From: Deltaproteobacteria bacterium
Lineage (GTDB): Bacteria > Myxococcota_A > Polyangia > Nannocystales > Nannocystaceae
Length of the DNA: 46,427 nucleotides
Direction: 5' to 3'
NCBI GenBank assembly: GCA_022601155.1
Contig: JAHZJA010000255.1
Coordinates: forward strand, 1 to 46,427
Shown: positions 1 through 46,427 of the stretch, one piece after another
How the letters are laid out: every line of letters begins with the position of its first letter
How positions within the stretch are numbered: position 1 is the stretch's first letter
Position numbers and translations under genes: made by a program
Notes under the pieces: model-generated
Told to the model about the DNA's origin: nothing
Databases searched by the model: none
Seen by the model: only the letters and a program-made list of their open reading frames with translations

Positions 1-7100: not shown

Positions 7101-10100
7101 ATGCCGGGCAAGACCACCGAGGACGCGGCGCAGGGCGCCAGCGCGTCGGTGGACCCCCACGATGCGACCCAAGGTGGAGGGGGCGGCGCCGACGGTGACG
7201 AGCCGCTGGACGACGAAGACGACGACTTCGATGACCTCGACGACCTCGGCAGTTTGCTCCGCAATGTCGCGCGGGCGCCGTCGATCAAGACCCTTGGCGG
7301 CGAGGAACAGACCCTGCCCGAGGGGACGATCATCGACGAGGTGTTCCGGGTGGTGCGGGTGCTGGGCCGCGGTGGAATGGGCGTGGTGTATCTCGCCGAT
7401 CATCTGCGGCTGGATCGCCCGGTGGCGCTCAAGCTCCATGCCGCGGCCCTGGGGAGCACGGGGATGGGCCGGCTGCTTCGCGAGGCCCGGACCCTGGCCA
7501 GGCTCGTCCACGACAACGTCATCACGGTCTACGACGTGGGCACCCTGGAGGGTCAGGTCTACATCGCGATGGAGTACGTCGACGGGGGCACGATCCGCGA
7601 CTGGGTGAAGCGATCGCCTCGCACCCCCGCCCAGATCATCGATGTGTTCTTGCAAGCAGGGCGGGGGTTGGCGGCTGCCCACGCCGCGGGGCTGGTGCAT
7701 CGCGACTTCAAGCCCGACAACGTGCTGATCGGCGCCGACGGGCGGGTGCGTGTCGCGGACTTCGGTCTTGCCCGACTTGCCGACGACTCGGAGCACAGCG
7801 CGTCGGACTCCGTGGCCGAGCGGGTGTCCGAGCCGTCGATCGGAATGGTCAGCCTCACCCAACAGCGGCTGACCACGACCGGGGCGCTGGTGGGGACGCC
7901 AGCGTATATGGCCCCCGAGCAGCATGACGGAGCCCCCGCCGACGCCCGCAGCGATCAATTCGCGTTTTGCGTATCGCTGTACGAGACGCTCTTCGGCGAG
8001 CGCCCCTTCCAGGGGGAGACATGGGCGCAGCTGGTCGCGAGCATTGCCCAGAGCGACGGAATCGAGATCCCGACCGATCGCAAGGTCCCCACCCGGGTCC
8101 GTCGGGGGCTCACACGGGGGTTGGCCCACGACCCGGGGCAGCGCTACCCGTCCATGCTCGCGCTGTTGCGTGCGATCGACCGTCGAGGTCCGTCGGCGCG
8201 GCGCGGATGGTGGGCCGCGGGATTGATGGCGATCGCAGCGAGCGGCAGCGTGTGGTTCGCTGCGGTCGGCACCACGACCACCGACTGTGCATCGGGCGGT
8301 GACGAGATCGCGAAGGTCTGGGGGGACAGCCAAGGCGAGGCCCTCGAGCGGTCGTTGACGTCGAGCTCGGCTCCCGTGGGGGCAGCGGTGGGGCCGCGCG
8401 TCCGAGCACGGCTCGACGAATACGCCGAGGGCTGGGCGACGGCATATCGGGAGGCGTGCGAGGCCACGTGGCTCGCCAAGACCCAAACGGCACCGGATCT
8501 CGACCGTCGCATGGCCTGCCTCGACGGGCGGCGCAAGGAACTGGCGGCGCTGGTGAGGGTGCTGAACGAAGAGGGCGAAGGTGTGGTCTTCGAGGCCGAT
8601 GCCGCCGTGCTCTCCCTGTCACCGTTGGAGCCGTGTGCGGATGTCGATGCCCTGCGCCGGGTCGAGCCGATCGCAAAGGCCGATCTCGCCGCGGCCGGCG
8701 AAGTCGAGCGCCTGACCGCACGAGCCAAGAGTCTCAACCAGGCCGGGCGCTACGCACGTGCCCATGATCGTGCACAGCAAGCGTTGACCGACGCGCAGGC
8801 TCTGGGCTACGCGGTGCTGGAGTCTCCGGCGCAGTACTGGCTGGGTCACAGCATCTTGCGGGATGCCAAGGACGAAGCCGCGGCGGAAGCGTTCGAGCTG
8901 TCGGCTACGCGGGCCATGGAAGCGGGTGATGATCGCTTGGCGCTTCGTGCCGCGGTGGAGCTCATCTATGTGCACGGCTACCGCTTGGAGCGTGTCGATC
9001 AAGCGGAACGCTGGCTTCGCCAGGCCGATTCGCTGCTCGCTCGTGTGGGTGCCGCGCAGGTCGATGTGCTCGCGCGACGCCATCTGTACGAGGGTCTGTT
9101 TCGACGTCGTCAGGGGCGCCATGCCGACGCGCTCGTCGCCATCGACCGGGCGTTGACGCTCCTGGACACCGAGCCCGACTCCGTTGGGTTGCGCAGGGCT
9201 CGACACAGCGCCCTGGGGGCCAAGGCCGTCACGTTGTCGCAGCAGGGCAAGCACGCGCTGGCCGTGGCGACCCACGCGGAAGCGCTCGCGTTGGCCGAGG
9301 CACTGTTCGGTCCGGACCATCCCCTGGTCGCGGTGGAGCTCAACAACGCTGGTGCGGCGCGGCTCCAGATCGGTGAGCTCGAGGCAGCGGAGCTGATGCT
9401 GCTGCGTGGACTGCAGATCCGGGAGGCCAACTTCGGGCCGGGTCATCGCAGTGTGATCGAGACGACGATCAACCTCGGACACGTCCTGCGGGAATCGCAG
9501 CGGTACGACGAAGCGGCCACGCTGCTCGAGCAGGTGCAGCCCTACGTCCACGACGTTCCGGCGCGCGTAGGGGTGACCGTGCGTGCGTCGTTGGCCGGCG
9601 TGGAGCTGCTGCGAGGAGACTACGCGCGAGCCGAGGCGCTGTTTCAGGCCGCGTTGGCGCTCGGTCTGGAGGAGTGGGATCCCGACCAGCCCAACATCCT
9701 CAACGTGAGGAGCAATCTGATCGCGCTGTACAATCGACAGGAGAGCTGGTCCGACGCCGAGGCTGCCGCCAAGGAGGCGCTCGCGATCATCGAGGCCTCG
9801 GAGCACGAGGGGCTCGGAGCCGCCGCCGCCTACATCGGCCTCGAGCTGGGTACCGCGCTCACCGGTCAGCAACGCTGCGCCGAGGCGAGGCCGGCGTTTA
9901 CCGCTGCGCTCGATCCGATGCGCCGGGCGATGGGGCGGACGCATCCTCACAACCAGGCGCTGCTCCACGGCCTGGCCAACTGTTGGTTCGAAGAGGGCCA
10001 CCCCGAACAGGCCGAAGAGGTACTTCGCCAGGCGCTACCGCTGCTGTCACAGGTGACCGGTGAGGAAAGGGCCTCGTCACACTTTCTCCTGGCTCGGATC

Positions 10101-10226
10101 CTGTGGGCGCGAGGGTCCCGAGACGAAGCCAGACGGCTCGCCGAGCAGGCTGAGGCCGAATACGCGGAGATCGCGTCCGACTCGAACGCCGAGGTCGTGG
10201 CGTGGCTCGCCCAACACCCGGTCTGA
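7101..10226 (+). CDS. Membrane-anchored Ser/Thr protein kinase with periplasmic TPR array
   Basis: This 1041-residue Hanks-type kinase starts with a 75-residue acidic tail (a DDEDDDFDD run near 37-48). The kinase domain (~82-355) has a glycine loop GRGGMG (89-94), K111, HRDFKPDN (200-207), DFG (220-222) and APE (271-273). One membrane helix at ~370-390 places the rest outside the cytoplasm: a Cys-containing segment (~395-530), then roughly ten TPR-like repeats to the C-terminus, with GPDHPLVAVELNNAG and GPGHRSVIETTINLG as recognisable units. The ATG at 7101 follows a divergent 129-base gap and precedes the acidic tail; earlier in-frame sequence is antisense to the ABC ATPase. The sigma factor follows 54 bases later, so the kinase may feed into its control. 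Substrates are unknown. Confidence 0.93.
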   Translation: MPGKTTEDAAQGASASVDPHDATQGGGGGADGDEPLDDEDDDFDDLDDLGSLLRNVARAPSIKTLGGEEQTLPEGTIIDEVFRVVRVLGRGGMGVVYLADHLRLDRPVALKLHAAALGSTGMGRLLREARTLARLVHDNVITVYDVGTLEGQVYIAMEYVDGGTIRDWVKRSPRTPAQIIDVFLQAGRGLAAAHAAGLVHRDFKPDNVLIGADGRVRVADFGLARLADDSEHSASDSVAERVSEPSIGMVSLTQQRLTTTGALVGTPAYMAPEQHDGAPADARSDQFAFCVSLYETLFGERPFQGETWAQLVASIAQSDGIEIPTDRKVPTRVRRGLTRGLAHDPGQRYPSMLALLRAIDRRGPSARRGWWAAGLMAIAASGSVWFAAVGTTTTDCASGGDEIAKVWGDSQGEALERSLTSSSAPVGAAVGPRVRARLDEYAEGWATAYREACEATWLAKTQTAPDLDRRMACLDGRRKELAALVRVLNEEGEGVVFEADAAVLSLSPLEPCADVDALRRVEPIAKADLAAAGEVERLTARAKSLNQAGRYARAHDRAQQALTDAQALGYAVLESPAQYWLGHSILRDAKDEAAAEAFELSATRAMEAGDDRLALRAAVELIYVHGYRLERVDQAERWLRQADSLLARVGAAQVDVLARRHLYEGLFRRRQGRHADALVAIDRALTLLDTEPDSVGLRRARHSALGAKAVTLSQQGKHALAVATHAEALALAEALFGPDHPLVAVELNNAGAARLQIGELEAAELMLLRGLQIREANFGPGHRSVIETTINLGHVLRESQRYDEAATLLEQVQPYVHDVPARVGVTVRASLAGVELLRGDYARAEALFQAALALGLEEWDPDQPNILNVRSNLIALYNRQESWSDAEAAAKEALAIIEASEHEGLGAAAAYIGLELGTALTGQQRCAEARPAFTAALDPMRRAMGRTHPHNQALLHGLANCWFEEGHPEQAEEVLRQALPLLSQVTGEERASSHFLLARILWARGSRDEARRLAEQAEAEYAEIASDSNAEVVAWLAQHPV

Positions 10227-10280
10227 CCGGCCGAGATTGTTTGTAATGACCGCCGGCTTGAGGCAACGAAGCTCAGACGG

Positions 10281-10943
10281 ATGCCTCGTTCACCCTCGCA
10301 GCCCGCGTTGTCGCGTCCCATCGACCTCGCACAGCGCCGTGCCGCTCGGCGGGGCGAGGCGCCGATGTCCGCACCCACCGCCACTGAGGCGCTCGTCATG
10401 CGGGCACAGCGCGGTGACCTCGGCGCGTGGTCGGAGCTGTATCAGCGGTACTTCGATCCCCTGTTTCGGCACACCTGCTACCTCACCGGGGATCCGCCCT
10501 TGGCGGAGGACTTGGTCCAGGAGGCGTTTGCCCGCGCGATGACCAGCGTGGCCAACTACGACGGGCGGGCGAGCTTTGCCACGTGGTTGCGAGCGATTGC
10601 TCTCAACGTCGTGCGGATGCACTGGCGCCGGTCCAAGACCACCGATCGCATCGTCGGTGATTTCGAGCAGATGCAACATCTCGCTCCACCCAAGGGGCTG
10701 CCCGATCAGCTCCACGCCCAAGACCAGCGCATGCGGGCGGTCTACGAGATCCTGGCCACGATGCCGGACCACCTCCGCGAGGCGTTCGTGCTGCGCGAGC
10801 TCGAAGGACTGCCGACCCGCGAGGCGGCGGAGCAACTGGGGATCTCGGCCGGCAATCTGGCTGTCCGCGCCACACGGGCCCGGCAACGCATTCGCGACGA
10901 GCTCGTTCGCCGCGGGTGGTTGGGCGAGGAGACCCGGACGTGA
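10281..10943 (+). CDS. ECF-type RNA polymerase sigma factor
   Basis: This 220-residue sigma-70 family protein has only regions 2 and 4. Region 2 spans ~38-115 (RGDLGAWSELYQRYFDPLFR, DLVQEAFARA, ATWLRAIALN) and region 4 spans ~155-205 (LREAFVLRELEGLPTREAAE, then NLAVRATRARQRIRDEL as the recognition helix area). It would direct RNA polymerase to a small regulon. The next gene starts at a GTG overlapping this stop codon by 4 bases and encodes a single-pass membrane protein, the usual place for an anti-sigma factor. A later start at position 10365 (MSAPTATEAL) is equally possible, because the first 28 residues match no domain. Confidence 0.93.
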   Translation: MPRSPSQPALSRPIDLAQRRAARRGEAPMSAPTATEALVMRAQRGDLGAWSELYQRYFDPLFRHTCYLTGDPPLAEDLVQEAFARAMTSVANYDGRASFATWLRAIALNVVRMHWRRSKTTDRIVGDFEQMQHLAPPKGLPDQLHAQDQRMRAVYEILATMPDHLREAFVLRELEGLPTREAAEQLGISAGNLAVRATRARQRIRDELVRRGWLGEETRT

Positions 10944-11920
10944 ACACGGCCGAAGCATGGGTGGACGACGCCCGAGCGGCGCTGGACCGGCACATCGTGG
11001 CGGCCAAGGCTCAGCCGGATTTCCTCGACGTGGTCACCCGGGCTCACGCGCTCGACCCCGAGGCCGTGTCGAGCCAGATGGTCGACGATGCCGATGCGCT
11101 GGCGTTGGCACGGGACACCGACGAAGAGCCTGCGGGGAACGACCCGGTGCAGGCCGATCTCGACCAGTGGCTGGGTGATGTCCGGGCTGCCGTCGATCGC
11201 AGGGTCGAGGCGCGACGCCAAGGCCCTGCTCCAGCATTGGTCGTGCCCGCCCGAGACCGCCGCGCGTGGTGGTGGGTGGGTGGCGCTGTCGCAGCCGCGC
11301 TGCTACTGGCGGTGGGAGTGGGACCCTTGATGCGTGCCGTCGACCGCGGTGGCGACACGACCCCGGGGCAGGCACTGCACTCGAGCGAGCCGATGTCGAC
11401 GACCGGAGCGTATGAGCCGATCGAGCAGACTTCGCCGCGCATGGAGACGCAGCCCACCGAGGTTCGCAAGGCGGTGATTCGACCCGAGGCCGTACCCGAG
11501 CTGGAGGTGGAACCCGAGCCCGAGCCCGAGCCCAAGCGTGCCGTGTCTCGACGTGACCGTCTGGCGGCGCTGGCCGATCGAGCGCAGGCTCATTGGCAGG
11601 CGGGGCGCCGAGATGAAGCGGGTCGGCTGTTCTCCAAGATCGTGGCCGAGGGGGGTCGTAGCCGAGCGGCCGAGATGGCGTTCGCCGATCTGTTCACCCT
11701 GGCGCATCAGGCCCGAGACACCGCCGCGCAGCGCAGCTGGTGGAAGCGATATCTGCGACGGTTTGCGCGTGGTCGGTTTGCCGACGATGCGCGTGCGGGG
11801 CTGTGCCGTACCGTCGCGTCGGCCAAGCGTGCCGCGTGTTGGTCGGAGTATCTGCGGGACTTCCCGCGTGGCTCTTTCCGGGCCGAGGCTCGGGCGGTGA
11901 CGGGAGACCCCACCCCATGA
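10940..11920 (+). CDS. Single-pass membrane protein, candidate anti-sigma factor with TPR-like C-terminus
   Basis: This 326-residue protein starts at GTG 10940, overlapping the sigma-factor stop (GTGA). A cytoplasmic part of ~108 residues, a single membrane helix (~109-131, after RDRRAWWWVGG), a Pro/Glu-rich stalk with EPEPEPEP and a helical repeat region (~210-326) are visible. The C-terminal repeats YLRRFARGRF and YLRDFPRGSF resemble YbgF/TolA-type TPR units. The cytoplasmic part lacks the HxxxCxxC zinc motif of common anti-sigma domains. The role as an anti-sigma factor therefore rests on topology and coupling, not on sequence similarity. A stress signal sensed outside the membrane could release the sigma factor. 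Confidence 0.8.
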   Translation: MNTAEAWVDDARAALDRHIVAAKAQPDFLDVVTRAHALDPEAVSSQMVDDADALALARDTDEEPAGNDPVQADLDQWLGDVRAAVDRRVEARRQGPAPALVVPARDRRAWWWVGGAVAAALLLAVGVGPLMRAVDRGGDTTPGQALHSSEPMSTTGAYEPIEQTSPRMETQPTEVRKAVIRPEAVPELEVEPEPEPEPKRAVSRRDRLAALADRAQAHWQAGRRDEAGRLFSKIVAEGGRSRAAEMAFADLFTLAHQARDTAAQRSWWKRYLRRFARGRFADDARAGLCRTVASAKRAACWSEYLRDFPRGSFRAEARAVTGDPTP

Positions 11921-12246
11921 TCTCGCGTTGGTCTTGTGTTGGATTGTTGGCCCTGCTGGTGGCGTGCTCGGTGCGTGAGCATGTGATCGAGGTCGGGGAG
12001 ACGGGCGAGGATCACGAGACCGAGGAGGACGAGAGCAACGGGCCTCCTCCGGGAGACGACGACTCGATGCCCCCGCCCGGAGGCGATCGGGGCGAAGGGG
12101 AGACCGAGGCCGGAACGACGAGCGACGCCGACGCAACCGATGGTGACCAACCGTGCGAGACCGACGAGTGCACGACCGGTGACATCGAGCCGACCGATGA
12201 TGATGATGGAGTCGGACGATCCGACACTGACACCGACTCGGACTGA
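11917..12246 (+). CDS. Small acidic lipoprotein
   Basis: This 109-residue protein has an N-terminal signal MISRWSCVGLLALLVACS and a lipobox around LLVAC, so it is predicted to be lipidated. The rest is low-complexity Asp/Glu/Thr/Pro sequence ending in DTDTDSD, with two cysteines in CETDECTTGD. Its ATG overlaps the stop of the preceding gene (ATGA), so it is the third coupled gene after the sigma factor. Function is unknown; such tails in myxobacterial lipoproteins often act as disordered spacers or bind cations. Confidence 0.8.
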   Translation: MISRWSCVGLLALLVACSVREHVIEVGETGEDHETEEDESNGPPPGDDDSMPPPGGDRGEGETEAGTTSDADATDGDQPCETDECTTGDIEPTDDDDGVGRSDTDTDSD

Positions 12247-12366
12247 TCGCGTTCGGTTCTTCTTCTGGCATCCCCGCGATGGTGCGTAACGAACGGGGAC
12301 CTCGAGCAACAAGGGTGATGAAGACGGCGACCCGAGGTTGCCACTGCCCAAGAGACGAACGAACCC

Positions 12367-12852
12367 ATGCTCGATATCACCAAACTCATTCGTAAGTTCA
12401 ATGTCCTGCTCAGCGCCAGCGCCCTTGCAACCCTTGGTCTGTCCGGTTGCGATCTCAATGTGAACAACCCCGGCGAGGGCGAGGTGTCCGAGCAAAACGG
12501 CATGGACGAGGACGGGGCCGAGGGTGAGGGTGAGGATGAGGACGAGGGAGAGTGCGTCTGCGAGGATGAGGACGAAGACGGCGAAGACGACGATGGCGAC
12601 GCCGACGATGAGGACGACGGCGAAGGAGACGCGGGCGTCGACGATGAGGATGACGAGGACGCCGACGATGAGGATGACGACGGTGAGGATGACGACGACG
12701 ACGGCTGCGGCTGCGATGACGGCGAAGATGATGACGGCGAAGATGATGACGACGATGACGAGGACACCGACGGCGAGGACACCGACGACGGTGACGGCGA
12801 CACCGAGGGCGAGGACGGCGAGACCGACGAGGATCCCGCTGGCGAAGGCTGA
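12367..12852 (+). CDS. Extremely acidic Asp/Glu-repeat lipoprotein
   Basis: This 161-residue protein begins with a signal peptide (KLIRKFNVLLSASALATLGLSGC) and a lipobox at LSGC, with lipidated C28. From ~residue 40 onward it is almost wholly Asp, Glu and Gly, built from GAT/GAC/GAG codon runs, and it contains two short cysteine pairs (ECVCED and GCGCDD). The charge suggests cation (Ca2+) binding or a surface polyelectrolyte, but no folded domain is evident. It lies 120 bases after the previous lipoprotein and is followed by a strong terminator-like hairpin. Confidence 0.8.
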   Translation: MLDITKLIRKFNVLLSASALATLGLSGCDLNVNNPGEGEVSEQNGMDEDGAEGEGEDEDEGECVCEDEDEDGEDDDGDADDEDDGEGDAGVDDEDDEDADDEDDDGEDDDDDGCGCDDGEDDDGEDDDDDDEDTDGEDTDDGDGDTEGEDGETDEDPAGEG

Positions 12853-12885
12853 GCCCCACCGCTGCCACCTCTAGGCCCTTCCACC

Positions 12886-12918
12886 GAACGAGCCCGGGCC
12901 ACGAGCCTGGGCTCGTTC
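12886..12918. terminator. Hairpin terminator after the acidic lipoprotein gene
   Basis: A 13-base arm GAACGAGCCCGGG (12886-12898) pairs with CCTGGGCTCGTTC (12906-12918) across a 7-base loop, with one G-T wobble. It begins 34 bases after the stop codon at 12852. The T-tract is weak (TTCCCGTCGT), as is common in high-GC genomes. Confidence 0.65.
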
Positions 12919-12973
12919 CCGTCGTGGGCCTGCTGACCCCATCCCCGACCATCTCGCGCTACTCTTCGCTTCG

Positions 12974-14113
12974 TTGACCGTGCTGACGCTCTTGCTTGCG
13001 ATCGTGGCTGTGGCCCCTGAGCCCGAGCCCGCACCGACGTCCGCTCCGGTCGACGCGCAGCCGGACGACCGTGGCATCACTCTCGACCGCGGCTACCTCC
13101 GTGTCATGGGTGTCGACCGCTCGGCGCTGGTCGATGCTCTGTCGCCCCGTGTGCCTCACCTCGACTTCGAGCAGTTCGAGGCCGCGGCCGATGTGCGAGA
13201 GGAGGGCTTGGCGGCATTCGTGGAGCTACGCCCCGAGCCGCAGGGCGTCGATGCCCAGCGCAGCGGCTTCGTGCTGACCATCGTCGTCTCCGACGGTCGC
13301 GCCTTCGATCGCCAGATCGAGACCGATCCCGACGAAGAAGAGACCACACGGGTGCTCGCGAGCACCGTGGCCAACCTGCTCATCGCGATCGAAGCGGGGA
13401 CGATCGAGGCCGATCGTGGGGATGTGCCCCTGCCAATCGTGGCGGCGCCCGTATGCCCGACCTGCGAGTGTCCGGCACCGGTGACCTGCCCCGTCGTCGA
13501 ACCCACCCCGCCGAAGAAGGCCCCGCCTGCGCCCATTCCCCCGGCGATCCAACTCGGTCCGGTGGTGATCCCGACGATGACGGTGGGACTGGGGGCGCCG
13601 ATCGAGGCCGATCGTTTCGCAGGGGCGGGCGCCACCGTGGGTCTCCATGCCCGGCTGAGGCGCGGTGCGTTCTTCGGAGTCGAGGTACGCACGATCGGCC
13701 GAGGCGAGGCGTTGGGCACCCAGCTCGTTCGGTTTCGGGGCGCGGTGGGAGCGGGCTACCGCCTGCGCCGGGGCGCATGGTCGTTGGGCGCTTCGCTGTG
13801 GGGGACGGTCGAACCCTGGCGGATCCGCGGTGCCCCCATCGACCCGCCCCCGGCTCCGATGTGGGGCCTGGCCGCCCGAATACAGCCTGCGCTCGTGCAC
13901 AACGCACGGGGCGGTCGTCCCTTGGCGCTGACCATCGGGCCGACGTTCGAGTTGGGGATGAGCGGCATGCTGGACGGACAGGGAGCCCAGGTCGGCTTGG
14001 TGAGCTCGACGTTCGATGGACGAGAGTTCACGCGGATGCGGGTCGGTGGGCTGGAGTTTTCGACCGGTCTGTCGGCGACGCTGTGGTTCGGGCTTCCGCG
14101 TCCGTCGCGGTGA
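12974..14113 (+). CDS. Secreted protein with Cys-Pro linker and predicted outer-membrane beta-barrel
   Basis: This protein of about 379 residues starts at TTG 12974 (GTG 12980 is the alternative) with a hydrophobic signal (LTLLLAIVAVAP). Residues ~30-155 form a mixed alpha/beta domain. A Cys/Pro-rich linker follows (CPTCECPAPVTCP, ~160-172). The C-terminal ~190 residues contain alternating hydrophobic strands (VGLHARLRRG, FRGAVGAGYRL, WSLGASLWGTVE, LEFSTGLSATLWFGL) and end in a short basic tail. The strand pattern and the aromatic near the end suggest an outer-membrane barrel. Similar small-domain-plus-barrel proteins follow sigma/anti-sigma modules in myxobacteria, but I cannot name a function. 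A hairpin separates it from the upstream gene. Confidence 0.78.
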   Translation: MTVLTLLLAIVAVAPEPEPAPTSAPVDAQPDDRGITLDRGYLRVMGVDRSALVDALSPRVPHLDFEQFEAAADVREEGLAAFVELRPEPQGVDAQRSGFVLTIVVSDGRAFDRQIETDPDEEETTRVLASTVANLLIAIEAGTIEADRGDVPLPIVAAPVCPTCECPAPVTCPVVEPTPPKKAPPAPIPPAIQLGPVVIPTMTVGLGAPIEADRFAGAGATVGLHARLRRGAFFGVEVRTIGRGEALGTQLVRFRGAVGAGYRLRRGAWSLGASLWGTVEPWRIRGAPIDPPPAPMWGLAARIQPALVHNARGGRPLALTIGPTFELGMSGMLDGQGAQVGLVSSTFDGREFTRMRVGGLEFSTGLSATLWFGLPRPSR

Positions 14114-14115
14114 GT

Positions 14116-14135
14116 CGATCACGACGTCGTGATCG
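14116..14135. terminator. Perfect 20-base palindrome between convergent genes
   Basis: CGATCACGACGTCGTGATCG reads identically on both strands, starting 2 bases after the stop at 14113. It lies in the 79-base gap between two convergent genes. It could act as a bidirectional terminator or a dimeric protein-binding site; having no loop, it would not form an ideal RNA hairpin. Confidence 0.45.
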
Positions 14136-14192
14136 GCGACCAAGCCCAAGCGCACCGAGGCGCTGCCGCTGTCGGTGGTAGGCCGGCTCGGG

Positions 14193-15689
14193 TCAGCGGC
14201 GGCCGGAACGTCCGGGGGCCTCGAGCCCGAGCACCAGCGCCACGGCGTCCTCGCCCCGACGGTGCAGGAGCAGCCGATCGGGGGCCAGGGGCGCAGGCTC
14301 GATCGACAGCCGTCCTTCGATGCGCGCCCGTTCGCGAAGCTGCTCGCGGTCGAACACCTCGATCGCTTCGCCGTCGTGCGTGAGGATGTGGCCTGCGGTC
14401 ACGGTGTGGGCCCGCAGGGCGGTGAACGGCAGCTGTCGGGTGAGGCGGCCCTCGTCGTCCACTTCGCGAAGATCTCGGCCGATCAACACGAAGCCCCCGG
14501 CGGGGTCGCGCCAGATCTCTTCGTCGCGTCCGGCGAGCACCCGACCGGTGATGGCACCACGGGCGGGATCGATGAGGGCGTAGATCCTGCGGTTGCCCGT
14601 CGCGTGGGCGTGGCGGATGGGCGCGTCGGCGAGCAGAGGAATCTGTCTTCGCGGCAGTCGCAGGCCCCACGCAACGTTGCCCGTCGCAGTGGAGTAGGCG
14701 CTCAGGCGCCACCGACCACCATGGTGGCGGGCGACGACCATCAGCTCGCCCATCGCGTGGGCCTCGAGGCGACCGACGCCCAGTGGTCGTGTCCATCGCA
14801 GCTGACCGGTGTCGCACTCGTGCAGGTGCAGCTGGGGCGCATCGGCGTCGAGGACCCAGCACGCCCCGTCGTCGGTCATCCCCGCGCTGGGCTCGTCCGC
14901 GGGCATTGGTTGCGCCCACTGGCGCTCACCCGTGGTGGCGTCCAGGCCGATGAGCGAGGGCATCGAGCCCGCCGGCCGCCCAGTCTCGTCGGTCCGCGGA
15001 ACGTTGGCGATGATGGCAATCGTATCGAGGTGGCGGCCGAGCAGCGAGGGCTCGGGGCTGCACTGGGTGTCGTGCTCCGAGGGATCGTCGGAGTCGATCG
15101 ACAGCCGGATCTCGGTCGACTCGAAGTACTGACCACGCGGCGCCCCGTTGTCGCAGTCGAACGCTTGGATGCCGCACGGTCCCACCCACGCGCACGCGTC
15201 GCGACGGTGCTCCATGGTGTGGGAGTAGGGCGGCCGGCCGTCGATCGGGGCGGGGTGTTGGCCGAGCACGCGTCCCCGCGCACCCTCCACCACCAGGGCG
15301 CGGTCGAAGTCGTGAACCACGACACGGTCGTCCAGGCCATGCAATCGGGCTCCCGCACGAACCGGCAGCTCGATGCGCCACCGCGGCTCGCCATCGCGCC
15401 AGCCGATCGCACCCATGTGTTCACCATCGGGCTCGAGCACCACGAGGTTGCCCTGGGTCACGACGGCCGCCGTCGCTGCCCCGGCCCAGGCGACCGTGAT
15501 CCCCGAGCCAGGATCGGTGAGCACGCGGGGTGGATCCCGTGGCGTGGCCGGTGGCGTTGGCGGTGCGGCAGGCTCGGGTGTGACCTCGGGCTCGACGCGG
15601 GGGGCGGGCTCGGGCGCGGGCACCGGTCGTGCCGCGCCTCCCGTGGTGCAGGCCGCGAGTGCGACCAAGCCCAGCCCCTGAAGTCTCAT
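14193..15689 (-). CDS. PQQ-type beta-propeller lipoprotein
   Basis: This 498-residue protein has an N-terminal signal MRLQGLGLVALAACT with a lipobox at LAAC (C14), a Pro/Glu spacer (~20-55), then repeated beta-propeller blades of the PQQ/BamB type. Recognisable blades include IGLDATTGERQWAQPMP, HECDTGQLRWTRPLG, AYSTATGNVAWGLRLP and DDEGRLTRQLPF. Such propellers act as protein-protein scaffolds on the membrane; a quinoprotein enzyme role is not supported by any catalytic residues I can see. Its ATG overlaps the stop of the FG-GAP lipoprotein gene by 4 bases, so the two are co-translated and may work together. Confidence 0.82.
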   Translation of the reverse strand: MRLQGLGLVALAACTTGGAARPVPAPEPAPRVEPEVTPEPAAPPTPPATPRDPPRVLTDPGSGITVAWAGAATAAVVTQGNLVVLEPDGEHMGAIGWRDGEPRWRIELPVRAGARLHGLDDRVVVHDFDRALVVEGARGRVLGQHPAPIDGRPPYSHTMEHRRDACAWVGPCGIQAFDCDNGAPRGQYFESTEIRLSIDSDDPSEHDTQCSPEPSLLGRHLDTIAIIANVPRTDETGRPAGSMPSLIGLDATTGERQWAQPMPADEPSAGMTDDGACWVLDADAPQLHLHECDTGQLRWTRPLGVGRLEAHAMGELMVVARHHGGRWRLSAYSTATGNVAWGLRLPRRQIPLLADAPIRHAHATGNRRIYALIDPARGAITGRVLAGRDEEIWRDPAGGFVLIGRDLREVDDEGRLTRQLPFTALRAHTVTAGHILTHDGEAIEVFDREQLRERARIEGRLSIEPAPLAPDRLLLHRRGEDAVALVLGLEAPGRSGRR

Positions 15690-17041
15690 GAACTGGAGAC
15701 CAGCACCGTCAGGCCGCCATCGACGGTCGAGACGACGATGTCGGCTACCCCATCCGCATCGAGGTCGCCGACGTCCAGCCCAGAGGGACTGCCGCTGACG
15801 GGCACGCGGGCGCGAACGCCCCAGTGTTGGCCGGTCTGCTCGACCACGACGATCTCATCGGCGCCAGCGTTGGCGACGAGGAGCTCGAGCCGGGCATCGC
15901 CCGTGATGTCCGCGGCAACCACATCGACGGCTCCAGCTCCCGTCTGTACGAACAGGATGCGCTCCAGCTGATGAGGCTGGGCTCCGGCGAGCAGCATGTG
16001 CACACCGCCGCGGGCATGGTCGGCAATCACCAGATCGCTGGTGCTCTGCTCGGTGAGACGGCCGGTCCATGACCGTCGCAGCTCGGCTCGTCGTGCCGCC
16101 TCGGCCAGCGTCAGCGAGACGTCCGAGCCCTCGGGGGGATCGGCTGCACCCACGGCGGTCGACAGCTGGTGCGGGTCGGCCTCGGCGATGGCGAGCGTGG
16201 TCACGTGGCCATCGTGCGTAGACCGCAGCAGCCGCGGCGGACCCTGCGTACGGGCGATGACCAGGTCGTCGGCGCCGTCGCGGTCGAGGTCGGTCACACC
16301 GAGCGAGGTCGCGCCCAGACCCGAGGCCTCACGGACCGCGAGCCCAAACCCGCCGCGACCGTCGCCCAGGCGAATGCTGTGGGTTCCGTCGGTGTTGATC
16401 GTCGCGACGTCGAGCTGGCCATCCCCATCGAAATCGCCCAGCCCTACATCCAAGGCGCCGCCGCCGGTTGGATAGTGGTGACCGTCGTAGCAGACCTCGC
16501 CGGGCACCCGATCGGCGTTGCCACACTCACCGGTCACGGCGGTGGGTCGGGTATCGAGGGCCAGCTCGGTCGAGCCGTTGTCGATGAGCCCGTAGTAGAG
16601 CGACAGCTGAGCGTCGTGACCGAGCACCGTGGCAGAGGGCTCGTCGAGCGCGAGCCGAGGCAGCGATGCCCAGTACCCGCGGTCGTCGATGTAGTCGTTG
16701 AGATGGATCGCCGAGACTGCGACTCCGCCGGTGTTGGCGGGCAGGACCCGGCGGTAGGAGACCTCGACATCGACCATGAGCTCGATGTCGGGCTTGACGC
16801 GATAGGCGGGCCCGAAGATCGCAGGAGGCGCGTCGCTCGGGAAGATGACGATCTCTTGGTCGCCCGTGAACGCGCCTGGCTGGAACACCAGCGTGAGCAC
16901 CTCGTCGTGGGAGCTCACCAGGCCACCGGCCGCGCCGATCGTCTTGCGCACGAGGTCGGGAGGATCGTCGGCGCAGGCCGACAGCGGCAGCAGCAGCCCG
17001 AGTGCCGGCATCCATCCGTGCCATGAAGAACGCGTGCTCAC
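15686..17041 (-). CDS. FG-GAP (VCBS) repeat lipoprotein
   Basis: The protein is about 451 residues from GTG 17041. This start gives a full signal peptide (VSTRSSWHGWMPALGLLLPLSAC) with a lipobox at LSAC; an ATG ten codons later would leave too short a signal. An N-terminal beta-rich domain (~25-190) resembles ZU5-like domains found in surface lipoproteins (TIGAAGGLVSSHDEVLTLVFQPGAFT). It is followed by FG-GAP/VCBS blades carrying Ca2+-binding loops such as DFDGDGQLD, DLDRDGADD, DITGDARLE and DLDADGVAD. It is probably an exported beta-propeller on the cell surface. The propeller gene downstream overlaps its stop codon. Confidence 0.82.
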   Translation of the reverse strand: MSTRSSWHGWMPALGLLLPLSACADDPPDLVRKTIGAAGGLVSSHDEVLTLVFQPGAFTGDQEIVIFPSDAPPAIFGPAYRVKPDIELMVDVEVSYRRVLPANTGGVAVSAIHLNDYIDDRGYWASLPRLALDEPSATVLGHDAQLSLYYGLIDNGSTELALDTRPTAVTGECGNADRVPGEVCYDGHHYPTGGGALDVGLGDFDGDGQLDVATINTDGTHSIRLGDGRGGFGLAVREASGLGATSLGVTDLDRDGADDLVIARTQGPPRLLRSTHDGHVTTLAIAEADPHQLSTAVGAADPPEGSDVSLTLAEAARRAELRRSWTGRLTEQSTSDLVIADHARGGVHMLLAGAQPHQLERILFVQTGAGAVDVVAADITGDARLELLVANAGADEIVVVEQTGQHWGVRARVPVSGSPSGLDVGDLDADGVADIVVSTVDGGLTVLVSSS

Positions 17042-17205
17042 GGAGGAAGAAGCTAGCAGGCCCCCGTGGCAGGCTCCACGGCTGGCGCGCTGCAATCGGG
17101 ATCGACCGAGCCGATGCGCCAGGCGGTCGGAAATTCGGCGCTCTGGCTCCATTGGGGGGCGGTGCAGGGCGGGCACCGTTGGGGGGTGGCGCAGGCGGCC
17201 GCGGC

Positions 17206-18702
17206 TCAGTCCAGCGAGCCCAGCGGCAACAGACCCGCGCGGAACAACTCGAGCACGCTGACCACATCGCGGTCCTGGGCGCGATCTTTGGTGAGCCGGG
17301 GAACCAGCTGACGCACCGCCCCATAGATCGCGCTCGCACGGCGATGACAACCCTGACCGTCGCGAAGGTCGACCGCCTGGCACATGGCCAGCGCGACGAT
17401 GGCCGCCACCGACTCGGTCACCGACAGCGCGCGGAGGCAATCGATAGCCGACAGCTGGGCCGGGCATGGGAGGTCGTGGTCGTGGCCAAAAGCGGTGAGG
17501 AAGCCCGTGCCGGGCAACGCGTGCTTGCGGGCCTGGGCGACGAGGCCGGAGACCGTGGCCCGCATCGAGCGAAATCCATGGCGTCCCACTGAAGGGTCGG
17601 CGACCAGGTCGCGGTTGAGGCCGCGGCTGGCATCGGGGTCGCAGACCAGCGCGAGCAGCCGGGCCATCAATCCGACCACCGCTGCGATCGCGCTGCTGAG
17701 ACCGTCGAGGGCGAACGCGACCTGGCCCCCGTAGCTGTTGCCGCCGATCAGCAGCTCGCCTGTGGTGGGATGGACGATGGGCGCATCGCTGACGCTCGAA
17801 AGCTCCACCTCGAGCACACGCTCGGTACGTCGAATCGCGTCGATCAGCAGGCCCAACAGCTGAGGGGCGCAGCGGAGCACGCCGGGGTCGGTGGAGCAGC
17901 CTTCGCGTGACCGACCGCCGTACTCGATGTCGTCGCGCAGCCACTGGGCAGCGGTGCGCGTGCCTTCGTGCGGCTTGAGTGCGTCCAGGCGCGGATCGAA
18001 GTGCCCGGGGTTGCCGTGGGTCACGTCGTGGGCCATCGCGGTGAGGGCCGTGGCGAAGCGGACGAGCCGACGGCCCCGCTCCCACGCGAGGCAACCGAGA
18101 CCCGTGGCGACCGAGGTGCCGCTCATGATCGCCATCGCTTCCTTGGGCCGCAGCTCCACGGGCGACAGCCTTGCTGCGCGTAGACCTTCGCTGGCCAGCA
18201 CCACGCGACCGAGGTAGCTCACCTCGCGGTGGCCGGTCATCGCGGCGGCCACGTACGACATCGGGATCCGACCTCCGTCGCTCGAGCCGGGTGTGGAGGC
18301 CGGGATGCGCGGCAGCACCCGCAGGTTGAGCAGCTCGCACATCAGCTCCAGCACCTGGGTTCGCACCCCGGAGTACCCGCGCGCCAGCACGGCCAACCGG
18401 GCTCCGATGACCGCCGCCGACTCCCGCTCGCGCAAGATGGCCTCGGTCGCGGTGGCATGGCGCTGCATCAAGCCCGTGGCGGTGTCGAGCCGGCTGTCGT
18501 CCTCGCGGTCGAGCAACTCGATCACGGGCTGGCCGGCTTGTGCCTGCAGGCGAACGATCTCCGCTCCCCGCTGGAGCTGCGCCCGGTAGCCCTCGTCCGG
18601 GTTGAGCACCGCCCGATATCGGCCGTCGGCCAGCGCGACGATGTCGCCGGGCGTGATGTCATCCAGACCCAGCTGGAACAGAACGGCGCTTTCGTTGGCC
18701 AT
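17206..18702 (-). CDS. HAL/PAL-family protein lacking the canonical MIO triad
   Basis: This 498-residue homologue has about the usual length for aromatic amino acid lyases (histidine, phenylalanine or tyrosine lyases and aminomutases). Family landmarks are visible: LRPKEAMAIMSGTSVATGL (184-202, family PKEGLALINGTQ), STDPGVLRCAPQLLG (270-284), VSDAPIV (304-310) and LLIGGNSYGGQ (317-327). The MIO cofactor normally forms from Ala-Ser-Gly inside GSVGASGDLAPL. The equivalent stretch here reads TPGSSDGGRIPM (137-148), placing S-D-G at the triad, and the catalytic tyrosine motif (YGVxTGFG) is replaced by LDTATGLM (72-79). Ordinary lyase activity is therefore doubtful. ATG 18702 starts a good domain boundary. 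The role is unknown; a non-MIO enzyme or a binding protein is possible. Confidence 0.85.
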   Translation of the reverse strand: MANESAVLFQLGLDDITPGDIVALADGRYRAVLNPDEGYRAQLQRGAEIVRLQAQAGQPVIELLDREDDSRLDTATGLMQRHATATEAILRERESAAVIGARLAVLARGYSGVRTQVLELMCELLNLRVLPRIPASTPGSSDGGRIPMSYVAAAMTGHREVSYLGRVVLASEGLRAARLSPVELRPKEAMAIMSGTSVATGLGCLAWERGRRLVRFATALTAMAHDVTHGNPGHFDPRLDALKPHEGTRTAAQWLRDDIEYGGRSREGCSTDPGVLRCAPQLLGLLIDAIRRTERVLEVELSSVSDAPIVHPTTGELLIGGNSYGGQVAFALDGLSSAIAAVVGLMARLLALVCDPDASRGLNRDLVADPSVGRHGFRSMRATVSGLVAQARKHALPGTGFLTAFGHDHDLPCPAQLSAIDCLRALSVTESVAAIVALAMCQAVDLRDGQGCHRRASAIYGAVRQLVPRLTKDRAQDRDVVSVLELFRAGLLPLGSLD

Positions 18703-18975
18703 GAAGGTGGGCGGGAATCGAGGACGCCCGTTCCCGGGCTCCGCGACTGCGCAAATCGTACTAGGTTCGAAGCGTCGACGGGCCCCGTTGCTGCGGCCGC
18801 GACGTGCCCAGGGTGGCGGGACGGTGCCGTGGTAGGAACGTGGGGTCTGTTCGTCGTGTCGTCGCGTGCCGCTCAGCGATCTCACCTGGTCTCGCCCCAC
18901 CCGAGGCGAACGGCTGCACGTGGGCGACGATGTGGCAGACGAGCCCGGTGGCTGCGGTGGAGAGCCGTTCGGGCG

Positions 18976-20127
18976 GTGACCGCTGCCGCGGCCGCGGCGG
19001 TGCTCGGGTGTGGGGTAACCCCAGATCCGGAGATCGCCGACCAGTTCATGGAACGGATGAAGGGGGCCGGCAAGGGGTGGAAGCCGGTCAAGTGCCCCGG
19101 TCGTGCGGCCAAGATCGAGGCGCTTCGCGACATGGTTCCCCTGGTTCACGGCCTGATGGCGCGGGTGCGGACCTTCGATGCCCCGCTGCCGCCGCGCCTG
19201 CACGAGGACGTGATGGGCACGTCGTTGCTCGGCCGCGCCGACGACTACCGCTGCGTGTTCCAGGACTTCTTGCGGGTGGACTTGGATACGGAGCCCAACT
19301 ATCAGGCCGCCGTGGCTCCGGCCGCGAACCTGTTCATGTACAAGGCGCGCTACCTCCTCGAAGACGGGGAGCACGAGGCGGGCTGGGCTCATGTCCGTGA
19401 CGCGCTGGCGCTGTACCGCGATCCCATTGGTCCGGGCATGGGCGAGCATGCCAGCCTGGGCAACGTGCTCGCGGCGATGCGGTCGATGCTCGAGCTCCAT
19501 CCTCCGCGCGCATCGATGCTGGCCGGGCTCATCGAGGCCGTCGACGCGACGCGCGTCTCGGCGCATGTGGCCTGCGCGGGTCTGCGACACGAGCTGCTGG
19601 CCCAGGCCGTGACCGGATTTCGCGTTCACTTCGACAAGCGCGAGAAGACGGCGATGGCCCGTCGCTTCGGCTTGGACTACGCGATGCTGTTGTGGCGCTC
19701 ACCACTGCCCGGCAAGCTCGACCGCGCGGTGTGGAACGCCTTTCGCGACACCTACGATCACCTGATCTCCAAGTGCGCCGCGCAGCCCTACGGCATCAGT
19801 GCGCGGCAGGCCGCGCACGACCTCAAGCTGCTGCAGGTCTTGCACCCGCCCACGGGGGTGACGATGCAGGTGGCATCGGATCGGCTCAAGCGCCTGGGGG
19901 GGCTGCTCGACGGCCAGATCACGATGCTGGCGACACTGCACGCGCTCGACCTCCGGGCGACGCTCGGACGGCCGCCCACCACCGCCGAGCTCGCGCTGAG
20001 CTTCGGCCGACGGCCGCGCAACCCCTGGGATCGGGAGTCATATACGTTTGCGATGGCGCCGGGTGTGGTGTTGATCGGGCGGGGATCGCATCGCCACCAA
20101 GTGATCCTCCCGCGGCTACCGGGCTGA
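18976..20127 (+). CDS. Hypothetical helical lipoprotein
   Basis: From GTG 18976 the protein is about 383 residues: a short Ala-rich signal and a lipobox around VLGC, then an alpha-helical body without a domain I recognise. The body has TPR-like character near LFMYKARYLLEDGEHEAGWAHV and an abundance of Leu/Ala heptads. The signal lacks a positive n-region, so the true start may lie further upstream (an in-frame Arg-rich stretch precedes it without ATG or GTG). It diverges from the HAL-like gene across a 273-base gap, and its stop overlaps the end of the next, convergent gene by 12 bases. Confidence 0.7.
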   Translation: MTAAAAAAVLGCGVTPDPEIADQFMERMKGAGKGWKPVKCPGRAAKIEALRDMVPLVHGLMARVRTFDAPLPPRLHEDVMGTSLLGRADDYRCVFQDFLRVDLDTEPNYQAAVAPAANLFMYKARYLLEDGEHEAGWAHVRDALALYRDPIGPGMGEHASLGNVLAAMRSMLELHPPRASMLAGLIEAVDATRVSAHVACAGLRHELLAQAVTGFRVHFDKREKTAMARRFGLDYAMLLWRSPLPGKLDRAVWNAFRDTYDHLISKCAAQPYGISARQAAHDLKLLQVLHPPTGVTMQVASDRLKRLGGLLDGQITMLATLHALDLRATLGRPPTTAELALSFGRRPRNPWDRESYTFAMAPGVVLIGRGSHRHQVILPRLPG

Positions 20128-20721
20128 GCCCGCGGCGTCGTGGCGCGGTTGGTGAGTCGGATCGTCGACCGAGGAGCTGGGGGCGGGTTGACGGAAGCGC
20201 TTGGTCGGGTGGACCCGCTGCTGTGTTCGCCGGCGACAGCGGCTGTCATCCCGGCGCACGTCGTCGTTGTAGTAGTTGACCGAGTCGACGGCATTGCCCG
20301 CCGCACGATTGCGGTGCGCCCGTGCGCTGCCCGCGAGGATGATGCCCAGCACGCCCACGGCCAGGCCGGTACCCACGATGGCACCCGCGGCCTTGGGGTT
20401 GCTGTCGAGGAGCGCGAGGCCACCCAGGCCGCCCAACGACGCCACGCCGATACTGCCACCGGCCCAGGCCAGGCGTCGGGCATGGCGGCCGTGGCGACGG
20501 GCGGCGCGAGCGTGCACCCGTGCCCGCGGGACGCACTCGACGTGGTCTTCCAGCCCTTCGAACGCCGGCTCGGCCGCCAGTCGTTGTTGGTCGGCATACA
20601 CCTGGAGCTCGTCGTCGTAGGCCAAGCCGAGCTGTCCCGGAGCCGTGAAGCCAGGACTCGCGTAGACCGAGCAGCCCGAGGCAGCGAGGCACACGGCGAG
20701 GATCATCGAGGAGCGGGTCAT
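20116..20721 (-). CDS. Small lipoprotein with glycine-rich membrane segments
   Basis: From ATG 20721 this 201-residue protein has a signal MTRSSMILAVCLAASGCS with a lipobox at ASGC. A basic Arg/His/Ala helix region (~65-85) follows, then two Gly/Ala hydrophobic segments (AGGSIGVASLGGLGGLALL and AAGAIVGTGLAVGVLGIILAG), and a charged tail. The glycine-rich pair resembles the glycine-zipper motifs of outer-membrane lipoproteins. Its ATG overlaps the upstream stop by 4 bases, so it is coupled to the next lipoprotein gene. Confidence 0.72.
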   Translation of the reverse strand: MTRSSMILAVCLAASGCSVYASPGFTAPGQLGLAYDDELQVYADQQRLAAEPAFEGLEDHVECVPRARVHARAARRHGRHARRLAWAGGSIGVASLGGLGGLALLDSNPKAAGAIVGTGLAVGVLGIILAGSARAHRNRAAGNAVDSVNYYNDDVRRDDSRCRRRTQQRVHPTKRFRQPAPSSSVDDPTHQPRHDAAGSAR

Positions 20722-21224
20722 GGGCGAGGTTCCGGGAGGTCGAGGGAGGAAGACGCGGTGCATGCCTTTCGGGCGCGTCGGATCTGGTCGTTGCGCAGCC
20801 GCGTCGTCGTCAGCGCGCTCGCGTTGTCGCGGGGGCGACCAGCCGGAGCGAGGGCCAAGACCAGGGCCGTGCTCGCGATGGCGGTGGACAGGATGACCAC
20901 GCCGATGATCGTCTGGGCGACGCCTGCCGCGTCGTCGTCGTCATCGTCGTCGTCGTCGTCGTGCAGCGACGCCGTGGCCCACAGTGGGGGGCTTGGCTCC
21001 GATCGTGTATCGCGCGCGGAGGCGAGCCCGGGCGGCAGCTCGACGAGTTCGTTGCCGATACAGTGCTCGATGGTCGGGGGTCCGACCATCTCCAGCCGAT
21101 TGCCTCGCCAGACCACCCGGTAGTGGTCGGCGTCAGGCGGTACATAGGTCGACTGATAGCCGCAGGCCGTGCTCAATGCCAACAGGAGCGCGGCGGTGCG
21201 GCGTCTCCACGCCACGGATTCCAT
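20718..21224 (-). CDS. Small lipoprotein with poly-Asp run
   Basis: From ATG 21224 this 168-residue protein has an RRR-containing signal, MESVAWRRRTAALLLALSTAC, with a lipobox at STAC. A ~70-residue beta-rich part is followed by an uninterrupted run of ten aspartates (encoded by 20931-20960), a hydrophobic helix (TIIGVVILSTAIASTALVLALA) and an Arg-rich tail. The layout, lipid anchor plus hydrophobic helix, matches the neighbouring lipoprotein gene, and the two are translationally coupled. Function is unknown. Confidence 0.72.
   Translation of the reverse strand: MESVAWRRRTAALLLALSTACGYQSTYVPPDADHYRVVWRGNRLEMVGPPTIEHCIGNELVELPPGLASARDTRSEPSPPLWATASLHDDDDDDDDDDAAGVAQTIIGVVILSTAIASTALVLALAPAGRPRDNASALTTTRLRNDQIRRARKACTASSSLDLPEPRP
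20931..20961. repeat. GTC trinucleotide repeat
   Basis: About ten GTC units, interrupted once by ATC, encode the ten-Asp run of the lipoprotein on the minus strand. It is a likely site for slippage and copy-number variation between strains. Confidence 0.85.
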
Positions 21225-21347
21225 CGTACGGACACCGTACGCCGCAATCACCCTAGGCGCCCGTGCTCCTGGACACAGGTTGATCCCCCCCAGGGGTTTC
21301 CACCTGTGGCGACTGCACCACGGGATGGCGGCGATGCTGCGGTGGGC

Positions 21348-22871
21348 TCAGCCCACGGTCGTCGGCTCGTTGGAGTCGAAGTTCGCGGTCTCTTCGTCGA
21401 GCAGCAGTGTGGTGAGCTCGCCGAACGAGAGCACGTGGACGTCGGTCTCCACGTCGAGCTCGATGTCGGCGAGGTCGATCACCTGGGTCGTTTCGGAGGC
21501 CTGGGGAACCGCTGCGGGAGTGGAGCGCTCGGCCACGAGTGGGCGTGGGGTCGAGCTCGGTCGCGCCATGGATGAAGGTCGAAGGTTGCGCGTGAGGGGA
21601 AGCGGCAGCTTGGGCTGCCCCACACCCGGCGGACGCGGCAGCGCGGCGCGGCGTGGCGGGGTCGCTCGACGTGCGGGAGCGGGCCGGCGGGGTGGCGGTC
21701 GGCGAGGGGCGGGCGGCAGGGTCGGCATCGGGGGGTGGTCGGCCTGGGTTGGCGCCGCGCTGACCACCGAGAAATCGGCCATCCGCAACACCAGCGTGTT
21801 CTCGGCGTCTTCGATCTCCAGGATGTCGGCGTCGTCGAGCGACAACACTTCCTCTGCCTCCATGAGATCGGAGATGTTGAGCACCACGGTGCCCTCGGTG
21901 GTCGACGGCCGAGGTGGGGCCGAAGGCGCAACCGGACGCGGCGTGGCAAGAGCGGCAACGGCGTCGCGGAACTCCGTATCGTCGATCCGCCACCGGCGAG
22001 CCCGCTCGAGGATCTCCGAGGCCTGGGTCTGCAGCCCGGTCGCGCACAGCTCGGTGACGAGGCGCTCGAGCACCGACAGGGAGGTGGACATCCGGCCGAT
22101 GACCGCGAACGCATGGGCCAGCGTCTCGTAGCCGATGGTGTCGCCGGGGCTGTTGCGCATGAGATCGGACAGCGTGACGACGGCCCGTTGCGGCTCGCCC
22201 ATCCGTAGATACGCGCGGGGAAGCTCGCGGAGCGTCTCCAGGTGACGGGGGTCGAGCTCGAGGATCTGCTCGGCAACCTCCACGTAGCCACCCTCGTCGC
22301 CCGCGACCCGAAGCAGGCGACCGGCGTCGGCGAGGCAAGCCACGGCATCGGTGAACATGTGCTGGGCCTTGTACAGCTGGGCCAGTCGGCGACGTCCATC
22401 CGAGTCGTTGGGCGCCAGCGCAGTGCCTAGCTGCAGCATGTGCAAGCCATCGGCGGTGCGGCCCGCGGCGAGATGAACCTCGGCCGCCCGCGCGCAGAGG
22501 GCTTTGGCGGGCCGGCCAATGCGGCGGAGCATCTCGGCCACCGCCACGTAGACGAACTGACTCGCGTCCAGGTGCAGCACGCGGTAGCCGATCGCCATCG
22601 TCTCGCCATCGCGACGAGCGGCTGAATAGTCTTGGGCCACCCGCATGTACTCGGCGGCCGCAGCAGAGGTCTGGTTGCAGCGCACCAGACAATCGGCCAG
22701 CTGCATGCGAATGCGGATCTGGGTCGGGTCATGCGCCAGAGCGGCCGCATACAGGCGCGCCGCTTGGTCCGGACGGCCCCCTGCAAACCACCGCGCGGCC
22801 TCATTGACCAGGTTGTGGTTGGTGACCGGGGCCATCGCGTGGGTCGCAGGCGCGCTCGTCGTCGGTGTCAT
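21348..22871 (-). CDS. TPR protein with Pro-rich linker and acidic C-terminal segment
   Basis: From ATG 22871 (preceded by a GGAGAG ribosome-binding site) this 507-residue cytosolic protein has about eight TPR-like repeats in residues ~20-300 (for example ARWFAGGRPDQAARLYAAALAHDP and RAYLRMGEPQRAVVTLSDLMR). A Pro/Arg-rich disordered linker (~385-455) follows, then an acidic C-terminus containing SETTQVIDLADIELDVE and ending in NEPTTVG. The linker is interrupted by acidic patches (VLNISDLMEAEEVLSLDDADI, NTLVLRMADFSV) that look like short interaction peptides. The TTQ motif resembles the N-terminal ETTS/ETTQ kinase sites of GarA/FHA proteins, so phosphorylation by one of the nearby kinases is imaginable. 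No membrane segment is seen. Confidence 0.82.
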   Translation of the reverse strand: MTPTTSAPATHAMAPVTNHNLVNEAARWFAGGRPDQAARLYAAALAHDPTQIRIRMQLADCLVRCNQTSAAAAEYMRVAQDYSAARRDGETMAIGYRVLHLDASQFVYVAVAEMLRRIGRPAKALCARAAEVHLAAGRTADGLHMLQLGTALAPNDSDGRRRLAQLYKAQHMFTDAVACLADAGRLLRVAGDEGGYVEVAEQILELDPRHLETLRELPRAYLRMGEPQRAVVTLSDLMRNSPGDTIGYETLAHAFAVIGRMSTSLSVLERLVTELCATGLQTQASEILERARRWRIDDTEFRDAVAALATPRPVAPSAPPRPSTTEGTVVLNISDLMEAEEVLSLDDADILEIEDAENTLVLRMADFSVVSAAPTQADHPPMPTLPPAPRRPPPRRPAPARRATPPRRAALPRPPGVGQPKLPLPLTRNLRPSSMARPSSTPRPLVAERSTPAAVPQASETTQVIDLADIELDVETDVHVLSFGELTTLLLDEETANFDSNEPTTVG

Positions 22872-23438
22872 GTCCACCAGCTCTCCGAGGGAGAGACACC
22901 ACCGATGCGATGATTTCCTACCGGACCTCACACTTTTTGCGGATCGGATTCAGACTAGGTCGGAGTTTCCATGACTTGGTCAACTTGGACCATGAACACC
23001 CTTGGATATTGAAGTAAGTTGGATTGCACCAAGGGGGTTCGACTCGCCGCGGTGGGGGCCTTGGAAGGAGGGCCCCGCCGAACTCAGCGGGCTGAACCAA
23101 GCAGACGGAGGGTCGCGTTGCGGTTGTGGGGATCGCGGCGCCACCCGTAGGAATGGAGCGAGGACGGGGACGGGCGGGGCTGCAGCAAGGTCTCGCCCGA
23201 CCCCGTGCCGCCCGAAGCGAGCGACGGAGCGTTTTTGCGACGAGCAGGGGGAGGACGCGAGGTCGGGTCATCATCGGGATCGGGAGGACGAGCCTCCCCT
23301 GGGCCGACATCGATGGGAGAGATACGTCCGATGTCGGTTTCTCTCGGTCCGCCAGGACGATGAGCCATCCGGCCTCGTGTTCACCCCCTTTTTCGCTCTT
23401 CGCGAGCGGGTTTGACCAACCCGAGCCAGCAGCGTTTG
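22872..23438. promoter_or_regulatory. 567-base divergent intergenic region with inverted repeats
   Basis: This gap separates the TPR gene (minus) from the diheme cytochrome gene (plus). The half near the TPR gene (22915-23040) is clearly more AT-rich than the genes. It contains an inverted repeat TGGTC/GACCA (22977-22992) and a wider pair CCCTTGG/CCAAGGG (22999-23005 and 23029-23035), which could be operators. On the minus strand, TTGACC next to the first repeat could be a -35 element. The rest (23050-23438) is GC-rich without a convincing gene; open frames there have no domain, start signal or codon bias I trust. Confidence 0.45.
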
Positions 23439-24989
23439 ATGGCGTGCATGGCTCGGACTGGCAATGCGTGGCCGATGGCCGTGGTCGTGGGCCTCGGCAC
23501 ACTGGCATGTCGGCCCGACGACGGCGCGGTCGGCCCCACGGGCTCGACCGGCGCGACGGCCACCAGTGACACCGCTGCGCCGGCGGACACGGTCGCGGAC
23601 TCGACCGGTGGCACCCCCATGGAGCCCGTGCCTGGGCCTTGGGACCGAGGCTGGCCCGTACCCGCGGAGCCCCAGTCCGAAGGTGATCCCGCGGCGGGCT
23701 ACCACGACCTGTTGCACACCGGGTATCTCAGCTGTGGTGTTCCCCAGGTGATCTGGCCGCTGGTACGTCCGTGGCTGGGTGGCTACGTGATGGACGAGAC
23801 GATCCCCGGCCGCGAGGGGGACAACGCGACCATGGCCTACGACTGGACGGTTCACACCGCGCCGTCCGGAGTGCGGCTGGTTTCGCAAAATTGCTTGCAG
23901 TGCCACGCCGGTCGGTTCAACGGCGAGCTCATCATCGGCTTGGGCAACGCCGATCGCGACTTCACCTCGTCGACCTCCGAGCTGCTCGGGGGACTGCCGA
24001 TCGCGGAGTTCGGGATCCAGGGGACGGTCCTGGCCGAGCTGACGAAGTTCATCGAGCGCACCCGCGGAATCGGGGACAACGCAGCGATGCGGACGATCGG
24101 CACCAACCCGGCCGAGATGGTGGCGATCTCGTTGGTCGCTCACCGCGATGTGAACACCCTCGCGTGGTCCGAGGAGCCCTGGTTCGACATCCCCGAGGTG
24201 CCCGTTCCTTCGGATGTGCCCCCGTGGTGGCGCTCGGCCAAGAAGAACGCACTGTTTTACAATGCCATGGCCCGAGGCGATCACCGCGGCACGATGATCC
24301 TCGTCACCGCCCTGTGTACCGACACTGTCGACGAGGCGATGGAGATCGCGTCGCACTTCGACGACATCCACGCCTACGTGCGGTCGCTGCAGGCCCCGAA
24401 GTATCCGTTCGCCATCGATGAGGCACTCGCGGCCGCGGGCGAGCCGATCTTCAACGCCGATTGCGCTCCCTGCCACGGAACCTACGCCGAGCAGGATGCC
24501 GACGAGTGGTTCCCCAACCTGTTGCTGCCGCTGGACGTCGTGGGGACCGACCCCGTCGTGGCCGAGGGCGGGACGCTGTGGGCACCCGAGCTGGTGCAGT
24601 GGTACAGCGCCTCGTACTACGGGTCGATCACGCGAATGGAGGTGGACGACCCCTTCACCGGATACCTCGCGCCGCCGCTGGATGGGGTGTGGGCGACCGG
24701 GCCCTTCCTGCACAACGGCTCGGTGCCCAACCTGGCCCTGGTGCTCGACAGCACCCGTCGGCCGACGTACTGGCGCCGCATCGACTTCGACTCGACCCAC
24801 TTCGACGAGATAAGTCTGGGCTGGCCATACCTCGCGCTCGACTATGGTCACGAGGGGGCGAGTGCAGCCGAGTCGGTGCGGATCTACGACACCACGCAGT
24901 TCGGCCACGGCGCAGGAGGGCACACATTTGGTGACCACCTCTCGCCCGACGAGCGCACGGCGGTGCTCGAGTATCTCAAGACGTTGTAG
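23439..24989 (+). CDS. Diheme c-type cytochrome lipoprotein (RoxA/cytochrome peroxidase-like)
   Basis: From ATG 23439 this 516-residue protein has a signal and a lipobox around LGTLAC (C24), a Thr/Ser/Ala spacer, and two c-heme motifs: CLQCH (152-156) and CAPCH (342-346). The C-terminal part contains FLHNGSVPNLALVLDSTRRPTYWR, typical of diheme proteins related to rubber oxygenase RoxA and to cytochrome c peroxidases. It would receive or donate electrons at the periplasmic or outer-membrane face. An earlier TTG start is possible but leaves an odd signal peptide. Whether it cleaves a polymer, reduces peroxide or only carries electrons cannot be told from sequence alone. Confidence 0.86.
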   Translation: MACMARTGNAWPMAVVVGLGTLACRPDDGAVGPTGSTGATATSDTAAPADTVADSTGGTPMEPVPGPWDRGWPVPAEPQSEGDPAAGYHDLLHTGYLSCGVPQVIWPLVRPWLGGYVMDETIPGREGDNATMAYDWTVHTAPSGVRLVSQNCLQCHAGRFNGELIIGLGNADRDFTSSTSELLGGLPIAEFGIQGTVLAELTKFIERTRGIGDNAAMRTIGTNPAEMVAISLVAHRDVNTLAWSEEPWFDIPEVPVPSDVPPWWRSAKKNALFYNAMARGDHRGTMILVTALCTDTVDEAMEIASHFDDIHAYVRSLQAPKYPFAIDEALAAAGEPIFNADCAPCHGTYAEQDADEWFPNLLLPLDVVGTDPVVAEGGTLWAPELVQWYSASYYGSITRMEVDDPFTGYLAPPLDGVWATGPFLHNGSVPNLALVLDSTRRPTYWRRIDFDSTHFDEISLGWPYLALDYGHEGASAAESVRIYDTTQFGHGAGGHTFGDHLSPDERTAVLEYLKTL

Positions 24990-25046
24990 GCAATCATCGC
25001 TGCTCGTCGGGAATGCGACGCTTGGCTGGCGCGTCGCGACCGAACA

Positions 25047-25856
25047 ATGCGCACGATCATGGCGACGGTGATCTCGGGGCTGTTCCAATGTTCCGCCTGT
25101 GGCGAGCCTTCGCCGGCCAGGGGCGAGGCCGCAGCCGTGGTCGAGGCCGAGGACAGTCGGCCTGGCGCACCGGTTCCGGACCGGGCGGGGGCCATGGCGC
25201 GCCATGACCGAGCCCTGGAGGCGCTGGGCACCACGCGTCAGACTCTGGCGGCGCACTACCGTGAGGCGGAGTCGGAGGCCGAGCGCGCTCGGGTGCGGGA
25301 GCGTGCTCGCAAGGAGCTGGAGGCGGCGATCATCGAAGATGTGTTTCCCGCCTGGATGGGCATGCCATGGGGTATGTCGAGCACCAGCACCGCAACGCGA
25401 CCGCATGAGACCGGCAAGACCATCGGGTGTAGCTACTTCGTGACGAGCGTCTTGCAGAGCGCCGGGGTGGAGCTGGAAAATCGCTACACGTTTGCCCAGG
25501 CGCCCGCGCTGCACATCCAGCGCTCGTTGGCGCCGCGGCGCGACGATCTCCACACGTACTTCAGCATTCCCGCGCAGCGCCTTCACGATGGCATCGCCAA
25601 GCTCGGCGATGGGCTGTACATCATCGGACTCGATACCCACGTGGGCTTCGTGGTCGTGCGGGGCGACCAGGTCCGGCTGGTGCACGCCAGCTACACCGAC
25701 GCACGGGTCGTCACCGACGAACCATTGCTCACCGCCCGTGCCATCGAGAACTCGCGCCCCCAGGGGTACTTCGTGACCCCGCTGTTTCGTGACGGGCGCT
25801 TGATGGACATGTGGCTTCGCGGCCAACCGGTTCCGTTCCAACGACTCGGGGCGTGA
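25047..25856 (+). CDS. NlpC/P60-like cysteine hydrolase (probable lipoprotein)
   Basis: This 269-residue protein has a short N-terminal hydrophobic stretch with cysteines (GLFQCSAC) and a coiled-coil-like charged helix (~50-95). Its hydrolase-like domain has a candidate catalytic Cys (GKTIGCSYFVTSVL, C128), His in LDTHVGFVVV (H198) and a second His (LVHASY, H213). The order Cys, then His-Gly-Phe-Val, matches NlpC/P60 papain-like enzymes that cut peptidoglycan peptides or amide bonds. It starts 57 bases after the cytochrome gene, on the same strand. The lipobox is not ideal, so it could be periplasmic rather than lipidated. Confidence 0.72.
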   Translation: MRTIMATVISGLFQCSACGEPSPARGEAAAVVEAEDSRPGAPVPDRAGAMARHDRALEALGTTRQTLAAHYREAESEAERARVRERARKELEAAIIEDVFPAWMGMPWGMSSTSTATRPHETGKTIGCSYFVTSVLQSAGVELENRYTFAQAPALHIQRSLAPRRDDLHTYFSIPAQRLHDGIAKLGDGLYIIGLDTHVGFVVVRGDQVRLVHASYTDARVVTDEPLLTARAIENSRPQGYFVTPLFRDGRLMDMWLRGQPVPFQRLGA

Positions 25857-25876
25857 ACGTCGAGCCGGGCGAGGGG

Positions 25877-28048
25877 CTAGCGAAGCCCGCGGTGGGTCGC
25901 GGCCTCGGCCAGCTCGGTGTCGCCCTGCAGCCGAGCGATCTCGGCGAGCACCCGCCAGGAGGCGACGACGCGAGGGTGGTGGGGTCCCAGCACCTGTTCG
26001 AGCTGCGCTCGGGCCTCGCGGAGACGGTCGTGCGACTCGTCGAACCGACCCAGCCGCGCCAGCGCCCGCGCTTCGTCGGTTCGGTAGGTCGCGCGGCGTG
26101 GGTCGTCGGACTCGAAGGTGGTGTCGGCGAGCGCTCGCGCCAGCTGGGCATGCCGAAGGCTCTGGTCCAGGCGCCCGTGGACGAGGTCGAGCGCGGCGAG
26201 GTGGTGGTGTCGGGTGATCTTCAGTGCGTTGGCATGGGGCTCGAGGCGGCGCAGCGGGCCCTCGACCAGCCGAGCCCAGCGGTACCCGGTCTGTGGATCG
26301 CCCTCGGCCTGGACAGAGCCTTCGAGCAGGCCCAGGGTGGCCTCCGCCGCAGCCCGAGGGTTGTCGTGGGCGGTGGCGGCGACGAACGCCTCGGTATAGA
26401 TGCGCTCGGCTTCGGCCGTCTGGTCGTCCAGCAGCAGCAGGGCGGCGAGCTCGAGGCTCATCGCGGCCAGCAAGGAGGCGTCGTCCAGCGCTCGGACCAC
26501 CGGTTGTTGGGCCTGGGCCAGGCTCAGCGCCTGTGCATGTCGGCCGACCCGGCGTAGCGCTCTGATGTGGGCCAGCTTCTGGCGGGTTGCGACGAACGAC
26601 GGGGCGCCGTCCGCAGCGTGGGTGGACGGCATGCTCGGCGGATGCGGATCATCGCGGCACGACGTCGGTCGGGGCAGCTGGGTCACCGCCTCGACCGCGT
26701 GTTCGATGATCGTCGCGTCGGGCTCCGCGAACAGCTCGATCAGCGCCACCACGTCTCGTCGCTGGGCGTCGAGGCAGGGCAGCGACGTGCGGGAGGACTG
26801 GGCGTCGAGCTCGGCGCATGTCATCGATCTCGCCTGCTGCCACTGTCGATCCCAGCGCTCGAGGGCCGCATCGATGCGCGACCAGGCCGGGTCCGAGGGA
26901 GCCTCGATGGCAGCGCGCACCCGTGTGCGCGCGCTGGCGCCCCATACCGTCGCGCCCGCGCCGAGGCCCTCACACTCCGAGCCCTGGGCGTTGCCCCATG
27001 CCAACACGCCCACCACGACCGCTCCCAACGCGACCGCGCCCGTGGTCCCTACGGCGAGCAATGATCCTGGCCTTCGTCGCGTGGCCGGCCGAGTGCAGCG
27101 CTCGAGCGCCGCCTCGAGCTGGGCCATCGATGCAAACCGTCGTGTGGCGTCCACCTGCAGCCCTCGGTCGAGTACGGCCCACACTGCAGCGGGGAGCGTG
27201 ACGTGGGGTCGGGGCTGTCGCGAACCGGTGAAGATCTTGGTGAACAGAGCCGGGACCGAGTCCGCCACGAACGGACGCTCTCCACACAGGCCCTCGTACA
27301 GCGCGACGCAAAAGCTGAACTGGTCGGCGCGGCGGCCCCCGGCGTGCCCTCGGATCGCCTCCGGAGCCATGTACGCTGGGGTCCCCCCGAGCTTGCCGAG
27401 CATGCCCCGCTGAAGGTCCTCCTGGCTGAACGAGTCGACGGACTGCGGTCCGATCGACATCGCGATCCGATCGCGCAGGGGTTCCTGGACCCGGGCCATT
27501 CCGAAGTCGGTCACCTTCACCTCGCCATCGCTACCAACGAGGATGTTGTCCGGCTTGAGATCGCGGTGGATCACGCCCGCCTGGTGGGCGGCGTAGAGGC
27601 CTCGGGCGGCCTTGCAGTAGGCTTCGACGATCTGTGTCCACGACGGCTGCCGTTCGGCGAGCCACTGACGCATCGTGCCACCGTCCACCGGCTCCATCGC
27701 GAGGAAGATGCGGCCGTCATGCTCCCCTACGTCGAACACCGAGACCACGTGGGGGTGCGTGAATCGGGCCATCGTGCGGGCCTCCGCGAACAGGCGAGCC
27801 CGGTACTTGTCGGCCATGTCCGCGTGCAAGATCTTGAGCGCGACCGGACGATCGAGGTCGTGGTCCCGGGCAAGGAACACGGCGCCCATCCCTCCCGAGC
27901 CCAACCGTTCGATCACCTCGTAGCGGCCGATGCGGGTGCCGGGCTCAGCCAGACGAGCCCGCACGGCCGAGTCGCTGGGCGCCACACCACCGGACGCGCT
28001 CGGATCGGGTTCTCCGAGTGCCGGATCGGTGGTCACGTCGCTCTTCAT
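25877..28048 (-). CDS. Membrane-anchored Ser/Thr protein kinase with TPR-like C-terminus
   Basis: This 723-residue Hanks kinase has a kinase domain at ~43-320, with glycine loop GSGGMG (50-55), K72, HRDLKPDN (161-168), DFG (181-183) and APE (228-230). One membrane helix follows at ~329-351. The C-terminal part outside the cytoplasm has a Cys-containing segment (~355-470) and TPR-like repeats, with GPHHPRVVASWRVLAEIARLQGD near the end. It is shorter than the other two kinases in the window but built the same way. It is divergent from the Rieske gene across a gap that carries an inverted repeat. Confidence 0.93.
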   Translation of the reverse strand: MKSDVTTDPALGEPDPSASGGVAPSDSAVRARLAEPGTRIGRYEVIERLGSGGMGAVFLARDHDLDRPVALKILHADMADKYRARLFAEARTMARFTHPHVVSVFDVGEHDGRIFLAMEPVDGGTMRQWLAERQPSWTQIVEAYCKAARGLYAAHQAGVIHRDLKPDNILVGSDGEVKVTDFGMARVQEPLRDRIAMSIGPQSVDSFSQEDLQRGMLGKLGGTPAYMAPEAIRGHAGGRRADQFSFCVALYEGLCGERPFVADSVPALFTKIFTGSRQPRPHVTLPAAVWAVLDRGLQVDATRRFASMAQLEAALERCTRPATRRRPGSLLAVGTTGAVALGAVVVGVLAWGNAQGSECEGLGAGATVWGASARTRVRAAIEAPSDPAWSRIDAALERWDRQWQQARSMTCAELDAQSSRTSLPCLDAQRRDVVALIELFAEPDATIIEHAVEAVTQLPRPTSCRDDPHPPSMPSTHAADGAPSFVATRQKLAHIRALRRVGRHAQALSLAQAQQPVVRALDDASLLAAMSLELAALLLLDDQTAEAERIYTEAFVAATAHDNPRAAAEATLGLLEGSVQAEGDPQTGYRWARLVEGPLRRLEPHANALKITRHHHLAALDLVHGRLDQSLRHAQLARALADTTFESDDPRRATYRTDEARALARLGRFDESHDRLREARAQLEQVLGPHHPRVVASWRVLAEIARLQGDTELAEAATHRGLR

Positions 28049-28116
28049 CCGAGCGCATCCCCAGCTGTTTTCGACGGACGGCGTTCCACAACGAGTAACA
28101 ACAGGAGACCGGAGGG

Positions 28117-28133
28117 GTCAGGGGTAACCTGAC
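28117..28133. promoter_or_regulatory. Inverted repeat in the divergent kinase/Rieske promoter region
   Basis: GTCAGG and CCTGAC flank a 5-base spacer (GGTAA) in the 231-base gap between the kinase (start 28048, minus) and the Rieske gene (start 28280, plus). The 6-base arms with a short spacer fit an operator for a dimeric repressor. No RNA-level terminator role is expected here between two divergent starts. Confidence 0.35.
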
Positions 28134-28279
28134 AGTTGGTTTTCCCCAATGAGGCAGTGCCAACCCAGGTCATTGTCATTCACCGGCCAGGTGCTTTTCC
28201 ATTTCGTGCTCTTTCGGGGTTTGCGCCCCCCGCGACTTCTCAATGGCCAGGCTCACGATCGCGTGCTGAGATAGTCGGG

Positions 28280-29461
28280 ATGTCGGCTCGTGGCGACGAC
28301 CCTGCTGCACCCGTGCGGAGCGGCCATACCCCCCCTGCGGCGCTCGACGAACATCTGCGCGCCGAGGTGGCGGGTTTCGATCCCACCGTTGCGGTCGAGC
28401 GAGCCTGGACGCCCCCATCGAGTTGGTACACGTCACCCGCGGTGTTCGAGCTGGAACGCCGCGAAGTGTTCGGCCGTCGTTGGCAGCCGGTCACGCGGGC
28501 CGAGGGGCTGGAGCGGCCCGGGTCCTACACCAGCGGCTGCATGGCGGGTGAGCCGTGGGTGGTGGTGCGTGGCGAGGACGACTCGCTGCGGGCGTTGTCC
28601 AACACGTGTCGGCACAAGGGCCGCGAGGTGGTGCAGGGCCAGGGCCAGACCGATCGTCTGGTGTGTGGCTATCACGCGTGGACCTACGATCTGCACGGGC
28701 GTCTGCGCAGCGCTCCCCGTATGGCCGGTATCGCGGGATTCGATCGCGACACGATGTCGCTGCCGCGGCTGGGCATCGAGACATGGGGGCCATGGGTGTG
28801 GATCAACCCGTCGGTCGCGGCCAGCCCCTTGTTGCCCCGCGTCGATGCCCTCGACCACATGCTGGCGGGCACGGACTGGCACCACCTGCGTTTCCACTCT
28901 CGGGCCTCATGGACCCTCGAGTGCAACTGGAAGGTCTTCGTCGACAACTATCTCGACGGCGGCTACCACATTCCGCACATGCATCCGTCGCTCGACGCCC
29001 AGATCGACATGGCGTCGTATCGCACCGAGCTGCACGGCGAGTTCTCGGTGCAGACGGTCGATCCCACGCAGGCCCCCGGTGCCACGCCCAACGTCGACCC
29101 CACGCAGAGGATAGGGGCCGGGGCCATCTACGCGTGGATCTATCCCAACATCATGCTCAATCGCTACGGGCCGTGCCTCGACAGCAACCTCGTGGTGCCC
29201 TTGGGCCCCCACCGGTGCCGCGTGGACTGCGAGTTCTACTTCATGGACGACCAGGGGCCCGGTGCCCGCACGTTCGTCGAGCAGAGCATCGAGCAGGCCG
29301 CGATCACCCAGGCCGAAGACATCGCGATCTGTGAGTCGGTGCAGGTTGGCTTGGGCTCGCGACACTACGAGGTGGGTCGCTACGCGCCGCGGGTCGAACA
29401 CGGCGAGCACCACTTCCATCGCCTGCTCGCCGCAGATCTGCGTGCTGCGGTAGGGCTATAG
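28280..29461 (+). CDS. Rieske-type ring-hydroxylating/choline-monooxygenase-like oxygenase, catalytic subunit
   Basis: From ATG 28280 this 393-residue protein carries a Rieske [2Fe-2S] site C110-x-H112 and C129-x-x-H132, in the segments NTCRHKG and VCGYHAW. The catalytic domain has the iron-binding segment NYLDGGYHIPHMHP with H230 and H235. The overall length and layout match aromatic-ring-hydroxylating dioxygenase alpha subunits and choline/glycine-betaine monooxygenases, which activate O2 with electrons from a separate reductase. No reductase or ferredoxin gene is next to it. It abuts the convergent prenyl-synthase gene stop to stop, so its substrate cannot be read from an operon. It probably acts on a quaternary amine or aromatic compound. 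Confidence 0.9.
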   Translation: MSARGDDPAAPVRSGHTPPAALDEHLRAEVAGFDPTVAVERAWTPPSSWYTSPAVFELERREVFGRRWQPVTRAEGLERPGSYTSGCMAGEPWVVVRGEDDSLRALSNTCRHKGREVVQGQGQTDRLVCGYHAWTYDLHGRLRSAPRMAGIAGFDRDTMSLPRLGIETWGPWVWINPSVAASPLLPRVDALDHMLAGTDWHHLRFHSRASWTLECNWKVFVDNYLDGGYHIPHMHPSLDAQIDMASYRTELHGEFSVQTVDPTQAPGATPNVDPTQRIGAGAIYAWIYPNIMLNRYGPCLDSNLVVPLGPHRCRVDCEFYFMDDQGPGARTFVEQSIEQAAITQAEDIAICESVQVGLGSRHYEVGRYAPRVEHGEHHFHRLLAADLRAAVGL

Positions 29462-30460
29462 CTACGGTGTGGTGCTGCGGGGGGTGGGGATCGGTGCACC
29501 CACCTCGCTGGCCAACAGCCGGGCGGGCTCGTCGACCCCGGCTCGCTGCAGCAGCCCGATGACGGGGTGGATCACCGACGCCAGCAGTCCCATCAGCGCG
29601 TCGGGGTCGGGCAGGGCGAGCGCGGTCAGTTGCTGCACGCCGTCGCGGTACGCCTCGATCATCCGATACACGCAATACGAGGCCGCACCCGAGGGGAACA
29701 GCATGGCGTGGGCCTCGGCCAGCGCATCGTCCGAGCCGTGGACACGCGGGCACAGCTGCTCGAACCGCGCGCGACCGTCGTGTGGCGCGGTGCAGGCGTA
29801 CAGCAGCGCGAGGTTGTTGCGGGGGCGTGCCCAGTCGGCGCTGGCGGGGCTCGCCAAGGCGTCGCGCAGATCGTCGCTGATCTGGATCATCCGTCCCAGC
29901 GGGCCACCCACCGCACCGACCGCGTCGGCGGTCTTGGTCTCGAGGCCGCCGAGCGCAGCGCCCATGGCGAGTGCGCAGGAAAACAGCGGCGGCGTCTTGA
30001 GATCGACGATCCGCCAGTAGTCGTCTTCACTCGTACACGGCTCGACGTCGAGGTGCTGCGCCAGCGCGGTGGCCATGCTCATGACCGACAACCGGTGCTG
30101 GAGGTCGCGCTCGAGCGCGGGAGCGAGATCGGCCTCGGCCAGCGCGCGCGAGGCCGCCGACTGAAAACTCAGCGCCATGTTGGCGGCGCGTCCGGGGCCG
30201 ATGCTTCGGAACAGGCCGTCGGCTTCGTCGTCGAGCATGTCGTCGACCAGGTGGATGGCAGCCAACGATGCAAAGATCGCGATCGCGGCGGGAAGCGCTG
30301 TGCGCGGGTCTCCTCCGGCTGCTCGACAGGCCCAGGGTGCATAGTCCCAGCAAGGGATCGAGCCGCCCGTCTCGATGTTGTCCACGAACGCCCGCATGGG
30401 CGGGAGCTGTTGGAGCTGCGGCATGGCCAGCAGCGCCTGCTGTATCTCGCGCAGCGCCAC
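29462..30460 (-). CDS. trans-Isoprenyl diphosphate synthase family protein
   Basis: This 332-residue protein has both Asp-rich motifs of the family: DDMLDD (73-78) and DDLRD (196-200). A KT pair (155-156) sits where the family keeps its diphosphate contact, and the body is helical. Such enzymes condense isopentenyl diphosphate with allylic diphosphates to give longer prenyl chains (geranylgeranyl diphosphate and beyond). It lies 19 bases after the stop of an 87-residue gene and abuts the convergent Rieske gene. The family also contains proteins without synthase activity; the intact second motif supports catalysis. Confidence 0.88.
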   Translation of the reverse strand: MALREIQQALLAMPQLQQLPPMRAFVDNIETGGSIPCWDYAPWACRAAGGDPRTALPAAIAIFASLAAIHLVDDMLDDEADGLFRSIGPGRAANMALSFQSAASRALAEADLAPALERDLQHRLSVMSMATALAQHLDVEPCTSEDDYWRIVDLKTPPLFSCALAMGAALGGLETKTADAVGAVGGPLGRMIQISDDLRDALASPASADWARPRNNLALLYACTAPHDGRARFEQLCPRVHGSDDALAEAHAMLFPSGAASYCVYRMIEAYRDGVQQLTALALPDPDALMGLLASVIHPVIGLLQRAGVDEPARLLASEVGAPIPTPRSTTP

Positions 30461-30479
30461 GATCGGGAGCGTCTCCCGA

Positions 30480-30743
30480 CTACCCGTTGTCGGACGCGAG
30501 CCGTGCTGCGGGCACCCATGGCTCCCAAGTGGCCAGCGCCGTGCGCGACATGTTCCACGGCGTCCAGCTCTGCAGATCGTCGACGTCGGCGGGGTACCAC
30601 TGCGCCCACAGGCTCAGCGCGGCGCTGGAGTGGCCGGTGAGCTCACCGCAATGCCGGTAGTGGCACAACCGTCGCAGCGCGGCTGCCCACGGCTGGTCGT
30701 CATTGCCCTCGATGCACTGCTCGTGAAAGGTCTCGATATCCAT
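30480..30743 (-). CDS. Small 87-residue Cys/His protein
   Basis: This small protein starts at ATG 30743 with an AGGAAA ribosome-binding site 10 bases upstream. It contains C10, a CHYRHC segment (27-32) and several Trp residues. No family is recognised. It ends 19 bases before the prenyl-synthase start, so the two are probably co-transcribed. The Cys/His cluster could bind a metal. A role as a small partner or a ribosomally made peptide is possible, but neither has direct support. Confidence 0.6.
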   Translation of the reverse strand: MDIETFHEQCIEGNDDQPWAAALRRLCHYRHCGELTGHSSAALSLWAQWYPADVDDLQSWTPWNMSRTALATWEPWVPAARLASDNG

Positions 30744-30914
30744 GGGGGTCGTTTCCTAATAGCATGGGGGGGGCGGTGTCGCGTGCCCATGATGAGGATG
30801 CAGGGGGATGGTCCAGGGCCCCAAGGGCGGAGGGATGAGTCGGGCGGCCAGCCCGAGTTGTCAGCTGTCAACGTCGCGCAGACCCATCGCGGTGGGTCGA
30901 TCGTCCAACGGGTG

Positions 30915-32357
30915 GTGAGCGGTGTTCGTCGTCGTGGTTCGTTGTTGTTCGCGCTGTGGTGCGGGGGTTGTGCGTCGCCGCCAGCGACGAGCGACGTCGC
31001 GACGGGCGCTGCCACGCCCGCACTCACCGCAGTCTCGGCGGAGCCCGATATGCACACCAACGCGGAGGAGATCCGGATCGACGTTCATGTGCGCACCGAC
31101 TGGATCCCGCTCGACGCCGCCCGACTCGAGCCCCACAGTCGGTCGGCGGTCGCGATCGCGCGCGCCTACGATGCCGAGACCGGCGAACCCTTTGGCCATC
31201 TCGATGCGCTCGGGGCCGATCCCCGCCACCTCGTTCGAGGGTTTCACATCGCGACCAAGACGCTGCTGGTGGGCGAGCCCATCGTGGTGGAGCACCGCAT
31301 CGCACTGGAAGGCCCGGGCACCTGGAAGGAGCCACTGGGGGGCAACTACCGGGCGCGCGGGCGTGACGACAACTTCCTGTTCGTGGTGGTGCCCAAGGGA
31401 CTGGCAGCACGCCCCGATCCCCATGGCTCCGACCGCATCATGATGGGCGGGATCTCGACGACCTACGCGGTGACCCAGGGCGCGCCGCAGTCGTACTTCC
31501 ACGCCGTGCAGCGCTATGCGGTGGTCGATGCTCCCGGGCGCTACGATCTGTACTGTCTGCGCTTTTCGAGCGGGCACGATGCCGTCGGCTGGCGCGAGGC
31601 GATGGCCGCGGGGCTTCGGGCGAAAGTCGGCAGCCGCTATCGCCTGGCCGAGGAAGGCAACGGGCTGCTGCTTCCCAGCGGCGAACCCTCGGGCAAGACG
31701 GTGGTGCCGAGCTGGAACCAGGTGCCCGTGCCCTCACCGGTCATGGCCGGCTTGCCGTCGGCCGTGCGCGAAGCGTTGCCCATCACCGAAGGACAGGCGC
31801 TGGAAGACTTCGCCCACTTCGAGATCGAGCTGCGTCCGGGCACGCCCGAGGAGCGTGCGGCGATGGTGACCAGCTGGTCCGTGGTGGCGGAAGGGTCGGG
31901 TCGCTCCATGCTGGCCAATCGCGCCGAGGCAGCCCGCCAGGCGATGTGGTTTGCGCGCGACGATGACTTCCTCCCCGTGCTGTCCCGCTGGCTCGATGCG
32001 GACGGTGGTGTGCCTCCCCAGGACCTCGCGGGCCTGGCTATGCGTCCCAGCCGTGCGGCGGTCGAGCTGCTGCTGAGCAAGGGCGGCGAGTACGGTCTGG
32101 CCAGTGCCAGCCACATCGACGCCACGCTCGTTCCGCTGGCGTTCGGCCTGATCATCGAGCGTCTCGACGATCCCGATGAAGGGGTGCGGTCGTTCGCGTT
32201 CGATGCCCTGGCGCGGTGGAGTGGCCAGCGGTTTGGTGCCCCGTGGAGCGGGTACGCTCGGGAGCGGCCAACTCTCGACGAGGCGCGTGCCCTTCAGATT
32301 CAAGTGCGCGCGTGGTGGGCCGAACATCGCGACGGGTTCGTACCCGTGGCGCGATAG
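30915..32357 (+). CDS. Probable lipoprotein with a C-terminal HEAT-like segment
   Basis: From GTG 30915 this ~480-residue protein starts with a signal-like VSGVRRRGSLLFALWCGGCAS; the cysteine context is not a clean lipobox. An Ig-like beta-rich region follows (~70-260, segments such as KTLLVGEPIVVEHRIALEG and GRYDLYCLRFSSG). The C-terminal 100 residues look helical and repeat-like (ERLDDPDEGVRSFAFDALARW resembles a HEAT repeat). No enzyme motif is seen. It may be a surface-exposed accessory protein. Confidence 0.7.
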   Translation: MSGVRRRGSLLFALWCGGCASPPATSDVATGAATPALTAVSAEPDMHTNAEEIRIDVHVRTDWIPLDAARLEPHSRSAVAIARAYDAETGEPFGHLDALGADPRHLVRGFHIATKTLLVGEPIVVEHRIALEGPGTWKEPLGGNYRARGRDDNFLFVVVPKGLAARPDPHGSDRIMMGGISTTYAVTQGAPQSYFHAVQRYAVVDAPGRYDLYCLRFSSGHDAVGWREAMAAGLRAKVGSRYRLAEEGNGLLLPSGEPSGKTVVPSWNQVPVPSPVMAGLPSAVREALPITEGQALEDFAHFEIELRPGTPEERAAMVTSWSVVAEGSGRSMLANRAEAARQAMWFARDDDFLPVLSRWLDADGGVPPQDLAGLAMRPSRAAVELLLSKGGEYGLASASHIDATLVPLAFGLIIERLDDPDEGVRSFAFDALARWSGQRFGAPWSGYARERPTLDEARALQIQVRAWWAEHRDGFVPVAR

Positions 32358-32526
32358 TGGCCAGTCGCAACCCGCGGCCAGTGTGGTTGCAAATCAACAC
32401 CTGTGACACGGGGGGCGTGGCGAGTCGACACGCTGGGGCAGGGGCCGAGCGAGGGGGGGTGGGGAGACAAGTGCGGGAAACCATTGTCGGCCACGATGAT
32501 CGGGCCGTGTTGGATCGGTTCTCGTA

Positions 32527-33015
32527 GTGGCAAGCAGCACGATGTCCCCTCGCTCGTCCCTTTGTTTCGCCGTCATCTCCCTTGCTCTTGCGCTTCCCGC
32601 CTGCGCGTCTGCCCCCGCGCCCGCCACCACCTTGCCCAGCCTGGTCGCCTCGAGTGCCCATGCCAAGGCGGCGCCCACCGCCGACCCCTACGACGGGCTC
32701 GCCCTTCCCCTGCTCGATACGTGCGATGCCGAGCCCGTCACGGAGGACCCACGCTGTCCCGAGGACATCGTCTTCTCCGCGATACTCAGCCACTTCGACA
32801 AGACCACGGCCGAGTTCGACGGGTCCGAGCTGCAGCAGGTGGAGCACGACCCGGAGCTGCTGTGGGAGGAGGCCACCGCCGACTCGGAGTTTCGCGGCCT
32901 GCTGATCCAGGCCGATGCCTCGGGCGATGGTGTGCTCGATCGGGCTGAAGCGCAGGGCCTGGAGAGCACCGTGCTCGAGCTGTGGGAGCGCCGCTACATG
33001 GCGCGCAACGACTAG
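32527..33015 (+). CDS. Lipoprotein with a single EF-hand
   Basis: The start is GTG 32527 (ATG 32542 is an in-frame alternative). The 162-residue protein has a signal peptide and a lipobox at LPAC, followed by an Ala/Pro spacer. Near the C-terminus DASGDGVLDRAEA matches the calcium loop of an EF-hand. It lies 169 bases after the previous gene and converges on the SMI1/HEAT gene 16 bases away. It probably binds Ca2+ on the outer surface; no enzyme activity is evident. Confidence 0.78.
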   Translation: MASSTMSPRSSLCFAVISLALALPACASAPAPATTLPSLVASSAHAKAAPTADPYDGLALPLLDTCDAEPVTEDPRCPEDIVFSAILSHFDKTTAEFDGSELQQVEHDPELLWEEATADSEFRGLLIQADASGDGVLDRAEAQGLESTVLELWERRYMARND

Positions 33016-33031
33016 AGCTTGGGGGCCACGC

Positions 33032-34543
33032 TCATCGACGGGGCGCGGCCCCGTCGCGGCCTCGAATGTGGGCAATCGCCATCCGAGCCGTCTCGCACAC
33101 CCGGAACACGTTGGTCATGGCGGTGGTGCCGTTGCGGAGCTCGCGTGGCCGCGTGATGTCGTCGAGCAGTGTCTCGAGCGCGGGGATGGCCCGGCGGTCG
33201 CCCTGCTCGCCCAGCAGGCGAGCCGCGCCCTGACGGGTGAAGGGGTCGTCGCTGCGGGTGAGCTCGAGCAGCGCCTGCATCCCCACCTCGGGAGCTTGTC
33301 GCAGCAGAGCACTGCAGGCCACGACTCGGAGCCGCCGGGAGGGCCCCAGCGCGTGACGCTCGAGCTGCGCCTGCACCGAGTCTTCATCGACCAGCGTCAG
33401 GATCAGCAGCCCTTCGAACGCGACGTCCTCGTGGGTGTCGTCGAGCCACTCGCGCGCCAGGGCACCCATGATGGCGGCATCGTCGGCGTCGAGACCACGC
33501 GTGGTCAGGGTCCGGAGCCACTGCATGGCGGTTCGGCGGAGCGCGGGCCGAGAGGCGTCGGTCAGTGGTGCCAGCTGGGCGACGGTCAACAGGTTGGCGG
33601 TGGCCAGGGCGCTGAGGGCCCGACGGGCGAGCGTGGGCTCGGGGTCGTCGAGCATTGCGTAGACATCGTGCTGCCATCGCACGATGTCGGAGCGCTCTAT
33701 CGTACGCAGCGCGGCCTCGCGAATGTCGGGGTTGGGATCGTCGAGCAAGGGGCGGGCCAGGGCCGCGGCATCGTCGTCGTGGACACCGAGGGTCGAGACC
33801 GCCGCGCGACGGACGGCAGGGCGTGGATCGTCGACATGGGCCCGGATGAGCGCGAGGCATTGCGGACCCACCCGCGGCAGCCGAGCCAGGGCCCGCAGCG
33901 CGTCGGCGGGGCGGCGGTCGTTGCAGAGGGCCTCCCGCAGCTCGGGCTCGAAGCCGGGCATCCCGAGCCCAAACCCGGGAGCCGTGCATCCGTTGAGCAG
34001 CTCGTCGAGCCAGCGCTCGTACCAGCCGAGGAAGTCGTCGTGCTCGGGGAAGTAGGGGCGGCCCCCCTGGAGATCGACGTAGAGGACTCGGCCCCGAGCG
34101 GTACCGCTCACCACCAGCTGGATCGCACCGGAGCATCCCTGGGTGCCGATGCTCATCGTGCCTTGGAGGCAGCGATCGAGCGCGAGGTCGGGGTCGAGGT
34201 CGGGCATCAGCGCCTCGAGCCACCCTGAACCGGGCGGCAGCGTGGCCGGGTGCAGTGGGCAGGGAGCGCCGAGGTCCTCGACGGGGTCGTCACGCTCGCG
34301 GTCCCATTGGTCGAGCGCGTACAGGCCGTAGTAGGGCCCCGCCCCGCCGTGGCCCACGGTGGTGATGAATGCGCGATAGTCGGCGGGTAGCGTCACGCCG
34401 CGGGCCGCCTCGAACGCGGCGACGTCCGCATCGGCGGCGCGCTCGCCCAGGCTGAATCGGTGCGTGTTGCTGCCAAGGCACGAAGGGCCACGAGTGCGCA
34501 CGGCGGCGAGCTTGTCGGCGATCCGGGCGAGACGAAGCTCCAT
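33032..34543 (-). CDS. SMI1/KNR4-like protein with HEAT repeats
   Basis: This 503-residue protein begins with an SMI1/KNR4-like module (~25-190; ERAADADVAAFEAARGVTLPADYRAFI and GHGGAGPYYGLYAL are typical). Residues ~200-500 are HEAT/Armadillo-like helical repeats, for example DDPRPAVRRAAVSTLG, DDPNPDIREAALRTI and SDDPFTRQGAARLLGEQGD. SMI1/KNR4 domains in bacteria often serve as immunity proteins against secreted toxins, but they also occur in unrelated proteins. No toxin gene is adjacent. The fusion to HEAT repeats suggests protein binding. It is intracellular with no membrane segment. Confidence 0.85.
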   Translation of the reverse strand: MELRLARIADKLAAVRTRGPSCLGSNTHRFSLGERAADADVAAFEAARGVTLPADYRAFITTVGHGGAGPYYGLYALDQWDRERDDPVEDLGAPCPLHPATLPPGSGWLEALMPDLDPDLALDRCLQGTMSIGTQGCSGAIQLVVSGTARGRVLYVDLQGGRPYFPEHDDFLGWYERWLDELLNGCTAPGFGLGMPGFEPELREALCNDRRPADALRALARLPRVGPQCLALIRAHVDDPRPAVRRAAVSTLGVHDDDAAALARPLLDDPNPDIREAALRTIERSDIVRWQHDVYAMLDDPEPTLARRALSALATANLLTVAQLAPLTDASRPALRRTAMQWLRTLTTRGLDADDAAIMGALAREWLDDTHEDVAFEGLLILTLVDEDSVQAQLERHALGPSRRLRVVACSALLRQAPEVGMQALLELTRSDDPFTRQGAARLLGEQGDRRAIPALETLLDDITRPRELRNGTTAMTNVFRVCETARMAIAHIRGRDGAAPRR

Positions 34544-34862
34544 CGTCGATCAATGTAGCACCTGGCGATAGGGCGATCGTGGATGCAGGCGTGCGCCGTC
34601 GGCTCTCGCTAGAGCGATCGAGCCCGGCGCACGAGCGTCTTGTCGTCGAGTCCGGTCGGGCTCCGTCTGCACCGATCGCACGCATGCTCATCTCCGACGG
34701 GCTGTCGCTCTCGATCTCAACCCACTCGATCTGGCCTGCGGTGTGTTGCCCCATGGCTCGCGGCGCTCTGACTGACCACGGTGGGACGCGTGCAAAAACC
34801 GTGCGCTGTCGCCGAGCGGGTCCCCCTCTTCGGGGGGCAAGTGCGACTGCCACCAGAGGTGG
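34544..34862. other. 319-base gap
   Basis: Between the SMI1/HEAT gene and the GT-C-like gene. A plus-strand open frame (34579-34905) is Arg/Ser-rich, has no family match and reads into the neighbouring gene's antisense strand, so it is not counted as a gene. I see no clear terminator or repeat here. Confidence 0.5.
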
Positions 34863-36602
34863 TCACCACGACGGCATGAAGCTGAACTCGGTGGCGAGCG
34901 TGTAGCGCGAGTGCACCGCGGGCACGGGCCACGCGACGGGCGTTCCATCGACCCACGCCACCCAAGCCACCTCGTCCAACCGTCGAGCGAACGTCGCCAG
35001 GATCTGCGTGGGTCGGCCCGCGCCGTTGACCTTCTGCACGTGCACCACGACCTCGGGCGACACCACGCGCTCGCCGACGGCCATCGGCCGATCGGCGGCG
35101 CGGGCGAATCGGTTGATCGGTGACGCCATCCAGCCCGCGGTCGCCCGCAGCTGTACCGAGTGATCGTCGACGCGCTCGAGGCTCACGGTGCCTCGCCCCG
35201 CGTACAGCGGCACCACGCGAGATGGCCACGGCTCGCCCGCCCGCTTGGCGATCGACGAAGGGTGCAGCAGGAGCACATCGAGGGGGACATTGACGACCAC
35301 GGCCACGGGAGCTTCGGTCGCCGTCCCGACCACCGCGGCCGACAGGGCGCGGGTATCACCGTCGATCAACCGCACCATCAGGAGCGACGGGACGAACAGC
35401 AGCAGCGAGATCCACACGTGCAGCAGCAGGGCACCTCGGGCCAGCCACCGCGGGCGCCACGGATCCCGCTCGTCGGCCGTCGCGGCCGCCGTCACCACCT
35501 GGGCCACCAAGCCCGCTGCGCCCAAGCCCAGCGGCAACAGCACCCGACCCGAGGGCACCGTGGTGGCGAAGGGCGCGGCCGTCATCAGCATCCCCACGGC
35601 GAAGAAGCGGGCCACGCGATCGCGCTTCAGCAGCGGCCACAGCCACCAGCCCAGGAGCGTCAGGCCAGCCAGGGCCCACCACCATCCGCGAGGCATCGCG
35701 TGCAGCGGGCTGGAGATCGGCAAGGTGAGCTGACCGAAGGCCATCACCCCGATACGCTGGAATGCGTCGACCAGCACCCCGAGGGGATCGAGTCCGGGGT
35801 CGCGGTACATGCCGCTGGCCACGACGCCGTACCCCAAGCCCACGTAGACCAGCCGCCACACGATCGCTACGGCGACATAGGGGCTCAGCGCCAGCAGTCG
35901 TCGACGCCAGCGGGCGTCGTCGAGGCACAGGGCATGGGCAAACAGATAGCCGCACACCGCGAGCCCCGCTTCGGCGCTCGCCAGGGCTGCCACCAGGAGC
36001 ATCGGTCCGAGGACGGCGCCCGGACGCCAGCCGTCGCGCCGCCAGCGATCGTGGGCCAACAAGGCTGCGAACCCGAGCGAGGTGGCCAGCACCAGGTTGC
36101 GGTTGGCGATCCATCCAATGGTCTGGGCGTGGGTGTCGTCAACCGCGAACACCACGGTGGCCCAGCCGACGGCGGCGCCCGAGCCCAACCACCGTCGGTA
36201 GACCACGCCGACCAGCATCACCAAGGCGGCGTAGAGCAGGACGCTCTCCAAGTACATCGGCCACGCCCGGCCCCAGACACGTACGTCGACCCAGTGCCAC
36301 ACCGACGACAACGGGCGCCAGAACTCGATCTCGAGGTCGGGGGCTGCCCACCATCCGAACATGCCCTCGGCGGTGCGCGGACCTCGGGTGGTGGGGTCGA
36401 CGAACCGGAACAGGTCCCACGCGGGCTGGCCCTCCTCCACGGCCCGGGCGAGGACGTGATCGTCCATCGCGAGGCCGCCGAACAACGCTGGCAGGCACAG
36501 CACGATCGTCAACAGCCCGATGAGCATCGGCGCGCGCGGTGACGAGAGCCACCGTGTGAGGCGGCCAGGGTTCAGTGCAGCCGTGGGGGCGGGGCGGGCC
36601 AA
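34863..36602 (-). CDS. GT-C-like multi-spanning membrane protein (putative glycosyltransferase)
   Basis: This 579-residue protein has about ten membrane segments. The first extracytoplasmic loop carries an acidic pair (D47-D48 in GLAMDDHV), where GT-C glycosyltransferases keep their metal or donor-binding acidic residues. The C-terminal ~150 residues (from ~430) form a soluble domain outside the membrane. GT-C enzymes use lipid-linked sugars to modify lipids or proteins; the donor and acceptor here are unknown. It starts 31 bases after the stop of the third kinase gene, on the same strand, so they may share a transcript. Confidence 0.8.
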   Translation of the reverse strand: MARPAPTAALNPGRLTRWLSSPRAPMLIGLLTIVLCLPALFGGLAMDDHVLARAVEEGQPAWDLFRFVDPTTRGPRTAEGMFGWWAAPDLEIEFWRPLSSVWHWVDVRVWGRAWPMYLESVLLYAALVMLVGVVYRRWLGSGAAVGWATVVFAVDDTHAQTIGWIANRNLVLATSLGFAALLAHDRWRRDGWRPGAVLGPMLLVAALASAEAGLAVCGYLFAHALCLDDARWRRRLLALSPYVAVAIVWRLVYVGLGYGVVASGMYRDPGLDPLGVLVDAFQRIGVMAFGQLTLPISSPLHAMPRGWWWALAGLTLLGWWLWPLLKRDRVARFFAVGMLMTAAPFATTVPSGRVLLPLGLGAAGLVAQVVTAAATADERDPWRPRWLARGALLLHVWISLLLFVPSLLMVRLIDGDTRALSAAVVGTATEAPVAVVVNVPLDVLLLHPSSIAKRAGEPWPSRVVPLYAGRGTVSLERVDDHSVQLRATAGWMASPINRFARAADRPMAVGERVVSPEVVVHVQKVNGAGRPTQILATFARRLDEVAWVAWVDGTPVAWPVPAVHSRYTLATEFSFMPSW

Positions 36603-36633
36603 CGACCGATGCTCCCACGAGCGGGCCGCGACG

Positions 36634-39591
<2,958 letters not shown>

Positions 39592-39838
39592 CCCAGGTCG
39601 AGGGTACGACTGCGACCGGCAAAGGGCGAGGCGCTGCGTCTCGTGTTCCAGGTCGGAACACGGGCGGCCGCGCCGCTCGGCAACAACCGCAGCGTCTGGT
39701 CCTCGTGCCGTGCGGGGGTGGTCTCCGTCGACAAGCCGGGGCTGGTTGATCGTGTCGTGCGCGAGGGCAGCCTCATCGTTGCCGCCCGTGCCGTACGGCT
39801 GTGCCAGTCCATCCCCTGCGTTCGCGTGGTTTCGCGGC

Positions 39839-40762
39839 TCACTCCTGGGGGGAGGCAGAGCGCTGGTCTGTGGCACGCAGCGTGAGCACGTCGATCGCAG
39901 GGGGAACCCCAAACCGCACCGGCAGGATGCTGGTGCCCACGCCCACGCCCACGTACAGGTGTCGCCCCTCTTCCACGACATGGCCGGCTGCGTACCGCTG
40001 TCCGTACCGCGACGGCACCACGGGAGGTCCGAGCACCGGTACACACACCTGGCCGCCATGGGTGTGCCCGGCGAGGGTCAGGTCGACGCGGGGCGGGACG
40101 TCGGGGAACACGTCGGGGTTGTGGGTCAGCAGCAAGGCGGGGGCGTCTTCGGGGACGCGCGCGGTGGCCAGGGGAACGTCGGCGGAGCGCGTCATCAGGT
40201 CTCCCACCCCGGCCACCCACACCGTCGTCCCCGAGACCTCGATGGTGGTCGAGTCGTCCTCGAGCACCACGATGCCCACCTCGCGGAGGTCGGCCGTGAT
40301 CTGATCTCCGTCGTGCCACCAATCGTGGTTGCCGAGCACTGCGATCACACCGTGGGGCGCCTGCAGCCGACCCAGCTGTGCGGCGGTGACCTTGGGCTCC
40401 ACGAAGTCACCGCCGACGACACCTTGGATCACCAGGTCACCCAAGATCACCACCAGGTCGGGCTTCGCTGCGTTGGCCTCGTCGATGACCTCCGCGAGCT
40501 TGTCGACATCGATGTGCGGGGCGCCGACATGGAGGTCGGTGAGCACGACCACCCGCATGCCATCGAGCGTGCCAGGCCAGTCGGGCAGCGTCAGCTCGAC
40601 CTGGCGCACTACCAGCCGATCGGGTTCGATGAACAAGGCCCAAACCGCCATGGCAAGACCCACGGCCAGGGTGCCGCCCAGCACCCATCGCCAGCGACGA
40701 CGGCCTCGGCTGCTCTTCAAGGGGCGCCCTCGCAGGTGGCGGGGCTGAGCGGTCGAGGACAT
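39839..40762 (-). CDS. Membrane-anchored metallophosphoesterase (YkuE-like)
   Basis: This 307-residue protein has a basic N-terminus (RGRPLKSSRGRRRWRW) and one membrane helix (~27-45) placing a metallophosphoesterase domain outside or at the membrane. Metal-binding motifs are in order: DLH (76-78, in VVVLTDLHVG), GDL (108-110), GNHD (144-147), LLTHNPD and AGHTHGGQ. Family members bind two metals and cleave phosphate esters, including lipid-linked ones. It lies 247 bases upstream of the kinase on the same strand, so co-transcription is possible. Confidence 0.9.
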   Translation of the reverse strand: MSSTAQPRHLRGRPLKSSRGRRRWRWVLGGTLAVGLAMAVWALFIEPDRLVVRQVELTLPDWPGTLDGMRVVVLTDLHVGAPHIDVDKLAEVIDEANAAKPDLVVILGDLVIQGVVGGDFVEPKVTAAQLGRLQAPHGVIAVLGNHDWWHDGDQITADLREVGIVVLEDDSTTIEVSGTTVWVAGVGDLMTRSADVPLATARVPEDAPALLLTHNPDVFPDVPPRVDLTLAGHTHGGQVCVPVLGPPVVPSRYGQRYAAGHVVEEGRHLYVGVGVGTSILPVRFGVPPAIDVLTLRATDQRSASPQE

Positions 40763-40804
40763 TGGCGGGCGCCCTCGCAGGGTATGACGCCGCTGGTGCC
40801 GTGG

Positions 40805-41491
40805 CTACGGGGTGACCCGGTGTCCAGGGAGCAGCGCCTCGAGGTAGCCGTGCAGCGCGGTCCAGCGCCGCCGGTCCACCGCATGATCGACTCGGTTGCG
40901 CCGCCACCAAGACGCGAACCGGGCCCAGGGCAGCGCCGCCGCGGCCCTGAGCACTGCGACCCCGATCCAGACCGAGGCCACCGCCATCATCCCGGCCCCC
41001 AGCAGCCCGATGCCGTCGATGGCCCAGGACCAGCTGGGGTTGCGGGTGACCGCCCACCAACCTCGACCCGCCGAGACGAGAACCGTGTAGGCCATCCACA
41101 GGGCGAGCGTGGCGAGGGCCAGGCCCACGATGGGCGGACGAGGCCCGGCCACGGGTGTCTCGAGGCGAGCGCGGCCGTCGACGCGCATTCGAAGCGACGA
41201 AGGATCGGCGCTGCGATACGAGCCCGCGGTCGCGAACAGCTGCACACTGACCTGCCCCACGAAGCCGTGACGCGAGACTCGGTAGCGGCGGCCGCGAATG
41301 ATGCCCTGGAGCCTGTCTTCATCCACCCGGTAGCCGGCCTTGGTGGGGAACAGTTCCTGGCAGGCCAGGGCGATGGCGTCGGCCATGCGTCCCACCTCGT
41401 CCTCGACCTCCGAGGCCTGCTGGAGAGGCGCGGCATACGTCCATCGAAAGGGCTCCTCGGCGGAAACCAATGTGGCGGGTGGGGTGAGCAT
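40805..41491 (-). CDS. Small membrane protein of unknown function
   Basis: From ATG 41491 this protein is about 228 residues: a signal-like start (MLTPPATLVSA), an outside domain (~12-120) and two membrane segments (~120-140 and ~160-185), ending in a basic, Trp-rich tail. A TTG four codons earlier would give a better signal peptide. I recognise no domain. The arrangement (signal, small outer domain, two helices) fits a membrane sensor or accessory subunit. Confidence 0.68.
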   Translation of the reverse strand: MLTPPATLVSAEEPFRWTYAAPLQQASEVEDEVGRMADAIALACQELFPTKAGYRVDEDRLQGIIRGRRYRVSRHGFVGQVSVQLFATAGSYRSADPSSLRMRVDGRARLETPVAGPRPPIVGLALATLALWMAYTVLVSAGRGWWAVTRNPSWSWAIDGIGLLGAGMMAVASVWIGVAVLRAAAALPWARFASWWRRNRVDHAVDRRRWTALHGYLEALLPGHRVTP

Positions 41492-41663
41492 CGCCAGCGG
41501 CAAGAGTACGACCGGTACGCGGTCGTGTCGTGGTCGAGTTGGTCGGGGGTTGGTGCTGTGGCTCCAGGGAGTCGAGCACTGGACGGTGACGGGTGGGTAC
41601 GGGCTTCGGCAACCGCCGCGCCGCGCCTTCGATTCCCGTCGAGGGAGGGCGCGACGGTAGCGC

Positions 41664-43307
41664 CTACGGGTGTGCGTAGGGCACGTCGCGGGACGAGGGG
41701 CGAGGGTTCTGATCGAGGGTGAAGTGCCACCACTCGCCGTCATGGGGCCTGAAGCCGTGGCGCTTCATGGCTCGGCGCAGCAGCAGACGGTGTGCCAGTG
41801 CCACTCCGGTGGCGGCACGGGTGCGGCTCGATGTGGTGAAGTGGTCCCAGCCCGTGCCCATCTCTAGCGGCTCGCCACTGTGTCGATCGACCACGGTGAG
41901 GTCGACGGTCGTGCCGCGTGCGTGGCTGGAGTGACGCGCGATGTAGTGGTGGTCGAGCAGCCAGACCTGATCGGTGTCGTGGGCCCACTGCACCATTGCC
42001 GCCGAGGCTCGCCGGGGCCGATAGGCGTCGTAGACCAGCACGCTCAGCCCTTCGGCTTCGAGATCAGCCTGGACCTGGGCCAGGGCCTCGGCAGCGGTAG
42101 GGGTCATCCATGCGCCCGGCGTCTCGTAGCCGGGCAGCGGAGCTCCCGTGAAATTATCGGAAGACGCGTAGCGGATGTCGAAGCACGCGCTGGGAATTGC
42201 ATCGCGAAGGTCGACCAGGCCCCGGGGCGGAGGTGATGGAGGATCGGCGAGCGCGGACACGGCCGGGGTGGGGCAGCGGGGTCCGAGGGAGGGTGGTACG
42301 ACAGGCTCGGGCGGTGGTGTCGCGATAGCCTCGGGCTGCGGCGTCGCGATGGCCTCGGGCTCGGGTTGAGACCGCGGCACGAGCTCGGTACCCACGTCGG
42401 CGGGGCATGGCTCGATCTGGTCCCAGAGCCACTGAAGTCCGCGGTCCAGCGCAGGCTGGTGGCGCGAGTCCACCCGCGAGCCATGCGTGATGTCGAGCCA
42501 CGCGACCTGCCGCGGCCCGCGATAGTGGTTGGCCACGCGGGCACCATTGCGGGGCCTGACCAGGGTGTCCCGGGTGCCCAGTACGAACAGCGCAGGGACG
42601 TGCTTGATGCGACGCGCATTGGCAACGCTTCGTGTCGCTCGCGGAAGGCTGAGGGTGACCGGGCCTGCAGCCAGCCACAGATTCCACCATCCAAACCGAC
42701 CCATCACCAGCCCGGGGATGTCGGGGCCGCGATCGAGGACCAGGGCCGCGGGGGGAACCTCTGGGGTGGAGGCCGCAACGTGTAGGGCGGCGGTGGTGCC
42801 CATGCTGATGCCGTACACGACGATGGGGGCGCCCTGGGCTTGCTCGGCCAGGTGGTCGTAGGCGTCGAGTGCCGCCGCGCCCAGCCTGCGCAACGTGGCG
42901 GGCCCGGGCTTGCCGCTGGGGTGATCGCTGCTGCCGAACCCTGGATAGTTGACGGCCAGCACGCCCACGCCCCGTCGCCCGTGAGCGTCGGGGGCGAGGG
43001 CCCGCGGGGATTGAAACCAAGTCCGAAGGACGTTGGGGACCGACTGGAGCTCGCGCTCGGCTCGACCTGCGTTGCCCGTGAACGCCAGGACGTACAGTCG
43101 AGGGCGGGCACCCTCGGTGCCGTGCTCCTGGTAGAAGGCCTCGACCGTGCGACGGCGCAGCGGAAATCGGGTGCCGGGGATGTACACCCGCGTGGCCCCC
43201 GTCTCGATGGGATCGTGGGACGGGTGCAAGAACAGGCGATTGCTGCAGCCGCCCAGACAGCTCGCGAGCGCACTGACGCAGATCATCACGGACGCGCGGG
43301 TGGGCAT
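41664..43307 (-). CDS. Lipoprotein fusing an alpha/beta-hydrolase to a VanX-type D-Ala-D-Ala dipeptidase
   Basis: From ATG 43307 this 547-residue protein has a signal peptide and a lipobox at LGGC (C21). Residues ~35-300 form an alpha/beta-hydrolase: nucleophile S168 in GISMG, acid D247 (TRDTLV), base H275 (ITHG). A Pro/Glu linker (~305-345) joins an M15 peptidase domain (~365-547) whose VanX motifs are R430 (YDAYRP), H462 and D469 in SSHARGTTVD, and E525 with H528 in EWWHFT. VanX enzymes are usually free ~200-residue zinc peptidases that cleave D-Ala-D-Ala. A membrane-anchored fusion with a second hydrolase could recycle or edit cell-wall peptides. I know of no well-studied fusion of this kind. 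Confidence 0.87.
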   Translation of the reverse strand: MPTRASVMICVSALASCLGGCSNRLFLHPSHDPIETGATRVYIPGTRFPLRRRTVEAFYQEHGTEGARPRLYVLAFTGNAGRAERELQSVPNVLRTWFQSPRALAPDAHGRRGVGVLAVNYPGFGSSDHPSGKPGPATLRRLGAAALDAYDHLAEQAQGAPIVVYGISMGTTAALHVAASTPEVPPAALVLDRGPDIPGLVMGRFGWWNLWLAAGPVTLSLPRATRSVANARRIKHVPALFVLGTRDTLVRPRNGARVANHYRGPRQVAWLDITHGSRVDSRHQPALDRGLQWLWDQIEPCPADVGTELVPRSQPEPEAIATPQPEAIATPPPEPVVPPSLGPRCPTPAVSALADPPSPPPRGLVDLRDAIPSACFDIRYASSDNFTGAPLPGYETPGAWMTPTAAEALAQVQADLEAEGLSVLVYDAYRPRRASAAMVQWAHDTDQVWLLDHHYIARHSSHARGTTVDLTVVDRHSGEPLEMGTGWDHFTTSSRTRAATGVALAHRLLLRRAMKRHGFRPHDGEWWHFTLDQNPRPSSRDVPYAHP

Positions 43308-43387
43308 GTCGGCGTGTGGACGCCCGCGGGGGTACGAAGTTCCCACGCCGCCCATCCTGCCAAATTTCGGGTACCCACAACGTCAAC

Positions 43388-43416
43388 GGGCCACGACGCG
43401 AGCAGCATCGTGGCCC
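43388..43416 (-). terminator. Hairpin terminator after the large lipoprotein gene
   Basis: GGGCCACGA (43388-43396) pairs perfectly with TCGTGGCCC (43408-43416) across an 11-base loop, 32 bases beyond the stop of the lipoprotein gene at 43448 (minus strand). The following run on the minus strand (GTTGACGTTGTGG) is only mildly T-rich. Confidence 0.55.
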
Positions 43417-43447
43417 ATGGAAGACCCTGGAGGTCTTGGCGTGGCGC

Positions 43448-45199
43448 TCAGTCGCGCCAGCAGTCTTGCGCGGTGCTGACCGACTGGAACTGGACCCAGT
43501 CGAAGCTGGCCCGCAGGTCAGGGCTGCTCGAGTAGGCACCCGCCATCGGTCCGACGTTGATCGTGTCGGGCAGGTCGACGGAGTCGAGGTTGTCGATCAT
43601 GGTCCAGGGGTCGTCCGGCAGGCGGATGAACGTGTTGATCACGTTGTCCACGCGGCAGATACGAAGCTCCGCCAGGTCGTTGTCCCACAGGATGTTGCCC
43701 GCGTAGTTGGTGTTGCCGTCCTGGGTGACCTGCGAGACGGTGACCACCGAGCCCTCGGCGGCGTGGCCGATGCCTGCGTGGTAGGTGCTGGGACCGCCGG
43801 ACGGGTCGCGGAGCAACAGACCGCCGAAGCGGAAGAAGTCGCCGCCGGCCGTGGTGCCGCCCGCGAGGTCGGTGACCTCGAGGTAGGTGGTCATCGAGAA
43901 GTTGCCGCTGACCGTACGGCTGATGTGCACCGCCTCTTGATCATTGTACCAGGCGGTGTTGCCCTCGGGCTCGAGCTCGAGCGCACCCTCTTCGACCTCC
44001 ACGAACGCTAGCTCCGGGTTGCGAACATCCCAACCGGTCAGGTCACCGTCGATGAGAAACTCGTCGGTGAGTGCGTCGAGGGGATCTTCGTTGGGCTCCA
44101 TGCCTTCGCCACAGGCGACGGCGTGGTAGACGACGTGGATGTCTCCGCTGAGGCCGGTGACGGTGTTGGTGGTCTGCGCGGCGTCGTCGAGGTCGGCCAC
44201 GATCGGGTAGTCCGACGGGGTGACGGTGAACTCGCCGTCGCCGTTGGTGGCCAGCGGGGCGCCGCCGACGTACAGGTGCTCCTCGTCGAGGGTCACATCG
44301 CCTACGCGATTGAAGATGATCGTCGCGGAGGAGCCGTCGTAGGAGACGGCAAGGTCACCTACGTGGGAGCCGTCGGTGGGGTTGCACCCGCCGACCGCGG
44401 CGTAGACCGGAAACGAGGTGGAGGTGTTGGGAGAGACCCTGTTGGACCAACCCCAGTCGGCGAAACCGTCGTCGGTGCCGTCGCCGTCGAAGTCGGCGCC
44501 CAGGAAGCAGGTGCGGTCGATGCCGGCCGCGTAGGCGCTCTCGCACTGCTCGGTGACGGGGTTGTCGTCACAGCTCATCTCCATGGTGAAGAAGCGACCA
44601 TGGCGACGGCGCCAGCCCAAGCGCTGACCATCACCCCAGGCGCCGCGGTAGCGGTACCAGCCGTTGTTCCGCTGGCGACGCACACGGGCGTGGGCCACGA
44701 AGTGCGCCATCGAGGGCGGGCAGACCTCGTCGGTCCCGTCGAGGCCGAACGTGCACAGGGGGACGTCGAAGGTATGGGTCGTCGCGCCGGTGATGTCACC
44801 GCTATCGAACGGCAGCAGGCTCTTGCGGATCCGTCCGCGTCGGTTGGTGGGGATGTCTTCGAGGCCGAGGCCGGTGGCCATGCGCGCCTGCACCAGCTCC
44901 CACGGTCCGGTGGTCTGGTAGGTGACGTGCATGACGCCCGTGGCTCCCTCGCCACACTGGGCGGAGGTGTCGACGGTGTTGTCGACGGTCCCACACACGC
45001 TGCCCACGTTGGCACGGCGGCCAGAGACGAGGTCGACGCAGGTGTCGCCACTGAGGACGACGATGCGATCGTTGTCGAAGCCGTCGGCGTCGAAATCGTC
45101 GCCGTTGTCAGAGCCACAGGCACTGACGGCCAGCGGCAGTACGCACGCGGCAACCAAGGCGAGACGACGACGAGAAGGAACCATCCTGGTGTGCTTCAT
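43448..45199 (-). CDS. Large lipoprotein with C-terminal carbohydrate-module-like domain
   Basis: This 583-residue protein has a basic signal (MKHTRMVPSRRRLALVAACVLPLAVSAC) and a lipobox at VSAC (C28); an AGGAA ribosome-binding site lies about 10 bases before ATG 45199. After an acidic spacer come a Cys-rich region (~50-250) and beta-rich segments. The last ~190 residues (~390-583: LTGWDVRNPELAFVEVEEGALELEP, FSMTTYLEVTDL, GPMAGAYSSSPDLRASFDWVQFQSV) resemble concanavalin A-like/DUF1349 jelly-roll modules. It is probably a surface protein that binds or processes polysaccharide; no catalytic residues are identified. Confidence 0.83.
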   Translation of the reverse strand: MKHTRMVPSRRRLALVAACVLPLAVSACGSDNGDDFDADGFDNDRIVVLSGDTCVDLVSGRRANVGSVCGTVDNTVDTSAQCGEGATGVMHVTYQTTGPWELVQARMATGLGLEDIPTNRRGRIRKSLLPFDSGDITGATTHTFDVPLCTFGLDGTDEVCPPSMAHFVAHARVRRQRNNGWYRYRGAWGDGQRLGWRRRHGRFFTMEMSCDDNPVTEQCESAYAAGIDRTCFLGADFDGDGTDDGFADWGWSNRVSPNTSTSFPVYAAVGGCNPTDGSHVGDLAVSYDGSSATIIFNRVGDVTLDEEHLYVGGAPLATNGDGEFTVTPSDYPIVADLDDAAQTTNTVTGLSGDIHVVYHAVACGEGMEPNEDPLDALTDEFLIDGDLTGWDVRNPELAFVEVEEGALELEPEGNTAWYNDQEAVHISRTVSGNFSMTTYLEVTDLAGGTTAGGDFFRFGGLLLRDPSGGPSTYHAGIGHAAEGSVVTVSQVTQDGNTNYAGNILWDNDLAELRICRVDNVINTFIRLPDDPWTMIDNLDSVDLPDTINVGPMAGAYSSSPDLRASFDWVQFQSVSTAQDCWRD

Positions 45200-45512
45200 T
45201 CGAGCTATTCCTGACCCCGGTTGGTGCCCGGGTGATGTTCAATTTCGTACAGCGACGGTTCGTGCGGGGCTGCGCTCGGTGTCGTGCGCAAACGCCCTCG
45301 TCGATATACAGAACTCTTTGAATTACATCGGATTTTCCCCGATCCGATGCACGCGATACTCGGCGTGTGAGGGCGTCATCTACGCAACGGAGCCCACATT
45401 CATTTCATGCCGACATCGAGGGAACTGTAAGGGATCCGGTGGTACTCGGCAACCGAATTTCAGGCATCTGACACGGGCTGAAATCACGTGTTTTGGATCG
45501 AACCACGGGGGG
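45200..45512. promoter_or_regulatory. 313-base upstream region of the large lipoprotein gene
   Basis: This stretch is more AT-rich than the genes. It holds an inverted repeat CATCGGA (45326-45332) / TCCGATG (45343-45349), which could be an operator for the lipoprotein gene at 45199. On the minus strand, TGTATAT a little closer to that gene could be a -10 element. No gene is evident here. Confidence 0.4.
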
Positions 45513-45528
45513 CTACACCCCCCGTGGT
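45502..45528. terminator. Perfect hairpin spanning the helicase stop codon
   Basis: ACCACGGGGGG (45502-45512) pairs with CCCCCCGTGGT (45518-45528) across the loop CTACA. The stop codon of the helicase gene (minus strand, 45513-45515) lies in the loop. There is no T-tract on either side, so termination strength is uncertain; mRNA 3'-end protection is the alternative. Confidence 0.55.
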
Positions 45529-46427
45529 GCTTCGAGGGTCAGGCCTCGAACGTCGCTGCGAAAGTCCGCCTGTCGCAACGCGTCGGCGTGCTTCGATCCA
45601 CGCGCGGGTTCACCATCGACCGTTTCCACCCGCAGCGTTCGACCACGGCGACGCGCTGCGACGATGCCAAGCGCTTGCGCGGCGAGCGAGAACCGCTCGG
45701 GATCATCAGCGGCGACGAAGGTGAGCAATCGCTTGCCACCCTTGTCGACGAACAACACAGCCTGTCCGCCGACCAACACCACGACGGCCCCGGCCACACG
45801 GCGCGGATTCGAACTGGTGCGTGAAGGCGCTCGCACTGGCCACGGCAGTAGCCACCCGTAGGGGTTTGCGGGATCAACCGCAGACAAGACCACCACGTCG
45901 TCGTCTTCGGGATCGCGCAGCGCTCGGATGCGATCGACCGCGCCCGGTGATGCGAACTGCGCTCCGCCGAGCTCGTCGACGAAGTAGCCGCGCCGCACCT
46001 TGCCCGCTTCTTCCATCGCCTTGAGCACGCGGTAGACCGCCGAGAATCCGCCGGGCAGATCTTCGAGGCCCGCGGCTTCACGTGTCACCAGCCCGTGTCG
46101 CTCGAGCAACGTGACCGCACGAGCATGGGCGCGGGTGGTGGTATCGACAGACGGAGGCAAGAGGTCTCGAACCCTCGACCACCGTCCACCGCCGCCGGTC
46201 GATGTCATCCGCCCGCGACGGGTGCCGCGGCGAGCGGGAGCAGGGCGTCCGTGGGTCCGCAAGGCCGCAAAAGTGTCGTTGGTGACCAGGCCCCACCACA
46301 CCAGGTCCCACAGCGCTTCGTCGAGCTCCTGGTTGCTCACCCGCTGTCCGCAGGCGGTCTGTAGCTCGACCATGAAGCACGCGCCGCGGGCTTCGAGATG
46401 GCTCATGATCGTCTCGTGGACGGCGTC
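45513..46427 (-). CDS. lhr: C-terminal part of large helicase-related protein Lhr
   Basis: The gene runs off the right edge; 304 C-terminal residues are visible before the TAG at 45513-45515. The sequence matches the C-terminal winged-helix and accessory region of Lhr-type DEAD/H helicases: ELDEALWDLVWWGLVTNDTF, GRWSRVRDLLPP, VTREAAGLEDLPGGFSAVYRVLKAMEEAGKVRRGYFVDELGG and QFASPGAVDRIRALRD. Lhr is a 3'-to-5' ATP-dependent helicase that unwinds RNA:DNA hybrids and responds to DNA damage; the ATPase motifs would lie upstream, outside the window. The gene is on the minus strand, and its stop is inside a perfect hairpin. Confidence 0.9.
   Translation of the reverse strand, partial: DAVHETIMSHLEARGACFMVELQTACGQRVSNQELDEALWDLVWWGLVTNDTFAALRTHGRPAPARRGTRRGRMTSTGGGGRWSRVRDLLPPSVDTTTRAHARAVTLLERHGLVTREAAGLEDLPGGFSAVYRVLKAMEEAGKVRRGYFVDELGGAQFASPGAVDRIRALRDPEDDDVVVLSAVDPANPYGWLLPWPVRAPSRTSSNPRRVAGAVVVLVGGQAVLFVDKGGKRLLTFVAADDPERFSLAAQALGIVAARRRGRTLRVETVDGEPARGSKHADALRQADFRSDVRGLTLEAPRGV

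Follow-up and report, generated by a model that had tools for sequence, protein, structure and literature searches.

DdpX and PcgL are D-Ala-D-Ala dipeptidases related to VanX, and the paper that reported the discovery of PcgL is cited under a title with the word 'periplasmic'. According to PMC6403190, VanX-type enzymes are known for the dipeptide and VanY for the pentapeptide. PMC7933661 names PcgL of Salmonella as a D-Ala-D-Ala dipeptidase, and a published source describes LpqR (Rv0838) of M. tuberculosis as a lipoprotein VanX homologue. Here we analyzed a window of 46,427 nucleotides, which is one entire contig of an assembly of a member of the Nannocystaceae (10.8 Mb, 1522 contigs, 72% complete), in which a sequence-only reading had noted a gene for an alpha/beta-hydrolase fused to a VanX-type dipeptidase. 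The open frame encodes 547 aa followed by a stop and has no internal stops, and a position check of each residue (C21 in LGGC, S168 in GISMG, D247, H275, R430, S460, H462, D469, D488, E525, and H528) confirmed the coordinates and catalytic residues of that reading throughout; an alternative in-frame ATG at 43355 would give a fusion protein of 563 aa. Based on the Pfam matches, these residues and the lipobox, the product appears, as had been claimed, to be one lipoprotein-like protein chain whose two catalytic domains both look intact (Table 1). It is probably a real and private fusion of two known enzyme kinds, and what is modestly surprising is the partner, together with the recurrence of other partners on VanX-type domains elsewhere.

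Table 1. Features of the fusion gene and adjacent frames in the window.
Feature	Coordinates	Strand	Basis or remark
Frame without Pfam match	40805-41743
Fusion gene, 547 aa	41664..43307	-	Single open frame; whole-length match in own genome only
VanX-type M15D domain, approx. residues 361-547 (H462, D469, E525, H528, R430, S460, D488)	41664..42227	-	Pfam Peptidase_M15; AF2; Foldseek
Pro-rich linker, approx. residues 301-360	42228..42407	-	Sequence; GC3; similar linkers before VanX in relatives
Alpha/beta-hydrolase domain, approx. residues 38-300 (triad S168-D247-H275, motif GWWNLW)	42408..43196	-	Pfam Hydrolase_4/Abhydrolase_1; AF2; Foldseek
Signal peptide, residues 1-21, with lipobox LGGC and predicted lipidated Cys C21	43245..43307	-	Sequence; lipobox scan
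Lipoprotein-like frame, 583 aa, no Pfam match	43448-45199	-	Next upstream, same strand as fusion gene
Frame with Lhr winged-helix domain (Lhr piece)	45513-46406	-	Contig end

The C-terminal half of the fusion protein was matched by Peptidase_M15 at residues 363-535 (Pfam; E 4.5e-32, 111.9 bits, gathering score 27), and in a phmmer search of the PDB at E 0.001 the sole structure matched was that of VanX (1r44; residues 367-539, E 1.9e-25). The zinc motifs SxHxxGxxxD and ExxH are present as SSHARGTTVD and EWWH, and in an alignment of 40 rows the columns of D469, E525, and H528 were invariant and that of H462 nearly so. The AF2 model of this half (mean pLDDT 94.2) retrieved 1r44 in Foldseek with E 7.5e-20 and a TM score of 0.85, the next match having an E value of 2.6e-5, and 1r44 was far ahead of the VanY, VanXY, and endolysin relatives. 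The zinc ligands H116, D123, and H184 of VanX align with H462, D469, and H528, and its E181 and R71 align with E525 and R430; an insertion of about 13 residues in 1r44 is absent from the fusion protein. The VanX half is 53-55% identical to proteins of Deltaproteobacteria and Myxococcales MAGs, and the same sequences recur among genomes of the same family (loci L009/L029 and L012/L030), from which the window probably belongs to a myxobacterial family. In a tree of 45 VanX domains the window domain adjoined six standalone proteins from one genus of that family (support 85/84), the branch joining it to these neighbors lying below the tool's own support mark. The domain scored 118.5 bits against the NCBIfam VanX equivalog cut-off of 320, and Pfam gave no vanH- or vanA-type neighbors in the five frames at 36637-46406, where the further neighbors of the fusion gene are a metallophosphoesterase and a Ser/Thr kinase with TPR; on these two grounds glycopeptide resistance was rejected as a role.

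The N-terminal half was matched by Hydrolase_4 at residues 111-190 (Pfam; E 5.5e-9, 36.1 bits, threshold 27), and its nucleophile elbow GISMG (residues 166-170) follows the GxSxG pattern of S33-like alpha/beta-hydrolases. In the AF2 model, built from 12 sequences (mean pLDDT 85.3), D247 and H275 come after predicted strands 239-244 and 266-271; the two halves were modeled separately, and the models say nothing on their relative arrangement. All 12 rows of the alignment, that of the fusion protein among them, have S168 and D247, and most hydrolase relatives share the GWWNLW motif, with the nucleophile Ser and the Asp kept in all. Foldseek searches with this model returned many alpha/beta-hydrolases, including acetyl xylan esterases and monoglyceride lipases, none of them close. 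A PDB search with a profile of the hydrolase family found lipase- and thioesterase-like chains. Ranked first were hydrolase domains that bear the name RTX toxin (E 1.1e-11 and 8e-11), followed by an MHETase and monoacylglycerol lipases. We treat this as a lead to possible lipid or ester substrates and nothing beyond; toxicity is not claimed. Around the catalytic His the sequence reads HGSR, HN being the usual form among relatives, and this would suit a protein in which one half is dead or regulatory, the hydrolase merely anchoring or sensing while the VanX part works, or the reverse. The partners differ in the other fusions described below, so the partner may matter little, but the triad and the zinc ligands are both retained and we consider a dead or regulatory half distinctly unlikely.

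We searched for the fusion among related genomes in three overlapping sets. The whole protein had matches in 27 of 59 genomes, own genome included, and both halves were spanned only in the latter. A search of 317 class genomes with the hydrolase half alone gave matches in 10, again counting the own genome (at most seven candidates scored per genome), and in the DNA fetched around each match in the nine others the VanX part was absent beside the hydrolase. Across 282 genomes of the phylum (at most five candidates scored per genome) the whole protein matched in 36, of which only the own genome spans both halves. One genome (G037) carries both halves on separate contigs. The standalone GWWNLW-motif hydrolases (loci L019, L031, L032, and L034-L040), several of them lipoprotein-like, are 36-43% identical to the fusion half in the alignment; the hydrolase is standalone at both Planctomycetota loci, L031 and L032, where its lipobox GC aligns with that of the fusion protein. 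At L031, in a Phycisphaerales MAG, GWWNLW-motif hydrolases stand as a tandem pair (2094-2984 and 2921-3805, plus strand), the first of them lipoprotein-like. It had been asked beforehand whether homologues are always split, and every examined homologue of either half was indeed split; to the extent examined, the fusion is thus confined to this lineage. Conservation among relatives was rejected, with no second fused copy in any of the three sets, and given that no second genome has the same fusion, conservation cannot vouch for it. Literature searches for such fusions showed none among the papers listed, which is not proof of absence.

The absence of a fused homologue, the fragmented assembly, and a same-genus genome (G001, 94% complete) in which neither half was found at the thresholds used would all fit with an assembler having joined two separate genes in frame, which the sequence-only reading had itself raised as a danger. 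In opposition to this, the halves lie on the same strand and in frame, with no stop and with a plausible linker that resembles those preceding VanX in relatives; GC3 is 0.827 in the hydrolase, 0.75 in the linker, and 0.802 in the VanX part; the codon usage of the two halves is alike (cosine 0.911); and the junction is set about 4 kb back from the contig end. Furthermore, apart from itself the junction DNA matched just one 57-base stretch in its own genome, at 77% identity, leaving no long repeat that the assembler could have bridged. Judged from the assembled sequence alone, the check therefore came out against misassembly, to which we assign a very small probability, and the even codon usage and non-repeated junction favor a real lineage-specific fusion.

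The N-terminus MPTRASVMICVSALASCLGGC has a charged n-region, a hydrophobic core, and a lipobox Cys, and is predicted by a simple lipobox scan to be a lipoprotein-type signal. With the same kind of scan, a lipobox (6/16) or an export-like start (5/16) was seen in 11 of the family's 16 VanX-like proteins, and likewise in 28 of the 51 from the phylum sample (13/51 and 15/51), while shuffled leads used as a control gave 4/1020 with a lipobox and 49/1020 export-like; these counts supersede those of an earlier lipobox scan (17/49) and of a stricter one that proved too strict (3/16 in the family, 7/51 in the phylum sample). The statement that VanX is normally cytosolic accordingly fails for this lineage. 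Of the proposed membrane anchoring, the lipoprotein signal stands, but the anchoring itself is no surprise, since exported relatives are common and PcgL and LpqR are published.

M15 domains were surveyed in the phylum and found at 53 places in 52 of 377 genomes; 52 were read, a 121-aa frame (G347) being left out, and nine of the 52 frames, the window's included, were scanned with Pfam, the others being judged by reading. A second enzyme shared the frame with M15 in four of the 52, and the four partners are unrelated. Apart from the window hydrolase, these were a GDPD (E 1.5e-32) at L061 (442-2121, plus strand, 560 aa), a type I phosphodiesterase (PF01663; E 4.1e-24) at L071 (1468-2925, minus strand, 486 aa), and a lipoprotein-like methyltransferase (E 1.1e-8) at L050 (649-2181, plus strand, 511 aa), each joined to a VanX-type M15. 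For a methyltransferase, export would by itself be unusual. As in the window, M15 is C-terminal of the other enzyme in all three, which occupy three separate places in the 45-domain tree, where the well supported branches force at least two changes. Each fusion was single among the genomes searched (GDPD 1/57, phosphodiesterase 1/90, methyltransferase 1/21), elsewhere in which their halves matched separately. M15 was present in 71 of 317 genomes of the class, and among the M15 frames read there, the window held the only second-enzyme fusion; ten further long frames of the class showed no second enzyme by reading. Long M15 frames were rejected as further fusions, many of the long leads being of low complexity without a domain. 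VanX-type domains thus occasionally acquire unrelated partners, which could reflect function or a mere tolerance of exported proteins for fusion. It is a doubtful extension of these data that in Myxococcota the exported VanX-type dipeptidase serves repeatedly as a C-terminal module, fused on independent occasions to enzymes of envelope debris (a lipase-like hydrolase, a GDPD, a phosphodiesterase, and in one case a methyltransferase), in a modular dual-function family that recovers D-Ala along with lipid or phosphate when envelopes, possibly those of prey, are lysed. With different fusions recurring on the VanX-type domain, comparison of the partners would offer a test of what exported VanX does in predators or scavengers.

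For the window itself we favor, with moderate confidence, a lineage-specific fusion in which a VanX-like relative of the exported dipeptidases of the same family had its signal segment replaced by a complete lipoprotein alpha/beta-hydrolase, from a family of patchy distribution that is otherwise standalone, the tethered but independent enzymes salvaging envelope debris. In this proposal the protein would be lipidated at C21 and located in the envelope, and the Pro-rich linker would let both enzymes act independently; the VanX part would cleave D-Ala-D-Ala in its free form, or other short D,D-dipeptides like it, the hydrolase part would cut an ester, perhaps of acyl or lipid type, and together they would salvage envelope breakdown products, own or from lysed neighbors, with the intact wall not breached. 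The sequence-only reading had instead suggested a two-step attack on prey or own wall, in which the hydrolase would first open an ester of the wall or of lipid, leaving the peptide to be trimmed by the VanX domain. Both domains do look active and anchored, VanX relatives are mostly exported, and the GDPD and phosphodiesterase partners in two other fusions are enzymes of envelope polymers and lipids, all of which would agree with such an attack. However, Pfam gave no wall-binding domain in the fusion protein, for which reason a wall-lytic enzyme was rejected, and none of the surrounding genes (kinase, metallophosphoesterase, Lhr piece, and frames without a Pfam match) is one of wall lysis. Because VanX is known as a dipeptidase and it is VanY that is active on the pentapeptide (PMC6403190), the attack is without direct support; VanX proper is known to act on dipeptide in free form, and none of the findings indicates that its substrate would come from the hydrolase. 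We therefore hold the two-step attack to be highly improbable, and it appears likelier that the two hydrolases, tethered but independent, salvage debris of envelopes. If real and active, the fusion ties a D,D-dipeptidase to a second envelope hydrolase and raises the role of exported VanX-type enzymes outside glycopeptide resistance.

In comparison with known systems, the fusion protein shares its C-terminal fold with VanX (M15D; 1r44) and differs from it by the hydrolase partner and the predicted export. The standalone GWWNLW-motif hydrolases, unlike the fusion protein, are without a VanX domain. An exported VanX-type domain is likewise found in PcgL and LpqR, which are likened here by their published description and not by sequence. 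The exported VanX-like proteins of Myxococcota have one enzyme domain after the signal and linker and no hydrolase, but they share export with the fusion protein; VanX export is thus already ordinary in this lineage, and the new element is the N-terminal hydrolase.
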